Source: Acidobacteriota bacterium (GTDB lineage: Bacteria; Acidobacteriota; Terriglobia; Terriglobales; SCQP01). From it: a DNA stretch of 64,000 bases. The notes below the pieces were generated by a model that was given only the letters and a program-made list of their open reading frames with translations, made no database searches and was not told where the DNA came from. Positions 1-64,000 of the stretch are shown here, piece after piece. The DNA lies in the NCBI GenBank assembly GCA_021818955.1, contig JAKASR010000016.1:1-64000 (forward strand). The letters are read 5' to 3'. How positions within the stretch are numbered: the first letter of the stretch is position 1; each line of letters begins with the position of its first letter. A program made the translations under genes and the position numbers.

Positions 1-240
1 CCTGCGGAATTGCCGGCTTGCTTGGCGCAATTCCTGCGGAATTGCCGGCTTGCTTGGCGCAATTCCTGCGGAATTGCTTGGTATTGTCGTTAATAGGCGC
101 GGGACCTAATAGGAACCCCGCGCGAAAGCGGCCTGCGGGCATGGCTTGAGGCAATTTCTTTGAAATTGCCAAGGACGAAAACTGCTGTCCGACTCGGTCG
201 TTAACGCTTACTGCGGCCCGACCCGGCCATTAACGCTTAC
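1..240. repeat. Composite palindromic repeat, copy A (partial)
   Basis: Two and a half tandem copies of a 32-bp unit (1-32, 33-64, 65-77) each hold the palindrome GCAATTCC-TGC-GGAATTGC. A middle module follows with a CGCGGG...CCCGCG stem (about 99-122), then a second palindrome at 150-170 (AATTTC...GAAATT core), then the family end ending GTTAACGCTT near 209. A partial duplicate of that end runs to 240. The same modules recur at 4191-4387, 10843-11094, 15614-15694, 46358-46472 and 63523-63607. The left part of the element may lie outside the window. Confidence 0.85.
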
Positions 241-254
241 GGAAAAATCAAAAT

Positions 255-361
255 CAATTGTCACTACTGTCACCATCCGGATTAACTCCATTAAATTCAA
301 TAATTTAGATGGTGACAATTGAATGCATTTCAATTGTCACTCAATTGTCACCAACTGTCAC
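255..361. repeat. Cluster of CAATTGTCAC sites with a 12-bp palindrome
   Basis: The motif CAATTGTCAC occurs at 255-264, 331-340 and 342-351, and inverted at 312-321. Shorter TGTCAC copies lie near 269 and 356. The pair at 312-323 and 329-340 forms a perfect 12-bp inverted repeat around a 5-base centre. It could be a protein-binding cluster or a hairpin. No credible gene lies within 700 bases, so no target is evident. Confidence 0.7.
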
Positions 362-436
362 TGGACTGCATCCGGCCTGATTATTTACGCGCATTCGCGA
401 ATTGCCGTCATGCTGTCATGGCCTCGGCGATGACAG

Positions 437-506
437 CGCAGAGCGCAGAGCACAGAGCGCAGAGCGCAGAGCACAAAGCACAGAGCACAGAGCGCAAGGC
501 GCAGGG
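437..506. repeat. Heptanucleotide array CRCARRG, about 10 units
   Basis: About ten head-to-tail 7-bp units of consensus CRCARRG (CGCAGAG, CACAGAG, CACAAAG, CGCAAGG). The 7-base period makes every frame read as a 7-residue repeat, which explains the spurious ORFs here. Related arrays lie at 8121-8175, 13433-13545 and 13604-13749. Confidence 0.9.
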
Positions 507-507
507 C

Positions 508-566
508 CAGAATTTGTCTGGGCGCAGCCCGCAAGCGGGCTGCTTTCCGCGGAAGGAAAAAAGCGG
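508..566. repeat. Hairpin cassette next to heptamer array, copy 1
   Basis: A roughly 60-bp block follows the heptamers. It holds a near-perfect hairpin at 524-543 (GCAGCCCGC and GCGGGCTGC around AA), then a TTTCCGCGGAA palindrome and an A-rich tail. The same block, with a 22-bp perfect palindrome, lies inside the heptamer arrays at 13547-13605. The two features therefore seem to travel together. Confidence 0.75.
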
Positions 567-627
567 GCCAAAGACCCGCCACGGCGGGGCTTACGACCCA
601 CGTTCCCAGGGAAAAAGCTGCCGAAAA

Positions 628-654
628 TAAAAACAGCGGCTGGAATAGCCGCTG
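628..654 (-). terminator. Rho-independent terminator of the candidate ncRNA
   Basis: An 8-bp stem (CAGCGGCT with AGCCGCTG, 5-base loop, 634-654) is followed on the minus strand by TTTTTATTTT. On the plus strand a T-run also follows after a short gap, so the terminator could work in both directions. Confidence 0.7.
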
Positions 655-876
655 GGTATTTTTTGGGCGCACCATACCGCAATGCGGACCGGCGCTTACA
701 GGCACACTCGGGCTGACCCTTTACCGCAAGTCCTGGCCGGTTTGAACGAAACGAACCGCCCTGGACGACCGCCCCTGAGGCAGATCGTCCGCCGGCCGCA
801 GACTGCCAGCCGGCGCGGGTTAGGCGATAGGCGCCCTCAGCGTAAGTCGTCTTTCGGCACAGCCTATCTGCGCAAC
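634..876 (-). ncRNA. Candidate structured non-coding RNA, class not identified
   Basis: On the minus strand an extended -10 box (TG-T-TATAAT, 891-883) precedes about 240 bases that end in a strong hairpin and T-run at 634-654. The predicted RNA can close on itself: its first bases (UUUUG..GCGC) pair with GCGC..CAAAA just before the terminator. Internal helices include GATAGGC with GCCTATC, GGCA-GTCTGC with GCGGAC..TGCC, and ACCGGC with GCCGGT. There is no open frame with coding character. I could not match it to RNase P RNA, tmRNA, SRP RNA or a known riboswitch. A 6S-like regulatory RNA is possible but unproven. The promoter, terminator and paired ends are seen; the RNA gene is inferred. Confidence 0.5.
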
Positions 877-882
877 AAAACT

Positions 883-891
883 ATTATAACA
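883..891 (-). promoter_or_regulatory. Extended -10 promoter of the candidate ncRNA
   Basis: Read on the minus strand this is TGTTATAAT, a consensus -10 hexamer with the TG extension. No good -35 box lies 16-18 bases upstream, which is usual for extended -10 promoters. Transcription would start near 876 and run towards the terminator at 634-654. Confidence 0.55.
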
Positions 892-910
892 TACGGATTA
901 TTAGAGCCGG

Positions 911-1099
911 TTTGTAAATTACTGAAATATAAGGTGGTTATCTGACATTTACTTATCAATAACATTTTAACTATATTTACTTGGCTGGCTGTGACTTACG
1001 GCGGAAATTGACCATCATCAATTTTTAATAAACCACTTTGGCAAGCGGAAGCGGCTCGGCCGCCCTTATTTTCAGGCGCAGACGAACTTAAGGACAGGA
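911..1099. other. Intergenic stretch downstream of glpX
   Basis: AT-rich spacer between the 3' end of glpX and the candidate ncRNA promoter. A small GCGGC-CGA-GCCGC hairpin near 1050-1065 could help end glpX transcription, but no T-run follows it directly. No gene is seen. Confidence 0.4.
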
Positions 1100-2257
1100 T
1101 CAGCCAAAGCGGATGCGGCTGAGCGGGCGGCGGTCGAGGTGGACGCTATCGGTAAAGCGGACGAGTCCCTGGGCGCTGGACATGACCAGGGCATGGGTGC
1201 GGGCGCCGTCGCGGAAGAAGCGGACGCCGCGCAGCAGGCTGCCGCCGGTAACGCCGCAGGCGGCGAAGACGAGTTGATGTCCGGGGGCGAGGTCGTCGGT
1301 GCGAAAGATGCGGCGGGAATCGGGGATACCCATGCGGGCGATGCGCTCGCGCTGGGCCTGGTTGGCGGGGGCGAGGCGGGCGAGGATTTCACCATTGAGG
1401 CAGCGCAAGGCGGCGGCGGTGAGCACGCCTTCGGGGGCGCCGCCGGTGCCCATGACGACGTGCACGGCGGTGCCCTGCAGGGCGGTGGCGATGCCGGCGG
1501 AGAGGTCGCCATCGGTGATCAGGCGGATGCGGGCGCCGGTGGCGCGAATTTGGGCAATCAGGTTTTGATGGCGGGGGCGGTCGAGCACGACCACCACCAG
1601 GTCTTCGATTTCGCGGTCGAGGCGGCGGGCGATGACGCGCAGGTTGCGTTCGACCGGGGCATCGAGATCGACGGCGCCGCGGCATTCGGGGCCGACGATG
1701 ATTTTTTCCATATAGCAGTCGGGGGCGTGCAACAGGCCGCCCGTCTCGCTGGCGGCCATGACGGCGATGGCGCCGGGGGCGCCGGTGGCGCAGAGGTTGG
1801 TGCCTTCGAGCGGATCGACGGCGATATCGACGGTATGGAGGCCGGCGGCGGTATCGGACATGGGAGGAAGCGGCCCGGCCGCGGCGGGCTGGGCCGCAAC
1901 GGATGGAGTCTCGACCGGGGCGGCAAGATGGGGGTTGTCCTGGGCGACCAACCCGAGTTGGGCGGCAGCGGGCCGGGCGGCGGCGCGGGCGCCGACGCGC
2001 TCGCCGATAAAGAGCATGGGAGCCTGGTCGCGCTCGCCCTCGCCGATGACGATGCGGCCATCGAGCGGAGCGCGCGCAAGCGCGTCGCGCATGGCTTCGA
2101 CCGCGGCCTGATCGGCGGCATGGGCATCGCCTTGTCCCATCGTGCGGGCGGCGGCGAGGGCGGCGGCTTCAACCACGCGCAGCAGGCAGAGGGCCAGGGT
2201 GGGTTCCAGGCTGTGGGCGGGCGCGGTCAGGCTGGGCAAGGAGTATTGGGCTTGCAT
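1100..2257 (-). CDS. glpX: Fructose-1,6-bisphosphatase class II, with an Ala/Pro-rich insertion
   Basis: The 385-residue protein hydrolyses fructose-1,6-bisphosphate to fructose-6-phosphate in gluconeogenesis. Family motifs are clear: [16 protein letters not shown] at residues 71-86, DPLEGTN at 148-154, [10 protein letters not shown], and [11 protein letters not shown] in the C-terminal half. Metal-binding Asp and Glu residues are present. It is longer than the usual 320-340 residues because about 50 residues rich in Ala and Pro (about 90-141) separate the first motif from [11 protein letters not shown], where E. coli GlpX has only a short loop. The start is ATG with a weak GGGAAG upstream. 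It lies 95 bases after the acyl-CoA dehydrogenase gene on the same strand. The identification is firm; the role of the insertion is unknown. Confidence 0.95.
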
Positions 2258-2352
2258 GATGGCGGCTTCCCAACCGTTCGGTTAGAGGAGCGGCGGACAG
2301 CGGGGATCCGCAGGAAGGATGCGAAGGCACCGCGCGGGGGTTTTCCAAGCGG

Positions 2353-3525
2353 CTATTCGAAGGCGGCGATGCCGGTGATTTTGTGGCCGACGATGAGGGT
2401 ATGGATATCGTGCGTGCCCTCGTAGGTTTTGACCGATTCGAGGTTGGCGAGATGGCGGAAGACGGGATACTCGCCGGCGATGCCGTTAGCGCCGAGAATA
2501 TCGCGCGCCAGGCGGGCGGCATCGAGGGCGATGGCGACATTGTTGCGTTTGAGCAGCGAGATCTGGGCGGGATCGACCTGGCCGCGGTCTTTGAGGCGTC
2601 CGACCTGCAGGGCCAGCAATTGCGCCTTGCTGATCTCATTGATCATCCAGACCAGCTTTTCCTGCACCAACTGGTGGGAGGCGATGGGCTTGCCGGCGAA
2701 CTGGAGGCGGAACTGGGCGTACTGCAAGGCGGTGGAATAGCACTGCATGGCGGCGCCGATGGCTCCCCAGCCGATGCCGTAACGGGCCTGGTCGAGGCAG
2801 GCGAGCGGGGAGCGCAGCCCGTCGGAGCCGGGCAGCAGGTTGGCGGCGGGGATTTTGACGTCGCGCAGCGCGAGGCTGGACGTGACGGAGGCGCGCAGCG
2901 AGTATTTGCCGTGGATATCGGCGGCGGAGAAGCCGGGGCGATCGGTTTCGACCAGGAAGCCGCGCACGCGCCCGGCATCGTCTTTGGCCCAGACGACGGC
3001 GACATCGGCAATGGAGCCGGAGGTGATCCACATTTTTTCGCCGTTGAGGATGAACTCATCGCCGGCGCGGCGGGCGCGGGTGCGCATGCCGCCGGGGTTG
3101 GAGCCGAAATCGGGCTCGGTGAGGCCGAAGCAGCCGACGGCTTCGCCTTGTTGCAGCGCCGGCAGCCAGCGTTGCTTTTGCTCGTCGCTGCCGAAGGCGT
3201 AGATGGGATACATGACCAGCGCGCTCTGCACGCTGGCGAAGCTGCGCAGGCCGCTATCGCCGCGCTCCAGCTCCTGCATCACCAGTCCATACTCGACGTT
3301 GGACATGCCGGCGCAGCCATAGCCTTGCAAGGTGGCGCCGAAAAAGCCCATCCGGCCCATGGGCGCGATCAACTCGCGCGGGAAGCGGCCCTCGCGGGCG
3401 CAGGCTTCGATGATCGGGATCACGTTGTCTTCCACCCACTGGCGGGTGTTGTCGCGCACCAAGCGCTCGTCATCGCTCAACAGCGCCGCCAAGCCGATGA
3501 AATCCACGTCGCGAAATTGGAGCAT
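2353..3525 (-). CDS. gcdH: Glutaryl-CoA dehydrogenase (acyl-CoA dehydrogenase family)
   Basis: FAD flavoprotein of 390 residues, full length for the family. It oxidises and decarboxylates glutaryl-CoA to crotonyl-CoA in lysine and tryptophan breakdown. The N-terminal helical, central beta and C-terminal helical domains follow in order. The flavin-contact stretch GEKMWITSGS lies in the middle. The C-terminal signature YEGTHDIHTLIVGHKITG includes the expected catalytic base Glu369. The YEGTHDIH and GHKITG pattern is typical of the glutaryl-CoA branch rather than other acyl-CoA dehydrogenases. The start is ATG at 3525. No electron-transfer flavoprotein or glutarate genes lie nearby, so the pathway context is not visible here. 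Confidence 0.92.
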   Translation of the reverse strand: MLQFRDVDFIGLAALLSDDERLVRDNTRQWVEDNVIPIIEACAREGRFPRELIAPMGRMGFFGATLQGYGCAGMSNVEYGLVMQELERGDSGLRSFASVQSALVMYPIYAFGSDEQKQRWLPALQQGEAVGCFGLTEPDFGSNPGGMRTRARRAGDEFILNGEKMWITSGSIADVAVVWAKDDAGRVRGFLVETDRPGFSAADIHGKYSLRASVTSSLALRDVKIPAANLLPGSDGLRSPLACLDQARYGIGWGAIGAAMQCYSTALQYAQFRLQFAGKPIASHQLVQEKLVWMINEISKAQLLALQVGRLKDRGQVDPAQISLLKRNNVAIALDAARLARDILGANGIAGEYPVFRHLANLESVKTYEGTHDIHTLIVGHKITGIAAFE

Positions 3526-3688
3526 GAGGATAGTTTATAGTTCTTAGCTCATCGTTTTCAGTTTTCAGCCAGATTGCAATGCCGGCGGTCAATTTTAGGT
3601 CAACGGCCATGAGCTAACCGCGCCAGTTGAAGGACGCTGAAACTTAAAACCGTATCGCGCCAGCCTCCGCTCTATACTTATAAAGCCG

Positions 3689-4105
3689 GTGAAACTGAAG
3701 ACTTATATCAAAACCGGATACCGTTGGCTGGCCGCCGGACTGGCGGCGGTGTTGTTCTGGCCGGCGTTGCCATTGACCCGGTGTTCCGGCAATGGCGTGC
3801 TGCCGCCTTGTTGCGCTAAAGGCCGGATGTGTCCTTTGATGCGCATGGCCGGGAATTGTCCCGGGATGAATGCCGGGCATCACTGTGCCTGCCTGCTGTC
3901 TTCACTTGCCGGAACCCGGCGGCAAACAACGCCCACCTACAACTTATGGCCGCACCCGCGGCCGGCAGCAGTGCGGCCGGCGGAGATGCAATTTCGCCCG
4001 CCCATTATCGAAGAAAGCAGCCGCGCTATCGCTCCGCTTGATCCGCCCCCGCGTCCCAACTTTTCGATCCATTCTCCGATTTTCTTGAGTCGCGCGATCG
4101 CCTGA
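3689..4105 (+). CDS. Small Cys-rich secreted protein, unknown function
   Basis: Predicted protein of 138 residues with a basic N-terminus and a hydrophobic segment (about 12-28) that looks like a signal peptide or membrane anchor. A Cys/His/Met-rich stretch follows (about 32-70), with CC and HHCAC patterns that could bind a metal. The rest is Pro/Arg-rich and not recognisable. The only start giving the signal sequence is GTG at 3689. A TATACT -10-like box lies at about 3673, so any leader would be very short. The gene has no operon partner. It may be a real lineage-specific gene or a chance ORF; the signal-like N-terminus favours a gene. Confidence 0.4.
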   Translation: MKLKTYIKTGYRWLAAGLAAVLFWPALPLTRCSGNGVLPPCCAKGRMCPLMRMAGNCPGMNAGHHCACLLSSLAGTRRQTTPTYNLWPHPRPAAVRPAEMQFRPPIIEESSRAIAPLDPPPRPNFSIHSPIFLSRAIA

Positions 4106-4190
4106 CCCTTTCCGCCGGCAAGCAGCGAATACGGGCATAGCCCAGGGATTCCCGCTTTCCCCGCCGCAGGATGGTGGCCGGCGCGAAATT

Positions 4191-4387
4191 GAGCAGGCTG
4201 CGGCAATTTCTCCGAAATTGAGCAGGCCCTTAGGCAATTTCTTCGAAATTGAGCAAGCCCTTAGGCAATTTCTTCGAAATTGAGCAGGCCCTTAGGCAAT
4301 TTCTTCGAAATTGCCAATATTCAGTCAATTTCCGCGAAATTGCCAATGACGAAAACTGCTGTCCGACTCGGCCGTTCACGCTTTCTG
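4191..4387. repeat. Tandem 31-bp palindromic array ending in the composite-repeat end (copy F)
   Basis: Five tandem units at 4191-4219, 4220-4250, 4251-4281, 4282-4312 and 4313-4341. The three central ones are 31 bp and nearly identical. Each carries an AATTTC-NNN-GAAATT palindrome. The array then runs into the same end module (GACGAAAACTGCTG..., CGGCCGTT...ACGCTT) seen in copies A, B and E. It lies directly upstream of the TonB-dependent receptor gene and stays open in that frame, which would falsely extend the receptor by 67 codons. Confidence 0.85.
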
Positions 4388-4449
4388 ATGCATGCGATTG
4401 CAATGCCGAAGACATTTCCCTGGGCATGATTACGCGGAGGATTTCCCCC

Positions 4450-6669
4450 ATGACTTTATATGCTTCGCTGGCGCTGGTCTTAGGGCTGGCGGCCGGCCTG
4501 CCGGCAGCGGCTCAGAGCAGGCCGCTGCGCGGCATTGTGCACGATCCCAGCCATCGCCCCATCGCCGGCGCCACGGTGAAGCTGCAGGCGATGAGCCATC
4601 CCCAGGTACGAACAACTATTGCGAACGCAGAAGGAGAGTTCGTCTTTTCCGCCGTGCCCAATGGAGCCTATACCCTGAGCGCCCGCGCGCCCGGATTCCA
4701 GCCGCTGCAGATGCCAATCCGGCTGCAGGGACAGCAGCGGCCGATTGTGCATCTGGAATTATCTCTGACCGGGCTGCGCCAACAAGTCAATGTTGTCGCC
4801 CGCACGGCGCATCTGAATACACAAACCGCAACCACGCAAACCGAGATCACCGGCCGGCAAATTCAGCGCGCGCCCGGCGCCGACCAGGCCAACAGCCTAG
4901 CCATGGTGACCGACTTCGTCCCGGGGGCATATATGGTGCACGATATGCTGCATGTGCGCGGCGGCCACCAGCAAGCCTGGTTTCTGGATGGAATTCCAGA
5001 ACTCAGCACCAGCATCGCCAGTAATGTCGGGCCGCAGATCAACCCGGCCAACATCGAAGAACTGCAAGTGCAAACCGGCGGATATTCGGCCGAGTACGAC
5101 GACCGTGCCTACGGGTTTTTCAACGCCATTACGCCTTCCGGCTTCAATCAATCCCGGCAGGGAGAACTGATCGCCGCCTTCGGCAATTATGACCAGACCA
5201 ACGATTTGTTGCGCTTTGCCAGCCACACCGAACGGTTGGCATATTACGCCAGCCTGAACGGCAACTTTTCTCACCTGGGATTGAACCCGCCTTCGTTGCC
5301 GCTGCATCACGATCACGCCGCCGGACTAGGCGGCTTGCTGACCGGCATTGCCAATCTCTCCACCGAAAACCAACTCCGCTTCGTGCTCTCGCTTCAAGGC
5401 AACGATTATCAGATTCCCAATACGCCGGAGCAGCAAGCGGCCGGCATCGCCGACCGCGACCTGGAACGCGATCGTCTGGCCGGCCTGACCTGGATCCACA
5501 GCGGCCTCGCCGGCTGGCTGCTGACGGTCACGCCGTTTTATCATTTCAATCGCGCCGACTATGCCGGCGGTCCAAACGACACGCCGTATATATTGCACGA
5601 CAATCGCCGCTCCAATTACGCCGGGGTATTGGCCAACCTGGATATTCCCCTCAGCCGCACGAACCATTTCTCGATGGGGACCTATCTCTGGCACGAGCAC
5701 GACCGAACCTCGTTCCGGCTGCAACAGAATCCCGGCAACTCGGCTACCGCGCAAACCCTGGCGCCATCCGCCAATTCCGAATCCGTCTATTTTCAAGATA
5801 CCGACCGCCTTACCTCCCGGCTAAAGCTGAATGGCGGCATCCACCTGTTGCGTTACGCGGGACTGATTGATGAAACCGCGGCGGACCCGCGCGTGGGCGG
5901 CTCGCTGCGCCTGCCACGGCCGTTCCGCGGCTGGCCGGCGTGGACGCTGCACGGCTACTATGACCGCTATTACCAGGAACCTCCGCTGGACACGCTCTCC
6001 GGCCCGCTGCTCAGCTTTGCCCAAACCCAGGGTTACGGCTTCATTCCCCTGCACGGTGAGCGCGATCGGCAATGGGATGCCGGCCTGTCCATGCCTTTCG
6101 CCGGCTGGTACTTGAATTTCGACCACTTCCACACGCGCGCCGCCAACTATCTCGATCACGACGAGATCGGCAACTCGGACGTGTTTCTGCCGCTTGCCGA
6201 CGCCGAGGCCCTGATGGCGGGCAACGAGCTGAGCCTGCATTCGCCGCGACTGTTCCAGCGGCTGAATTTCAACGCGGTCTGGTCCAACCAATTGCTCAAG
6301 GGCGAAGGTCCGATAACCGGCGGACTGGTCGAATTCGCTCCCAGCGGCTTTTTTTATTTAGATCACGACCAGCGCAACACACTTAACGTGGTGGCCACAG
6401 CGGCGTTACCCGCCAACAGTTGGGCCAGCCTGGTTTACAGCTACGGTTCCGGCTTTCTCAATGGCAACGGCCCGCAACATTTGCCGCCCCATTCCGAGGT
6501 CAGCCTGTCAATGGGCAAAACGTTTACCGAGGCGCTCTCGGCCAGCCTCAATATCACCAATTTGACTAACGCCAGCTATATGCTCGACAACAGCAACACC
6601 TTTGGCGGCACGCATTGGGCGTTGCCGCGCGTTATTTACGGTGAGCTGCGCTGGAAATTCCATTACTAA
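4450..6669 (+). CDS. TonB-dependent receptor with carboxypeptidase-regulatory N-terminus (Oar-like)
   Basis: Outer-membrane beta-barrel importer of 739 residues. The signal peptide (about 1-22, ending AAAQS) is followed by a carboxypeptidase-regulatory-like beta-sandwich (about 23-110, with GIVHDPSHRPIAGATV), a plug domain (about 115-230) and the barrel to the C-terminus. The family is common in Acidobacteria and Bacteroidetes for oligosaccharide or peptide uptake. The start was set at ATG 4450, which has GGAGG at 4436-4440 and begins the signal peptide. The longer frame from 4249 only translates the repeat array. The fucosidase gene follows after 53 bases, which suggests a sugar substrate, but that is inference. 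No TonB box was confirmed. Confidence 0.88.
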   Translation: MTLYASLALVLGLAAGLPAAAQSRPLRGIVHDPSHRPIAGATVKLQAMSHPQVRTTIANAEGEFVFSAVPNGAYTLSARAPGFQPLQMPIRLQGQQRPIVHLELSLTGLRQQVNVVARTAHLNTQTATTQTEITGRQIQRAPGADQANSLAMVTDFVPGAYMVHDMLHVRGGHQQAWFLDGIPELSTSIASNVGPQINPANIEELQVQTGGYSAEYDDRAYGFFNAITPSGFNQSRQGELIAAFGNYDQTNDLLRFASHTERLAYYASLNGNFSHLGLNPPSLPLHHDHAAGLGGLLTGIANLSTENQLRFVLSLQGNDYQIPNTPEQQAAGIADRDLERDRLAGLTWIHSGLAGWLLTVTPFYHFNRADYAGGPNDTPYILHDNRRSNYAGVLANLDIPLSRTNHFSMGTYLWHEHDRTSFRLQQNPGNSATAQTLAPSANSESVYFQDTDRLTSRLKLNGGIHLLRYAGLIDETAADPRVGGSLRLPRPFRGWPAWTLHGYYDRYYQEPPLDTLSGPLLSFAQTQGYGFIPLHGERDRQWDAGLSMPFAGWYLNFDHFHTRAANYLDHDEIGNSDVFLPLADAEALMAGNELSLHSPRLFQRLNFNAVWSNQLLKGEGPITGGLVEFAPSGFFYLDHDQRNTLNVVATAALPANSWASLVYSYGSGFLNGNGPQHLPPHSEVSLSMGKTFTEALSASLNITNLTNASYMLDNSNTFGGTHWALPRVIYGELRWKFHY

Positions 6670-6722
6670 GGATAAAAAAACCCGGGCTACCGCGATATTC
6701 ATTGGAGTATTCTTCTGAAACG

Positions 6723-8117
6723 ATGATCAATAGCCAAACCAAGATGAGAATCGCGGCGCGTCGCGGGCTGGGGCTGGCACTGGGGCTGGCATGGATGCTG
6801 GGAGCGGCGGGGCTGCGCGCCCAGAACTTCACGCAAATCCGGCCCTCGCCGCCGCAGTTGGAGTGGCAAGACCTGGAATTCGGCGTGATCATTCACTTCG
6901 GGCCGAACACCTTTCTCAACCAGGAATGGGGCAACGGCACGGCCAGCCCGCGGGTATTCAACCCGACGCATTTCGATCCGGCACAATGGATGCGGGCGAT
7001 CAAGGCGGCGGGGGCGAAATACGTGGTGTTCGTGGCCAAGCACCATGACGGCTTTTGCCTCTGGCCCACGGCGCAAACCGATTACAGCGTCAAGAGCAGT
7101 CCGTTCGAGCAGGGCAAAGGCGACGTGGTGGGAGCGGTGGCGCGGGCGGCGCGGCAATACGGGCTGAAGTTCGGCATTTATGTATCGCCCTGGGACCGGC
7201 ACGATGCGCGCTATAAAAATTCAGCCGCCTACGACCGGCTTTACGAGGCGGAGATGACCGAGCTGCTGACCCGCTACGGGCCGCTGGTGGAATGGTGGCT
7301 GGACGGGGCGGGCAGCGCCGGGCACGTGTACGATTTTCCCGCCTATCTGCACCTGTTGCGGGAATACCAGCCCAACACGCTGGTGTTTGCCGACATGAAT
7401 TTGATGAAGTGGGGCGACATCCGCTGGGTGGGCAACGAGCAGGGACGGGCGCCGCGGGAAAACTGGGACGTGATCGACCGCAGCGGCTACCTGCGCTGGC
7501 GTCCGGCGGAATGCGATACGCCGCTGCACCGCGGGCACTGGTTCTGGCATGCGCATGACGCGGCCACGCTCAAGACGCTGCCGGAACTGCTCCAGACCTA
7601 CCAGCGCAGCGTCGGGCGCGGCTGCCAGCTCATGCTGGGGGTGGCGCCGGATACGGCCGGGCGGCTGCCGGCGCGGGATGCGCGCCGGCTGCGCGAGTTC
7701 GGGGCGGCGCTGAAGAAAATTTACGGGCACAACCTGGCGCCGGAAAGCGAGGCGGCGGTTTCCAGCGCCGGCGGCAATGCGCGCGCGGCGGTGGATAACG
7801 ATCCGGCGACGTTCTGGATGGCGCGGCGGGGCGAGTATGCCGCCAGGCTGAGCTTAACCTTTCAGCACGCGGTCACCTTCGACCGCGCGGTGACGATGGA
7901 ATGGCTGAACCGCGGGCAGGAAATTGAAAGCTACCGGATCGAGGCCCGGATAAACGGCGGCTGGAAGACGCTGGCGCGCGGGACGAGCATCGGGCACAAG
8001 CGGATCAATCGATTTGCGCCAACGACCACCCGGCAGGTGCGGCTGGAAATTCTTTCCGCCGCCGGCCGGCCGGCGATCCGGGAATTTCAACTCTACGATG
8101 GGCAGGGAGCGCCGTGA
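6723..8117 (+). CDS. Secreted alpha-L-fucosidase (glycoside hydrolase family 29)
   Basis: Retaining glycosidase of 464 residues that releases alpha-L-fucose from glycans. A hydrophobic segment with ARRGLGLALGLAWMLGAAG near the N-terminus looks like a signal peptide. The GH29 barrel begins at WQDLEFGVIIHFG and contains AKHHDGFCLW, the SPWDRH segment and VEWWLDGAGS, where the Asp is the expected nucleophile. The last 110 residues resemble an F5/8-type carbohydrate-binding domain. ATG 6723 is the first ATG in frame; a TTG at 6702 is less likely, and ATG 6744 is also possible. With the upstream TonB receptor it may form a small fucoside-use locus. Periplasmic or extracellular location is inferred. 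Confidence 0.9.
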   Translation: MINSQTKMRIAARRGLGLALGLAWMLGAAGLRAQNFTQIRPSPPQLEWQDLEFGVIIHFGPNTFLNQEWGNGTASPRVFNPTHFDPAQWMRAIKAAGAKYVVFVAKHHDGFCLWPTAQTDYSVKSSPFEQGKGDVVGAVARAARQYGLKFGIYVSPWDRHDARYKNSAAYDRLYEAEMTELLTRYGPLVEWWLDGAGSAGHVYDFPAYLHLLREYQPNTLVFADMNLMKWGDIRWVGNEQGRAPRENWDVIDRSGYLRWRPAECDTPLHRGHWFWHAHDAATLKTLPELLQTYQRSVGRGCQLMLGVAPDTAGRLPARDARRLREFGAALKKIYGHNLAPESEAAVSSAGGNARAAVDNDPATFWMARRGEYAARLSLTFQHAVTFDRAVTMEWLNRGQEIESYRIEARINGGWKTLARGTSIGHKRINRFAPTTTRQVRLEILSAAGRPAIREFQLYDGQGAP

Positions 8118-8120
8118 AGG

Positions 8121-8175
8121 CGCAGAGCGCAGAGCACAGAGCGCAGAGCACAAGGCGCAGAGCGCAAGGCGCAGG
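8121..8175. repeat. Heptanucleotide array CRCARRG, about 8 units
   Basis: About eight head-to-tail CRCARRG units begin three bases after the fucosidase stop codon. They lie in the convergent gap between that gene and the Cas4-like gene. Bases 8176-8264 hold no gene or clear terminator. Confidence 0.88.
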
Positions 8176-8264
8176 TTAAGGTTAATTGCTAGCACCGCTC
8201 TGATACAGTAGCGGCTTCCCTGTCGGAAAAGTAGCGCGGTAGTTGGTTTAGAAAACGATCCGAT

Positions 8265-9191
8265 CTACTTGCTGGCTTGACTAACTGAGCACGTGACCCG
8301 GAAATCGCAGCTACGACATTTCCACGGCTTGGGAAGATGGGGTCGTTCCCCTCTATCTACTCCTGCGAAGGCAGTCAAAGTTTCCTCCGCCCTGGCGCGA
8401 TCTACCGGTTGCTCATAGGTATCGGTATTGCTCTCTTCACCGATCTCGATTTGCACCCGCTTCTTCTGACGTTGGAAAAAATAACCGTACAAATCAGCCT
8501 GCGCAATGGCGACCGGCTTCACAAAATTCATGAGGTACCGGTTCCGCGTACTCTTGTATTCGTAGACAAACTCCTCGGTGAGCCCGTCCGGCTCACCGAC
8601 GACGGTATATGTTCGCCAAGGAAAATTCCATCGCACAGTAGGATGCCATTCGGCCCGGGATGAGTGAAAGAACATGCCACGCATCAATGGGTGTTCCTCA
8701 ACATCACCTATGCGAACATTGCGTGCCGCGGCCTCACGTTCAAAATCTCTTTTCATCTCTTTCGGCTGATCGGGATGGATATACCGGACCGGTTTGCCCC
8801 CCTTATCTACCGTGTCGAAGGCACTGTAATAGACTTCGACATCAGCCGGCTTTTTTGGCGTTTGCCTGCGCAACATTTCCACGTCAGCGAGCGTAATCTC
8901 GCGACCGATGTCCAGCAAAGCCTCGCCGCGCCGAGGTAACTTGTCGATGAGGCCCAGCCGATGGGCATATCCTATCCGGTCTTGCAAATAAACGGCAAAG
9001 AACATTAGCTCATTAGCCCGACTTTTCAGGACTGCTTGTTGGGTACACCACCAATGCTGCGCCACATTATGCACGCCGACAAAAGTAAGGCCGGTTCCAG
9101 CGCCTCTCCTCTTCTTTTCCGCTGTAAGCAAGCGCTCCATGACCTTACGGTCTTGAATGAGTTCGCTTGCCTTACTTTCGATGTCACTCAT
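8265..9191 (-). CDS. Solitary Cas4-like PD-(D/E)XK nuclease with Fe-S cluster cysteines
   Basis: The 308-residue protein has the RecB/Cas4 nuclease signature in order: an upstream His region (His176 or His183), GEPDG with Asp202, EYK with Glu211 and Lys213, then QADLY (Gln231, Tyr235). An N-terminal Cys49 and a C-terminal Cys292-x2-Cys295-x5-Cys301 match the four cluster cysteines of Cas4, including the spacing of the last three. A metal-dependent DNA nuclease with a 4Fe-4S cluster is therefore likely. ATG 9191 has GGGA upstream; a TTG six codons earlier is less likely. The gene looks less GC-rich than its neighbours. There is no cas1, cas2 or CRISPR array in the window, so the role may be repair, mobile-element or defence related. 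The function is inferred from motifs only. Confidence 0.7.
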   Translation of the reverse strand: MSDIESKASELIQDRKVMERLLTAEKKRRGAGTGLTFVGVHNVAQHWWCTQQAVLKSRANELMFFAVYLQDRIGYAHRLGLIDKLPRRGEALLDIGREITLADVEMLRRQTPKKPADVEVYYSAFDTVDKGGKPVRYIHPDQPKEMKRDFEREAAARNVRIGDVEEHPLMRGMFFHSSRAEWHPTVRWNFPWRTYTVVGEPDGLTEEFVYEYKSTRNRYLMNFVKPVAIAQADLYGYFFQRQKKRVQIEIGEESNTDTYEQPVDRARAEETLTAFAGVDRGERPHLPKPWKCRSCDFRVTCSVSQASK

Positions 9192-9233
9192 GGTAAATCC
9201 CGGAACCAATCCTCAAGCGATTAGGCGAGCGCA

Positions 9234-11207
9234 TTAGGGCAGGGGGTTGGTGAAGCCCGGGGGCGGGGTGAGCGAAGCGCCGGGGATGACGACCGGGGTG
9301 ACGCCGGTTTGGGCGCAGCTCATTGGCGGCGGGAAATGATTGACCACGCCATCGGGGATTTCCGCCTGCGCGGCGGGGATGGGCGGCAGGGCGCCGGCGA
9401 GGCGGGCGGGATCGAAGCCGCCGAGCAGATCGGTCAGGCGGGGATTGGCATCGCGCGGGCCGGCGGGCAAGTAGGGTTTTTCGTCCGGCAGCGAGGCCAG
9501 CGCCGGCAAGCGGAACAGCAGGTCGAGGAATTTGGCGAAGGAGCCGGTATCGCCGGGGGCGGAGACGATGGCGCCGGATTTGGCGTAGGGGGAGATGAGC
9601 AGCAGCGGGATGCGCGGGCCGTCGCCGCAGGGATGGCGATCGGGGCAGGTTTCAAAGCGCGGCGGCGGCACGTGGTCGTAGAAGCCTTCCGAATCGTCCC
9701 AGGTCACGATGATGACGGAACTTTTCCAATAGGGGCCGCGGGCGACGGCGTTGACGACTTTGGCGACCAGCGATTCGGAGAGCTGCGAATCGGAATAGCC
9801 GGGGTGATCGTCGTCGCCATCCATGCCGGCGGCGAGCGGATTGGCGGGCACCCAGCCGAAGGGGTTTTTGAATCCGCCTTTGATGAAGACCACGCTGCGC
9901 GCGGGCAGGCGGCGATTTTGGAGGGCGGGAAAGAAAGCGGTCAGATCGTGTTCGCCGCGCCAGAGCGGCGGGTTTTGGCGGATATAGCCGAAATACTGCG
10001 GGGCGTTGTGATGCGGGATGTAGGCGGGGTGATGATTGCCGCGGCCGTTGCCGAAGCCTTCCTGATACCAGGCCCAGGGCACGGCGCGGCGATCGAGGCG
10101 CACCAGCTCGGCGATATCGGCTTGAATGTCGCCATCGTCTTTTTTAGCCAGACGGGCGTTGCGTCCGCTCAAGGTGAGCATGAGGGTGGCGTAGGTCTGA
10201 TCGAGCTGATGCGGCGGGAGGGCCTGGCGGGGAGAGGCATAAGGGCCGAAGGCGGGATTGATGTCGTTGACGACAGGCTCGCCGGGCGCGTACAGGGAAC
10301 GAAACGCTTGGCGCGGATGGCGGGCGGCCTGGGTCATGCCGGTTTGGGCGGCGATCAAGTCGATATTGCCGGGGGTAGAGGGGCCGGTCATCGCCTGGAA
10401 GATGTGATCGTAGAGGGCGAAGCGGTGGGCATACATCCAGAGAAAGGGGATGGTGGCGCAATCCTCATGCGCCATGGTGAGCAGGCCGAGCTGATGCGCG
10501 TATTGCGGGCTGGCGTGCTGTTGGAGCAGGTGCTGTTCTTCGCCGGCGATGAAACGATCCATGCGGCCGCCATCCATTTTGGCGAGCAGCGCCCGGCGGG
10601 AGTGGTTGGCGTCGGAGGAGTCGGCGGCGTGGAGCAGAAAAGGAACGATCCAGGTCCCGCCGATCGGGTCCCACTGGCGGAAACCGTGGGCGCGAGCTTC
10701 GGCGGTGGCGAGATTATCGGCGCCGGGAAAGGAGCCGAAATAGGAATCAAACGAGCGGTTTTCCTGGTAAACGACGAAGACGTGGCGAATGCGGGCGCGC
10801 AGAAGCGCGATGAGCCGGCGGCGAGCGCCTTGAGCCGCCGAAGCGGCACGGCCGCTTTTACTTTTAGGCGCTGACACTTTCGCAAAGGTCCGGCCGAAAC
10901 CGGACGCATTGCGAATACTCATGGATGCCGGGCATGGCCAGGCGCAATTCCTGCGGAATTGCTTTGTATCGTCGTTAATAGGCGCGGGACCTAATAGGAA
11001 CCCCGCGCGAAAGCGGCCTGCGGGCATTGCTTGAGGCAATTTCTTCGAAATTGCCAATGACGAAAACTTCTGTCCGACTCGGCCGTTAACGCTTGAGGCG
11101 GCCGGGGCTTGGGCGGCGGCGGACAAGCCGAGGCCCACAGCAGCCAGGAGGAGCCAGCGGAAAATGCGGGCGCGAGCGGAGGATGCGGATGAAGACTGAA
11201 CCAGCAA
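9234..11207 (-). CDS. Secreted phosphoesterase (phospholipase C / acid phosphatase family) with in-frame repeat insertion
   Basis: Protein of about 657 residues in the PF04185-type phosphoesterase family, which cleaves phosphate esters such as phospholipids outside the cytoplasm. Family motifs are YQENRSFDSYFG near the start of the mature domain and TWDDSEGFYDHVPPP near the C-terminus. A signal peptide (about 12-34) precedes them. Residues 39-122 are not family sequence: they are the translation of a composite repeat (10843-11094), which is 252 bases long and has no stop in this frame. No ATG lies before the signal peptide. TTG 11207 fits best because GGGGAG stands 8 bases upstream, while TTG 11213 is too close to it. 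Whether the repeat-derived linker is tolerated in a working enzyme is unknown. Confidence 0.82.
   Translation of the reverse strand: MLVQSSSASSARARIFRWLLLAAVGLGLSAAAQAPAASSVNGRVGQKFSSLAISKKLPQAMPAGRFRAGFLLGPAPINDDTKQFRRNCAWPCPASMSIRNASGFGRTFAKVSAPKSKSGRAASAAQGARRRLIALLRARIRHVFVVYQENRSFDSYFGSFPGADNLATAEARAHGFRQWDPIGGTWIVPFLLHAADSSDANHSRRALLAKMDGGRMDRFIAGEEQHLLQQHASPQYAHQLGLLTMAHEDCATIPFLWMYAHRFALYDHIFQAMTGPSTPGNIDLIAAQTGMTQAARHPRQAFRSLYAPGEPVVNDINPAFGPYASPRQALPPHQLDQTYATLMLTLSGRNARLAKKDDGDIQADIAELVRLDRRAVPWAWYQEGFGNGRGNHHPAYIPHHNAPQYFGYIRQNPPLWRGEHDLTAFFPALQNRRLPARSVVFIKGGFKNPFGWVPANPLAAGMDGDDDHPGYSDSQLSESLVAKVVNAVARGPYWKSSVIIVTWDDSEGFYDHVPPPRFETCPDRHPCGDGPRIPLLLISPYAKSGAIVSAPGDTGSFAKFLDLLFRLPALASLPDEKPYLPAGPRDANPRLTDLLGGFDPARLAGALPPIPAAQAEIPDGVVNHFPPPMSCAQTGVTPVVIPGASLTPPPGFTNPLP
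10843..11094. repeat. Composite MITE-like repeat, copy B (most complete)
   Basis: All modules are present in order: the left end with GCGGCACGGCCGC, a GTCCGG-CCGAAA-CCGGAC hairpin, the GCAATTCC-TGC-GGAATTGC palindrome, the CGCGGG...CCCGCG stem, the AATTTC-TTC-GAAATT palindrome, and the right end CGGCCGTTAACGCTT. The left end (AAGCGGCACGGCCG, 10841-10854) and the reverse complement of the right end (AAGCGTTAACGGCCG) are imperfect terminal inverted repeats. The copy lies inside the phosphoesterase coding frame. Confidence 0.85.
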
Positions 11208-11288
11208 GGCCAAATCTCCCCAAGCGGCCCGGATTGCAGCCGCGATTGTGACTGCGGGCGCAAGGCGCAGAATGCGAAAGCTCTATTG

Positions 11289-11344
11289 TATGCCGGCCCG
11301 GCATAAAACCAGGGGTGATCAAGCCCGCACAATTTTAAAAATTG
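11289..11344. other. Two palindromes between the aconitase-like and phosphoesterase genes
   Basis: A 17-base palindrome (TATGCCGG-C-CCGGCATA, 11289-11305) and a 15-base palindrome (CAATTTT-A-AAAATTG, 11330-11344) lie between the stop of the aconitase-like gene and the start of the phosphoesterase gene. They may end transcription or be protein sites. Neither is followed by a T-run on the minus strand. Confidence 0.45.
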
Positions 11345-11398
11345 CGAAAAACCACGCTCAAGCCATGACTGCCGAAGCGGTGAAGCGGAGCGGCGGTA

Positions 11399-13396
11399 TT
11401 ATTCCCCATCCCAGGCGCGGATTTCGCCGGCCAGGGCGCTGGCGGCGACGGTCAGCGGGCTGGCGAGGTAGAGCTGTCCGGGGCCGCTGCGGCCGGGGAA
11501 GTTGCGGTTTTGGGCGCTGATGGCGATCTGATCGGGGCGGGTAGTGACGCCGGGGCCGGCATTGATGCAGGCGCCGCAACCCGGCTCGATGACGAGCGCG
11601 CCGGCGCGCGCGAAAATTTCCAGATAGCCGCGCTGGCGGCAATATTCGCGGGTGGCCTGCGAACCGAACTGGATATAGAAGCGCACCGAATCGGGCACGC
11701 GGCGGCCGCGCTTGAGCGCCGCAGCGAGCACGCGGGCGTACATATCCATATCCTCATTTTTACCGGCGGTGCAGGCGCCGCCGTAGGCGATTTCGACGCG
11801 CACCGGGGCGGGCAGCTCGTCGATGAAGACGCCGCGGCCGGGATCGCCGGGCAAGGCGACCAGGGGGCGGAGGGCGGAGGCGTCGATGGCGATTTCGGCG
11901 GCGTATTGGGCGCCGGAGTCGCTTTGCCAATAATGCCCGGTGGAAGGATCGCGGCAGAGGCGGTCGGCTTCGAGCCGGGTGAAGCCGCGGCGGTCGCATA
12001 AAAATTCCACGGCGCGGCGGTCGGGAGCGACGATGCCGGTGAAGCCTCCGATTTCGGCGGCCATGTTGGTGAGGGTGGCGCGCTCATCGACGCTCATCGC
12101 CTCGACCGCCTCGCCGGCGTACTCGATGACTTTGCCGATGGCGCCGCCGCTTTTTACCAGCGGCTGGCGGAGGATTTCCAGGATGACGTCTTTGGCGGCG
12201 AGGCGGGGAGCGAGGCGTCCGCGAATGGCGACGCGCACCGACTCGGGGGTTTGGACGCGGACGTCGTGCGTCATCCAGGCATTGAAGACGTCGGTGGTGC
12301 CGATGCCGAAGGCGAGCGCGCCGATGGCGCCGGAGTGCGGGGTGTGGGAATCGGAGCCGACGATCAACTGACCGGGCAGGGCATAGCTTTCGAGCACGAT
12401 GCTGTGGCAGATGCCTTCGGAGCCTTTGCGGCCGGCCAGCTCGCCATGCAGGCGGATGCCCTGGCGGCGGGCGAAGTCTTCCTGCTTGAGCTTCAATTGA
12501 GCGGCGAGGTCGAGCAGGCCGAGGGCGCGCTTTTCCGGCGGCAGGGTTTCATCGAGGAAGGTGAGATGGTCGCGGAAAAAGACGATGGTTTCCGGATCGT
12601 TGACCGGGGCATCGGCGCCGACCAGTTGCTCGAAAAAGATCGCCGCCATGGGGGTGACGTACTCATGGCTGAAGCGCAGATCGGCGCGGGCAAAGCCGGC
12701 GTCGCCGGGCCGGACCGCGGGGGCGCCGTCCTGGGGTGAAAGGTTGAGCAGGTGGCGGGCGAGGATTTTTTCCGCCAGGGTCATGGGGCGCGGCGGGGTG
12801 GAGATGGGGGGCAAGGCGATTTCGCCGGCCAGGCGCTGCCGGTTGTAATCGAACAATCCGCCGGCGCGGATGATGCCGGCGGTAATCGCATCCTGGCCGC
12901 GGGTGAATTCCTCGAGCGGGATGGAATCGCCGCGGCGAATGCGCTCGATCAGGCCGAAATCGGTGGAGGTGAGCAGTCCGAGATTCTGGCAATTCTGGCG
13001 GTAGATGCGCTCGTGGTTTTCGGCAATCACCAGGCGGATGCCGGCGCAAAGCTCGGCATAGGGCGACTGCTCGCGGCTGGAGCCTTTGCCGCGACGCTTG
13101 CCGGAAACGCAAACGGAGAAGCCGCCGCGGCGCACGTGGTTGCGTCCGAGGGGCAGCTCGCCGCCGCATTTCAGCCCGGTGTAGGGCCAATCGCCCAGAG
13201 TCTGATCGAAATAAAAGCAGATGTGCGCGGGGGTGATCTCGTCGGTGGAGATATCGTCGCGCAGCTTGATGGAGGGATTCCAGTCGAGGTCTTCGCCGGC
13301 GAGCTGGCGGCGAATCAGGGCGGGATCCTCGGTAAGAAAAAGGATGCGTCCGGGAAAGCTGACCTGCTGCGCTCCGGATGCGGCCGCGCGTCCCAT
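11399..13396 (-). CDS. Aconitase / isopropylmalate isomerase family enzyme with swapped domain order
   Basis: The 665-residue protein combines both halves of the aconitase superfamily in reversed order. The swivel (small-subunit, LeuD-like) domain comes first (about 35-215, with IKLRDDISTDEITPAH and RGKGSSREQSP). The 4Fe-4S catalytic domain follows (about 230-665). That domain keeps GICHSIVLES, GSDSHTPHSGAIG and all three cluster cysteines, in GGACTAGK and in PGCGACINAG. Such enzymes isomerise hydroxy-acids by dehydration and rehydration. The substrate could be citrate, isopropylmalate or a related acid. No leuC or leuD accompanies the leuA-leuB genes of this window, so isopropylmalate is worth testing. 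The start is ATG 13396. Family is firm, substrate open. Confidence 0.85.
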   Translation of the reverse strand: MGRAAASGAQQVSFPGRILFLTEDPALIRRQLAGEDLDWNPSIKLRDDISTDEITPAHICFYFDQTLGDWPYTGLKCGGELPLGRNHVRRGGFSVCVSGKRRGKGSSREQSPYAELCAGIRLVIAENHERIYRQNCQNLGLLTSTDFGLIERIRRGDSIPLEEFTRGQDAITAGIIRAGGLFDYNRQRLAGEIALPPISTPPRPMTLAEKILARHLLNLSPQDGAPAVRPGDAGFARADLRFSHEYVTPMAAIFFEQLVGADAPVNDPETIVFFRDHLTFLDETLPPEKRALGLLDLAAQLKLKQEDFARRQGIRLHGELAGRKGSEGICHSIVLESYALPGQLIVGSDSHTPHSGAIGALAFGIGTTDVFNAWMTHDVRVQTPESVRVAIRGRLAPRLAAKDVILEILRQPLVKSGGAIGKVIEYAGEAVEAMSVDERATLTNMAAEIGGFTGIVAPDRRAVEFLCDRRGFTRLEADRLCRDPSTGHYWQSDSGAQYAAEIAIDASALRPLVALPGDPGRGVFIDELPAPVRVEIAYGGACTAGKNEDMDMYARVLAAALKRGRRVPDSVRFYIQFGSQATREYCRQRGYLEIFARAGALVIEPGCGACINAGPGVTTRPDQIAISAQNRNFPGRSGPGQLYLASPLTVAASALAGEIRAWDGE

Positions 13397-13432
13397 GCGC
13401 TTAGTTTAACGCGAGAAGGCGGATTGGGAAGG

Positions 13433-13545
13433 CGCAGAGCGCAAAGCACAGAGCACAGAGCGCAGAGCACAGAGCGCAGAGCACAAAGCGCAGAGCACAA
13501 AGCGCAAAGCACAGAGCACAAGGCACAAGGCACAGAGCGCAGAGC
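13433..13545. repeat. Heptanucleotide array CRCARRG, about 16 units
   Basis: About sixteen CRCARRG units begin 36 bases upstream of the aconitase-like start codon, in the divergent gap that also holds the VWFA gene promoter region. Together with the next array they fill most of 13397-13881. Confidence 0.9.
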
Positions 13546-13546
13546 C

Positions 13547-13605
13547 GGAATTTACCTGGGCGCAGCCCGGCATGCCGGGCTGCTTTCCACGGAAGGAAAA
13601 AAGCG
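13547..13605. repeat. Hairpin cassette between heptamer arrays, copy 2
   Basis: This roughly 60-bp block closely matches 508-566. It contains a perfect 22-bp palindrome at 13563-13584 (left arm GCAGCCCGGCA), then TTTCCACGGAA and an A-rich tail leading into the next heptamer array. Confidence 0.75.
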
Positions 13606-13749
13606 CAGAGAACAAAGCACAAGGCACAAAGCGCAGAGCGCAGAGCGCAGAGCGCAGAGCGCAGAGCAAAGGGCGCAGGGCACAGGGCACAGGGCGCAGA
13701 GCGCAGAGCGCAAAGCGCAGAGCACAAAGCGCAAAGCACAGAGCGCAGA
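13604..13749. repeat. Heptanucleotide array CRCARRG, about 21 units
   Basis: The longest array, about 21 units with minor variants such as CACAGGG and CAAAGGG. Bases 13750-13881, up to the VWFA gene, are A-rich and hold no gene. The promoter was not identified. Confidence 0.9.
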
Positions 13750-13881
13750 ACTGAAGAAGGCGGGAGACAGAAAAACAGCAGGAAGTAGAAAGCAGAAAGC
13801 GGCGAGGGCGGATTCCATTGACATTGGAACGATGGAGCGGATAATTACAGTCAGATATATGAAATCTGGATTTATAAACTT

Positions 13882-15594
13882 ATGAAACCCGGATGCGCAA
13901 AGCGGCTGCTAATAATTTTATTGACGCCGGGATGCGCGGCGGCCGGGGCGCAGGCGCAGAAGCCGCCGCCGATCAAGTTTCACAAGCAGGTGACCAACGT
14001 CCACCTGACGCTGCACGCGACGGACCGGCAAGGGAACCCGGTAACCGATCTGAAGCCGGGAGATTTTGTGGTGTTGGAAAACGGGCGGCCGCAGCGGCTG
14101 ACGGAGTTCCGTCCGGACTGGAGCAACCCCGCGCTCAAGCTGAATACCGAAGCCACCGGAAACGCTGCGGGCGCGCCCGGGCAATTAAGCCCGCTGATGG
14201 CGCCAATCTATACCGCTTTCGTCGTGGATGAAATGCATTTGACCATGGAGGGCAGGAATCGCGCCCTCGAGGCGCTGGAGCGCTACAGCCGGAATTTGAA
14301 CGGCAATCGCATGTGGGCGCTGTTCACGCTGCGGCGGCAGGCGCACATCGTGCAGTTTTTCACCCACGACGCGGCTCGTTTCCGGCAGGCGGCGGCGCGA
14401 ATCCTGCACGATCCGCTGCCCTACGCGAATCAGCAGAATTGGAACGAGCTGCTGCGGGAGCTGAGCGACTGCCATCGGCTCGATCAGGAAACCGGAGGAT
14501 TACTCTCAAACGATGCCGATGCGGGACAGACGGTCAGAGGGTTGAGCGGGGGCAGCGCAGTACAGCAATGCGGCATCGCCTCGGTGGATGGTTACGCGGA
14601 ACGGGCGGAAATGGAAAACCAATTCGCCCTGGATGAACTGCAAGAGCTTATACAATTTCTGGGCGGCCTGCCCGGCGACAAGCGCCTGATCTACTTCGGC
14701 GACGGATATTCGCTAAATCCCGGACGCAACGCGGCCGAAGCGTTCAGCATATACGGATTAGATCAAGGCAACAGCAACAGCATGATGCTGCACGTATATC
14801 AGCGCAACAGCTTGCGAGGCTTATCCACGGAAGCGGTGCGGGCGCAGGTGACGCTGGACATGATCAACGCGCGCGGGCTGGAAGCGCCCTATCCCGGCGG
14901 CATCAAGCCGGGGCAGCCGCGGCTACCCGTGCTTGCGGTTCCCGCGAACCGCAATTTTAAAAGCGCCAATATCGGCATGATGCCGGTGCTGGCGGAAGAA
15001 CTGGCCGAGGCGCGGCAGGTGGGCATGATGTCGGTGGCGGGCGCGACCGGCGGGCGGGCGTACTGGCAGAACAACGATCTCGATGCCGAGATGCGGCGGG
15101 CGATTGGACGGCGCGAGGGCACATATCTGGCCGCTTACCAGCCGGCGGACACGCGCCTGGACGGCCAATTCCGGCGCATCAAGATCCGGGTGCTGCGGCG
15201 CGGAGTGAAGATCCGCACGCGGCGGGGCTATTTCGCGGTGGCGCCCGCCAGCCTGCCGATTACGGCGCAGGCGGAGCCGCGGCAAATGATCCGGGGGCAG
15301 TGGTTTACGCCGCTGATGCTATCGGCGCGCAACCGCGATTTGCGCTGGCAGCGGCTGAAGAAGCTGGAATACGATCCGCTGATCCTGCTGGTGCAGGTGG
15401 CGCGGAGCGGCGCCAAGCATGCCCTGTACCGGCGGCTGTGGCTGGTGACGCTGCACCCGGGGCCGCACGGGACCACCGTTTTCGGCACCGCGCTGAAGCT
15501 GCCGCCGGGGCAATATCGCTGCCGGCTGCAGGTTTCGGAAGCCGCGAGCGGACGGCGGCGGACGCTGGTGCTGCCGATCAGGGTGGCGGAATAG
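13882..15594 (+). CDS. VWFA-related Acidobacterial domain protein, secreted
   Basis: Protein of 570 residues with a signal peptide (about 1-26, ending AGAQAQ). A short beta-rich segment follows with KPGDFVVLENGRPQ, a hallmark of the VWFA-related domain described from Acidobacteria. The von Willebrand A-like region spans about 105-430 (starting near YTAFVVDEMHLTMEG and ending with GRREGTYLAAYQP), then a C-terminal beta-rich part. These proteins are abundant in Acidobacteria; their function is not known, and adhesion or envelope roles are guesses. The start is ATG 13882. The gene is monocistronic, divergent from the aconitase-like gene across the heptamer arrays, and convergent with the efflux operon. 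The family assignment supports the phylum call for the window. Confidence 0.88.
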   Translation: MKPGCAKRLLIILLTPGCAAAGAQAQKPPPIKFHKQVTNVHLTLHATDRQGNPVTDLKPGDFVVLENGRPQRLTEFRPDWSNPALKLNTEATGNAAGAPGQLSPLMAPIYTAFVVDEMHLTMEGRNRALEALERYSRNLNGNRMWALFTLRRQAHIVQFFTHDAARFRQAAARILHDPLPYANQQNWNELLRELSDCHRLDQETGGLLSNDADAGQTVRGLSGGSAVQQCGIASVDGYAERAEMENQFALDELQELIQFLGGLPGDKRLIYFGDGYSLNPGRNAAEAFSIYGLDQGNSNSMMLHVYQRNSLRGLSTEAVRAQVTLDMINARGLEAPYPGGIKPGQPRLPVLAVPANRNFKSANIGMMPVLAEELAEARQVGMMSVAGATGGRAYWQNNDLDAEMRRAIGRREGTYLAAYQPADTRLDGQFRRIKIRVLRRGVKIRTRRGYFAVAPASLPITAQAEPRQMIRGQWFTPLMLSARNRDLRWQRLKKLEYDPLILLVQVARSGAKHALYRRLWLVTLHPGPHGTTVFGTALKLPPGQYRCRLQVSEAASGRRRTLVLPIRVAE

Positions 15595-15613
15595 GCGGAA
15601 GAAAGCAAGCCAG

Positions 15614-15694
15614 ACGGCACGGCCGCTTTTACTTTTCGGCGCTGACGCTTTCGCCAAGGTCCGGCCGAAACCGGACGCAGGGCGAATACTCCTG
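15614..15694. repeat. Composite repeat, copy C (left module only)
   Basis: Only the left module is present: GGCACGGCCGCTTTTACTTT, then the GTCCGG...CCGGAC hairpin and GGCGAATACTC. It lies in the convergent gap between the VWFA gene and the efflux pump gene. Confidence 0.8.
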
Positions 15695-15921
15695 GATAGA
15701 AAGAAGAAAGCAGTGCCGATTTTTATTCAAGCGCGGAGGAAATGCCGGTATGGATAAAAGCCTGTCCTTTAAATAAAAGCGGCTCGCCGGAAATTTTGGC
15801 GAGCGCGTAAGCGAAGAAATCGCCCAAATTCAGCCGGGCTCGATGTCCACTGGCCTTACCAAAATCACGACAGGCTTCACGCGCAACTCGCGCCTGTTCC
15901 GCAGAGACCGCTTCAACGCGC
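15695..15921. other. Intergenic stretch, no gene seen
   Basis: Spacer between repeat copy C and the 3' end of the last efflux gene. A short GGCTCGCC...GGCGAGC hairpin near 15781-15806 could serve as a terminator. No ORF here has coding character. Confidence 0.4.
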
Positions 15922-17526
15922 TCACTCCGCTTGCGGCTGCGCGGCCGGGCGGCGGTAGCGGGTACGGCGCATGAGGAAGACGAGGGGGGCGACCAGGAAG
16001 AAGACCATGGCGAGGAAATGGAAATCGTCGAGATAGCTCAGCAGCGAAGCCTGGCGCAGTAAGCCGGCATAGAGCAGCGCGAGGGCATGCAGGCGCGCGC
16101 CGGCGGCGGGAACGCCGGCATGTTGCAAGGCGCCGCCCAGGAGCGCGAGGCGCTGGCGCAGCAAAGGATTTTGAGTGGACAAGCCGGCATTGAGCCGCAC
16201 CTGGTGAAACTGCTGGCGGCGGGCGAGCAGGGTGGTGGCGAAGGAGATGCCGAAACTGGCGCCGAGATTGCGCATGAGGGAAGTGATGCTGGTGGCGAAG
16301 CCCATTTCGGGATTGGGGATAGGATCGACGGTCAGGGTGCTCATCGGCACAAAAGTGAACGCCAGCGCGCTGCCCATGACGATCTGGGGCCAGAACAGGT
16401 TCCAGACGCCGGTTTGCAAATTCATGCGGGAGAACAGCCACAAGCCGAAGCCGGCGGTGAGGAAGCCGCCCAGCAGCAATTTGCGCTGATCGAAGCCGCG
16501 GCCAATCATGAAGCCGGCAATGGGCATGAAGATGAGCGAGCCGAGGCCGCGGGGGCTGGTCCAGAAGCCGGCCTGGATGGGATCGAAGCCCAGCAAGGTT
16601 TGCATATAGAGCGGGAGCAGCACCAGGCTGCCGAACAAGACAAAGCCGAGCACGGCGCCGAGCGCAGCGCCGACGGCAAAGCTGCGGTAACGGAACAGGC
16701 GCAGGTGCACCAGCGGGTAGGCGATGCGCAACTGGCGAAGGACGAACGCGACCAGCATGACGAGGGCGAGGATGGCCAAGGCGAGGATGAAATGGGAGCC
16801 GAACCAATCATCCTCCTGGCCCTTATCGAGCATGATCTGGAGGGCGGCGATGCCGATGGCCAGCATGCCCAAGCCCCAGCCATCGATTTTTCCGCCGCGC
16901 CGGCGCAGGTAGGCGGGATCGTGAATGAACATCCGGATCATGAACAGGCTGAACAAGCCGACGGGCAGATTGATGAAGAAGACCCAGCGCCAGCTATAGT
17001 CGCTGGTCAGCCAGCCGCCGAGCATGGGGGCGAGGATGGGGGCGGTGACGATGCCGGCGCCCCAGAGCGACATTGCCTGGCCGCGTTTTTCGCGTGGAAA
17101 AGTTTCCAGCAGGATGGCGCGGCTCAAGGGCTGCAGCGAGCCTCCACTGAGGCCTTGCAGCACGCGAAAGGTCACCAGCCAGGTCAAGGAGGGGGCGATG
17201 CCGCAGAGGAAACTGGCGCCGGTGAAGCCGAGGATGGCGGCGATCAAAAGGCGGCGGCGTCCAATGCGGGTCGCCAACCAGCCGGCGAGCGGCAGCACGA
17301 TGGCATTGGCGACCAGATAGGAAGTCAGAATCCAGGTGGACTCGGAGACGGTGGCGGACAAATTGCCGGCGATGTGAGGCAGGCTGACGTTGACCACGGA
17401 GGTATCGAGCAATTCCATGATCGCGGCCGACATGACGGCGGCGGCGACGATCCAGCGCGCGCGGGGGGGCAGAAATTCATCCCCCGAAAGAGCGGGAGGG
17501 GCGGCGTAGGCGGAAGCAAGGGCCAT
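15922..17526 (-). CDS. DHA2-family (EmrB/QacA type) drug:H+ antiporter, second pump
   Basis: Inner-membrane major facilitator protein of 534 residues, as expected for a 14-helix DHA2 exporter. Helix 1 carries ELLDTSVVNVSLPHIAG; the conserved loop after helix 2 reads WLATRIGRRR, and helix 5 has the GGWLTSDYSWRW motif. It is the last gene of the efflux operon and begins 8 bases after the first pump, which it closely resembles. Such pumps export lipophilic toxins using the proton gradient and work with an EmrA-like adaptor and a TolC channel. Two pumps behind one adaptor suggest either a gene duplication with divided substrates or a hetero-oligomer. The start is ATG 17526. Confidence 0.93.
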   Translation of the reverse strand: MALASAYAAPPALSGDEFLPPRARWIVAAAVMSAAIMELLDTSVVNVSLPHIAGNLSATVSESTWILTSYLVANAIVLPLAGWLATRIGRRRLLIAAILGFTGASFLCGIAPSLTWLVTFRVLQGLSGGSLQPLSRAILLETFPREKRGQAMSLWGAGIVTAPILAPMLGGWLTSDYSWRWVFFINLPVGLFSLFMIRMFIHDPAYLRRRGGKIDGWGLGMLAIGIAALQIMLDKGQEDDWFGSHFILALAILALVMLVAFVLRQLRIAYPLVHLRLFRYRSFAVGAALGAVLGFVLFGSLVLLPLYMQTLLGFDPIQAGFWTSPRGLGSLIFMPIAGFMIGRGFDQRKLLLGGFLTAGFGLWLFSRMNLQTGVWNLFWPQIVMGSALAFTFVPMSTLTVDPIPNPEMGFATSITSLMRNLGASFGISFATTLLARRQQFHQVRLNAGLSTQNPLLRQRLALLGGALQHAGVPAAGARLHALALLYAGLLRQASLLSYLDDFHFLAMVFFLVAPLVFLMRRTRYRRPAAQPQAE

Positions 17527-17534
17527 GGCAGGGA

Positions 17535-19103
17535 TCAGTGGGCGGCGACGGCGCGGCCGGAGCGGGGGCGGCGCATGATCCAGACCAGCGGGGTCATCAG
17601 CAGGAAGATGACGGCAAACACCCAGAAGCTATCGACATAACTGAGCAGCGCGGCCTGCTGTTGCAGCAGGGCATAGAGCAGCGCCAGGGCCTGATGGCGC
17701 GCCACCGGGGCGCTGGCGCCGTGGCTGACCAAGGCGGATTGGACGCCGGCGAGGGCGTGTTGAATGGCGGGGCGGAAGCCATTCATATGCCCGGCGAGGC
17801 GCTGCTGGTGGAACTGGCTGCGGCGGGCGATCAGGGTGGTGGCGAAGGAGATGCCCATGCTGCCGCCGAGATTGCGCATGAGATTGAAGAGGCTGGTGGC
17901 GTTGCCCATTTCGTGATTGGGGATGGGGTCCATGGTCACGGTGGTCAGCGGCACGAAGACGAAGGCCATGCCCGCGCCCTGGATGAGTTGGGGCCAGAAG
18001 ATGTTCCAAGTTCCGGATTGGAGGGTAAATTGGGAAAACATGTAGAGCGCCGCGGCGGCAATCAAGAGGCCAAAGGCGAGCAGCCCGCGCGCGTCCCAGC
18101 GCCGGGAGAGCAGAATGCCGCAAATCGGCATGAAGATGAGCGAGCCGAGGCCGCGGGGGCTGGTCCAGAGGCCGGCGGCCAGGGGGGTGTAATTGAGCAG
18201 AATCTGTAAAAACAGCGGCAGGGCGACCAGGCTGCCGTAGAGCACGAAGCCGAGCAGCGTCATCAGAAAGACGCCGGTGCTATACGTGCGATTTTTAAAG
18301 ACGCGCAGATGCACGATGGGATCGCGGGCCATCAACTCGCGAATGATGAAGGCGGCCAGGCCGGCCAGCGCGATCAGGCCGAGGATGACGATGAAATGCG
18401 AACCGAACCAGTCGTCTTCCTGGCCTTTATCGAGCACGATCTGGAGCGCGCCGATGCCGACGGCCAGCAATCCCAAGCCCCAGACATCGACGCCCGAGCC
18501 GCGGCGGCGGATGTAGGAAGGATCGAAGACGTAGAGCTTGGTCATGATCAGGCTGGCGATGCCGATGGGCAAGTTGATGTAAAACACCCAGCGCCAGGAA
18601 TAGTTGTAGGTCAGCCAACCGCCCAGGGTGGGGCCGAGGATGGGGGCGACGACGATGCCCATGCCCCAAAATGCCATGGCTTTGCCGCGCTGCTCGGGGG
18701 GGAAAGTTTCGAGCAGCACCGCCTGCGAGATGGGCTGCAGGCAGCCGCCGCTGGCGCCCTGCAGGATGCGGAAAAACACCAGCAAGGGGAGGGTGGGGGC
18801 AATGCCGCAGAGAAAGCTGGCCAGGGTGAAGCCGGTGACGGCGGTTAGCAGCAGGCGCTTGCGGCCGAAATAATTAGCCAGCCAGCCGGTGATGGGCAAG
18901 ACGATGGCGTTGGCGACCAGATAGGAGGTCAGCACCCAGGTGGCTTCATCGACGGTGGCCGAGAGGCTGCCGGCGATATGCGGCAGGCTGACATTCACCA
19001 CCGAAGTGTCGAGCACCTCGAGAAAGGTGCTCAACATCACCGCGACAGCGATGACCCAGGGATTGATTCCCAAGGGCGCATTCGAATTGGACGTCTCAGG
19101 CAT
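17535..19103 (-). CDS. DHA2-family (EmrB/QacA type) drug:H+ antiporter, first pump
   Basis: Inner-membrane transporter of 522 residues with 14 predicted helices. The N-terminal motif EVLDTSVVNVSLPHIAG, the loop WLANYFGRKR and helix-5 GGWLTYNYSWRW are diagnostic for the EmrB/QacA branch. It is a clear paralogue of the gene that follows at 15922-17526. It starts with ATG 19103, 83 bases after the adaptor gene. It probably expels hydrophobic compounds through the HlyD-like adaptor (19187-20491) and the TolC-like channel (20491-21948), under control of the TetR protein at the head of the operon. Confidence 0.93.
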   Translation of the reverse strand: MPETSNSNAPLGINPWVIAVAVMLSTFLEVLDTSVVNVSLPHIAGSLSATVDEATWVLTSYLVANAIVLPITGWLANYFGRKRLLLTAVTGFTLASFLCGIAPTLPLLVFFRILQGASGGCLQPISQAVLLETFPPEQRGKAMAFWGMGIVVAPILGPTLGGWLTYNYSWRWVFYINLPIGIASLIMTKLYVFDPSYIRRRGSGVDVWGLGLLAVGIGALQIVLDKGQEDDWFGSHFIVILGLIALAGLAAFIIRELMARDPIVHLRVFKNRTYSTGVFLMTLLGFVLYGSLVALPLFLQILLNYTPLAAGLWTSPRGLGSLIFMPICGILLSRRWDARGLLAFGLLIAAAALYMFSQFTLQSGTWNIFWPQLIQGAGMAFVFVPLTTVTMDPIPNHEMGNATSLFNLMRNLGGSMGISFATTLIARRSQFHQQRLAGHMNGFRPAIQHALAGVQSALVSHGASAPVARHQALALLYALLQQQAALLSYVDSFWVFAVIFLLMTPLVWIMRRPRSGRAVAAH

Positions 19104-19186
19104 GCGAAACAGCCGGGAGCGGAACTACCGCGACGGAAAAAATGCGTTCAAGTCCGGCCACGCCGGGGCGGCCGGCGACGAGTGGA

Positions 19187-20491
19187 TCAGCGCGAGGACG
19201 CCGCCGCCGGAGGCCTGGCGCTGGGAAGGTGGCGGTCTTCGCGGTTGAGCAGCACGGTGGTTTCCACCGACATGCCGGGGCGCAGCAAGGCAAGGTGCTG
19301 ATCGGGATCGAACAGGATTTTCACCGGCACGCGCTGCACCACCTTGACGTAATTGCCGGTGGCGTTTTCCGGCGGCAGCAGGCTGAAGATTTCACCGGTG
19401 GCCGAGCCGATGGATTGCAAATAGCCGCGGAAGTCGCGGTTATAGGCATCGACGTGAATATCGACGGCCATGCCGGGGCGCATGCGGCGCAGATCGGTTT
19501 CCTTGTAGTTGGCGATGATCCAGACGCGATGCACGGGAATAACGACCATGACCGGTTGTCCGGGAGCGAGGCGCTCGCCCAGCTCGATGGTTTTGTTGCC
19601 GACGCGGCCGTTGGAGGGGGCGCGCACGACGGTGTAGCCGAGATTGAGGCGGGCGGCGGCGACGGCGGCCTGAGCGGCGCGCACCTGGGCGGAGGCGGAG
19701 CGGGCACGGGCGCGAGTCATGGCCACCTGCTGCGGGGCGGAAAGGGCGCTGGCGACGGCGGCCCGGGCCTGAGCCACGCGGCTGCGGGCGGCGGCGACGG
19801 CGGCCTGAGCGGCGCGCACGCCATCCTGCGCGGCTCGGACCTGGGCCTGAGCCGAAAGCAGGCCGGAGTGGGCGGCGATGGCGGTGGTGCGAATAGCGTC
19901 GTAACGCTGGCGGCTGACCTCGTTTTTGACGACCAGGGCGCGGTAACGCTCCAGATTGGTGGCGGCGTTGCGGTTCTGGGCGCGAGCCTGCTGCAAGGCG
20001 GAGTTGGCGGCGCTGAGCTGGGCACGGGCGATGGATAACTGCTGCCGCGCCCCGGCTTCGCCGGCCTGGGCAAACTGCAAACCGGCGCGGGCGGCGGTCA
20101 AGCTGCCGCCACTGGTGATGCGCACGATGGGGATGTTGGTGGAGGCGCCGAGCGCCGCCGCTTCCGCGGTGGCCCGCGCCGCCTGCGCGCGCTGGAGCGC
20201 GACCTGAAAATCGCGGGGATCGAGCCGGAACAGCACCTGGCCTTTGCGCACGTACTGGTTTTCGCGCACGTCGATTTCGACGACCGTGCCGGGAACGCGC
20301 GGCGCGATGGGCTGCAGGTGGCCGTTAATCTGAGCATCGTCGGTGGAAACCCGGTTGCGGTAATACAGCCACAGGAAAAACAGGGCCGCCAGCACCAGCA
20401 CGGCGACGAGCACGATGAGGCGTTGGTGGCGGCGCAAACCGCGCGGGGGTTCAACCGAGGCGCCGCTAGGAGTGACAAGTTCAGAGGACAT
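19187..20491 (-). CDS. HlyD/EmrA-type membrane-fusion protein
   Basis: Periplasmic adaptor of 434 residues that joins the DHA2 pumps to the outer-membrane channel. One transmembrane helix near residues 28-45 is followed by a lipoyl-type half-motif (GTVVEIDVRENQYVRKGQVL). A long Ala-rich coiled-coil hairpin spans about 85-285, longer than in many EmrA proteins. The return half-motif has VRAPSNGRVGNKT and the beta-barrel contains WIIANYKETDL. The start is ATG 20491, whose first base is the last base of the upstream stop (TGATG), so translation is probably coupled to the TolC-like gene. The role is inferred from family and operon. Confidence 0.92.
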   Translation of the reverse strand: MSSELVTPSGASVEPPRGLRRHQRLIVLVAVLVLAALFFLWLYYRNRVSTDDAQINGHLQPIAPRVPGTVVEIDVRENQYVRKGQVLFRLDPRDFQVALQRAQAARATAEAAALGASTNIPIVRITSGGSLTAARAGLQFAQAGEAGARQQLSIARAQLSAANSALQQARAQNRNAATNLERYRALVVKNEVSRQRYDAIRTTAIAAHSGLLSAQAQVRAAQDGVRAAQAAVAAARSRVAQARAAVASALSAPQQVAMTRARARSASAQVRAAQAAVAAARLNLGYTVVRAPSNGRVGNKTIELGERLAPGQPVMVVIPVHRVWIIANYKETDLRRMRPGMAVDIHVDAYNRDFRGYLQSIGSATGEIFSLLPPENATGNYVKVVQRVPVKILFDPDQHLALLRPGMSVETTVLLNREDRHLPSARPPAAASSR

Positions 20492-21948
20492 CAGGGGGCT
20501 CCTGGTGCAGCCGGCCGCGGCAGGCGTCCCAACGCGGTGGCGAGGGCGGCGCGGGCGGCATGGTATTGATATAAGCCGGCGATATAGCCCTGGTCGGCTT
20601 GAGCGACGGCTTGTTGGGCACGGATTTCATCGAGGTTATCGGCGACGCCGGCGCGAAAGCGGTCGCGCGCCAAGCGCAGTTCCTGGCGGGCGAGGGCGCG
20701 CGCCTGGGCGGCGACCCGCACCTGGTGATAGCTGGAGTCGAGGTTAAGCAAGTCGATGCGGACCTGGGCGGCGACGGCGGCGCGCAGGTCGGCGAGCCGG
20801 TCCTGGGCGCGGCGCAGATGCTGCGCGGCGGCGGCGCTGGCGGCGCGGATCTGTCCGCCGGCGAAGACCGGCAGGCTGAGGCTGCCTTCGACCAGAAAGG
20901 TGGGGTGGTCGCGGGTGAAGGTGTTGCCGATGGTGCCGTAATTGGCGTCCAGGCTGAATTGCGGCACGCGGCTGTCGCGGGCGGCGGCGAGTCCGAGTTG
21001 GGCGGCGCGCACCGCCAGTTGGGCGGCGCGGATATCGGGCCGCCGGCGCCAAGCTTCGGCGATGGCGGCGCGCGGGCGCAACGCGGGCGCGGGCCGCGGC
21101 GGGCGCAAGCGGTCCGTGAGGATGAAGGCCTGGGCTTCGGGCAGGCCGATCATGCGCGCCAAGCGCAGCCGCTGTTGCGCCAGGGCGTAATCGGCGGCAA
21201 TCACCCGCTGTTGCTCGTTGGCGCGCTCCACCTGGGCGCGGACCACGTCGAGGGCATTGACCAGGCCGTTGTTTTCCATATCCCGAGCCTGGCGCCAGGA
21301 TTGGGTGGCGGTGGCCAGTTGCGCGCGCGCGGCTTGCAAGCTGGCGGCGTCGGCGAGGGTGAGCTGATATTGATCGCGCACCGCTTCGACCACCAGGTTG
21401 CGAATTTGCCGGGCGGTGGCGCCGGCGGCCCGGGCGCCGGCGCGGGCGGCGCGCCATTGCTGCAAATCGGAGAGCGAGAGCAGGCTATCGTGCAGGTAAA
21501 GCCGGGCATCGGCGACGTTGAACGGGCCGACGATTTTGGGGACGCCGGGGATATTGAATTGGAAGCCCAGGGCGGCCAGATTGATTTTCTGCCGCAGGTC
21601 ATACGCCTGGGCGCTCACATGAGGCAGCATTTGCGACAGCGCCGCCAGGCGCTGGGCGCGCGCGCTGCGCGATTGGGAAGAAGCCAGCAGGATGGCCAGA
21701 TTGGATTGCAACCCGCGCGCCACCGCCTGCGCCAGGCTCAGGCGCAGCGGTTGCGCGGCGGCCACGCCGCGCGGGACGCCGCCCATTAAATCGCCCGCCT
21801 GGGGCGCCGAAACAGCGGCGGGCGAAGGACTCGAGGCGGGCGCGGGCGCCTGCGCCGGGAGCGCGGCAAGCAGCGCCAAGGCCAGGATGGCCGCCCGCAG
21901 GCGGAAGAGCCAAGCTGCGAAACGAAGCGGAGGGGCGAGTCGGGTCAT
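20491..21948 (-). CDS. TolC-like outer-membrane efflux protein
   Basis: Outer-membrane channel protein of 485 residues with two OEP-type repeats (about 70-270 and 290-475) rich in Ala, Arg and Gln heptads, as in the helical barrel of TolC. A signal sequence with a hydrophobic run (ALALLAALPAQA) opens the protein. Conserved features include QAVARGLQSNLAI near the start and RDRFRAGVADNLDEIRAQQAV in the second repeat. ATG 21948 overlaps the TetR stop codon by 4 bases (ATGA), and its own stop overlaps the HlyD start. It should carry drugs across the outer membrane for the two pumps downstream. Confidence 0.92.
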   Translation of the reverse strand: MTRLAPPLRFAAWLFRLRAAILALALLAALPAQAPAPASSPSPAAVSAPQAGDLMGGVPRGVAAAQPLRLSLAQAVARGLQSNLAILLASSQSRSARAQRLAALSQMLPHVSAQAYDLRQKINLAALGFQFNIPGVPKIVGPFNVADARLYLHDSLLSLSDLQQWRAARAGARAAGATARQIRNLVVEAVRDQYQLTLADAASLQAARAQLATATQSWRQARDMENNGLVNALDVVRAQVERANEQQRVIAADYALAQQRLRLARMIGLPEAQAFILTDRLRPPRPAPALRPRAAIAEAWRRRPDIRAAQLAVRAAQLGLAAARDSRVPQFSLDANYGTIGNTFTRDHPTFLVEGSLSLPVFAGGQIRAASAAAAQHLRRAQDRLADLRAAVAAQVRIDLLNLDSSYHQVRVAAQARALARQELRLARDRFRAGVADNLDEIRAQQAVAQADQGYIAGLYQYHAARAALATALGRLPRPAAPGAP

Positions 21949-22595
21949 AACGTACCTGACGCGGGGGCGATGGTTTCGCCATGCACGCCCCGCCAGAAGA
22001 GGTCGAAGATGAATTGCTCAGGCTCGGTCTGGTCATCGAACAGGCCCAGGAAACGGCTGGTAAAGAAATCGCGCACCATGAGGGCAAGCATGAGCGCGGT
22101 TTCCAGGGGCGGCACCGGACGCAGCGCGCCTTCGCGCACGCCCTGCTCGATCACGACCGCCAGATCGCGGGCCAAATCCAGGTAGAAGTCGCGGAAATTT
22201 TTACGATAGCGGGTGGGATGAGCGCAGAGGTGGCCAAACTCGGTGAGATAGATGCGCATGAATTCGGCGTCATTGCGCATCAACTCGCAGCGCACGACGA
22301 CGGCGGCGCGCAGACGGCCGCGGACATCGGGAGCGGCGTCCATGGCCCGCCGGGCGCGCTGGCGCAGGGTCTCGAGGCACTCGCGCAGGGCTTCCCAGAA
22401 GATGGTTTCCTTGCTGTCGAAATACAAATAGAGCGTGCCCTTGGCGAGGCCGGCGGCGGCGGCGATCTCGTCGAGTGTGGCGGCCTCGAAACCACGCCGG
22501 GCAAAGACACGCCGGGCGGCGGCCAGGATTTCGCCCTGGCGGAACTCGGCCAGGACTTCATGACGGCGCTTGCGAGGAGGGGAAGGCTCAGGCAT
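21945..22595 (-). CDS. TetR-family regulator of the efflux operon
   Basis: DNA-binding repressor of 216 residues. The N-terminal helix-turn-helix (about 15-60) has the typical pattern AARRVFARRGFEAATLDEIA, followed by AGLAKGTLYLYFDSKE. The C-terminal part is an all-helical ligand-binding and dimer domain. It is first in the efflux operon and overlaps the TolC-like gene by 4 bases. Its promoter region carries a palindromic site (22607-22635) that overlaps the -10 box, so autorepression with release by a pump substrate is the likely scheme. The ligand is unknown. The start is ATG 22595. Confidence 0.92.
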   Translation of the reverse strand: MPEPSPPRKRRHEVLAEFRQGEILAAARRVFARRGFEAATLDEIAAAAGLAKGTLYLYFDSKETIFWEALRECLETLRQRARRAMDAAPDVRGRLRAAVVVRCELMRNDAEFMRIYLTEFGHLCAHPTRYRKNFRDFYLDLARDLAVVIEQGVREGALRPVPPLETALMLALMVRDFFTSRFLGLFDDQTEPEQFIFDLFWRGVHGETIAPASGTL

Positions 22596-22606
22596 AAAAC
22601 TGTTCA

Positions 22607-22640
22607 GTCATTAAAATGACCAACGAGTCATTTTATTATA
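22607..22640 (-). promoter_or_regulatory. Efflux operon promoter and TetR operator
   Basis: A perfect 9-bp inverted repeat (TAAAATGAC at 22612-22620, GTCATTTTA at 22627-22635) has a 6-base centre. A third half-site, GTCATT at 22607-22612, makes a second overlapping palindrome. The -10 box TATAAT, read on the minus strand, lies at 22640-22635 and touches the operator. It is 12-40 bases upstream of the tetR start. Binding by the encoded TetR protein is inferred. Confidence 0.65.
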
Positions 22641-22704
22641 CTTTAATAACATTGGACGCGCACGCCGGGGAGAGGGGCAAGTTGCGGCGGGGGCGAGCAA
22701 AAAT

Positions 22705-23766
22705 TCAGAGCCGGGCGATGACGGCGGCGGCCATGGCGCGGCAGCCCAACGGCCGCGCCGCGTCCAAATCGCGGGTACGCAGGCCATCCTCGAGGGCGCG
22801 CAGGACGGCGGCTTCGATGGCGGCGGCGGCTTGCGGCTCGCGGCAGCTATGCCGCAGCAACATGGCCGCGGACAGGATGGCGCCCAGCGGATTGGCGACA
22901 TCCTGACCGGCCAGCGCCGGGGCGGAGCCATGCACCGGCTCGTAGAGTCCGACCGGGCCGCCGAGCGAGGCCGAGGGCAGCAAGCCGAGCGAGCCGGCCA
23001 GCACCGCGGCTTCATCGCTGAGGATGTCGCCAAACAGGTTGGCGGTGAGGATGACGTCGAAGTCGCGGGGGCGCAGCAGAATCTGCATGGCGGCATTATC
23101 TATATAAAGATGCTCCAGCGACACGCCGGCGAAATCCGGCGCCAGGCGGGTGACGGTTTCGCGCCACAACTGGCTGGTTTCGAGCACGTTGGCCTTATCC
23201 ACGCTGGCCAGCTTGCCGCGCCGTTCCGCGGCCAGGGCGAAGGCGACGCGGGCGACGCGCTCGATTTCCCCGACGCTGTAGCGCATGGTGTTGAAGGCGG
23301 CCTGGCGGGAAGCCTCGAAACCGCGGGGCTGGCCGAAGTAGATGCCGCCGGTCAATTCGCGCACGATCAGGAAATCGGCGCCGGCGGCCCACTCGTCCTT
23401 AAGCGGGATGCTGCCCACGCCGGGATAATGGCGGATGGGGCGCAGATTGGCGAACGCTCCCAGGGCGGAGCGCAGGCGCAAGAGGCCGGATTCAGGCTTG
23501 CGCGCCGGCGGCTCGCGATCGAATTCGGGCGCGCCGACAGCGCCCAACAGCACCGCATCGGCGGCCTGGGCGGCGGCGAGGGTGGCGGCGGGCAGGGGAT
23601 CGCCGGCGGCGATGAGGCCAGCGCCGCCCATCGGGTAAGAGCCGGATGCCAGGGTAAAACCAAAGCGCCGGGCGGCGGCGTGGAGCACCTCGACGGCGGC
23701 CGAAATCACCTCCGGGCCGATGCCGTCGCCGGGCAGGAGACAGAGGCGATAGTGGCGTTCAGGCAT
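22705..23766 (-). CDS. leuB: 3-isopropylmalate dehydrogenase
   Basis: NAD-dependent beta-decarboxylating dehydrogenase of 353 residues, normal length. It converts 3-isopropylmalate to 2-oxoisocaproate in leucine synthesis. The N-terminal LPGDGIGPEV, the mid-protein DNAAMQILLRPRDFDVILTANLFGDILSDE and the coenzyme-site EPVHGSAPALAG are all present. ATG 23766 was chosen because it places LCLLPGDGIG near the N-terminus and has GGAAAA upstream. The longer frame begins at a TTG. It is the third gene of the leuA-cupin-leuB group, 127 bases after the cupin stop. No leuC or leuD is in the group. Confidence 0.95.
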   Translation of the reverse strand: MPERHYRLCLLPGDGIGPEVISAAVEVLHAAARRFGFTLASGSYPMGGAGLIAAGDPLPAATLAAAQAADAVLLGAVGAPEFDREPPARKPESGLLRLRSALGAFANLRPIRHYPGVGSIPLKDEWAAGADFLIVRELTGGIYFGQPRGFEASRQAAFNTMRYSVGEIERVARVAFALAAERRGKLASVDKANVLETSQLWRETVTRLAPDFAGVSLEHLYIDNAAMQILLRPRDFDVILTANLFGDILSDEAAVLAGSLGLLPSASLGGPVGLYEPVHGSAPALAGQDVANPLGAILSAAMLLRHSCREPQAAAAIEAAVLRALEDGLRTRDLDAARPLGCRAMAAAVIARL

Positions 23767-23893
23767 GGTTTCAGTTTTCCAGTTTTCACCGCTTCGTAGC
23801 CAGTTAAATTTTACGGCGCGGCTGAGCGGCAAACGGCGAAGTTAATGCAAACCAAGCCTTGTCATTGTCAAGGAAGAGGAGTCAGCGGCAGGC

Positions 23894-24178
23894 TCACACG
23901 CCCCAGAGATCGTCGCTGGTTTCGGTGTAGTGATAGACCAAGCTTTCTTCCAAAGCTTCCAGGCGGCAATGAGCGCCGGCGGGGATGCTGGCGGCATCGC
24001 TGGCGCGCAGGATCATGGTTTCTTCCGGATCGAGCTGGAGCCGCAGTCGGCCCTGCACCACGGCGGCGACGGCAGGCACGGCCGGATTAAGCTCGGCCAC
24101 GTCACCGGCGGCGTAATGACGATACTCGCCGTGAAGTTTATGCGCGCGGGGCGAAACTGGCGTGGAGGCATTCATCAT
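23894..24178 (-). CDS. Small cupin-fold protein between leuA and leuB
   Basis: Protein of 94 residues with a single cupin-like barrel: HGEYRHYAAGDVAELNP, VAAVVQGRLRLQLDPEETMIL and the ASIPAGAHCRLEALEESLVYHY stretch. The usual metal-binding His pair of the first cupin motif is not clear, so it may be a ligand-binding rather than catalytic cupin. ATG 24178 overlaps the leuA stop by 4 bases (ATGA), so it is almost surely co-translated with leuA. A sensory or accessory role in leucine synthesis is a guess from position only. Confidence 0.7.
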   Translation of the reverse strand: MMNASTPVSPRAHKLHGEYRHYAAGDVAELNPAVPAVAAVVQGRLRLQLDPEETMILRASDAASIPAGAHCRLEALEESLVYHYTETSDDLWGV

Positions 24179-25383
24179 TGGGTAGCAACGGCGCTGGAAT
24201 GGGCGGCGGGAGCCGGACCCGGGAGTTGAGCCAAGCCGGCGCCGAGGGCGATATCCCGCAAACAGTCGTCGGCCACCAACTTTTGCCGGTCGGCGACCTG
24301 TAAAAAGGCCTGATAGACGGCGTCCAGTTGCTCGCGTTCGACCCGCCACCCGAGTTGTTCCAGGCGCGCCTGCAAAGCATGGCGGCCGGAATGCTTGCCG
24401 AGCAGCAACTGGCTGGAGGCGATGCCCACGGTGGACGGGGTCATGATTTCGTAGGTCAAGGGCGACTTGAGCATGCCGTCCTGATGGATGCCGGCGGTAT
24501 GGGCGAAGGCGTTACGGCCCACGATGGCCTTATTCGGCTGCACGCCGATACCGGTAATTTCGGCCAATTGCAGACTGACGGGATAAATTTTTTCGGTGCG
24601 AATGCGGGTGACGTAAGGCAGGGCGTCGGCGCGCACGCGCAAGGCCATGACCACTTCCTCCAGCGAGGCATTGCCGGCGCGTTCGCCAATGCCGTTGATG
24701 GCGCATTCCACCTGGCGGGCGCCGGCGGCGAGCGCGGCCAGCGAATTGGCCACGGCCAGACCGAGATCGTCATGGCAATGCACGCTGAGAATGGCTTTAT
24801 CGACGCCCGGCAGGCGCTCGCGCAAAAAAGCGATCAGGGCGGCATACTCGTGCGGCACGGAGTAGCCGACGGTATCGGGGATATTGAGCACGGTGGCGCC
24901 GGCTTCCAGGGCCGCCGCCAGCACTTCCAACAGGAAGTCGCGATCACTGCGGGTGGCGTCTTCGGCGGAGAATTCGACCTCATCGGCGTATTCGCGCGCG
25001 AGGCGGACGGCGGTATAGGTATCGGCCACAACCTGGGCGCGGGTGCGTTTGAGCTTGTGCTGGAGGTGAATGTCGGAGGTGGCGATAAAGGTATGCAGCA
25101 GCGGACGGGCGGCAGGGCGCAGCGCATCGCCGGCGCGGCGGATATCGGCCTCGACGGCGCGGGCGAGCGCGGCCACGCTCGTCTGGCGGCACTCGCGGGC
25201 AATGGTTTGCACGGCCAGGAAGTCGCCCTCGGAAGCAATGGGAAAGCCGGCTTCCAGCACATCCACGCCGAGTTCTTCCAGCGGGTGCGCCAGGCGCAGT
25301 TTTTCTTCCGGGGTCATGCTGAAGCCGGGGGACTGCTCGCCGTCGCGCAGCGTGGTATCGAAGATGCGAATCGGCTCGGGCAT
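24175..25383 (-). CDS. leuA: 2-isopropylmalate synthase, short form without regulatory domain
   Basis: Condenses acetyl-CoA with 2-oxoisovalerate in the first committed step of leucine synthesis. The protein has 402 residues. The TIM barrel (about 1-270) shows the IFDTTLRDGEQSPG signature and the metal-binding SVHCHDDLG. The linker part carries NAFAHTAGIHQDG. Typical LeuA enzymes have about 510 residues with a C-terminal leucine-sensing dimer domain, which is absent here: the protein stops after the linker subdomain. It may therefore lack leucine feedback. A related acyltransferase such as citramalate synthase is less likely given the barrel motifs and leuB nearby. The start is ATG 25383. Confidence 0.9.
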   Translation of the reverse strand: MPEPIRIFDTTLRDGEQSPGFSMTPEEKLRLAHPLEELGVDVLEAGFPIASEGDFLAVQTIARECRQTSVAALARAVEADIRRAGDALRPAARPLLHTFIATSDIHLQHKLKRTRAQVVADTYTAVRLAREYADEVEFSAEDATRSDRDFLLEVLAAALEAGATVLNIPDTVGYSVPHEYAALIAFLRERLPGVDKAILSVHCHDDLGLAVANSLAALAAGARQVECAINGIGERAGNASLEEVVMALRVRADALPYVTRIRTEKIYPVSLQLAEITGIGVQPNKAIVGRNAFAHTAGIHQDGMLKSPLTYEIMTPSTVGIASSQLLLGKHSGRHALQARLEQLGWRVEREQLDAVYQAFLQVADRQKLVADDCLRDIALGAGLAQLPGPAPAAHSSAVATQ

Positions 25384-25419
25384 GGGAGCGGGTAAGCCTC
25401 CGTTAGGGATTGCTTCAGC

Positions 25420-25450
25420 CCAGCTTACCGGCCGGTCGGTCGCTTGTCAA
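25420..25450 (-). promoter_or_regulatory. leuA promoter with candidate shared branched-chain operator
   Basis: On the minus strand TTGACA (25450-25445), a 17-base spacer and TAAGCT (25427-25422) form a sigma-70-type promoter. The plus-strand 20-mer at 25420-25439 matches the one at 46249-46268 upstream of ilvC in 18 of 20 positions, with core ACCGnCCGGnCGGT. Here it covers the spacer and -10 box. The -35 box overlaps the hpt stop codon. Confidence 0.55.
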
Positions 25451-26013
25451 GCCGAAGGGGACGATTCCGGGGATTCGGGCCGAAAGATTTCGCCGCGCAA
25501 GATGCCCAGGTCGGGGAGATTGCGGTAAAGCTGCTGATAATCGAGTCCATAGCCGACGACAAAGCGGTCGGGAATTTCGAAGCAGCGGTAGTGTACGGGG
25601 ACGGGAAGCAGGCGGCGGGAGGTTTTGTCAAGCAGGGTGCAAACCTGAAGGGTGGCGGGATGACGGGCGGCGAGGGTTTCCAGCAGATAACGCAGGGTAA
25701 AGCCGGTATCCACAATATCTTCAATGAGCAGGACATGTTGGCCGGTGATATCGAGGTCGAGGTCTTTTTCAATGCGGACGCGGCCGCCGCCGGGGCTGCT
25801 GGCGAAGCTGGAGATGGCGAGAAAATCCAGGCGCAGCGGGAGGCTCAAGGCGCGGGAAAGATCGGTCAGGAAAAACACCGAGCCTTTCAAGACGGCGACC
25901 AGCACCAGGCCGGGGCAGGCGGCATAATCGCGATCGATCTGGCGGGCCAGGGCGGCAATGCGCTCCTGGATTTGCCCGGCAGTGAATAAGACGCGCTCAA
26001 GATCGGGATGCAT
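25447..26013 (-). CDS. hpt: Hypoxanthine phosphoribosyltransferase
   Basis: Purine salvage enzyme of 188 residues that makes IMP (and usually GMP) from the free base and PRPP. The PRPP-binding signature VLLIEDIVDTGFTL and the family stretch VAVLKGSVFFLTDL are present. KSRRL and the VVGYGLDYQQLYRNLPDLGIL segment near the C-terminus complete the fold. The length is usual. The start is ATG 26013. It stands upstream of leuA on the same strand but has a separate function; the leuA promoter begins at its stop codon. Confidence 0.95.
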   Translation of the reverse strand: MHPDLERVLFTAGQIQERIAALARQIDRDYAACPGLVLVAVLKGSVFFLTDLSRALSLPLRLDFLAISSFASSPGGGRVRIEKDLDLDITGQHVLLIEDIVDTGFTLRYLLETLAARHPATLQVCTLLDKTSRRLLPVPVHYRCFEIPDRFVVGYGLDYQQLYRNLPDLGILRGEIFRPESPESSPSA

Positions 26014-26146
26014 GAGGACAGGATAGCGGCATCTTCAAGCTATAAGGCGGGCAGTTCAAGAAAGCGCGAGCAAGGTATTACGCATAACCGTCCAGGGGGC
26101 TAGAATGCAGGTAGCGTAGAAGCCAAGCACGTAGAAGCCAAGCACG

Positions 26147-26839
26147 ATGAAATCCACAACCGCCGCCGCTGTACGAGGAGTGATGGGGGCGATTTGGGCG
26201 CTAGCCGCATGCGGTTTCGCGGCACAACCGGCAGCGCGCCCACCGGCGCCGCGGCCGATGGTATGCCTAAAACGTTCGCACTGCCGCGGGCCGAAACTGG
26301 GGGGGGAACGGTTTGCGCTGCTGAGCGACCGGCAGAGCGGGCTCAGCGTGGCCGCGGCGCGCCAGCGCTGGGGCGATTACGACAAAGTCTATCTGGTGAT
26401 CACCAATTTTGGTTCACGCCTGGTGGAATTTCATGCGAGGCAAGTCAACATCGGCGGGCGCGGCGGGGCCTGGAAGAAGCCGGTGAATTTGACCATTCTG
26501 AGTTCCAATGGCGGCGGAGCGGGGATATATTTTGGCGGCGATCCGACCGGCGTGATGCCCAGTACGGCGGTATGGGAACCGGTGCCCACCAGTCCGCAAG
26601 CCCGGAAGGTGATAGGGCAGGATCCGATCTCGCAAGCCGATCTCAAACTGGAGAGCCAGGAACTGCAAAAACTATCGTCACAACTGAAGCCGGCCCTGAG
26701 GGTGCAACTGCACTCCAGGCTATTGCAGCCGCAAGTCATTCTGGCCGGCTGCTTATTTTTTCCCCGCCGGAGGCATGGGCATTGGCGCCAATTGCGAGTC
26801 GAGCTGGCGGGGGTGAAATTTGTGCTGCCGTTGAAATAA
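26147..26839 (+). CDS. Secreted protein of unknown function
   Basis: Predicted protein of 230 residues with an N-terminal signal-like segment (VMGAIWALAACGFAAQP). The remainder is beta-rich, with the stretches YDKVYLVITNFGSRLVEFHA and HSRLLQPQVILAGCLFFP. This pattern resembles a small immunoglobulin-like or DUF-type envelope protein, but I do not recognise the family. ATG 26147 lies just after a 15-bp direct repeat (GTAGAAGCCAAGCAC twice, about 26115-26144). The gene stands alone, divergent from hpt and convergent with the DedA gene. A longer ORF in another frame over the same bases has no coding character. Confidence 0.6.
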   Translation: MKSTTAAAVRGVMGAIWALAACGFAAQPAARPPAPRPMVCLKRSHCRGPKLGGERFALLSDRQSGLSVAAARQRWGDYDKVYLVITNFGSRLVEFHARQVNIGGRGGAWKKPVNLTILSSNGGGAGIYFGGDPTGVMPSTAVWEPVPTSPQARKVIGQDPISQADLKLESQELQKLSSQLKPALRVQLHSRLLQPQVILAGCLFFPRRRHGHWRQLRVELAGVKFVLPLK

Positions 26840-26871
26840 AGCCCAAAACGCGGCGATTTCAGCCCCAACGC

Positions 26872-27525
26872 TTACGGTCCAGCCACTTTTTTAGATTGAG
26901 ACGGCGGGGGCTGGAATTGCGCGTCGCGGCTGGAGCGCCAGAGCCGGAAGATGGAATAAGCGCTGGCCGCAACCGCGATCACGACCAGAAATTCAATCAG
27001 GTCTTCGAACCAGGGCCGCCGCAGCCAATTCACCACTTCACGGCCAACCCAGAGCACCAGGATGCCTTCGGCGCCGAAACGGAGGGCGCGAAAAACAGCC
27101 AAGGCGGCCAGGAAACGGGTGCGGGGCACTTCCAAGGCGCCGGCGGCCATGACCCAGGGGCTGAAGGGAAACGGCGGCGGCACAATGCCGGGCAGGGCGA
27201 GCATGAACGGTCCGGTGCGGGAGACCTTTTTTTCCATTTGTTTATAACGGGCGGAGGAGACATGGGCCTCAATCAGTTTTTGTCCACTTTTGCGTCCAAA
27301 CCAATACATGATGGCGCACCCCAGGACCGAGCCGGCAGTCGCGGCGGCGACATAGAGAGGAATCCGAGCGTGATGCAAGGAGCACAGAATGATAACCGCC
27401 AAGTCGTTGGCGAGAGGCAAGACCAGAAAACTGGAATCCAAGGCCGCCAGCAGGAGCATGCCGAACCAGCCCAGATGGATAAAGAAGTAAAAAAAGCCGG
27501 TCAACCATCCGTGTTGAAGTGGCAC
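26872..27525 (-). CDS. DedA-family (SNARE-associated / VTT domain) inner-membrane protein
   Basis: Membrane protein of 217 residues with several hydrophobic helices. Typical VTT features are the N-terminal DSSFLVLPLANDLAVI, the AGSVLGCAIMYWFGRKSG stretch, and the re-entrant motif GIVPPPFPFSPWVMAAGAL. DedA proteins affect membrane potential and lipid or undecaprenyl-phosphate transport across the inner membrane. The start is GTG 27525 with AGAGGT upstream. The gene stands first of nothing obvious; the next gene on the same strand (27602-28183) lies upstream with a 76-base gap. The family is clear, the substrate unknown. Confidence 0.82.
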   Translation of the reverse strand: MPLQHGWLTGFFYFFIHLGWFGMLLLAALDSSFLVLPLANDLAVIILCSLHHARIPLYVAAATAGSVLGCAIMYWFGRKSGQKLIEAHVSSARYKQMEKKVSRTGPFMLALPGIVPPPFPFSPWVMAAGALEVPRTRFLAALAVFRALRFGAEGILVLWVGREVVNWLRRPWFEDLIEFLVVIAVAASAYSIFRLWRSSRDAQFQPPPSQSKKVAGP

Positions 27526-27601
27526 TTGAAAAACCTCTATTACTTGGATGGCGAGTACCGTAGTGTCCGATCAAGGTTTTGGAGTTCCAGCCGGGCGGGG
27601 T

Positions 27602-28183
27602 TTAATAATAATCGGCAGAGAGCGTCATTTTAATCAGCCGATGAGCAGCATTAAAACTGCATTCCAAAACCTGAGGCTTATCCGCACCTGCCCAGGAAAA
27701 CTTAAATGACACATAGAGCACCTGGCGCCGATCGAGGACGGACGGGCCGGAGAAAAAGGGAGGCCCATAGAGAGCGCGGGCGCGGGCGGGGGACTGGCCG
27801 AGGCGGAGTCCAAGACCGGTGCGGGCCGAGCCGGGGGGCAGAACGGTAGAAGCCAGAGCGAGGCGATGGCGCCAAACGGTGACGTAGCGCACGATGCCCT
27901 CGCGGCTGACTTCAACCGAGATTGCAAGCCGGCGGCGGGCGTCGTACCACTGATAAATATCGTGTTCATCGCCGGAAGGATGCGACCAGCGCGGGCCGAA
28001 GCGGCGCAAGGCGCCGGACAAACGGCTGACGCCGGGGCGCAAGCCGGCCAGGGTCAATTCAAAATGGCGATGGGCCTGGGCGCGCACGGGAACGCAGAAG
28101 CCCAGGACGCCGACCGCCGCAAGCCAGCCGGCGACCCAGCGGCCAAGAGAAAATTTCGAAAGCGGGCGCAGCCACGTTGTCAT
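27602..28183 (-). CDS. Secreted protein of unknown function
   Basis: Predicted protein of 193 residues. The signal peptide (about 12-37) ends near VPVRAQA. The mature part has FELTLAGLRPGVSRLSGAL and later GLRLGQSPARARALYG, two similar pieces about 90 residues apart. Such pairs suggest a duplicated small domain that recognises a repeated pattern, but the family is not recognised. ATG 28183 begins the signal peptide; the longer frame upstream runs into the previous gene. It starts 14 bases after the stop of 28198-28794, so the two are probably one transcript. Confidence 0.6.
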   Translation of the reverse strand: MTTWLRPLSKFSLGRWVAGWLAAVGVLGFCVPVRAQAHRHFELTLAGLRPGVSRLSGALRRFGPRWSHPSGDEHDIYQWYDARRRLAISVEVSREGIVRYVTVWRHRLALASTVLPPGSARTGLGLRLGQSPARARALYGPPFFSGPSVLDRRQVLYVSFKFSWAGADKPQVLECSFNAAHRLIKMTLSADYY

Positions 28184-28197
28184 CGGTTTTTTCAGGC

Positions 28198-28794
28198 TTA
28201 CTGCAACGGGTAAGCGCGGGCCTGGAGTTGCTGCACCAGGTCCCAACCGGACTCGGTACTCACTTTGCGTTTTGAGAGTCCGGATCGTTCTAATTTTTTG
28301 ACATAGCCCAGCAAGGATTCGAGATTGGCGCGGATACGTTGATGAGTAGGCCGCGTCCAGGGGGCGCTATCGGCGAGAAACAAACCGGAATCGACCCACT
28401 CGATGCGCACCTGACCGGTATCGGGATCCCTGCCGGCAGGATCGAACCGGGCGCCGGCCGCGACGATCAACACCGGGACCGGAGTCAAATTCCAGGCGGC
28501 ATTTTGGAAATGCCAAAGGTCCCAATGGGCGGTGAGTTCAACGGCGAAATCATCGAGGTCGCAAGCGGCGCCCAGCGCGTTTTCCAGTTCCGGCCAAAGT
28601 TCGTCCAAGCTCAGCCCGCCGGGATAGGTTTCATCCAGCAGCGGCGGCTGCGCCCAATCCAAGGCGAAGATGCGCGCGCCGGCGATGCCGGGGCGGCGCG
28701 GGGAAAAGGGAAAGGCCGACAGCGCCCGGCGGAGGCGGGCCAGGGCGTGGGGACCCGCGCGAAACCAGAGATCCAGATAGACCCGATCAGGCAT
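28198..28794 (-). CDS. Conserved-looking cytoplasmic protein of unknown function
   Basis: Predicted protein of 198 residues without signal peptide or membrane segment. It is Trp-rich (DLWFRAGP, HWDLWHFQNAAWNL) and acidic in the middle, with a basic C-terminal tail (KKLERSGLSKRK). No catalytic motif is recognised. It starts at ATG 28794 and is followed after 14 bases by a secreted hypothetical protein. It is divergent from the alternative complex III operon across about 350 bases. Confidence 0.6.
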   Translation of the reverse strand: MPDRVYLDLWFRAGPHALARLRRALSAFPFSPRRPGIAGARIFALDWAQPPLLDETYPGGLSLDELWPELENALGAACDLDDFAVELTAHWDLWHFQNAAWNLTPVPVLIVAAGARFDPAGRDPDTGQVRIEWVDSGLFLADSAPWTRPTHQRIRANLESLLGYVKKLERSGLSKRKVSTESGWDLVQQLQARAYPLQ

Positions 28795-29143
28795 GTACTT
28801 TCAGGCTATCAAAAAACATTTCGGAGGCGGGGAAGATGCCCTGGGGCGTTTTTTTTCTTGACGGGTATCAGTTCCACAGCTTACGCTTTCTTCTTAATCG
28901 GGTGGAAGCCAGCTGCGAGCGGCTAACTCCCGATCCCAGGTGTGCTGCGGGCAGAGAGGACTCAAGCAGTGAGCAGCATTTCCACGGGCGTTCATTCTTG
29001 AACGCCGCGCTCTCAGCCCAAAATCAAGACGCATAAAAGGCGCGGCGAGAGCGAAGGCGCCACCGCAGTCTTTTATGCCAAGCCTGCCGTTCCAGCGGGA
29101 GCCGGGGAAAACCGGGCTTCAGGCGGGGCGGATCGAACCGCGA
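28795..29143. other. Upstream region of the alternative complex III operon
   Basis: About 350 bases without a gene. TTGACG at 28858-28863 with TTACGC 17 bases later is a weak plus-strand promoter candidate. A perfect 8-bp hairpin (GGCGTTCA...TGAACGCC) lies near 28989-29008. CGCTCTC near 29011 can pair with GAGAGCG near 29046. These could form a structured leader for the operon. An ATG at 29075 would give a longer ActA, but has no ribosome binding site. Confidence 0.4.
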
Positions 29144-29731
29144 ATGGCGAAATTCTATTGGCAAAAGCGCTGGCGCCTGCTAGCGCTGATCATAGCCCTC
29201 CTCGGCTTTGGCGGCTGGAAGCTCAGCGGACTGTTTTCCAATGTCGGCTATTCACCGAGCCAGCCGATACCGTTCAGCCACCGGCTGCATGCCGGCATCA
29301 ACCATATTCCTTGCATGTATTGCCATGCCGGGGTGGAACGGGGCAAGGTAGCGCCAGTGCCGGCGTTGAACGTTTGCATGGGCTGTCACAGCGTGGTGGA
29401 CGCCAACCGGCCGCTGATCCAAAAGATCGCCACCGCCTACAACCAGCGCAAACCGTTCCACTGGGTGCGCATTTACGCCCTGCCGCGTTTCGTAAAATTC
29501 AACCACCAGCCGCACATATCGGCGGGGATTGCCTGCCAGACCTGTCATGGCCCGGTGCAGACCATGCGCCAAGTGGCGCAATACAAGGAATTCTGGATGG
29601 GCGAATGCCTGGATTGCCATCGCGCACACAACTATCTGCCGGCGCCGCGCGATTACGCGCATCGCGATCTTTACTATGTGCACGGGCGCATGACGAATGC
29701 GCCGGTGGATTGCAACACCTGCCATAACTAA
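29144..29731 (+). CDS. actA: Alternative complex III subunit A, pentaheme cytochrome c
   Basis: Membrane-anchored multiheme cytochrome of 195 residues. One N-terminal helix (about 11-28) is followed by five CXXCH heme sites: CMYCH, CMGCH, CQTCH, CLDCH and CNTCH. His residues between them fit axial ligands. In alternative complex III this subunit passes electrons from the iron-sulphur subunit to cytochrome c. It is the first gene of the actABCDEF cluster; actB follows after 18 bases. ATG 29144 was chosen because it places the anchor helix correctly; ATG 29075 would add 23 residues. It acts on the periplasmic side of the inner membrane. Confidence 0.93.
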   Translation: MAKFYWQKRWRLLALIIALLGFGGWKLSGLFSNVGYSPSQPIPFSHRLHAGINHIPCMYCHAGVERGKVAPVPALNVCMGCHSVVDANRPLIQKIATAYNQRKPFHWVRIYALPRFVKFNHQPHISAGIACQTCHGPVQTMRQVAQYKEFWMGECLDCHRAHNYLPAPRDYAHRDLYYVHGRMTNAPVDCNTCHN

Positions 29732-29749
29732 GGAAAGAAATCCGGAACC

Positions 29750-32700
29750 ATGAGCGAGACCCGATTCTGGAAGAGCCCGGCCGAATACGAAGCGCAGCCC
29801 GAAGTGGAGCGGCAGCGGGAAGAGGAGTTTGCGGCGCCGCCGCAAGCTTACTTCGAGGCGCAGCCGCAAGGAGGGCTGGATTTTGGCCGGCGCGATTTCC
29901 TGAAATGGTCCACCGCGGCCCTGGCCGTGGCCAGCGCCGCCTGCACGCGCAAACCGGTGCAGCACCTGGTTCCCTACGCCCAGCAACCGGAAGAAGTCCT
30001 GCCCGGCAAGGCCGATTATTACGCTTCCACCTGCATGGAGTGTGCCGCCGGCTGCGGGCTGTTAGTGAAGACGCGGGAGGGGCGGCCGATCAAAGTTGAA
30101 GGCAACCCGCTGCACCCGTTGAACCAGGGCACCGCCTGCGCACGCGGGCAAGCGACCTTCCTAAATCTTTACGATCCCGACCGGATGTCCGGCTCCTTGC
30201 GATTTCGGCGCGGCCGCGGCGCGGCCGCGCCGCTGGCGCTGGCGCAAGCGGATCAGGAACTGGCGCAGGCGTTTCGAGCCGCCGGCCCACAAGGGGTGGT
30301 CCTGACCGGGACGATAACCGGACCCGCCCGGCAGCAACTGCTGGCGGATTTCAGCGCCGCATTTGGCACCCGCCGAGTGATCTACGACGCCTTCAATCCG
30401 GACGCGCTCCGCGCCGGGCAAGCCGCCGCCTATGGCGCGGCGGCGACGCCGCACTTCCATTTCGATCAGGCGGAAATGCTGGTCACTTTTGGCGCCGATC
30501 CGCTGGGCAGCGGCTACTCGCGGGTGGAATACGAACTCGGATTTGGCCGACTGCGCAAGCTGCGCAATCCCGCCGCCATGTCGCGGGTAGTCGCCTTCGA
30601 GCCGGCCATGTCGCTGACCGGCATGAACGCCGATTCGCGCTATCTGGTGCGGGCGGACGAACTGCTGGAGGTGGCGCTGTCGCTGGCGCATCAACTGGTG
30701 CTGGAAGACCGCCGTTCGGTTTTCGCCACCGACGCCACGGTGAAATATGCGCTGGCCGCCTATGCCCCGGCGCAAGTCGAGCCGCGCGCGGGGCTGGCCG
30801 CGGGCACGCTGGCCAAGCTGGCCGGCGAGCTGTGGCAAAACCGCGGCCGCAGCCTGGTGTACGCCACCGGCTTGCCCCTGGATCCGGCGACCGCGCCGGC
30901 GCTGGAAGTAGCGGCGGCGTTTCTGAATTCCGTGCTGGAAAATGAAGGCGTCACCGTGGATGCGACCGCCAGTCCCAGCGGGCAGGCGCAAGGCTCGGAC
31001 GCCGACATGCTGGAATTGCTTGCCGAGATGCGCGCGGGGGGGGTGAAGGCGCTGCTGGTGTACGGCACGAACCCGGCCTACACGCTGCCACCGGCCGCGG
31101 GTTTTGCCGAGGCCTTGAAGCAGGTGCCGCTCGTGGCGGTGCTGAGCGAACGCCTGGATGAAACGGCGCGGATGGCGGACCTGGCGCTGGCGGGCTTGCA
31201 TGCGATGGAATGCTGGGGCGATGCCGAGCCGGTCCAGGGAGTTTACAGCCTGGCGCAGCCCACGGTGCGACCGCTATTCGACGGGCGCGGGTTGGAAGAC
31301 ACCCTGATCGCGATCGGGCGCGCCGCGGGCGCAGCCCCATTCCAGTCCGTCGCGCCCGCGGCGGCGGCGCCCGCGGCCACGCCGGGCGTCCAGCCCGCGA
31401 CGCCGGCGGCCGCAGCCACGCCGGGCGCCCAGCCCGCAACGCCGGCGGCGAAGACAACCGCGACGGCTCCAGGGCAGCCCGCCGCGACCGCGACCGCGCC
31501 CGCCGCGCCGGTTAATCCGCCCAAGCCGCTCAATTTTCATGCGTACTTGAAAAATTATTGGCAGACGAAAATTTACGCGGCCAATCATCTCGCCGGCAGC
31601 TTCGACGATTTCTGGACTTCGGCGTTACGGGACGGCGTCTTCGTTCCCAACCCGCAGCTCAATGCCGCCGGCAAGCCGCGCAATTTCAAGCCGGCAGCGC
31701 TGACGGCGGCGGCCGCGGCCGCCGGCGCGGTCAATAAAAGCGTGCCGGCGGAGGGTGCGCTGCTGCTGAGCCTGACGGTCAGCCCGATGTTGGGCGACGG
31801 GGCGCGCAACAACAATGGCTACCTGCTGGAGGCGCCAGATCCGGTGGCCAAGATCTGCTGGGATAATTTTCTTTCAATCGCGCCTGCCACGGCCCAGCGG
31901 CTGGGGCTTGCCGACAATGATCTGGTGGAGTTCGAGGCACAAGGCAAGCGGGTACGCGTGCCGTTGCACGTTCAACCCGGGGTGCAGGCGGAGAGCGCGA
32001 CGCTGGCCCTGGGCTGGGGACGCCGCGCGGTGGGCACGATCGGCAATCAGGTGGGGGTAAATGCGTTTCCGCTGGCGCGGGTTGAGCCGGCGGCGAAAGC
32101 GTTTGCCGCGCCGGAAGCCGCGCGTCCGGCGGCGGCCAAAGGGGCGAAGACGGCGCCGGCGCCGGCCCCCGCCGCGGCGCAGGCCCTGGCCTTTGGCGGC
32201 TTGCGCATCCGGCCCCGAAAAGTGGGCCAGTATTTTCTGGCGCAGCCGCAAGGCGGGAATAATTATCTGCTCGGCCGGCCGATCGTTCAGCAAACCACGC
32301 TGGTGCAGATCAAGGCCCATCCCCACGCCGGCCAGAAGCCGGAGGGGCCGGACGAAAACATCTGGAACAACGGCCAAGCGCCCGCCGGATATCAGAACGT
32401 GCCGCAAGCGGGGCGCGCCACCGCGCAACTCTACCCCGGGCATCACTGGGGCATGACCATCGACCTGAACGCCTGCACCGGCTGCAATGCCTGCGTCGTG
32501 GCCTGCTACGCGGAAAATAACGTAGCGGTGGTCGGGCGCGAGCAGGTGCAGATCGGCCGGGACATGGCCTGGCTGCGCATCGACCGCTATTACAGCGGCG
32601 AGTTAGAAAATCCGGACGTCGTCAACGAGCCCATGCTGTGCCAGCAATGCGCCAACGCGCCGTGCGAAAGCGTCTGCCCGGTGCTGGCGACAGTGACCAA

Positions 32701-33166
32701 TGACGAAGGCTTGAACCTGCAGGTCTATAACCGCTGCGTGGGCACGCGTTTCTGCTCCAATAACTGCCCCTACAAAGTGCGGCGCTTCAATTTCTACGGC
32801 TACATTCACGACCAATACAGTTTCGGGCGCGGGACGCCGCTGGAGCTGGCGCTGAATCCCGACGTCACGGTGCGCGCGCGCGGGGTGATGGAGAAGTGCA
32901 CCTTCTGCGTGCAGCGCATCAACGCGGCGCATTGGGAGGCGCAGGCGCTGGGGCGTCCGATCCAGGATGGCCAGATCAAGACCGCCTGCCAGCAGACCTG
33001 CCCCTCGCAGGCGATCTATTTCGGGGACATGAACGACGCGAACTCAAAGATGATGCAGGCCCGCACGCCGCGCGGATTCCGCGTGCTGGCTGACCTGAAC
33101 ACCGAGCCTACGATCACCTATCTGACCAAGGTGCGCAACGCGCCCGCCAGCCAGGAGGGCGCATGA
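29750..33166 (+). CDS. actB: Alternative complex III subunit B, molybdopterin-oxidoreductase-like and Fe-S fusion
   Basis: Protein of 1138 residues. A Tat-type signal (RRDFLKWS, about 50) leads into a molybdopterin-oxidoreductase-like half (about 80-790), which in this family lacks the cofactor. The C-terminal half (about 900-1115) is a ferredoxin-like part with cysteine groups for four clusters: CTGCNACVVAC, CQQCANAPCESVC, CVGTRFCSNNC and CTFC...CQQTC. It carries electrons from the quinol-oxidising membrane subunits to ActA. Two Ala/Pro/Thr-rich stretches (about 530-592 and 775-815) look like flexible linkers and are unusual in length. The stop overlaps the actC start (ATGA). Confidence 0.94.
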   Translation: MSETRFWKSPAEYEAQPEVERQREEEFAAPPQAYFEAQPQGGLDFGRRDFLKWSTAALAVASAACTRKPVQHLVPYAQQPEEVLPGKADYYASTCMECAAGCGLLVKTREGRPIKVEGNPLHPLNQGTACARGQATFLNLYDPDRMSGSLRFRRGRGAAAPLALAQADQELAQAFRAAGPQGVVLTGTITGPARQQLLADFSAAFGTRRVIYDAFNPDALRAGQAAAYGAAATPHFHFDQAEMLVTFGADPLGSGYSRVEYELGFGRLRKLRNPAAMSRVVAFEPAMSLTGMNADSRYLVRADELLEVALSLAHQLVLEDRRSVFATDATVKYALAAYAPAQVEPRAGLAAGTLAKLAGELWQNRGRSLVYATGLPLDPATAPALEVAAAFLNSVLENEGVTVDATASPSGQAQGSDADMLELLAEMRAGGVKALLVYGTNPAYTLPPAAGFAEALKQVPLVAVLSERLDETARMADLALAGLHAMECWGDAEPVQGVYSLAQPTVRPLFDGRGLEDTLIAIGRAAGAAPFQSVAPAAAAPAATPGVQPATPAAAATPGAQPATPAAKTTATAPGQPAATATAPAAPVNPPKPLNFHAYLKNYWQTKIYAANHLAGSFDDFWTSALRDGVFVPNPQLNAAGKPRNFKPAALTAAAAAAGAVNKSVPAEGALLLSLTVSPMLGDGARNNNGYLLEAPDPVAKICWDNFLSIAPATAQRLGLADNDLVEFEAQGKRVRVPLHVQPGVQAESATLALGWGRRAVGTIGNQVGVNAFPLARVEPAAKAFAAPEAARPAAAKGAKTAPAPAPAAAQALAFGGLRIRPRKVGQYFLAQPQGGNNYLLGRPIVQQTTLVQIKAHPHAGQKPEGPDENIWNNGQAPAGYQNVPQAGRATAQLYPGHHWGMTIDLNACTGCNACVVACYAENNVAVVGREQVQIGRDMAWLRIDRYYSGELENPDVVNEPMLCQQCANAPCESVCPVLATVTNDEGLNLQVYNRCVGTRFCSNNCPYKVRRFNFYGYIHDQYSFGRGTPLELALNPDVTVRARGVMEKCTFCVQRINAAHWEAQALGRPIQDGQIKTACQQTCPSQAIYFGDMNDANSKMMQARTPRGFRVLADLNTEPTITYLTKVRNAPASQEGA

Positions 33167-34605
33167 GCGTGGAGCACCCGGCGACCACGATCGAGCGCCA
33201 TCCGATGGCGCTGGTGGAAGATCCGCCGCTGTATCGCGCCGATCTGACCCTCAGCCAGGTGACGCGAGACATCGTGGCCCCACTCGACCGGCGGCCCAAT
33301 GGCTGGTGGTGGCTGGCGTTTTTCATCTCGGTCAGCCTGTTGGGGGTGGGGGCGGTTACGGTGGTCTGGCAGTTGCTCCAAGGGCTGGGCATCCTCGGCC
33401 TCACCTGGCCGACGATGTGGGGGACCTACATCACCAATTTCGTGTTCTGGATCGGCATTGGCCATGCCGGCACGCTGATTTCGGCGATTCTGTTTTTATT
33501 CCGCCAGCGCTGGCGCACCGCCATCAACCGCGCCGCCGAGGCGATGACCATCTTCGCGGTGATGTGCGCCGGGCTGTTTCCGCTGTTGCACGTGGGCCGC
33601 ACACTGCTCGCCTACTGGCTGATTCCGTATCCCAATTATCGCCAACTGTGGGTAAATTTCCGTTCGCCGCTGATCTGGGACGTTTTTGCGGTTTCGACCT
33701 ACGCCACGATCTCGATTTTGTTCTGGTATCAAGGCATGGTTCCCGACCTGGCGACGGTGCGCGACCATAAGCAGGGCAAGTGGGCCAAGCGGATTTACGG
33801 CATCTTCGCCATGAACTGGCGGGGCACGGCGCGCGACTGGAACCATTACGAATCCGCCTACGGCATGCTGGCCGCCATCGCTACGCCGCTGGTGTTGTCG
33901 GTGCACAGCAACGTGTCAATGGATTTCGCCGTAGCCACCGCTCCGGGCTGGCACTCGACCATCTTTCCGCCCTACTTCGTCGCCGGCGCGATCTTTTCCG
34001 GATTCGCCATGGTGGTGACGCTGATGGCGATCGTGCGCAAGGTTTACAACCTGGAAGACTATGTCACGATCGACCACATGGAGCTGATGTGCAAGATCAT
34101 CCTGGTGACCTCGCTGATGGTGGCCTATGCCTATGCCACGGAGATGTTCAGCGCCTGGTACACCAGCGATATCTATGAGCGCAACCGGTTTTACGGGGTG
34201 CACTTCGGCCTGACACGCACGTTCTTTACCGGCCCTTACGCCTATGCGGCCTGGATCATGGTGGCCTGCAACTGTTTGATTCCGCAGTTATTCTGGTTCC
34301 GGAAGATCCGCCGCAGCCTGCCAATGATGTTTCTGATCAGCCTGGGCGTGAACCTGGGCATGTGGTTCGAGCGCTACACCATCGTGGTCAGCTCGCAGGC
34401 GCGGCAATTTTTGCCCTCCAGTTTCGGTTATTTCCGTCCGACGCGATTCGACTATGCGGTGCTGGCGGGCTCATTTGGCCTGTTTTTCACCCTCTTTCTG
34501 TTATTCGTGCGCTTCGTGCCGGTGATCGCGGTGGCCGAGGTCAAGGCCGTATTACGCCAGCCGGTGGGCGAGCCCGCAGTGACGCTGGAGGAGAGCCATG
34601 CTTAA
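33163..34605 (+). CDS. actC: Alternative complex III subunit C, NrfD-like quinol-binding membrane protein
   Basis: Polytopic inner-membrane protein of 480 residues with about ten helices, member of the NrfD/PsrC family. It oxidises menaquinol and passes electrons to ActB. Family stretches include FWIGIGHAGTLISAILFLFRQRWR and the HSNVSMDFAVATAPGWHST loop on the quinol side. The start ATG 33163 overlaps the actB stop by 4 bases, and the stop lies 8 bases inside actD, so translation is probably coupled through the cluster. ActF downstream is the second, shorter NrfD-like subunit of the same complex. Confidence 0.94.
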   Translation: MSVEHPATTIERHPMALVEDPPLYRADLTLSQVTRDIVAPLDRRPNGWWWLAFFISVSLLGVGAVTVVWQLLQGLGILGLTWPTMWGTYITNFVFWIGIGHAGTLISAILFLFRQRWRTAINRAAEAMTIFAVMCAGLFPLLHVGRTLLAYWLIPYPNYRQLWVNFRSPLIWDVFAVSTYATISILFWYQGMVPDLATVRDHKQGKWAKRIYGIFAMNWRGTARDWNHYESAYGMLAAIATPLVLSVHSNVSMDFAVATAPGWHSTIFPPYFVAGAIFSGFAMVVTLMAIVRKVYNLEDYVTIDHMELMCKIILVTSLMVAYAYATEMFSAWYTSDIYERNRFYGVHFGLTRTFFTGPYAYAAWIMVACNCLIPQLFWFRKIRRSLPMMFLISLGVNLGMWFERYTIVVSSQARQFLPSSFGYFRPTRFDYAVLAGSFGLFFTLFLLFVRFVPVIAVAEVKAVLRQPVGEPAVTLEESHA

Positions 34606-35125
34606 ATCGAAAGCCCAGCAGCCGGCGGTCTTGGGCATATTCCGCACCCCGGAAACGCTGCTGGAGGCGGTGCGCGAAGCCCGCGAAAAAGGTTATCGCG
34701 GCCTGGACGCGGTGTCGCCGTACCCGGTGCACGGCCTGCCGGAGGCGCTGGGGCTGAAGGTGAGCTGGATGCCGCGCGTCACCAAGACCTTCTTTTTCGT
34801 CGGCGCGGGCCTGGGGTTTTATTTCGAGTATTGGACGATGGCGGTGACCTGGCCGATCAATGTCGCCGGCAAGCCATTTTTCTCGATTCCGGCCTTCATG
34901 CCGGTGACGTTTGAATGCGGCATTCTGCTCACCGGCGTGCTGACGTTCCTGACCTTGTTCGCCGCCGACCGGCTGCGGCCGAATCCGGGCTTCAAAGCCC
35001 TGGACCCGCGGCTGACCAACGACCGTTTTGCGCTGCTGATTCCGACCGGATTTGAAGGGCCGAAGCCGGCGTCGCAGCTGCTGCAGGAGGTGGGGGCATT
35101 GGAGGTTCATGAAATTCGCGCCTAA
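34598..35125 (+). CDS. actD: Alternative complex III subunit D (DUF3341)
   Basis: Membrane protein of 175 residues with two transmembrane helices (about 65-85 and 100-125). It matches the DUF3341 subunit: an N-terminal soluble part with LGIFRTPETLLEAVREAREKG and then the membrane part. In known complexes it is a structural subunit next to ActC. It overlaps actC by 8 bases and actE by 17 bases, which suggests tight stoichiometric expression. The start is ATG 34598. Confidence 0.9.
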   Translation: MLKSKAQQPAVLGIFRTPETLLEAVREAREKGYRGLDAVSPYPVHGLPEALGLKVSWMPRVTKTFFFVGAGLGFYFEYWTMAVTWPINVAGKPFFSIPAFMPVTFECGILLTGVLTFLTLFAADRLRPNPGFKALDPRLTNDRFALLIPTGFEGPKPASQLLQEVGALEVHEIRA

Positions 35126-35798
35126 AGCTCTGGGGCGGATGCTGAGCTGGGGGGGGCTGGCGCTGCTGGCGGCCGGGCTGCTGGGCGGCTGCCGGCAACG
35201 CAAATCGCAGCCGGAGCTGGAATTCCGCAATCCGCTGTTGCCGGAGATGTATCGCCAGGAGGCGATGCAGGCGCAAGAGCTGGACCGTTTTCGGGGCGAC
35301 AAGCCCGCCATGCGCGTACCGCCGCGCGGCACCGTGCCGGTGGGCTATGTGCCGTTTCCCCGGCCGGCCGATCTGGCCACGATTGACACCATGCTGAACC
35401 CGCTGCCCATCACGCCGCGCGTGCTGGAAGCCGGCCGGCATTATTTCAATACCTTCTGCATCGTCTGTCACGGCCCGCTGGCCAACGGTTACGGCTACAT
35501 CGTGCCGCGGATGACGCAGCCGCCGCCGCTGATTCTGCCGCCGGTGACGCAGTGGTCGGACGGCCGCATCTTTTTGACCATCACGCAGGGACTGGGGCAG
35601 ATGCCGTCCTACCGCACCGAGATGGACCCGGCGCAACGCTGGGCGGTGGTGCGCTATGTGCGTGTGCTGCAGTTTGCCGCCAATCCACCGCCGCAGGCGC
35701 TCGAAGAGGAAGAGCGCAAAGCCATCAGCTACGCCGGCGACATACCGCCGAAATTGGAGCCCAACCGCAAATGTCGAGTTTGCACGAAGCTGCCGTAG
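35109..35798 (+). CDS. actE: Alternative complex III subunit E, monoheme cytochrome c lipoprotein
   Basis: Cytochrome c lipoprotein of 229 residues. The signal ends in the lipobox LLGGC (Cys at about 28), so it should be anchored to the periplasmic face. A single CIVCH heme site lies in the middle and a Met-rich segment with GQMPSYRTEM supplies a likely axial Met. It belongs to alternative complex III beside ActA. ATG 35109 lies 3 bases after GGAGG, close but workable; ATG 35139 is a possible later start. The gene overlaps actD and actF. Confidence 0.92.
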   Translation: MKFAPKALGRMLSWGGLALLAAGLLGGCRQRKSQPELEFRNPLLPEMYRQEAMQAQELDRFRGDKPAMRVPPRGTVPVGYVPFPRPADLATIDTMLNPLPITPRVLEAGRHYFNTFCIVCHGPLANGYGYIVPRMTQPPPLILPPVTQWSDGRIFLTITQGLGQMPSYRTEMDPAQRWAVVRYVRVLQFAANPPPQALEEEERKAISYAGDIPPKLEPNRKCRVCTKLP

Positions 35799-37021
35799 TC
35801 AAGATCGAAGATCCGGGGCCGGCGCGCTTCGCCCCGGGCCTGCGGCGGTTCTGGATAGCCGCCGCCGCCGTGGGGATGGTGCTCACGGCCGTGGGGCTGT
35901 GGGCCAACCCGCAGCAGGCCTGGCACGGCTACCTGATCAATTACCTGTATTTTCTGATTCTGTCGCTGGCGGGCGTGTTTCTGGTGGCGCTCGAATACGT
36001 CACCAGCGCTACCTGGTCGGTGGCGTTCCGGCGGCTGGCGGAGTCGCTCACCCGCTACCTGCCCATCGCGTTCGTGGCCACGATCGTATTGCTTTTCGGT
36101 TTTCACGATCTGTACCGCTGGGCGCAGCCAGGCTATCATTTCCATCGCGCCAGCAAGCAGGCTTGGTTTAACATCCGCTTCGTGGGCGCGCGCGCCTTGA
36201 TTTACGTAGGGCTGTGGACGCTGTTCGGCTGGTGGTACGTGCGCCGCTCGCTGCGAGTCGACGATGCCTGGCGGCGCGGGGAATCCACCGCCGGATATCA
36301 GCCCCGCCGCACTCCGGGCGGGTTTGGCAAGCTGCCCAGCCCGGTCGGCCGGCTCAGCGCCGGCTTTATGGTGTTATTCGCGGCGACGTTCACGCTGGCG
36401 GCATTCGATTGGGTGATGTCGCTGGAGCCGCGCTGGAACACCACGATGTACGGCGTCTATTTATTCGCCGGATTATTCGAGGCGGGATGGGCGCTGGTGT
36501 TGTTGCTGGCGGTGCTGCTGCGGCGGCGCGGCATGCTCGGCGGGTTGCTGCGCGATCATCAGTATGTGGACCTGGCGCGCATGCTGCACGCCTTCAGCAT
36601 CTTCATGGTGTACATCGGTTTCGAGCAGTACATGCTGATCTGGTACGCCAACTATCCGGCGGAAACGGTCTTCTACCATCAGCGCATCGTCAACGGCTGG
36701 GGATGGGTATTCCTGTTCCTGCTATTCGCCAAGTGGGTGTTTCCGTTTACCGTGTTGTTGCACCAGAAAATTCGCCGCAATGAGAAGGTGCTGCTGACGA
36801 TGGCGGGCCTGGTGCTGGTGGGCGAATGGGTGGATCTCTATTGGCTGATCATGCCGTCGTTCCATGCTCATTTCGTCTTACCCGACTGGATAGTGCTGGG
36901 CGAGTTCCTGGCCTTCCTGGGGCTATTCGGGCTGGCCGTGACCGGATTCCTGAGCAAGCACTCGACGGTGCCGGTGGGCGACCCGCGGCTGGCCCATTCG
37001 GTGGCGGGAGATTATCTATGA
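35771..37021 (+). CDS. actF: Alternative complex III subunit F, second NrfD-like subunit
   Basis: Polytopic membrane protein of 416 residues with about ten helices, the shorter NrfD-like partner of ActC. Stretches such as FDWVMSLEPRWNTTMYGVYLF and WGWVFLFLLFAKWVFPF are characteristic of ActF. It helps form the membrane core and a proposed proton path of alternative complex III. ATG 35771 lies 28 bases inside the end of actE and removes a false N-terminal extension that only translates actE in another frame. The stop overlaps the next start (ATGA). Confidence 0.92.
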   Translation: MSSLHEAAVVKIEDPGPARFAPGLRRFWIAAAAVGMVLTAVGLWANPQQAWHGYLINYLYFLILSLAGVFLVALEYVTSATWSVAFRRLAESLTRYLPIAFVATIVLLFGFHDLYRWAQPGYHFHRASKQAWFNIRFVGARALIYVGLWTLFGWWYVRRSLRVDDAWRRGESTAGYQPRRTPGGFGKLPSPVGRLSAGFMVLFAATFTLAAFDWVMSLEPRWNTTMYGVYLFAGLFEAGWALVLLLAVLLRRRGMLGGLLRDHQYVDLARMLHAFSIFMVYIGFEQYMLIWYANYPAETVFYHQRIVNGWGWVFLFLLFAKWVFPFTVLLHQKIRRNEKVLLTMAGLVLVGEWVDLYWLIMPSFHAHFVLPDWIVLGEFLAFLGLFGLAVTGFLSKHSTVPVGDPRLAHSVAGDYL

Positions 37022-38115
37022 ACCCGCATGCGACCCCGCCGCCCGCGAATACGCCGCCGCCCAGCCTGCCCCGCGTCACGCTGGGCCAGATATTGATTCT
37101 CAGCCTGGTGCTGGTCATCGTGCTGGGCGTGATCGCCGGCATTTTCAAGCACGAATACAAGCGCGCCGGGATGCGCGCGCGTTTCAGCCTGCGCACGCCC
37201 AAGACGATTGGCGGAGCCGCGCCGCCGGTGAACCTGCGCGCGCTGCTGAAAGACAACCCCAAGCTATATGCCGAAGGCCAGCAGGTGTACGCGGTCAACT
37301 GCGCCGTCTGCCATGGAACCGACGGATACGGGAACGGACCGCGCGCGGCCGGCTTGAATCCGCCGCCGCGCAACTATCACACCGGCACGTTCCTGTACGG
37401 GACCTCCAAGCTGGCGCTGTATCACACCATCAGCAACGGCATTCCCGGCAGCGCCATGCCCAGCTTCGCGATGATGCCGCCGGAACAGCGGATGGCGGTG
37501 ATTCAATACATCCGCCACTGGATTCCCAACCCGGAGCATGACACCCCGGCGCAACTGGCGGCGCTGCCCGCCGCTACCGCGGCCAGCGGCCTCGCGCCGC
37601 TGCCCAAGCTCAAACCGGTGCCGGAAGGACCCCACGTTCCCATCGCGCTGGCGATGCAAATGATCGAGCAAATATCGAAGACCGGGCCGGCGCCGGCGGC
37701 CGGGCCAGCGCCAGCGCCGGTAGGACAGTTTGCGCTGGGCGCGGCGATATACCAAAGCCGTTGCGCGCAATGTCATGGCGCGGACGGCGCCGGCGGCATC
37801 CCCACCGAATTCATCTGGTCGCATCCCTGGGCCGAGGTGGAGGCGGCCAGTTTCCGACAGCCGCAGATGGGGCTGAACTGGACCACCGACCCTGCCGTAT
37901 TTGCCCAGTTGGTCACGCATGGCTTGGCGGGGCGGGTTATGCCGGGATTTGGAACGCTGACCCAACCGGAAATGACAGCGCTGTACGCATACGTTGAAGC
38001 GCTGGCCGGGGTCGCGGCTCCAGCCCCCGCCGGCAGCCCGCCGGCTTCCGGAACTCATCCGCCTGCCGCCGGCAATTCCGCCGGATCGGCTCCGCGCTCG
38101 CGAGGTGCGCATTGA
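37018..38115 (+). CDS. Diheme cytochrome c of the alternative complex III / oxidase cluster
   Basis: Membrane-anchored protein of 365 residues with one N-terminal helix (about 25-45). It has two cytochrome c domains, with CAVCHGTDGYG at about 98 and CAQCHGADGAGG at about 255. A Pro/Ala-rich linker (about 178-235) joins them, and another Pro/Ala tail closes the protein. Each domain has a Met-bearing segment (GSAMPSFAMM and GRVMPGFG) for the sixth ligand. It lies between actF and coxB, overlapping both, and probably carries electrons from ActA/ActE to the CuA site of CoxB. It is the usual companion gene in such clusters. Confidence 0.9.
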   Translation: MNPHATPPPANTPPPSLPRVTLGQILILSLVLVIVLGVIAGIFKHEYKRAGMRARFSLRTPKTIGGAAPPVNLRALLKDNPKLYAEGQQVYAVNCAVCHGTDGYGNGPRAAGLNPPPRNYHTGTFLYGTSKLALYHTISNGIPGSAMPSFAMMPPEQRMAVIQYIRHWIPNPEHDTPAQLAALPAATAASGLAPLPKLKPVPEGPHVPIALAMQMIEQISKTGPAPAAGPAPAPVGQFALGAAIYQSRCAQCHGADGAGGIPTEFIWSHPWAEVEAASFRQPQMGLNWTTDPAVFAQLVTHGLAGRVMPGFGTLTQPEMTALYAYVEALAGVAAPAPAGSPPASGTHPPAAGNSAGSAPRSRGAH

Positions 38116-38885
38116 TGCCGCTGTTTTGGACCGCATGGATTCACCCGACCGCCTCCGGCCTGGACGCCGCACTGGCGGCGGTGCAGCCGCTGCACAACTG
38201 GTTGACGTCGCCGGGCTCGCCGATGGCGAGGCGGATGCGCAGCAATATCGGCTACGAGCTGGAATTGACACTGCCGTTCATTATCGCCGCCTGGGTGCTG
38301 CTCGCCTATTGCCTTTACCGGTTTCGGCGCGGGCGCGGGCATAGCGCGGCAAAGTTTTCGCACAACAACAAGCTGGAAGCTACCTGGACGGTGCTGCCCA
38401 TCCTGGCGCTGATCGCGGTGATGTTTCCGGCTTACAAGCTGCTGCATCATATCGATTACGGCCCCCGTCCCGATCTGAGCATCAACGTGGTGGGGCATCA
38501 GTTTTTCTGGGAGTTCAAATATCCCGGCTACGGCATCGATCGCGCCAACCAGGCGCTGGTCGTCCCCGCCAACCGCAATATTGCGCTCCACATCACCAGC
38601 GTGGATGTCATTCACGGATTCTTTGTGCCCGATCTGGGAGTACAGATGGACGCCGTGCCCGGACACATCACCTACGCCTGGTTCCGGGCGCAACCGGGAA
38701 CCTACCGCGGGCAATGCTCGCAATTGTGCGGCACGCTGCATAGCGAGATGCTGATCAAGATCATCGTCCTGCCACCGGAGCAGTTTCAGGACTGGCTGAG
38801 CCGACACGCCAAGGCCACCGGCAGCACCCGGCTGCGGCGGCCCCCACGGTGGCACCGGGAGTTCCGCGCCGGGAGGACCGCATGA
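38115..38885 (+). CDS. coxB: Cytochrome c oxidase subunit II
   Basis: Oxidase subunit of 256 residues. Two transmembrane helices (about 50-75 and 90-110) precede a periplasmic cupredoxin domain. The CuA ligands are visible: VIHGFFVP for the first His and GQCSQLCGTLHSEM for the two Cys, His and Met. There is no fused cytochrome c domain, which the diheme cytochrome upstream may replace. The start is ATG 38115, sharing a base with the previous stop (TGATG); the preceding TTG is not needed. It accepts electrons for heme a in subunit I. Confidence 0.94.
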   Translation: MPLFWTAWIHPTASGLDAALAAVQPLHNWLTSPGSPMARRMRSNIGYELELTLPFIIAAWVLLAYCLYRFRRGRGHSAAKFSHNNKLEATWTVLPILALIAVMFPAYKLLHHIDYGPRPDLSINVVGHQFFWEFKYPGYGIDRANQALVVPANRNIALHITSVDVIHGFFVPDLGVQMDAVPGHITYAWFRAQPGTYRGQCSQLCGTLHSEMLIKIIVLPPEQFQDWLSRHAKATGSTRLRRPPRWHREFRAGRTA

Positions 38886-40486
38886 GTACTGTTGCCGCCA
38901 CCTTACCGGAAACGCAGCCGCGCTATCACGGCCTGCGGGACTGGCTGACTACAACCGATCATAAAAAAATCGGACTGCTCTACCTGGGATTTGCCTTTAT
39001 CAATGTCTGGGCAGGCGGTCTTCTGGCCGGACTGATCCGCCTGGACCTGTACAACCCCGGCTGGAAGATCATCTCGCCCGATTTCTACAACCAGCTCATC
39101 ACCATGCACGCCACCCTGATGATTTTCATGGCGGTGATGCCCGCATTCGCCGGCATGGGCAATTACCTGGTGCCGCTGATGATCGGGGCGCGCGACATGG
39201 CGTTTCCCAAGCTCAACGCCTTCTCGTTCTGGATCATGGTGCCGGCGGCGCTGATGATGTACGCCAGCTTTTTCGTGCCCGGCGGCTCGGCGCGCGGCGG
39301 CTGGTGGAGCTATCCGCCGCTTTCCACCTTCCAATTCATGGGCGGCCACGGCGAAGATCTCTGGATTCTAGCCATCCTGCTGCTCGGCATCTCCTCAGTC
39401 ACCGGCGCGATCAACTTTCTGGTGACCATCAGCGATATGCGCGCTCCCGGCATGGGCTGGTTCCGGCTGCCGCTGTTTGTCTGGAGCTGGTTTGTGACCG
39501 CGACCATGCTGCTGGTGGCGCTGCCGGTGCTCAGCGGCACGCTGATCATGCTGCTCAGCGACCGCCTGTTCGGCACCGGGTTTTTCCGGCCGGCGCTGGG
39601 CGGCGACCCGCTGTTGTACGAACACCTGTTCTGGTTCTTCGGGCATCCCGAGGTGTACATCATGATACTGCCGGGCTTTGGCATGCTCTCGCACATCCTG
39701 CCATCGCTCTCGGGCAAAAAGGTTTTCGGCTACAAGGGCATGGTGTTTGCGCTGATTGCGATCGGCACGCTGGGCTACCTGGTCTGGGCGCACCATATGT
39801 TCACCAGCGGCATCACCCCGGCGGCGCAGGTGTTTTTCTCGATCTGCAGCTTCGCCATCGCCGTGCCCACCGGGATCAAAATTTATTCCTGGATCGCCTC
39901 GATGTGGGGCGGCGTGATCCGCTTTGTGACGCCGCTGCTATACTGCGTCGGCATGATTGCCATGTTCACCTTTGGCGGGCTGACCGGCATTATGCTGGCC
40001 AACGTGCCTTTCGACATCCTGGTGCACAACACCTATTTTGTGGTTGGGCATTTTCATTACGTGCTGGTGGCCGGATCGGTGATGGCGCTGATTGGCGGCA
40101 TCTACTTCTGGTATCCCAAGATGACCGGCCGCATGTACAACGAGAAGCTGGGGAAATGGAGTTTCTGGCTGCTGTTCATCGGCATCAACTGGGTGTTTTT
40201 CCCGATGCATATTCTGGGCATCATGGGCATGCCGCGCCGGGTGGCAATCTATCGCCCGCAGTTCGCTTTCTGGAATCAATTCATATCACTGGGCTTTTTC
40301 CTCCTACTGGCGGGCGGGCTGGTCTTCACCTGGAATATGGTGATTTCGCTGCGCCGCGGCGAGCGCGCCAGCAACGATCCCTGGCAGGTAAACGATATCC
40401 AGCATGCCTTTGAGTGGACGACTTCCAGCCCGCCGCCGGCGTACAACTACGCCGAAATTCCGGAGCTGGAAGCGTCGGAAGCGTAA
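38882..40486 (+). CDS. ctaD: Cytochrome c oxidase subunit I
   Basis: Catalytic heme-copper subunit of 534 residues with 12 helices. The heme a ligand His76 lies in ITMHATLMIF. CuB and heme ligands appear in FGHPEVYIMILP (His with the cross-linked Tyr), WAHHMFTSG, and HNTYFVVGHFHYVL. The Glu of HPEVY marks an A-type oxidase. ATG 38882 overlaps the coxB stop (ATGA); an upstream ATG at 38849 lies inside coxB. It reduces oxygen to water and pumps protons. Confidence 0.96.
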   Translation: MSTVAATLPETQPRYHGLRDWLTTTDHKKIGLLYLGFAFINVWAGGLLAGLIRLDLYNPGWKIISPDFYNQLITMHATLMIFMAVMPAFAGMGNYLVPLMIGARDMAFPKLNAFSFWIMVPAALMMYASFFVPGGSARGGWWSYPPLSTFQFMGGHGEDLWILAILLLGISSVTGAINFLVTISDMRAPGMGWFRLPLFVWSWFVTATMLLVALPVLSGTLIMLLSDRLFGTGFFRPALGGDPLLYEHLFWFFGHPEVYIMILPGFGMLSHILPSLSGKKVFGYKGMVFALIAIGTLGYLVWAHHMFTSGITPAAQVFFSICSFAIAVPTGIKIYSWIASMWGGVIRFVTPLLYCVGMIAMFTFGGLTGIMLANVPFDILVHNTYFVVGHFHYVLVAGSVMALIGGIYFWYPKMTGRMYNEKLGKWSFWLLFIGINWVFFPMHILGIMGMPRRVAIYRPQFAFWNQFISLGFFLLLAGGLVFTWNMVISLRRGERASNDPWQVNDIQHAFEWTTSSPPPAYNYAEIPELEASEA

Positions 40487-40516
40487 GCACCGCGGAGACA
40501 GTTCAGAGGGGGCATC

Positions 40517-41077
40517 ATGCCGGAAGTTCAGCCCGATCATGCATCCGCCAGCGCAAGCACCGGCGGCCGAGGCCGGCGACGCAGAAGGCTGGCACTGGGA
40601 CTGGTAGCCTTCGCCATCTTTATGTTCGGTTTCGCCTACATCAACATTCCCCTGTTCCGGACGTTTTGCAACCACTACGGCATCGGGATCGCGCCGGTCA
40701 ATGCCGCCAGCACGGCCGTGGTGAATAGCAAACGCAAGGTGACGATCATATTTTCCGGCGAGGTGGGGTCGGGCCTGAGCCTGGAGTTTCATCCGCGCCA
40801 CGCGATCGAAACCGTGCCCATCGGCCAGCGGGAAGAGAATTTCTACACCTTCGTCAACGCCAGCAACCAGGCGATACAGTTTCGCGCCATTCACGCCCTG
40901 TATCCGTACACCGCGGCGGAGAACGTGGCCATCATCCGCTGCTTTTGCTTTAGCCAGCAGACGCTAGGCCCGCATAAAAGCCGCACGCTTCCGGTGATCT
41001 ATCAGATCAATCCGGGGCTGAAGAAAGACGTAAGCCGCATCAGCTGGCTGTATACCCTATTTCCGGTGAAGCAATGA
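40517..41077 (+). CDS. ctaG: Cytochrome c oxidase assembly protein (CtaG/Cox11 family, CuB delivery)
   Basis: Membrane-anchored copper chaperone of 186 residues. A positively charged N-terminus precedes one helix (about 26-48, with NIPLFRTFCNHYG following). The periplasmic domain holds the CFCF copper motif (about 141-144) in a context (TAAENVAIIRCFCFSQQ) typical of Cox11. The Cys in the FRTFCNH stretch is also conserved. It inserts CuB into subunit I. The start is ATG 40517. Its stop overlaps the next gene by 4 bases. Confidence 0.92.
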   Translation: MPEVQPDHASASASTGGRGRRRRRLALGLVAFAIFMFGFAYINIPLFRTFCNHYGIGIAPVNAASTAVVNSKRKVTIIFSGEVGSGLSLEFHPRHAIETVPIGQREENFYTFVNASNQAIQFRAIHALYPYTAAENVAIIRCFCFSQQTLGPHKSRTLPVIYQINPGLKKDVSRISWLYTLFPVKQ

Positions 41078-41262
41078 GCACAGCGCCAATTTCATGCAAA
41101 CGTCCGGCCGCAGGGCTGGACCCGAGAATTCGACGCCGCAACCGGCGGCTGGGATTGCTGCTGAGCTTCCTGGCCATCGGATTCGCCCTCAGCTCGCTCT
41201 GGTTCGTGCGGCATCATTGGATTTATCCCGCGCCCGTGAAATGGTGGCGGCCGAAATGGTAG
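41074..41262 (+). CDS. Small single-helix membrane protein in the oxidase cluster
   Basis: Protein of 62 residues with a basic N-terminal region (RIRRRNRR) and one transmembrane helix (about 27-45), then an aromatic C-terminus with several Trp. ATG 41074 overlaps the ctaG stop (ATGA), and the gene lies between ctaG and ctaE. These features point to a small accessory or assembly subunit of the oxidase. No family is recognised. The overlap and position support a real gene despite its size. Confidence 0.65.
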   Translation: MSTAPISCKRPAAGLDPRIRRRNRRLGLLLSFLAIGFALSSLWFVRHHWIYPAPVKWWRPKW

Positions 41263-41291
41263 GCAGGGGCGAACCCGTCCCGAGATCAACT

Positions 41292-42107
41292 ATGGAATCG
41301 CAAGCCTTGACCGCACATACCGAAGCCGAGCCGCATGCGGCAGCGCATGCCAGCGTGCATATGCCGGGGCCGAGCTACTGGCCGATCCTGCTCGCCACCG
41401 GATTTGGACTGCTGGCCATGGGATTCTTTTTCTGGGCGACAGGCGCGTCCGACACGCTCTGGCTGATTTTGGGCGCGGTGCTGACGCTGGTTCCCGCCAT
41501 GGGCTGGGCCACCACCATCGCCGCCGAACGCCGGCACATGGATGCGGACCAAACCGGCCAGGATCTGCATAAAGGCTTCCTTTTATTTCTGGTTTCGGAA
41601 GGCTGCATCTTCGGGGCCTTCTTCGCCCATAACTACTACATTCGGCTGACCGCGCCCGCCTGGCCGCCACCGGGGGCTCCGGTGCTGGCCACCACCCTGC
41701 CGGCGATTGGCACCTTGGTGCTGGTGCTTTCCAGTTTCGTCGTCAATCTAGCCCACCATGCGATCAAGAGCCGCCGCCTGTCGGCAGCCAAAAACTGGCT
41801 GTTGCTGACCATCGCCATGGGCATCGGCTTTTTGGCAATTCAAGCGTATGACTGGGGCTTTCTGCTGCAGTTCGATAAATTTACCCTCTCCAAAGGGGTC
41901 TTCGGTTCCGGCTATTACATCATGACCGGCTTTCACGGCATGCACGTCATTGTCGGCCTGCTGATGCTGTCGCTGGTGTATTGGCGCCTGGAGCGCGGCG
42001 ATTACAACGACCCGAAGTACAGCTTCTCCACCGATGCCGCCACCTGGTATTGGCATTTCGTGGATATCATCTGGATCTTCCTGTTTTTCACGATTTACCT
42101 GCTGTAA
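41292..42107 (+). CDS. ctaE: Cytochrome c oxidase subunit III
   Basis: Membrane protein of 271 residues with about seven helices. Family stretches are FLLFLVSEGCIFGAFFAHNY, GYYIMTGFHGMHVIVGLLML and the C-terminal WYWHFVDIIWIFLFFTIYLL. Subunit III stabilises the oxidase core and feeds the proton entry. ATG 41292 follows the small membrane protein after 29 bases; the longer frame upstream only re-reads that gene. It closes the act-cox gene cluster. No subunit IV gene is seen. Confidence 0.93.
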   Translation: MESQALTAHTEAEPHAAAHASVHMPGPSYWPILLATGFGLLAMGFFFWATGASDTLWLILGAVLTLVPAMGWATTIAAERRHMDADQTGQDLHKGFLLFLVSEGCIFGAFFAHNYYIRLTAPAWPPPGAPVLATTLPAIGTLVLVLSSFVVNLAHHAIKSRRLSAAKNWLLLTIAMGIGFLAIQAYDWGFLLQFDKFTLSKGVFGSGYYIMTGFHGMHVIVGLLMLSLVYWRLERGDYNDPKYSFSTDAATWYWHFVDIIWIFLFFTIYLL

Positions 42108-42185
42108 CTGAAATTTATATATTCGGCCAAGCTTCATGGGCCACCGCCGTACGTTCCAATCGCTTGGCTTATATCGGAAGATGAC

Positions 42186-42219
42186 GGCGCGCTACTCAGC
42201 ATTGCGGAAACCGCGCGCC
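42186..42219. terminator. Possible terminator between convergent genes
   Basis: A GGCGCGC stem (42186-42192) pairs with GCGCGCC (42213-42219) around a 20-base loop, in the convergent gap between ctaE and the methyltransferase gene. There is no T-run, so it may be a Rho-dependent or simple mRNA-end hairpin. Confidence 0.25.
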
Positions 42220-42270
42220 GGGCTTAACCTTGCCGCTGACAAAAATATTAGCCAGTAAAAAATTAAGGGA

Positions 42271-43071
42271 CTAAGCCGCCGGCCGCAGCGCCAGAAACCG
42301 CAAGCGGACGTAATCGGCCCACCAGCCCTTTCCCGAATCGTAGAGTAGCGGCCGCAAGCGGTTTTCCAGCTCCGCCAGCGCCGCCGGACGCGCCGGGGCG
42401 GGAATGCGCTCCAGCCATTCAGTGGCGAAGATTTCGTACCAATTGATGACGCCCTTGGGCAAGGGCGTGGGGCGAGGGAAATATTGGATTAGCTGAACTT
42501 CGAAGCCGGCCTGTTGCAACGCCTCATGAAAAGCGCGCGGGGCGGGGTAATATTTCAGGCTGACCGGATGCGGCGCCGCCGGATCGAAGCGCCGCACGGT
42601 TGCATACAGAGCCTCATTCAAGGCATGAACATTGCCCGCGCCGCCCATTTCGCCGACGAAGCGCCCGCCGGGCTGGAGCGCGTCAAAAATGCGAATCAAT
42701 ACCGGCGCGATGGTGAGCGGCGCCGCCGCGGCAGGCGAAGTGGATGGAAGCGGTTCAGGCATACCCATCCAGTGCAGGGCGGCATTCGAGAAGGCGGCAT
42801 CGAACTCGCCCCGGAACGGCATCTGGCCGGCGGCCATCAGGCGAGCGTCCAGGCCGCGGCGTTGCGCCGCGGCGATCATGGCCGGACTGGCGTCAATGCC
42901 GACGACCGCGCAGCCGCGGGCGGCGATTTTTGCAGTTAGAGCACCATCGCCGCAGCCGCTATCGAGCACCCGCTCGCCGGGCCGGGGCGCCAAAAGGCCG
43001 AGCAACGGCTCGCCCAGCTCGCTGACAAAGCCGGCGTCGCGGCGATAACGATCGGGCTGCCAGGATTGCAT
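42271..43071 (-). CDS. Class I SAM-dependent methyltransferase
   Basis: Protein of 266 residues with a Rossmann methyltransferase fold: motif I is VLDSGCGDGALTAKIA, an acidic VGIDAS loop follows, then FDAAFSNAALHWM and LQPGGRFVGEMGG. It resembles trans-aconitate or ubiquinone/menaquinone-type methyltransferases, but the substrate cannot be read from the sequence. A Pro/Ala-rich insertion sits near residues 107-118. It begins 29 bases after ilvN, so it is probably the last gene of the ilv operon. Whether it has a role in branched-chain metabolism is unknown. The start is ATG 43071. Confidence 0.8.
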   Translation of the reverse strand: MQSWQPDRYRRDAGFVSELGEPLLGLLAPRPGERVLDSGCGDGALTAKIAARGCAVVGIDASPAMIAAAQRRGLDARLMAAGQMPFRGEFDAAFSNAALHWMGMPEPLPSTSPAAAAPLTIAPVLIRIFDALQPGGRFVGEMGGAGNVHALNEALYATVRRFDPAAPHPVSLKYYPAPRAFHEALQQAGFEVQLIQYFPRPTPLPKGVINWYEIFATEWLERIPAPARPAALAELENRLRPLLYDSGKGWWADYVRLRFLALRPAA

Positions 43072-43100
43072 GCAGGCGTAATTTGAACCAGGGAACCCGT

Positions 43101-43451
43101 TCAGATGGTGCGGGGCGCCTGTTCCGGCTCGCGGTCGAGGTCAATCGGCTGCAAGACCTCGATCACATCCACCATCACCCGCCAGTCGCGGCAGATTTGG
43201 GCGATGTGCTTGGGATTGGCACCGACGATGGCGGTGAGGCGGCCGGCATCGGCATCCGCTTCAGCACGCACGGACTCGAAATCGAGCCCGCGGCGGGAAA
43301 TGGCATTCAGCAGGCGCAGCAGCGCGCCTTGTTCATTGCGGTAGCGAACCTCGAAACGATGGCGGCGGGGCGCCTGCGGGTCGAGCCCGGCGGGGGGAGC
43401 TTGCAAGCGGGCGTCGGCGGCGGGCGATTGCGAGAGGATCGGCGGGTTCAT
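43101..43451 (-). CDS. ilvN: Acetolactate synthase small (regulatory) subunit
   Basis: ACT-domain protein of 116 residues. The ACT fold starts at HRFEVRYRNEQGALLRLLNA (about 37-56) and ends near VMVDVIEVLQPI. It lacks the extra C-terminal domain of the larger IlvH type, so it resembles the short IlvN/IlvM form. It binds the large subunit and often brings valine feedback. ATG 43451 was preferred to a longer frame that runs into ilvB. It follows ilvB after 17 bases. The first 35 residues are Pro/Ala-rich and poorly conserved in look. Confidence 0.85.
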   Translation of the reverse strand: MNPPILSQSPAADARLQAPPAGLDPQAPRRHRFEVRYRNEQGALLRLLNAISRRGLDFESVRAEADADAGRLTAIVGANPKHIAQICRDWRVMVDVIEVLQPIDLDREPEQAPRTI

Positions 43452-43468
43452 AGGTACGGTTTCCAATT

Positions 43469-45178
43469 TCAACTTTTGGCCTGTTCCTGCAAAAGCATTT
43501 CCGAAAGCGCGGCGCCGGAGGGCACCATAGGGAAGACATTGGCTTCGGGCGCGCACTCGAACAGCAGCAGCCGCGGCTTGGGATCGTCAAGCATGCGGCG
43601 CAGCATCTCGCCGCGATTTTTGGGCAACCCCTGCGGACCGCCGGGATCCAGTTGCAGGCGCTCGCCATCGATGCCGTAGGCGCGCGCCAGGGCCAGGAAG
43701 TCAGGGTTGTCGCTCAGATCGGTTTCGGCGTAGTTGCGGTCGTAGAAAAGCTGCTGCCACTGGCGCACCATGCCCAGGTATTTGTTATCCACCAGCAGCA
43801 GCTTGATCGGCAGCGAGCAGCGCTTGATGGTGGCCAGTTCCTGGATATTCATCTGAATCCCGCCATCGCCGGCGATACAGACGACCTTGCTGTTCGGCCG
43901 CGCCAATTGCACGCCGATGGCGGCGGGCAAGGCGAAACCCATCGAGCCCAAGCCGCCGGAGGTGATGAAGCCGCGGGGATTGGCGCTGCGGTAGCGCTGC
44001 GCCGCCCACATCTGGTGTTGGCCGACGTCGGCGACGATGTAGCTGTCTTCCGGCAGCAGGGCATAAAGCTCATCCAGCAGTTGCAGCGCCGGCACGGACA
44101 AGGCGGAGGCGGCCATCTCGGCGCGCTCGGGGCCGCAGGCCAACTCGCGCCACTCGCTCCAATCCGGCAGCGGCTTGCGTCCAATCGCTTCCAGGCAGAG
44201 CGGCAGGGTATCGGCCAAGTCGCCGGGGATGGAAAGATGCGCCGGGCGGACGCGGTCGAGCTGGGAGGAATCAATCTCGAAGTGGACGATGCGCGCCGCC
44301 GGCGCAAAGCGGGCGGGATCGCCGGTGACGCGATCGTCGAGGCGCGCGCCGAAGACCAACAACAGATCGGTTTCGTGCAGGGCGGTGTTGGCGGCGCGGG
44401 TGCCATGCATGCCGACCATGCCCAGGTTATAGCCGGCCTCGGGGGCGATCGCGCCCAAGCCGTGCACGGTCATGCCGGCGGGCAATTGCAGGCGGTCGAG
44501 CAGGGCGCGCAGCGGCGCCACCGCGCCCGCCAGCTTCACTCCCGCGCCGACCAGCGCCAGCGGGCGCTTGGCCTCGCGCAGCAGGGCGCTCAAGGCGACG
44601 CCGGGGAAGGCGGCGGATTTGGCCGCAGCTTTTGCGGCGGCGTTGGTTTTCGGCGACGGCGGCGGCGGCAACTCGCCGGCCACGGCCTTGAGGCAATCCA
44701 CGGGAATATCCACCAGCACCGGGCCGGGACGCCCGCTTTGGGCGATCTCAAAGGCGCGCCGCATGACTTCGGGAATCTCCTCCACACCGCGCACCAGCCG
44801 GCTCCATTTGGTGATGGGCAAGGTCATGCCGAAAATATCGGTTTCCTGAAAGGCGTCGGTGCCGATTAAATTACTGCGCACCTGGCCGGTGATGCAGACC
44901 AGCGGGGTCGAATCCATGCGAGCGTCGGCGATGCCGGTAATCAGGTTGGTGGCGCCCGGGCCGCTGGTGGCAATGGCCACGCCGGCCCGCCCGGTGGCTC
45001 GCGCCCAACCTTCGGCGGCAAAAACCGCGCCCTGCTCATGCCGGGTCAGGATATGGCGCACGCCGCTGCCTTCCAGCGCATCGTAGAGCGGAATGACCGC
45101 GCCGCCGGGATAGCCGAAAACGGTATCCACTCCCTGCTCGCGCACCGACCGCCAAACCAATTCCGCGCCTTTAGGCAT
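43469..45178 (-). CDS. ilvB: Acetolactate synthase large (catalytic) subunit
   Basis: Thiamine-diphosphate enzyme of 569 residues, normal length. It condenses two pyruvates to acetolactate, or pyruvate with 2-oxobutyrate, in valine, leucine and isoleucine synthesis. The catalytic Glu48 lies in TRHEQGAVFAAEG; FAD and ThDP regions follow, with SGPGATNLITGIADA in the N-terminal domain and GDGGIQMNIQELATI...NNK-type metal site (VDNKYLGM) in the C-terminal domain. It starts 3 bases after the ilvC stop, so the two are co-translated. The start is ATG 45178. Confidence 0.96.
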   Translation of the reverse strand: MPKGAELVWRSVREQGVDTVFGYPGGAVIPLYDALEGSGVRHILTRHEQGAVFAAEGWARATGRAGVAIATSGPGATNLITGIADARMDSTPLVCITGQVRSNLIGTDAFQETDIFGMTLPITKWSRLVRGVEEIPEVMRRAFEIAQSGRPGPVLVDIPVDCLKAVAGELPPPPSPKTNAAAKAAAKSAAFPGVALSALLREAKRPLALVGAGVKLAGAVAPLRALLDRLQLPAGMTVHGLGAIAPEAGYNLGMVGMHGTRAANTALHETDLLLVFGARLDDRVTGDPARFAPAARIVHFEIDSSQLDRVRPAHLSIPGDLADTLPLCLEAIGRKPLPDWSEWRELACGPERAEMAASALSVPALQLLDELYALLPEDSYIVADVGQHQMWAAQRYRSANPRGFITSGGLGSMGFALPAAIGVQLARPNSKVVCIAGDGGIQMNIQELATIKRCSLPIKLLLVDNKYLGMVRQWQQLFYDRNYAETDLSDNPDFLALARAYGIDGERLQLDPGGPQGLPKNRGEMLRRMLDDPKPRLLLFECAPEANVFPMVPSGAALSEMLLQEQAKS

Positions 45179-45181
45179 GGT

Positions 45182-46201
45182 TTATCGCTCCTTGCCGGCC
45201 GCTTTGGCTTGCGGCAGCCAGCTCATCATATTGCGCAGTTCGGCGCCGACCCGCTCGACCTGCAACTGGCGCTCGGCCTCGCGCAGGCGGTTGAAGTGCT
45301 TGCAGCCGTTTTTGTTTTCGGCCAGCCATTCGCGGGCGAAGCTGCCATCCTGGATCGCGGCCAGCGTTTCCCGCATGGCTTTTTTGACGCTCTCGCCGAT
45401 GATCTTCGGGCCGCGGGTCAAATCGCCGTACTCGGCGGTATTGGAAATCGAATAGCGCATGCGCGCCAGCCCGCCCTCGTAGATCAGGTCCACGATGAGC
45501 TTCATCTCGTGCACGCACTCGAAATACGCGCTTTCCGGCTGATAGCCGGCGGCCACCAGGGTTTCAAAGCCGGCCTTCATCAGCGCCGACAATCCGCCGC
45601 AGAGCACCGCCTGCTCGCCAAACAAATCGGTTTCGGTTTCTTCCTTGAAGGTGGTGCCCAGCACGCCGGCGCGGGTCGAGCCGATGCCGGCGGCGTAAGC
45701 GAGCGCGAATTCCAGCGCGCGGCCGCTGGCATCCTGATGCACCGCGACCAGCGAAGGCACGCCATTGCCCTCGCTATAGACCCGGCGCACCAAGTGGCCG
45801 GGACTTTTAGGCGCGATCATGACCACGTCCACCTCGGGCGGCGGCACGACGGCCTGGAAATGAATGCTGAAGCCGTGGGAGACGCCCAGAATCTTGCCCG
45901 TTTGCAGATGCGGCTGGATGGAGGCTGCATAGACCGCCTGATGGGTTTCATCGGGAAGCAGAATCTGGATCCAGTCGGCGCGGCGCGCGGCCTCGGCCAC
46001 CGGCAGCACCTCAAAGCCATCGTTGCGCGCCTGCTTCGCCGAGGCCCGTTCCGGCTCCAGGCCAATCAGCACTCGATAGCCGCTATCGCGGAGATTCTGC
46101 GCCTGGGCATGACCTTGGCTGCCATAGCCCACGATGGCGAAGGTTTTGCCCGCCAAAGCCTGGGGATTGGCATCGGATTGATAGTAGATAGTAGCTGCCA
46201 C
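45182..46201 (-). CDS. ilvC: Ketol-acid reductoisomerase, class I
   Basis: NADPH-dependent enzyme of 339 residues, the short class I form. It converts acetolactate to dihydroxyisovalerate. The nucleotide motif [17 protein letters not shown] opens the Rossmann domain. Catalytic acidic residues appear in [12 protein letters not shown] and in the [11 protein letters not shown] region of the knotted C-terminal domain. The start is GTG 46201; AGAGGAG lies about 10 bases upstream. It heads the ilvC-ilvB-ilvN-methyltransferase operon. The promoter and a motif shared with leuA lie at 46249-46306. Confidence 0.96.
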
Positions 46202-46232
46202 CGGGATAGCATCTCCTCTTGCAGAGCAATGG

Positions 46233-46306
46233 TGGCCGCCAGCGGCGGCCAGCTTACCGACCGGACGGTAAGGAACAGATTAGCGGTATTGCCTCGGGCC
46301 TGTCAA
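46233..46306 (-). promoter_or_regulatory. ilvC promoter, candidate shared operator and leader hairpins
   Basis: On the minus strand TTGACA (46306-46301), an 18-base spacer and TAATCT (46282-46277) form the promoter. Just downstream, CTTACCG and CGGTAAG (46253-46272) make a perfect 7-bp inverted repeat. The 20-mer at 46249-46268 matches the leuA promoter motif (25420-25439) at 18 of 20 positions. A further hairpin (TGGCCGCC...GGCGGCCA, 46233-46251) lies in the leader. No leader peptide or T-run attenuator is seen. Confidence 0.55.
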
Positions 46307-46357
46307 TGGGAAACCGGGTAATCGGGCAGGCGCACGTCCGGAAGCGCGAGCGTTTTG

Positions 46358-46472
46358 GCGGCACGGCTTTTATTTTTAGGCGCTGACGCTTTCGCAAGGG
46401 TCTGGCCGAAACCGGACATAGGGCGAATACTCATGGCTGCCGGGCATGGCCGGGCGCAATTCCCGCGAGGCG
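46358..46472. repeat. Composite repeat, copy D (left half)
   Basis: Contains the left module (GGCACGGCTTTTATTTTTAG, then the hairpin around CCGAAACC) and the start of the next module (CCGGGCATGGCCGGGCGCAAT), then diverges. It lies between the 3' end of glutamine synthetase and the ilvC promoter. Confidence 0.8.
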
Positions 46473-46495
46473 GACGGGCGAGCGCGCGCTCTTCC

Positions 46496-47908
46496 CTAAA
46501 TGTCGTAATAGAGCGCGAACTCGTAAGGGTGGGGGCGCAGGCGAATCGCATCGACTTCCTTCAGGCGCTTGTACTCGATCCAGGTCGCGATCAGGTCGTG
46601 GGTAAAAACGCCACCTTCGAGCAGGAAGTCATGATCCATTTCCAATTCGTTGAGGGCTTCGTCGAGGGTGGCGGGCATGACAGGCACGCGGGCCAGCTCG
46701 TCGGCTGAAAGCTCGAAGATGTCTTTATCAAGCGGCGGGCCGGGATCGATTTTGTGCTTGATGCCATCCAGGCCGGCCATGAGCATGGCGGAGAAAGCCA
46801 GATAAGGATTGCAGGCCGGATCGGGGGGGCGGAACTCAACCCGCTTGGATTTGGGCGAGGCGGAATACATCGGGATGCGGCAGGCGGCGGAGCGATTGCG
46901 CTGGGAATAAGCCAGGTTGACGGGCGCTTCATAGCCCGGCACCAGGCGCTTGTAGGAGTTGGTGGTAGGAGCAATCAAGGCAGCCAGCGCGCGGGCATGC
47001 CGGAGCAGGCCACCGATGTAGTAGAGCGCCAGTTGCGACAGCCCGGCATATTGATCGCCGGCGAACAGCGGCTGTCCGTCTTTCCAGAGCGACTGGTGAG
47101 TATGCATGCCGCTGCCGTTATCCTGAAACAGCGGTTTGGGCATGAAAGTCACGCTTTTGCCGTACTGGTAGGCGGTCATTTTGGCAAGGTACTTATAAAG
47201 CAGCATGCTGTCGGCGGTTTTCAGCAAGGTATTGAAGCGCAGATCGATTTCGGCCTGTCCGGCGGTGGCGACTTCGTGATGATGACACTCGACCTGCAAG
47301 CCGGCGGCTTGCATCTTCAACACCATTTCACTGCGCAGATCCTGATAATGATCGGTGGGAGGGACGGGGAAGTAGCCTTCCTTGAAGCGGGGGCGATAGC
47401 CCAGGTTGTCTTCCTCGCGGCCCGAATTCCAACAGCCTTCTTCGGCGTCAATAAAGAAAAAACCGTGATGTTCTTTCTGATCGAAGCGGACGTTGTCGAA
47501 GATAAAAAACTCGGCTTCGGCGCCGAAATAAGCGGTATCGGCAAGGCGGCCGGCTTGCAGGTAAGCTTCCGCCCGGCGGGCGACGCCGCGCGGGTCGCGG
47601 CCGTAAGGCGCGCAGGTCACCGGATCTCTGGCATCGCCGAACAGGATCAGGGTGGGCACGCTGGTAAAAGGATCGAGCACCGGCCAGGAGGGATCAGGCA
47701 CCAGCAGCATGTCGCTCTCATGAATCGACTGCCAGCCGCGGATGCTGGAAGCATCAAAGCCCAAACCTTGGCTGAAGGACTCTTCGGTCAACTGGCCGAT
47801 GGGAATCGACATGTGCTGCCACACACCGGGCAGGTCAATGAAGCGCAGATCAACGAACTTGACCTCATGCTTAGCGCAGAATTCAAGCACCTGTTTGGGG
47901 GTGGACAC
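46496..47908 (-). CDS. glnA: Glutamine synthetase type I, adenylylation Tyr replaced by Phe
   Basis: Dodecameric ATP-dependent enzyme of 470 residues that makes glutamine from glutamate and ammonia. Metal and substrate motifs are present: [29 protein letters not shown], the [10 protein letters not shown] loop and [10 protein letters not shown]. The start GTG 47908 has GGAG 5 bases upstream and gives the usual type I length; a frame starting 14 codons earlier is less likely. At the position of the E. coli adenylylated Tyr (DKNLYDLPPEE) this protein reads [11 protein letters not shown], with Phe398 (codon 46715-46717). Control by GlnE-type adenylylation is therefore unlikely. It stands alone between the ilv operon and a DUF2911 gene. 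Confidence 0.95.
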
Positions 47909-48191
47909 GTTGGCTCCTAAGCGGACGTACTGGCCGGCCCATCGAATCACCGGAAGTATACGCGCGCATCCCGCCGAGACACAGCCGGGGGGAATGGGCG
48001 CGCGAGTAAACGAAAAGCTAACAAGGCCGGCGGCATAATGCCAGTGGTTTCTTTAGATAGGGGGAAGATGGCGAGCCGATGCCGCCCAGGCGACCGGAAT
48101 TGCGCCGGCTAACGCCACCGCGCATTACCGCTGAAGCGCCATCCACCTGTTTTTCCAAGGGGTGTATGCTGAAGAATTCGAGGTACTTACC

Positions 48192-48755
48192 ATGAAAAGC
48201 CTGCGTCATTTCTGTCTAGCCGGGCTGGTGGCCGCAAGTTTATCCGGCTTAGTCGATGCCGCTCCCCGCAAACTACTCAGCCCGCCGGGCAAGGCGCAGA
48301 TACGCCTGGCCGGCGCGAAGATCACGATTACTTATCACCGGCCGAAGATACGCGACCCGAAAACCCGGCGCCCGCGCAAAATTTTCGGACCCGGCGCGGG
48401 CTATCTGGTGCCCTATGGGCAAGTCTGGCGGCTGGGCGCCAATCAAGCCACGACCCTGAGCACCACCCGCGGCATTACGCTGGCAGGGAAGCCGTTGGCG
48501 GCCGGAAGCTATACCCTGTTTGCCATTCCCGAAGCGCGGCAGTGGACGCTGATTATCAGCAAGAAGACCGGCGAATGGGGCATCCCGTATCCCGGCAAGC
48601 AGTACGATCTGGCGCGGGAGCCGATGCAGGCGCATTATGCCGCGCACCTGATCGACCCTTTCACCATCAGCCTGCACCGCACCGGCGCCCGCACCGCCGA
48701 GCTGCGCCTGGCTTGGGCACACACGGTGGTGACAGCGCCCTTGAGCTTGCATTAA
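48192..48755 (+). CDS. DUF2911 family secreted protein
   Basis: Protein of 187 residues with a signal peptide (about 1-23). The mature part is a beta-rich DUF2911 domain: ITITYHRPKIRDPKTR, GYLVPYGQVWRLGANQATTL and GSYTLFAIPEARQWTLIISK. This family is common in Acidobacteria and Bacteroidetes and its function is unknown. ATG 48192 has GAGG about 8 bases upstream. The gene stands alone upstream of icd. The ten residues of the longer frame are not needed. Confidence 0.85.
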   Translation: MKSLRHFCLAGLVAASLSGLVDAAPRKLLSPPGKAQIRLAGAKITITYHRPKIRDPKTRRPRKIFGPGAGYLVPYGQVWRLGANQATTLSTTRGITLAGKPLAAGSYTLFAIPEARQWTLIISKKTGEWGIPYPGKQYDLAREPMQAHYAAHLIDPFTISLHRTGARTAELRLAWAHTVVTAPLSLH

Positions 48756-48947
48756 TCGCAGCCGGAGGCGGAGGCAGCGCCGCCGGGCGGGCGCGGAAGG
48801 GCGCAGTGTGTGTGCGCGGGGTCACACCGATTTGCCACACCGGAAGCCGGATGCTATGGTTTTTAGTTCGGCTTTTTCGGGCCTTCCAACCACGAAACCA
48901 CCCTCGACGGCGCGGGACGGAAAAGCAAATTCAACTATGGAGAATGC

Positions 48948-50204
48948 ATGGCGGCTTCTTATAACGGCAATCCGGTACCGGCCGATGGCCGGGCCATCAC
49001 GCTGGAAAACGGGCGGTTTCAGGTTCCCGAACGGCCCATCATTCCCTTCATCGAAGGCGACGGCACCGGCGCCGATATCTGGGCGGCCAGCCGGCGGGTG
49101 TTCGATGCGGCGGTGCACTGCGCCTATGGCGGCAAGCGCCAGGTGGTCTGGTATGAAATTTACGCGGGCGAAAAGGCCTATCAAAAATTCAATCAATGGC
49201 TGCCGGAGGATACCGTCGCCGCCGTTCGCCAATTCCGAGTGGCGATTAAGGGGCCGCTGACGACGCCGGTGGGGGGCGGCATCCGCAGCCTGAATGTAGC
49301 GCTGCGGCAGTTGCTGGACCTGTACGCCTGCGTGCGTCCGGTGCGCTACTACGCCGGCGTGCCCTCGCCGGTGAAGCATCCGGAGCAGATGAACCTGATC
49401 ATCTACCGCGAGAACACGGAAGACGTCTATGCGGGCATCGAGTTCCGCGAAGGCACGCCGGAAGCGAAAGAGCTGATCGAGTTGCTGGGCACCAAGTACG
49501 GCAAAAAGATCCGCCCCGATTCCGGCATCGGGATCAAGCCCATCTCCAAATTCGCCACCCAGCGCCTGGTGCGCAAGGCGATCCAGCACGCGCGCGACCA
49601 CGGCCGCAGCGTGGTTACGCTGGTGCACAAGGGCAACATACAGAAGTTCACCGAAGGCGCCTTCCGCGACTGGGGCTACCAGCTGGCACAGGAAGAATTC
49701 GGCCAAATCTGCGTCAGCGAGGAAGATCTGTATCAAGCGCCCTACCACGGCACGCTGCCGGCGGGCAAGATCCTGGTCAACGACCGCATCGCCGATTCCA
49801 TGTTTCAGCAGGTGCTGACCCGGGCGCAGGAATACCAGGTGGTATGCACGCCGAACCTGAACGGCGACTATTTATCCGACGCCTGCGCGGCGCAGGTGGG
49901 CGGGCTGGGGCTGGCGCCGGGCGCGAATATCAGCGACGAGTATGCGGTGTTTGAAGCCACGCACGGCACCGCGCCCAAATATGCCGGCAAGGACGTGATC
50001 AACCCCGGCTCGGTGATTCTGAGCGGGGTGATGATGTTCGAGGCGATGGGCTGGGAAGAGGCGGCGCGGCTGATCGAAAACGGCCTGGCCGCCACCATCA
50101 GCCAAAAGCGCGTGACCTACGACCTGGAGCGGCTGATGCCCGGGGCGACCAAGCTGAAAACCAGCGAATTCGCTTCCGCCATCATTGAAAATTTGCAGGC
50201 CTGA
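48948..50204 (+). CDS. icd: Isocitrate dehydrogenase (NADP-dependent type)
   Basis: TCA-cycle enzyme of 418 residues that oxidises and decarboxylates isocitrate to 2-oxoglutarate. The phosphate-binding and substrate loops are seen in [12 protein letters not shown] and [20 protein letters not shown], the latter with the Ser that E. coli IDH kinase targets. The coenzyme region is [20 protein letters not shown] and the metal-site Asp residues lie in [17 protein letters not shown]. The length is usual for the E. coli type. ATG 48948 has GGAG upstream. Malate dehydrogenase follows after 41 bases, a common TCA pairing. Confidence 0.95.
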
Positions 50205-50245
50205 TGGGCAAAAGCGACGGGCCTGAAAAAGGAAGGCAAGCCATT

Positions 50246-51172
50246 ATGAGACCGAAAATTACGATTGTGGGCGCCGGCAATGTCGGCGCCACCACCGCGC
50301 ATTGGATGCTGACGCGCGAGTTGGGCGATGTGGTTTTGACCGATATCGTCGAAGGCGTGCCGCAGGGCAAGGGGCTGGACTTGTACGAATCCACGCCCAT
50401 CGCCAAAAAGGACGCGCGCATCACCGGCTCGAACAGCTACGATGAAACCGCCAATTCCGACCTGGTAGTGGTGACCGCCGGATTTCCGCGCAAGTCGGGC
50501 ATGAGCCGCGACGACCTGTTGAAGAAAAATTACGAGGTGATGCAGGCCACGATCGACAAGGTGGTGGCGCTCTCCCCCAACGCCATTCTGATCCTGGTCA
50601 CGAATCCGCTCGACGCCATGGCGCAGGCCGCCTACCGGCTGAGCAAGTTTTCCCGCAATCGCGTCATCGGCATGGCGGGAGTGCTCGATTCGGCGCGCTT
50701 TGCCTCCTTTATCGCCCAGGCACTGGAAGTTTCGGTGGAAAACGTGCAGGCGTTCGTGCTGGGCGGGCACGGCGACACCATGGTGCCGCTGCCCCGCTAC
50801 ACCACCGTGGCCGGAGTGCCGATTACCGAGTTGCTGCCGGGGGAAAAGATTGCCCAGTTGGTGCAACGCACCCGCGATGGCGGCGCCGAGATCGTGAAAC
50901 TGCTGAAAACCGGCAGCGCCTTTTACGCACCCGCCGCCGCGGTCACCGACATGGCGGAAGCGATACTGCGCGATAAAAAGAAAATTCTCCCCTGCGCCGC
51001 CTACCTGGAGGGCGAGTACGGCATTCGCGGCCTCTTCATCGGCGTGCCCTGCAAGCTGGGAGCGCGCGGCATCGAGACGGTGATCGAGGTCAAGCTGACG
51101 GCGGAGGAAAAGGCGCAACTGGAAAAATCCGCCGCCGCGGTGAAAGAGTTGACCACGGTCCTGGGGGTTTAA
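50246..51172 (+). CDS. mdh: Malate dehydrogenase (LDH-like type)
   Basis: NAD-dependent malate dehydrogenase of 308 residues from the lactate-dehydrogenase-like branch. The nucleotide motif is [17 protein letters not shown]. The active-site loop [12 protein letters not shown] has the Arg pair typical of malate rather than lactate enzymes. The catalytic His is in [15 protein letters not shown] 50246 was chosen because GGAAGG stands 10 bases upstream and the length is normal; an ATG at 50204 overlaps the icd stop (TGATG) but has no binding site. It oxidises malate to oxaloacetate after icd in the same transcript. Confidence 0.95.
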
Positions 51173-51253
51173 GCCCGGCCGCCGGCGCTGTTCCCCGGCG
51201 GAGCGGCAGTCGGGAAGGGAAAAAGCCCGCATTCAAAGCGCTGGAGGCATGGC

Positions 51254-51781
51254 ATGGAAGCAAGCACGCCGGAAACAGCCTTGGCCATACGCGATCTGCT
51301 CTGCGAAACCCTGGAGCGGGAGATGCGCACCACGCAGGCGGTGATCGCCGCGGTGCCCGAATTCGGGCACGACTTCCGCCACGAGCCACGCGCCCGCTCG
51401 GCTTTCGAGCTGGCCTGGCATGTCGCCTCCAGCGAGGTCTTTTTTCTGGAATCGGTGGCCGCGGGCGGCTTCGATTTCGAGCGCCGGCAAAAACCCAAGC
51501 CGCCGGCCACCATTCGCGAGGTGGTTCTCTGGCATGCGGAAAACGGCGCGGCGGCGCTGGCCCGAGTGCGCGGAATGACCGCCGAGGCGCTGCTCAAGCC
51601 TATCGCCTTTCGCGCCAATCTGACGCTGCCCGCTTACCGTTTTCTGCTGCTGGATCTCACACACATCAGTCATCATCGCGGCCAGCTTTCCACCTATCTG
51701 CGCCCGCTGGGCGCGCGCGTGCCGGCCATTTACGGCGAAAGCGCCGACTCCGCGCGCCCGGGCGGCGCGGCCGCCCGCTAG
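51254..51781 (+). CDS. DinB-family four-helix protein
   Basis: Protein of 175 residues with the DinB/YfiT-like four-helix fold. The metal-binding His positions are visible: AWHVASSEVFFLES in helix 2 and THISHHRGQLSTYLRPLGA in helix 4, the latter a family signature. Such proteins may be metal-dependent hydrolases or thiol transferases; the true substrate is unknown. ATG 51254 has GGAGG 6 bases upstream. It lies between mdh and tpx on the same strand and may be co-transcribed with the latter. Confidence 0.85.
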   Translation: MEASTPETALAIRDLLCETLEREMRTTQAVIAAVPEFGHDFRHEPRARSAFELAWHVASSEVFFLESVAAGGFDFERRQKPKPPATIREVVLWHAENGAAALARVRGMTAEALLKPIAFRANLTLPAYRFLLLDLTHISHHRGQLSTYLRPLGARVPAIYGESADSARPGGAAAR

Positions 51782-51845
51782 CAGGCTATAAATCCCGCCT
51801 CTCCATGCGTTACCCTGGAATGGAAAGGAAGGTTTCTAGCACACC

Positions 51846-52364
51846 ATGAGCCTGGAACGACCGAATGCGGTAACTCTGCGCGGCAAGCCCTTCACCCTGC
51901 TCGGACCGGAGCGCAAGCCGGGAGACAAGCTCCCCGAATTTAGCCTGGTGGATAACGGCTTGCAGCCGGTCACGGAAGCTTCCACCCGGGGCGCGGTGCG
52001 CATTTTTGCCGCCGTGCCCTCGCTCGATACCCCAGTCTGCGACCTGGAAAGCCGCCGCTTCAACGAGGAAGCCGCCAAGCTGGGGGAGAAGGTGAAAATT
52101 TACGTGGTCAGCATGGATTTGCCCTTCGCGCAAAAGCGCTGGTGCGGGGCGGCCAACGCGGAGCGGGTGCAAACGCTCTCGGATTACCAGACGGGCTCGT
52201 TCGGTCTGGCGATGGGGACGCTGATCAAGGAACTGCGCCTGGAATCGCGCGCGGTGTTCATCGCCGACGCCGGCGATACGCTGCGTTACGTCGAATATGT
52301 GCCCGAAGTCGGCCAGCACCCCGATTACGACAAGGCGCTGGCGGCGGTACGCGCGCTGTTGTAA
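51846..52364 (+). CDS. tpx: Thiol peroxidase (Tpx type peroxiredoxin)
   Basis: Atypical 2-Cys peroxiredoxin of 172 residues that reduces hydroperoxides using thioredoxin. The peroxidatic Cys65 lies in PSLDTPVCDLESRRF and the resolving Cys100 in FAQKRWCGA. The distance between them matches the Tpx family. The start is ATG 51846 with GGAAGG upstream. A cyclophilin lipoprotein follows after 17 bases, so both may share a transcript. The role is antioxidant defence in the cytoplasm or periplasm; no signal peptide is present, so cytoplasm is likely. Confidence 0.95.
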   Translation: MSLERPNAVTLRGKPFTLLGPERKPGDKLPEFSLVDNGLQPVTEASTRGAVRIFAAVPSLDTPVCDLESRRFNEEAAKLGEKVKIYVVSMDLPFAQKRWCGAANAERVQTLSDYQTGSFGLAMGTLIKELRLESRAVFIADAGDTLRYVEYVPEVGQHPDYDKALAAVRALL

Positions 52365-52381
52365 GCGCGGGGAGGCGGATC

Positions 52382-53086
52382 ATGGGCAAGCTTCGCTGGA
52401 TGGCTGGAACCCTGGCGTTTGGACTGCTGGCCGGCTGCCATTCGCGTCCGGCCAGCCAAGGGGCGGCGAGCGAAGCCAGGGCGACTTCCGCGGCAGCCGC
52501 AGGCCCGAAATTGCGCGGCGTGATCTCGGCCAAGCCGGCGGGCTTGCCCGCCGGACTGGCGCCAGGCGTATATGCGCATTTTCAAACCAGCGCGGGCAGC
52601 ATCGTGGCGCGGCTGTTTGTGCGCCGCGCTCCCCGGACGGTAGCCGATTTTGTCGCCCTGGCCACCGGGCGGCGGCCCTGGAACGATCCCGCCACCGGCA
52701 CGCTGAGCTGGCATCCGTTGTATGACGGGCTGGAATTTTTCCGCGTCGTGCCGGGCTTTATCATCCAGGCGGGCGATCCCGCCGAGACCGGCAACGGCTC
52801 GATCGGCTTTAATTTTCCGGTCGAGACCAATCCGGTGCGCTTCAACCGCGCCGGGCGGTTGAGCCTGGCGCAGGCGGAAGGCGATCCGGCTTCGCGCTCG
52901 TCGCAATTTTTCATCACCCTGCGCCCCGCGCCCGAGCTCGATCGCCAGCATTTCATCATCTTTGGCCAGGTAATGCGCGGGCTCGACGTTGCCCGCAAAA
53001 TCGCCGGCCAGCCGACGGTGGGCAGCACCAGCAGGCCGCGTCATCCCGCCATCATCGAGCATCTGAAAATCGGGCGCGTGAGCTGA
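52382..53086 (+). CDS. Peptidyl-prolyl isomerase (cyclophilin) lipoprotein
   Basis: Cyclophilin-type prolyl isomerase of 234 residues. The signal ends in the lipobox LLAGC (Cys at about 20), so it is probably membrane-anchored in the periplasm. The domain (about 60-234) has YAHFQTSAGSIVARLF, FFRVVPGFIIQAGDP and the active-site SSQFFITLRPAPELDRQHFIIFG. It helps fold secreted proteins. ATG 52382 begins the lipoprotein signal; the long upstream frame only re-reads tpx. It lies between tpx and the M28 peptidase gene. Confidence 0.9.
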   Translation: MGKLRWMAGTLAFGLLAGCHSRPASQGAASEARATSAAAAGPKLRGVISAKPAGLPAGLAPGVYAHFQTSAGSIVARLFVRRAPRTVADFVALATGRRPWNDPATGTLSWHPLYDGLEFFRVVPGFIIQAGDPAETGNGSIGFNFPVETNPVRFNRAGRLSLAQAEGDPASRSSQFFITLRPAPELDRQHFIIFGQVMRGLDVARKIAGQPTVGSTSRPRHPAIIEHLKIGRVS

Positions 53087-53217
53087 AACCCGTCGCTGGA
53101 ATCAACCCGCTATCATCAAGCCCTGCCGGGCCTGGCCGGCGCCGCATAACATCAAGGCGCGAAGTCCATGAAGACCAGGGGCATAGAAAATATAGCTTTC
53201 GGGTGTAGTGCCGGATT

Positions 53218-54732
53218 ATGCTTGGGCGTATGCGCCTTCGCACATTGGCCCTGCTCCTGGCCGGCCTGATTTGCTTGCCGGCCGTCCCTATTGCCGTTCT
53301 GGCTCAATCGGCGCGCCGCACGCGCTTGCAACGCGCCGCCTACCGCCGGGCGATGGAAAGCGCCGATCAGAAGATCAAGGCCGAGGTTGAAGCGCATCAG
53401 CAGGTGGTGGCCAATCTCGACTATCTCAGCAGCATGATCGGCCCGCGGCTGACCGGTTCGCCGCAGATGCAGGCCGCCAGCCAGTGGACGCTCAAGCAAT
53501 TTGAACAGTACGGCTTGCAGGCGCACCTGGAAACCACCACGGTGGCGCACGCCTGGTATCGCGGGCAGGAAACCGCCGAGATTCTCTCGCCCATCCGCCG
53601 CCGCATTTCGATTCGCGCGCTAGGCTGGAGCCGCGCCACTCCCGGCCCAGTGACCGCGCCGGTGCTGATGGCGGATCTGAGCCATCCGCGCCAATTGCGC
53701 GGCCGCCTGCGCCAATTTCGCGGCGCGATCGTGCTGCTGGGCCGCCCGCACCCGGTCAACACCGCGCCGGCCGACAACTCTTACGACGCGGTGATTCCGC
53801 CACCCAAAGGCGTGCCGCCGCCGCGCCCGGCGGGCTGGCAATTGCGTTTTCAGGTGATGCGCCAACTGATGGGCGAGAAACCGGCGGTGGTGATTCTCGA
53901 CAGCGGCAAAATCGACAACCTGTTTACCATGGGCAGTTTCGGCGGCAACTATCAGCCCTCAAAAGTGCCGCTGGCATTTTTGCCGCATGAAGATTACGAC
54001 CTGCTCTACCGCCTGCTGCACGATTTTCACCAGACCGTGCGGATGCGAGTCAACCTGGCCGATGGTTTCAGCCCGGGACCGGAGCCGGCTTCGATCACGG
54101 TGGCGACGATTCGCGGGGTGAAGCATCCCCACCAGACGGTCATCATCGGCGGGCATCTGGATTCCTGGGATCTTGGCCAAGGCTCGCTCGACAACGGCAC
54201 CGGCGCCATGGCCGTGCTCGAAGCGGCGCGCGCGCTCAAGGCGCTGGACTGGAAACCGGACCGCACCCTGGTGTTCATCCTGTTCACCGGCGAAGAGCAG
54301 GGCGGGCTGGGCGCCAAACTCTACATGAAAAACCATGCCGCCGAAATCCCCAAAATGGACGCGGCGCTGATTGACGATGTCGGCACCGGCAAAATCTTCA
54401 CGATCCCGCTCGAGCATCTCTGGAGCACCGGGCCGCTGATGTGGGAAATTTATCGTCCCCTGCGCGAAGTCTTCGACCTGCGCGCGTTGAGCACGCGCTA
54501 TTACGGTTCTTCCGATCACGTGGAGTTCATACGCGCCGGGGTGCCGGGCTACCTGGCCGTGCAAAAGCCGGCGCATTATCGCGAAGTGCATCACAGCCAG
54601 ACCGACACCTTCGACAAGCTGCGCCCACATCAGGAAATCGAAAACAGCGCGCTGATCGCCGCCTGGATGTGGAACGTATCGCAGATGCCCGAGCCGCTGC
54701 CGCATCATCATCCGAGCCAGCGCCGGCCCTGA
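53218..54732 (+). CDS. Secreted M28-family metallopeptidase
   Basis: Zinc exopeptidase of 504 residues with a signal peptide (about 1-30). A PA-type insertion domain probably spans about 120-240. The M28 catalytic domain (about 285-490) holds the zinc ligands in order: GGHLDSWD, SLDNGTGAM, FTGEEQGGLG, the DDVG region, and HHSQTDTFDKL. The family resembles carboxypeptidase Q, an aminopeptidase that acts on dipeptides. The start ATG 53218 is uncertain; ATG 53230 is also possible. A second peptidase gene begins right at its stop, so both probably degrade peptides together. Confidence 0.9.
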   Translation: MLGRMRLRTLALLLAGLICLPAVPIAVLAQSARRTRLQRAAYRRAMESADQKIKAEVEAHQQVVANLDYLSSMIGPRLTGSPQMQAASQWTLKQFEQYGLQAHLETTTVAHAWYRGQETAEILSPIRRRISIRALGWSRATPGPVTAPVLMADLSHPRQLRGRLRQFRGAIVLLGRPHPVNTAPADNSYDAVIPPPKGVPPPRPAGWQLRFQVMRQLMGEKPAVVILDSGKIDNLFTMGSFGGNYQPSKVPLAFLPHEDYDLLYRLLHDFHQTVRMRVNLADGFSPGPEPASITVATIRGVKHPHQTVIIGGHLDSWDLGQGSLDNGTGAMAVLEAARALKALDWKPDRTLVFILFTGEEQGGLGAKLYMKNHAAEIPKMDAALIDDVGTGKIFTIPLEHLWSTGPLMWEIYRPLREVFDLRALSTRYYGSSDHVEFIRAGVPGYLAVQKPAHYREVHHSQTDTFDKLRPHQEIENSALIAAWMWNVSQMPEPLPHHHPSQRRP

Positions 54733-54761
54733 TGATGAAAGCAAAAGGCCGGGGTGAACTT

Positions 54762-57044
54762 ATGCGCATAGCCTCTCGCTTTATTTTCCTGGCGATTCTT
54801 TTAGCCATTCCTTCAATCATTTTCGCCACGGCGCCGGCCGGCGGCGCGCCCGCGCCCCTGACGCCGGCGGAGTTGCTGGCGCGAGCCGCCCTGCGGCCCG
54901 CGCCCGCCGGCCATGAGCGCGTTTTCATGGACTGGCTGCGGCGCCAACTTCCCGGCCCGGCGCCGCTTGAAGACAATCTGCACAATCTCATCTACCGCTT
55001 CGGTGCCGCCACGCCGGCCTCCGGCGCCGCGCCGCTGCTGATCGTGGCCGAGCTGGATCAGCCCGATTACCTGATCTCGCGCATTTTGCCCGACGGCAAT
55101 CTGCGCCTGCAGGCGATGCGTTCCGGCGCGCCGCCGACGCCCGGCTACTCCCGTTTTTTCTTCGCCGCGCCGCTGGAGATATTGCGTCCCAACCTCGCCC
55201 GCCGCGGCGAGGACAACGCCGGCTGGTCGCCGCTGGCCGCCGCCGGCTATGGGCCCTCGATTCACCTGATGACGCTCGCGGCGTTCCGCCGGCTCGATAG
55301 CCGCCTGCATCTGGACCAGGTTTATGTCACCACCGGCGCTGCCACGCGCGCGGCGGTTATGCGCGCCGGGGTGCGGCTGCTGCAACCGGTGATCGTGCGG
55401 CCGCAACTATTCGCCGCCGCGAACAGTCCCTATTGGTTTGGCACGATGCTGTCCAGCCGGGTGATGGCGCCGGTGGCCGCGCGCTTGCTCGCGGCGCTTG
55501 GGGCGCAGGCGCCTTCGCGCCCGGTGGATGTCGCGCTGGCGACCCAGGGTTGGTTCGGACACGCCGGCTTGCGCCGGCTGGTGCAGGAATTAAGCCCGGC
55601 GCAAGTGATTGTCCTGGGCACGGCCCGCAGCGACACCTTTACCGCGGCCTCGAACGATCCCCAACTGGGCCGTGTCTGGGGCGAGCACACGGCAATGCCG
55701 GTGGACATGGCGCTCTCCGCGCAGACCGATCATGGCGTTGCGCGCGCGCTGGGCAAAACCCCCAGCCTGGTGCTTGGCTTTCCCATTCGCTACGCACACA
55801 CCGCCGCGGAGATGGCCGACTTGAACGCGCTGCGGCTGTTTAGCCATTCGCTGACTTCGTTCGTGCTGCAGCAGGCCGGGGTTCCGGGCCGGCGCATAGG
55901 CGGCGTGGTGGCGTTACCGGGCCGGTCCGCGACCGGATGGGTGTTATCCCGGGCGGTGATGGCGCCGGCCAAAACACCGCCGATCGCCATGCCGTCTCGC
56001 CGCCAGATCACGCCTTCGCCGGCGGTGGTTTCGCCGCTGCTGGAACACGTAGTGCAAGTGGCCGCGGCCAGCCAACACGAAGCGCCGATGCGCCAGGAGG
56101 TGCGGCGGCTGATCGCCCGCATTGCGCCCCGGCTGCGCGTGCACCGCGGCCCCGCCGGCACGCTTTGGACGCAGCTGGGCCCCTCGCGCGGCCCCGCCCT
56201 GCTGTTTATCGCCCACATGGACGAGATCGGCTGGAATGTGAACGGCATGCTGCCGGATGGCGAGCTGGCGCTCACTCCACTCGGCGGCTTTCTGCCTCAA
56301 CTGTATTCCGGACGCATTCTGCTGGTGCACACGGCGACGGGAGTTATTCCCGGAACCCTGCATTATCTGCCGACACGCGAAGGGCATCGCCCGCTGGCCC
56401 GGCTCGATGTGGGCTTGAGCGGACCGGCGCTGCAAGCCAGCGGCATCCAGTTGAACGATTTCGTGACCGTGCCCAAGCGCTACCAAACGCTGCTCGAGCA
56501 GCGCGTGACCGGGCGCTCGCTGGACGACCGCGTCGGCGACGCCGCGGAGCTGGCCGCCATCCGCGAACTGGCCGCCGCGCCGCCTCGCCGGCGGGTGATT
56601 ATCGCCTTTTCCACCGGCGAAGAACTGGGGCTGGACGGCGCGCGCGCACTGGCCCAGCTCTGGAAAAACGATGAGCCGGAGGCGGTGTTCGCGCTCGATA
56701 CCTTCGTGAGTTCCGATTCTCCGATCGAAACGCATCGCTTCGCGCATGCCCGCCTGGGCGACGGTTTCGTTATCCGCGCCGCCGATAACAGCCTGATCGC
56801 GCCCTTTGCCATGACCCGCCGCATTTTACGGCTGGCGCGCGCGGCGCGCATTCCCGTGCAATACGGCGTCACCGGCGGCGGCAACGATGCCTCCGCATTT
56901 ATTCCTTATGGCAGCGCCGCCATCGGGCTGGGCTGGCCAATGGCCTCTTCCCACTCGCCGGCGGAACTGTCCGACTTAAGGGATGTCGCCGCCCTGGCGC
57001 GTATTGTGGTCACGATTTCGAGAGACTGGACGCCGGCCCGATAA
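54762..57044 (+). CDS. Double M42-like metallopeptidase with a degenerate first lobe
   Basis: Secreted protein of 760 residues made of two tandem M42-type peptidase lobes. The second lobe (about 430-755) keeps the metal and catalytic set: AHMDE (about 484), SLDDRVG, FSTGEELG, the ALDTFVSSDSP region and SSHSPAE near the end. The first lobe (about 30-400) follows the same layout, but AHMDE is replaced by AELDQ (about 96-100) and the later ligand motifs are lost, so it looks inactive. A signal peptide (about 2-22) opens the protein. ATG 54762 has GGGGTGA upstream; ATG 54732 overlaps the M28 stop and would add ten residues. Aminopeptidase activity is inferred for the second lobe. Confidence 0.82.
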   Translation: MRIASRFIFLAILLAIPSIIFATAPAGGAPAPLTPAELLARAALRPAPAGHERVFMDWLRRQLPGPAPLEDNLHNLIYRFGAATPASGAAPLLIVAELDQPDYLISRILPDGNLRLQAMRSGAPPTPGYSRFFFAAPLEILRPNLARRGEDNAGWSPLAAAGYGPSIHLMTLAAFRRLDSRLHLDQVYVTTGAATRAAVMRAGVRLLQPVIVRPQLFAAANSPYWFGTMLSSRVMAPVAARLLAALGAQAPSRPVDVALATQGWFGHAGLRRLVQELSPAQVIVLGTARSDTFTAASNDPQLGRVWGEHTAMPVDMALSAQTDHGVARALGKTPSLVLGFPIRYAHTAAEMADLNALRLFSHSLTSFVLQQAGVPGRRIGGVVALPGRSATGWVLSRAVMAPAKTPPIAMPSRRQITPSPAVVSPLLEHVVQVAAASQHEAPMRQEVRRLIARIAPRLRVHRGPAGTLWTQLGPSRGPALLFIAHMDEIGWNVNGMLPDGELALTPLGGFLPQLYSGRILLVHTATGVIPGTLHYLPTREGHRPLARLDVGLSGPALQASGIQLNDFVTVPKRYQTLLEQRVTGRSLDDRVGDAAELAAIRELAAAPPRRRVIIAFSTGEELGLDGARALAQLWKNDEPEAVFALDTFVSSDSPIETHRFAHARLGDGFVIRAADNSLIAPFAMTRRILRLARAARIPVQYGVTGGGNDASAFIPYGSAAIGLGWPMASSHSPAELSDLRDVAALARIVVTISRDWTPAR

Positions 57045-57065
57045 CCTAGCAATCAGGATTCAGCA

Positions 57066-57857
57066 ATGATCATGAGCTTGAACTTTCGTCGTTCCCTCCT
57101 GGCCGCCGCGGCTTTGGCGGCGGTGATGCTTTTTCCCTGCCGGATGCGGGCGCAGGCGCCCGGCAAGCCTCAGCGGGTGATGGTTCCCGCGCCGTCGTGG
57201 CAAGCGGGCGCCTACTGGGCCCAGACCGATCACCAGTTGCTGACCGATTTTGCCAACCTGGCGCGATTTCACGCCGAGGATTTGAAACTCGGGCCGGCGA
57301 AGCCGGGCGAAAAACGGGTGGTTTTCATGGGCGATTCGATTACGCAAGCCTGGAACCTGACGCGATCGTTTCCCGGCAAGCCTTATATCAACCGCGGCAT
57401 CAGCGGGCAGACAACGCCGCAGATGCTGATCCGCTTCCGCCAGGACGTGATCCAGCTCCAGCCGAAAGTGGTCCTGATTCTGGCGGGAACCAACGATCTC
57501 GCCGGCAATACCGGGCCGATGACGCTGCCCCAGACGGAAAATAACCTGGAATCGATGGCGCAATTGGCGCAAGCCAATCACATTGCCGTGGTGTTGTGCT
57601 CGGTTCTGCCGGCCACGCATTACTGGTGGCATCCGCAGGTACCCAACCCCGCGCATAAGATCGTTATGCTGAACCGCTGGATGCGAGCCTATGCGAAACG
57701 CCACGGCTATGTCTATGTGGATTACTATTCCGCAATGAAAAATGCCGCCGGCGGGCTGCCGAAAAGGTTGAGCAAAGACGGCGTGCATCCGTTGCCGGCA
57801 GGTTATGCAATCATGGCGCGGCTGGCCGAGGCGGGGATTAAGAAAGCGATGAAGTAA
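57066..57857 (+). CDS. Secreted SGNH/GDSL hydrolase
   Basis: Esterase-family protein of 263 residues with a signal peptide (about 1-31). The four SGNH blocks are present: MGDSITQAW (nucleophile Ser), NRGISGQTT, AGTNDLAGN and KDGVHPLPAGY. The spacing matches the lysophospholipase / platelet-activating-factor acetylhydrolase branch. Likely substrates are acetylated sugars or lipids, which cannot be told from sequence. The start is ATG 57066, 21 bases after the M42-like gene, with AGGA 7 bases upstream. It ends the plus-strand hydrolase group. Confidence 0.88.
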   Translation: MIMSLNFRRSLLAAAALAAVMLFPCRMRAQAPGKPQRVMVPAPSWQAGAYWAQTDHQLLTDFANLARFHAEDLKLGPAKPGEKRVVFMGDSITQAWNLTRSFPGKPYINRGISGQTTPQMLIRFRQDVIQLQPKVVLILAGTNDLAGNTGPMTLPQTENNLESMAQLAQANHIAVVLCSVLPATHYWWHPQVPNPAHKIVMLNRWMRAYAKRHGYVYVDYYSAMKNAAGGLPKRLSKDGVHPLPAGYAIMARLAEAGIKKAMK

Positions 57858-57900
57858 GACGGGCGGGCGGCGAACCACTCTCCAGAGTTGACGACTGTAA

Positions 57901-58170
57901 TTACGCCGCTTCGGGTAGCGTGATGCGCGGCACCTTTTCCATTCCCGCGATGGGCCGCCAGGCCAACTCACTTTCCGGCGGCTCGCCCGCTCCCGGCCCA
58001 GGTTCATTCTGCCAGCTTCCGGGATCTTCGGGGCGATTCGTGGCGGTGTGCACCAGCTCACCCGAAATGGGCGGCGCAATGGTCATGGGCGGCACCAGCC
58101 TCAGCTCATGTGAGCGCCGCTTGCCTTGAGGAGAGTGGAAATGTACGGCAACGTATTCGACTTTTGACAT
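57901..58170 (-). CDS. Small protein of unknown function
   Basis: Predicted protein of 89 residues, hydrophilic and rich in Pro, Glu and Gly, without signal peptide or membrane segment. The N-terminus VEYVAVHFHSPQGKRRSHELRL has the look of a folded beta-strand pair; the rest looks disordered. The start is ATG 58170; a TTG six codons earlier is less likely. It lies downstream of the lut operon terminator, so it needs its own promoter, which was not found. It could be a real small gene or a chance ORF. Confidence 0.45.
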   Translation of the reverse strand: MSKVEYVAVHFHSPQGKRRSHELRLVPPMTIAPPISGELVHTATNRPEDPGSWQNEPGPGAGEPPESELAWRPIAGMEKVPRITLPEAA

Positions 58171-58171
58171 A

Positions 58172-58214
58172 AATAAAAAAGATGCCAACCGGAATCATTC
58201 CGATCATGAGGCAT
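58172..58214 (-). terminator. Terminator of the lut operon
   Basis: On the minus strand, after the lutC stop, ATGCC pairs with GGCAT around an inner CGGAAT-G-ATTCCG hairpin (58190-58202). TTTTTT follows at 58180-58175. The nested stem and T-run fit a Rho-independent terminator. Confidence 0.6.
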
Positions 58215-58250
58215 ACTCAATAGCCCAATCTGAATGCGCCGAATGCCGGG

Positions 58251-59045
58251 CTAGGCATTCATACACAACAGCACAATCAGACGGCGGGGGCCGTGCGCGC
58301 CGAGCACCAGCAATTTTTCAATATCGGCGGTGCGGCTGGGACCGGTCACGACGCTGGCCATCGAAGCGCGATCGAATAGGCTCTCGTTTGCGGAAGCGCC
58401 GCCGAGCGATGCCAATGCGGTTTCCAGATCGGGCGCGATCTGGGAGGCGCGGGCATAGACGATATGCAGTTCGGGGAGCACGGAGGCGGCGCGTCCGCCG
58501 CAATCGGAGCCGACGATGACGGAGCCGGTTTGGGCCACCAGCGCCTCGGCCAGGGTGAGGCCGGCGGCGCGATTTTCTTCGCAGGCCGTGGCGCTCGACC
58601 AGAGGATGCGCCCGGAAAGATTTTCAAGCAGCGGCGAGAGCAGGCGGCGCAACGCGGGCGCGTCCTGGACATAGAGGCCTTCCGAGCCGGCCGCAACGAC
58701 TGCCGTATTACCGGCCGGACCGGCGCCTGGAATGGCGGCCGGGTTAGGTTCCAAACCCATGACGGATTCAAGAATTTTGATCAACACCGCGGAGGCTTGT
58801 TCCTCGGAGCCGATTTGAATTACTTCGGTGCGGTTGGCGGCGCACTCTTCGAGAAAGCGTTGCACGCCGGCTTCGCCCGGAGCGGGAATGGAGAACAAGC
58901 CGCGCGCGGGGAATTCCAAGGCGGAACGGCTTGCCTGGGCTGGCGCATCCCGTTCCGCCGGGTTACTGGCAGCGTGCCGCAGCGCCTGGCGGACGGCGCC
59001 GAGCACGGCTTCGCGGTTGCGGCTTTCGGGGATAGGGGAGGTCAT
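58251..59045 (-). CDS. lutC: Lactate utilisation protein C (LUD domain)
   Basis: Protein of 264 residues with an LUD domain (about 50-262) typical of LutC/YkgG: the stretches TACEENRAAGLTLAEALVA, GSVIVGSDCGGRAASVLPE, and the C-terminal TADIEKLLVLGAHGPRRLIVLL. With LutA and LutB it oxidises L-lactate. ATG 59045 overlaps the lutB stop by 4 bases (ATGA). The longer upstream frame lies inside lutB and was not used. It is the last gene of the group, followed by a terminator. Confidence 0.92.
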   Translation of the reverse strand: MTSPIPESRNREAVLGAVRQALRHAASNPAERDAPAQASRSALEFPARGLFSIPAPGEAGVQRFLEECAANRTEVIQIGSEEQASAVLIKILESVMGLEPNPAAIPGAGPAGNTAVVAAGSEGLYVQDAPALRRLLSPLLENLSGRILWSSATACEENRAAGLTLAEALVAQTGSVIVGSDCGGRAASVLPELHIVYARASQIAPDLETALASLGGASANESLFDRASMASVVTGPSRTADIEKLLVLGAHGPRRLIVLLCMNA

Positions 59046-60481
59046 GACGGTGGCTCGGCGGCCATCGAATTCGGAGCCGGCGGCGAGTTTCGTTGCCGCC
59101 ACCATGCGCGAAAAGATTGCGGAGGCGGCTCGGGAGCCTGGCGATAGCGCGTCCAGGGGCGCAGCGGGTCGAGCCGGGTGCCGTCAATTGCCTGGGGACG
59201 GAGGCGCAGCAGCCGGCGCGCGAGGCGTCCGGCGCGCTCAAAGCGGCGCGGCTTGGCGGCGGCCCATGCCAGGGCGCGAATTTCCAGGCGCTCGCTCCAC
59301 GGGCGGCGGCGGGCGGCGGCGGCCTGGGCGCGGTCGCGCAGCAGTTGATGATGAATCTCGATGCCCACCGGGCAGGCTTCGGCGCAGGCGCCGCAAAGCG
59401 AAGTGGCGTAGGCGAGATGATCGTAAGCGGGGCCGCGCAACAGCGGGGTCAGCGCCGCGCCAATCGGGCCGGGATACGTGGTGGCATAGGCATGGCCGCC
59501 GATGGTTTGGAAAACCGGGCAGGCGTTGAGGCAGGCGCCGCAACGGATGCAATGCAGCAGCTCGCGCTGGGCGGCGTCGGCCAGCACCCGGCTGCGGCCG
59601 TTATCGAGCAGCACGATATGCAGCTCGCGCGGGCCATCCGGCTCGCCGCCGCGGCGCGGGCCGCCGAGGAGCGAGTTGTAGCAGGTGATGGGCTGGCCGG
59701 TGCCGGCCGTGGCCAGCAGGGGCCAGAACAGCGCCAGGTCGGCGAGGCGCGGCAGCAGTTTTTCAATACCGGTGAGCACCACCTGCACCGGCGGCAGCGA
59801 GGCACACAGCCGCGCGTTGCCCTCGTTTTCGGTGATGGCCACCAGACCGTGATCGGCAATCAGGAAATTCGCGCCGGTGATGCCCAGATCGGCGGCGACG
59901 AAACGCTGCCGCATCTCGCGCCGCGCCGCCCGCACCAGGGCTTCCGGCGAAGTTTCATCCGCCGGGGTGCCCAGTTTTTGGTGAAACAGCCCGGCGATAT
60001 GCTCGCGCCGCAGGTGCATGGCGGGAGTGACGATGTGGTAGGGCGGCTCGTTACGGAGCTGCACGATGTATTCGCCCAAGTCGGTCTCGAGCGTTGCCAT
60101 ACCCGCCTGCTCGAGCGCCTCGCGCAGATGAATTTCTTCGCTGACCATGGACTTCGACTTGACCACCCGGCGCACATTATGCCGGCGGGCAATTTCGAGG
60201 ATGATTTCCCGGGCGGCGGCGGCGTCAGGCGCCCAGTGCACCGCCGCGCCGCGGGCGATAATGCGCCGCTCGAATTCCTCAAGGTAGCGGTCGAGCTGGG
60301 CGATGGCGTCGCGCTTGATGGCCTCGGCCCGCCGCCGGGCTTCGCGCCAATCGAGAAAACGGCCGCGGCCCAGCGCCACAGCGGCATCGTAGGTGGCGAT
60401 ATTGAAGCGCAAAATGCCGGCGATTTCGGCGTCCTGCGCCGCGGCGCGGGCGGCATGCCGGAATTGGCGGGCGGCATTCAT
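59042..60481 (-). CDS. lutB: Lactate utilisation iron-sulphur protein B
   Basis: Protein of 479 residues with an N-terminal LUD-type region (about 60-300, with VVKSKSMVSEEIHLREALE and HGLVAITENEGNARL). A ferredoxin-like part follows with two CxxCxxC...CP clusters (CIRCGACLNACPVF and CGACAEACPVG). It passes electrons from lactate oxidation through its 4Fe-4S clusters in the LutABC complex. ATG 60481 overlaps the lutA stop (ATGA). The upstream frame to 60991 lies within lutA and is not real. The Arg-rich C-terminal tail is longer than in many LutB proteins. Confidence 0.93.
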   Translation of the reverse strand: MNAARQFRHAARAAAQDAEIAGILRFNIATYDAAVALGRGRFLDWREARRRAEAIKRDAIAQLDRYLEEFERRIIARGAAVHWAPDAAAAREIILEIARRHNVRRVVKSKSMVSEEIHLREALEQAGMATLETDLGEYIVQLRNEPPYHIVTPAMHLRREHIAGLFHQKLGTPADETSPEALVRAARREMRQRFVAADLGITGANFLIADHGLVAITENEGNARLCASLPPVQVVLTGIEKLLPRLADLALFWPLLATAGTGQPITCYNSLLGGPRRGGEPDGPRELHIVLLDNGRSRVLADAAQRELLHCIRCGACLNACPVFQTIGGHAYATTYPGPIGAALTPLLRGPAYDHLAYATSLCGACAEACPVGIEIHHQLLRDRAQAAAARRRPWSERLEIRALAWAAAKPRRFERAGRLARRLLRLRPQAIDGTRLDPLRPWTRYRQAPEPPPQSFRAWWRQRNSPPAPNSMAAEPPS

Positions 60482-61260
60482 GCGCTGGCCAGGCCTCGCG
60501 CCAGCAGGCTGGCCAGATGCAGCGTCCGCACGCGTCCCGGGCGCCGCGCCAGCACGCCGGCAATTTGCAGCAGGCAGCTCGGATCGCAAGCGGTGACGTA
60601 ATCCACTTCCGCCGCCTCCAGCGCATCCGCCTTGCGCGCCGCCATCGCCTCCGAGATCATGCCGTAATTGACGGAAAAACTGCCGCCGAAGCCGCAGCAG
60701 CGCTCGGCATCGTCTATTTCCACCAACTCGAGGCCGCGCACGCGGCGCAGCAGCTGGCGCGGTTCGTCTTTCAAATGCAGTTCGCGTAGCATGTGGCAGC
60801 CGTCGTGCACGGCTACGCGGTGCGGGAAGGCGGCGCCCAGCTCCGTGATCCCCAGCCGCCGCACCAGAAATTCGGAAAACTCGTACACCCGCTCGCCGAC
60901 CCGGCGCGCCGCCGCCGCCAGCGCCGGGTCGCTTTGCGCCAGTTCGGGATAAAACCCGCGCACCATGGCAGTGCAGGAACCGGAGGGACAAACGATGGCC
61001 TCGGAATTGCCGAAAGTATCGAGAAAGCGCCGCATCAGCGCGCGGGCTTCCTGGCGGTAGCCGGCGTTAAAGGCCGGCTGCCCGCAGCAGGTTTGGTCCG
61101 GGGGAAAGCGCAGCCGGCAGCCAAGCCGCTCCAGCACCGTCACCAAGTCGCGGCCGATTTCGGGGGTGACCTGATCGACGAAGCAGGGGATGAAGAGCGC
61201 CACCTCGGGCGGCGCGCCGGCGGCGGCCGGCCATCTTTCCTGGCTTGATTCCAAACTCAA
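60478..61260 (-). CDS. lutA: Lactate utilisation protein A (CCG domain)
   Basis: Protein of 260 residues with two cysteine-rich CCG domains (TCCGQPAFNAG in the first, HDGCHMLRELHLKDEPRQ and AERCCGFGGSFSVNYG in the second). These bind unusual Fe-S clusters in LutA/GlcF-type proteins. With LutB and LutC it forms a lactate dehydrogenase complex. TTG 61260 is the start: it overlaps the stop of the PilT-like gene by 4 bases (TTGA) and has GGAG 8 bases upstream. The lut genes thus appear translationally tied to the gene before them. Confidence 0.9.
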   Translation of the reverse strand: MSLESSQERWPAAAGAPPEVALFIPCFVDQVTPEIGRDLVTVLERLGCRLRFPPDQTCCGQPAFNAGYRQEARALMRRFLDTFGNSEAIVCPSGSCTAMVRGFYPELAQSDPALAAAARRVGERVYEFSEFLVRRLGITELGAAFPHRVAVHDGCHMLRELHLKDEPRQLLRRVRGLELVEIDDAERCCGFGGSFSVNYGMISEAMAARKADALEAAEVDYVTACDPSCLLQIAGVLARRPGRVRTLHLASLLARGLASA

Positions 61261-62384
61261 AATTTCAGCTCCGAATGCGCCTTCGATTCGAGTTTCAGCA
61301 TAACCTGCAAATCGTCCGGATGCATTGCTCTCACCAGCGCATCCTCGCGATGGATTTGGCCGGAGAAGACGAGTTTCGCCAGCGATTCTTCCAGCGTGAA
61401 GGAGCCGTTGCGCCGGGTGATGGTGATTTCCTGATGCAGGTGCTGCAGCGCGTTGTGGCGAATATGCTGCCGGGCGCCATAACTGACCAGCAGCAGTTCG
61501 GCGGCCGGGACCCGCCCGCCGGCCGCGCCCGGCAGCAACATCTGCGTGAACACGGCGGCTATCGCCATGGCCAATTCCTGGCGAATCGTGTTTTGCCGTT
61601 CGGGCGGAAACGAATCGGAGATACGGGCGACGGTGGAAGCCGCGTCGGTGGTGTGGAGGGTGGAGAGCACCAGATGCCCGGTTTCAGCGGCGGAGACCGC
61701 GATCCGCATCGTTTCCAGGTCGCGCATTTCGCCGACCACGAGCACGTCGGGGGCCTGCCGCAGGGCGGCGCGCAGCGCGGTGGGAAAATCGGGCGCGTCC
61801 TCGCCGATTTCGATCTGCTCGATGATGCTGCGCTGATGCCGGTGCTCGTATTCGATCGGATCTTCGACCGTGACGATATGGCGGGCATCGCGCCGATTGA
61901 TGGCGTCAATCAAAGCCGCCAGCGTGGTGGTCTTGCCCGAGCCGGCCGGCCCGCCGATAAGCACCAGGCCGTGAGCCAGGCGCGAGAGCTTTTCCACCGG
62001 CGCGGGCAGATGCAATTCTTCGAGTGACGGCACCCGGCTGGGCAGGGCCCGAACCGCGGCGGCCGCCTGCCCGCGCTCGCGATGGAGATTGACGCGGAAG
62101 CGGCCCACGCCGCCGAGGCGATAGGAGGCGTCGGTGATCCGGCCGGCGCGATACCGCTCGAGCGCATGGGGAGAAAGCGCCGGCAACACCGCGGCTTCGA
62201 TTTCAGGTCCGGCCAAAACCTGCGAGTCGAGATTCCGGACCTGGCCGTGGAGCATCATCGAGGGCGGCGCGCCCGGAACCAGCAGCAAATCGCTGGCGCC
62301 CTGCCGGGCGATCTCAGAAAGCCAACGGTCCAGGATCGCGGCGGGCGAGGGCGGCTGCGACGGGGAGTCGAGATCTTCTTTCAA
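61257..62384 (-). CDS. PilT-type secretion/retraction ATPase
   Basis: Hexameric ATPase of 375 residues of the type IV pilus PilT family. The N-terminal PAS-like domain (about 10-125) leads to the RecA core. Walker A is GGPAGSGKTTTLA (about 144-156), the Asp box is VTVEDPIEY, Walker B is VLVVGEMRDLETM and the His box is HLVLSTLHTTDA. The start TTG 62384 has GGAGG 6 bases upstream; a longer frame from 62453 has no such site. No other pilus genes are nearby, and it is fused into a transcript with lutABC, which is unusual. It may be a retraction ATPase or an unlinked regulator of motility. Confidence 0.88.
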   Translation of the reverse strand: MKEDLDSPSQPPSPAAILDRWLSEIARQGASDLLLVPGAPPSMMLHGQVRNLDSQVLAGPEIEAAVLPALSPHALERYRAGRITDASYRLGGVGRFRVNLHRERGQAAAAVRALPSRVPSLEELHLPAPVEKLSRLAHGLVLIGGPAGSGKTTTLAALIDAINRRDARHIVTVEDPIEYEHRHQRSIIEQIEIGEDAPDFPTALRAALRQAPDVLVVGEMRDLETMRIAVSAAETGHLVLSTLHTTDAASTVARISDSFPPERQNTIRQELAMAIAAVFTQMLLPGAAGGRVPAAELLLVSYGARQHIRHNALQHLHQEITITRRNGSFTLEESLAKLVFSGQIHREDALVRAMHPDDLQVMLKLESKAHSELKF

Positions 62385-62453
62385 TTTACGCCTCCGGACC
62401 GCATCCGCGTTTCGTTTCCAGGACAAAGGCGGCTGGCCGCGGGGAACGGGCAA

Positions 62454-63440
62454 TTAAAAATGATATTGCCCAATATTGGCCCGGGTGAAATCAAGCGGCG
62501 GCCCCATGACGATGGTATGCGTAGAGAGGTTGACCCGCAGCGGGCCGATGCCGCCCAGTTGCATGCCATTGGCGATCGGGCGTCCGAGCGCGACCTGGCG
62601 GGCGACCTGCATCACCAACGCGCCGAGCCGGCGGGGATCCCACAGGGTGATGTCGGGCGCGGCGCCATCGACGATGTAGCGGCGCATCAGGTTGGGGGTG
62701 GAAAGCCCGGCGACCACGACCTGGCCGCGCTTGCCCGCCTGCTCGACCGCGCGCGCGGCGGCGGGAGGAGCGGCGGAGCTGTTGCCGATGATGCCGCGCA
62801 GATGGGGCCAGGCTTGCAACAGTTGCTGCGCCTGGCTGAAGCAGAGCTGCTGATCGTCGTTGCCGGGCTCGACCGCGACGAGCCGCATACGGGGATACTT
62901 TTCCCGCTGCTCGACCTTCATCCAGTGCATCCAGATATTCAAATTGGCGGCGGTGAGCGCGCCGGTGATGATGGCGTACTGGCCCTGGCCGTGCATTTCC
63001 CGCGCCAGCACGTCCATGACATGGCGGCCGAGGGTTTCCGCATCCACCTGGCTGACGAACCATTGACGGGCTTGCGGGCGGGCGTCGGAATCCCAGGTGA
63101 GGACGTGGATACCCAACTCGCGGGCGCGCTCGAGCACCGGCGCGACCGCGTCGGGATCGTCGGCGGAAACGGCAATCACGGCAGGATGGCGGGCCAATAA
63201 ACCGGAAAGCACCTGCACCTGCTGGCCGGCGTCGGCGGCGGTGGGTCCGGTGTAGATCAGGCGCAGTTGCAGTTGCCGCGCCGCCTGGCGAGCGCCCTGG
63301 GCGGCGGCGTTGAAGTAGGGAATACCCATCAGCTTGGGCACCAGCGCGACTTGCAGCCCGCCGGCGGCGGGACGCTGACAGCCGGCCAGCAGGCCGGCCG
63401 CCAGTGCCAGCGGGGAAAGCCGTGTGCGGAGTCTCGGCAT
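62454..63440 (-). CDS. Sugar-binding lipoprotein of LsrB/RhaS type
   Basis: Periplasmic substrate-binding protein of 328 residues with a lipobox (LLAGC, Cys at about 21). Two type I binding lobes follow. Segments match autoinducer-2 binding LsrB and rhamnose-binding RhaS: ALVPKLMGIPYF, HVLTWDSDARP, VAGLSTPNLMRRYI and ANIGQYHF at the C-terminus. The ligand Lys and Asp of LsrB are conserved, but its Asp-Gln pair reads as ANLN here, nearer to RhaS. No ABC permease or ATPase is next to it, so it may serve a distant transporter or a sensor. ATG 63440 begins the lipoprotein signal. Confidence 0.85.
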   Translation of the reverse strand: MPRLRTRLSPLALAAGLLAGCQRPAAGGLQVALVPKLMGIPYFNAAAQGARQAARQLQLRLIYTGPTAADAGQQVQVLSGLLARHPAVIAVSADDPDAVAPVLERARELGIHVLTWDSDARPQARQWFVSQVDAETLGRHVMDVLAREMHGQGQYAIITGALTAANLNIWMHWMKVEQREKYPRMRLVAVEPGNDDQQLCFSQAQQLLQAWPHLRGIIGNSSAAPPAAARAVEQAGKRGQVVVAGLSTPNLMRRYIVDGAAPDITLWDPRRLGALVMQVARQVALGRPIANGMQLGGIGPLRVNLSTHTIVMGPPLDFTRANIGQYHF

Positions 63441-63522
63441 GTTCAACAGTGTAAATGGTTTCCGAAAACGTACTCTATTTTTCGTGCATTTGAATTGACC
63501 CGAGCTGGTCTGGTACAAAACC

Positions 63523-63607
63523 GCGGCACGGCCGCTTTTTACTTTTAGGCGAATTTCTTCGAAATTGCCGATGACGAAAACTGCTGCCCGACTCGGCCGT
63601 TAACGCT
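63523..63607. repeat. Composite repeat, copy E (internally deleted)
   Basis: The left end (CGGCACGGCCGCTTTTTACT, 63524 on) is joined directly to the right module with its AATTTC-TTC-GAAATT palindrome and the end CGGCCGTTAACGCT at 63607. About 165 bp of the interior are missing compared with 10843-11094. Both ends are retained, as in a deletion derivative of a mobile element. Confidence 0.85.
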
Positions 63608-63663
63608 GAAAGCTGGCGCCGCTATTGTGAAATTTCCCGACCCGGCCGAATGCCGAAAATGAA

Positions 63664-63713
63664 GCGGCCCGGCCGGTTCTTCCAATAACGCCGGAGCGAA
63701 CAGGACGGGCCGC
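63664..63713 (-). terminator. Possible terminator after the glutamine-synthetase-like gene
   Basis: GCGGCCCG (63664-63671) can pair with CGGGCCGC (63706-63713) around a 34-base loop, 50 bases downstream of the stop at 63763. On the minus strand TTCATTTT follows. It is a plausible but weak terminator. Confidence 0.35.
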
Positions 63714-63762
63714 AGTTTGAATTTTAAATTTCCGCTGTCGGCTTGCCGCTTTTCTGAACCTC

Positions 63763-64000
63763 CTAAAACTTGTTCCAGAGGTATTGGTTATAGACCTCGT
63801 GGTGATACTGCACCTCGGGGGCTTTGACGAAGGTGCCAAGCAGGCGCGGGCAGCGGTCGGCGGAGGCCTGTTTCAGGTCGGCGTAGCGGCCTTTCACGTC
63901 CTCGCCGAACAACTGCGTGGTCCAGGCACTTTTGCGGAAATCCTCGAGCGCGACATAGATGTTGTCGGGCAAGTAGCGCTCCGCCTGGCGGAGGTTGGCG
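63763..64000 (-). CDS. C-terminal part of a glutamine-synthetase-like protein (gene runs off the window)
   Basis: Only the last 78 or so codons are visible; the gene continues beyond 64000. The stretch RYLPDNIYVALEDFRKSAW, then LFGEDVKGRYADLKQ and a tail EVQYHHEVYNQYLWNKF follow the C-terminal pattern of glutamine synthetases (LP...AL..F..S....LGE..V..Y..LK...E...Y...V..W...F). The family is inferred from this pattern alone, so confidence is moderate. If right, the genome has a second glutamine-synthetase-type enzyme about 16 kb from glnA. No internal stop or frameshift is seen. Confidence 0.5.
   Translation of the reverse strand, partial: ANLRQAERYLPDNIYVALEDFRKSAWTTQLFGEDVKGRYADLKQASADRCPRLLGTFVKAPEVQYHHEVYNQYLWNKF

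Follow-up and report, generated by a model that had tools for sequence, protein, structure and literature searches.

The window, a 64,000-nucleotide stretch of an acidobacterial contig, contains on its minus strand a gene for a PF04185 phosphoesterase, predicted to be secreted, within which a full copy of a repeat element is read in frame. The locus comprises the following features:

9234–11213, minus strand: secreted PF04185 phosphoesterase gene with the element in frame, 659 amino acids, TTG start as listed.
11106–11213, minus strand: signal peptide region (ARIFRWLLLAAVGLGLSAAAQA), read from the sequence and aligned with the signal peptides of homologues.
10843–11094, plus strand: repeat element, full copy of 252 bp forming a train of hairpins, with ends GCGGCACGGCC...GTTAACGCTT.
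11038–11056, plus strand: hairpin module, an internal palindrome of the AATTTCTTCGAAATT type.
10843–11094, minus strand: the 84 repeat-encoded residues, about 41–124, absent from all aligned homologues.
9504–10790, minus strand: PF04185 phosphoesterase domain, residues 142–570, with conserved motifs intact.

Read on the minus strand in phase with the 659-residue open reading frame, the 252-bp copy is free of stop codons, and it lies after the signal peptide and before the first PF04185 motif, as an earlier note on this DNA had claimed; signal peptide, insert and PF04185 domain share one frame. The note had also placed an 84-residue linker of mobile-repeat origin at residues 39–122. Its origin and length hold, but the residues encoded by the insert are 41–124 (SVNGR...SKSGRAA), and they are strongly basic (15 K/R versus 2 D/E). 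Upstream of the insert and in the same frame, RARIFRWLLLAAVGLGLSAAAQA is by inspection a plain signal peptide, and this stretch has a coding score of 12.1 compared with −7.5 antisense. An in-frame TTG at 11207 is probably the translation start, rather than the listed start of the open reading frame, because GGGGAG (11216–11221) lies 8 nt ahead of it. Residues 142–570 match the whole PF04185 profile (positions 1–356 of 356, E=6.8e-54, 183.8 bits), membership being taken to require a full-length match and the Pfam cut-off being 23 bits, and the family motifs QENRSFD, GDDDHPG and WDDSxGFYDHV are all conserved. The gene does not look decayed, since the core motifs are intact and the catalytic core is as conserved as that of its relatives or more so. 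A full-length AlphaFold model, with a mean pLDDT of 42.7, is too poor to judge disorder of the insert.

The earlier note had proposed aligning the protein with PF04185 homologues to see whether this lineage alone has the linker. In the 28-protein alignment the insert is missing from all 27 homologues, which show a gap over the repeat-encoded stretch. None has an unrelated linker of similar length, the finding that had been named as counting against the repeat reading, and all 27 have a short one. The homologues that were read out run from a signal peptide through this short linker to LIANLRAHIHHVFVIYQENRSFD, the linker being weakly conserved between signal peptide and core. In genomes of the same family, matches to homologues start after the repeat, at query residues 108–127, and among 26 loci from 84,980 species genomes the match starts at residues 107–137 in 25 and at residue 94 in one (L136), whose N-terminus consists of a signal peptide and a short linker without the repeat. 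As judged from the sequences, these comparisons support confinement of the insert to the source lineage among the phosphoesterases compared, and the alignment, which is of proteins and not at the DNA level, suggests that the homologues would have an exact empty site at this locus.

About 360 copies of the element are present in the genome, nearly all of them intergenic. The left-end 24-mer has 362 matches in the genome, compared with none for the reversed control, 2 in the other species of the genus examined and none in five further members of the family; the right end has 265 matches in the genome, 15 in the other species of the genus examined and at most 2 in the five further family members. 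Within the order the element was matched in 4 of 298 genomes, all of one family. BLAST of the 252-bp copy against its own genome gave 64 matches, of which about 22 are near full length (88–94% identity); such recurrence far exceeds what chance would give. The exact ends, taken from 86 well-bounded copies, are GCGGC...AACGCTT. The element is modular, with an overall range of 78 to about 310 nt, and a solo unit is common, 38 of its 42 examples being exactly 78 nt long. The earlier note had described its most complete copy as 252 bases, which is correct for the copy in the phosphoesterase, but clean copies are mainly 189, 219 or 249–252 nt long and 252 nt is not typical. The fold of the 252-bp copy as single-stranded DNA is better than that of 200 of 200 shuffled sequences (z −3.81), and alifold gives separate local hairpins with just short partial pairing between the ends. 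By inspection there are no terminal inverted repeats, the two ends not being inverted repeats of each other. Covariation within the hairpins amounts to one compensatory cell of 2005, the copies being too alike. A search of window positions 9200–11500 against Rfam 15 gave no match up to an E value of 1, and the exact left-end pattern was absent from the viral contigs searched. The window contains these further parts of the element:

1–224, plus strand: partial copy, two tandem 32-nt units (1–64) and the right part of the element (56–209).
4202–4398, plus strand: array of AATTTC..GAAATT palindrome units with a right end.
15615–15697, plus strand: solo left-end module of about 78 nt.
46358–46467, plus strand: fragment of the left part of the element.
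63523–63623, plus strand: short copy, left fragment (63523–63551) and right end (63544–63607).

Elsewhere in the genome, locus L042 (C46:92000–97500) contains at about C46:94455–95131 a tandem array of internal palindrome units with several left-end modules, which includes a run of N and a 272-residue open frame. A 7-nt unit (GCACAGA or GCGCAGA) that forms long tandem arrays in the window (405–549, 8106–8187 and 13387–13814) is apparently unrelated to the element.

Insertion follows a target rule. A G is found at +3 past the right end in 80 of 86 full copies (P about 1e-33) and in 39 of 42 solo units, compared with a background of 31.5%, and the insertion point is 4 nt before the G (80/86). 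Target duplication as a rule was rejected, being absent from 84 of the 86 copies; the other two, at C6:106694 and C22:77260 (the latter given as a minus-strand offset), have exact direct repeats of 12–14 bp at their ends. Nested copies are inserted exactly, without duplication and with the target intact, for example TCGTTAA^TAGGCGC. Orientation is strongly biased: of 181 left ends, 157 share the majority orientation of their own contig, a number that none of 20,000 shuffles reached (best 133). Genes do not explain this bias, because gene strands are balanced. The orientation is near-uniform along the whole of contigs C6, C22, C26, C46 and C43 (L146–L165, L195–L205), whatever the gene strand. 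On these draft contigs, whose origin of replication is unknown, orientation was compared with two gene-strand-corrected fourfold-site skews, of which T–A alone was strong (rho −0.755; G–C rho 0.30, p 0.08), and raw GC skew showed no agreement with it. We infer that insertion may be replication-coupled and of a single-strand type, because it occurs without duplication and with an orientation bias that tracks base skew, as documented for Y1 HuH elements. A search of the 96%-complete assembly for a Y1 transposase (PF01797) gave no match; such a gene could lie in the missing part.

The phosphoesterase is one of at least eight host proteins with in-frame inserts, further cases having come from a profile search of open reading frames; for the window gene and five other hosts, homologues that lack the insert were checked. 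Genic copies are rare but real. A codon model places coding sequence on both sides of about 7 of the 86 copies, compared with 74.5% of random positions, and in some of these copies the flanks are neighbouring genes rather than the halves of an interrupted one. Long open reading frames that span copies are mostly antisense or 5′ untranslated artefacts and were set aside. The strongest of the other in-frame cases is a TPR/FG-GAP/ASPIC protein of 1211 residues (C10:90661–94293) with 74 repeat-encoded residues in mid-protein, over which all seven relatives (the nearest 77% identical) have a clean gap. An M1 aminopeptidase (C16:84423–87161) consists of a signal peptide, about 35 repeat residues and then IPAGIPRALARRRAANIS, whereas its G001 orthologue, 77% identical, passes directly from SAQ to IPAGIPR. 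A secreted protein (C4:16400–17599) contains 103 repeat residues past its signal peptide that its G001 orthologue lacks altogether, a PMT_2 membrane protein (L117:8650–10431) contains about 28, and left-end modules are present in an S10 peptidase, a PG_binding_1 protein and one unnamed protein. In five hosts or more, all of them secreted or membrane proteins, the insert follows the signal peptide or lies inside it. The PMT_2 protein also owes its C-terminus to a second copy, of which it contains the right end (ALTAESDRSFRPKSQAEARGSY), and the frame of a TetR-family regulator (L242:1530–2357) enters a copy and stops there, giving a repeat-derived C-terminus. Several copies lie directly upstream of start codons, including those at C16:74167 (a rhamnosidase-like protein) and C6:57821.

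Protein-embedded copies mostly share one antisense frame (SVNGR...SKSGRA), and the earlier note had concluded that the element keeps one frame open. In each of the three size classes the consensus indeed has this frame open, but its retention in individual copies shows no excess over neutral simulation (10 of 14 versus 11.1, 6 of 9 versus 5.9 and 6 of 11 versus 6.8), and no selection for an open frame was seen. The best explanation for the frame shared among the hosts is that a gene can survive an insertion in this frame, since it is open in the consensus yet lost at the neutral rate. DNA homology by itself accounts for the peptide fragments that had been noticed in the antisense frames of other copies; almost all copies are intergenic. 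The divisibility of the main lengths by 3 is no more than suggestive, as these lengths represent a few related size classes and not independent events. We regard as doubtful the wider proposal that the element is built so as to do no harm inside genes (sizes of 78, 189, 219 and 249/252 nt, multiples of 3, with the antisense frame open), is a recurrent source of linkers and extensions in exported proteins, and is spread by a new strand-biased, duplication-free mechanism with a putative enzyme.

The explanation that we consider highly probable, taken as a whole, is that a non-autonomous, palindrome-rich mobile element was amplified in one acidobacterial lineage, was inserted in frame into the phosphoesterase gene and is tolerated there as a linker. 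One full copy would have entered the short linker between signal peptide and catalytic domain exactly, without target duplication. At 252 bp (84 codons) and with a stop-free antisense frame, the copy would have left the gene open, and the predicted translation of the gene adds an 84-residue extension rich in Ser, Gly, Ala, Lys and Arg. If the product is translated and secreted, as its sequence suggests, the extension may be neutral, being tolerated as a linker once the signal peptide is cleaved. The earlier note had seen domestication instead, in which the 84 residues are retained because they are useful, for example as a basic anchor or spacer of the secreted enzyme. We consider this unlikely. 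The intact frame, the basic character of the insert and the number of secreted or membrane hosts with inserts at the signal peptide are in its favour, but the first is accounted for by the neutral simulation without a signal of selection, and a position just past a signal peptide is also the least harmful one for an insert. A single insert-bearing sequence of this phosphoesterase is known, too few for a measure of constraint on the insert. We therefore prefer to read the 84 residues as a linker that is tolerated.

It is similarly improbable that the element is untranslated, the true start lying inside or beyond the repeat and the signal-like stretch having arisen by chance. Other copies do adjoin starts and the repeat contains in-frame ATG codons; the upstream stretch, however, is coding-like, shares the frame and resembles a signal peptide, the homologues whose N-termini were read out carry one at the corresponding place, and a start within or after the repeat would strip the enzyme of its own. 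Misjoining of a high-copy repeat into the gene is very improbable, even though the assembly is a draft of 47 contigs and some of the roughly 360 similar repeats lie at contig ends. Both flanks belong to one gene and one frame, so that a misjoin would have to link the halves of an orthologue exactly, and likewise both halves of the TPR/FG-GAP/ASPIC protein match one orthologue in order. A 252-bp repeat also falls inside the usual span of a short-read pair. As to how the copies arrived, insertion by a DDE-type (MITE-like) transposase, with target duplications that have mostly decayed since, would fit the direct repeats at two copies, but is unlikely given the 84 copies without them, among which are nested insertions with an intact, recognisable target, the strand-biased orientation and ends that are not mutual inverted repeats.

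The closest precedent for a tolerated mobile repeat of this kind is the Rickettsia palindromic element (RPE), a structured, high-copy element of ∼100–150 bp that in some cases is in frame in conserved protein genes (PMC10969869, PMC3767692, PMC2229807); an RPE-bearing guanylate kinase is translated and active (PMC2229807). The likeness to these Rickettsia/Wolbachia palindromic elements is one of description: both are small, structured, high-copy repeats that are read in frame in proteins of unrelated kinds, which seem to tolerate them. Unlike RPEs, the acidobacterial element occurs in another phylum, is modular (78 to about 310 nt), mostly intergenic and strand-biased, and follows the +3 G target rule; inspection and alifold showed neither inverted repeats between its ends nor the long stem-loop with terminal inverted repeats of RPEs. 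ERIC, YPAL and Correia/NEMIS elements, for which inverted ends and/or target duplications are tabulated and some open frames are fused to genes (PMC2229807), are likewise small, non-autonomous, mostly intergenic and MITE-like, whereas the element described here as a rule has neither inverted ends nor duplications (2 of 86 copies), the features of a MITE. Y1 HuH elements (REP/REPIN with TnpA-REP, and IS200/IS605) insert without target duplication and with a replication-linked strand preference (PMC6006769). The acidobacterial element resembles these in its palindromic hairpins, lack of duplication and strand bias, but differs in its longer unit, in the lack of a PF01797 match in the assembly and in a target preference that is confined to the 3′ side and comes close to a single base (the conserved +3 position). 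We do not claim membership in the RPE, MITE or REP families, because inverted ends, target duplications and a cognate Y1 enzyme were sought and not found.

A 2024 review considered similar protein evolution in other prokaryotes merely conceivable (PMC10969869), and the titles and abstracts of the literature searched for acidobacterial palindromic repeats contain nothing on this element. As far as that literature shows, translated mobile palindromic repeats are known chiefly from Rickettsia and Wolbachia and the present case is new for the phylum. To Rickettsia specialists the finding is ordinary in kind; the insertion behaviour is unusual. To judge from its genes, the cell probably makes proteins that carry pieces of mobile DNA, which would provide a concrete second system, in another phylum, with several proteins as hosts and with the site still empty in relatives. 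Element orientation could serve as a marker of the replication strand, and the enzyme responsible for the duplication-free, strand-biased spread can be sought.
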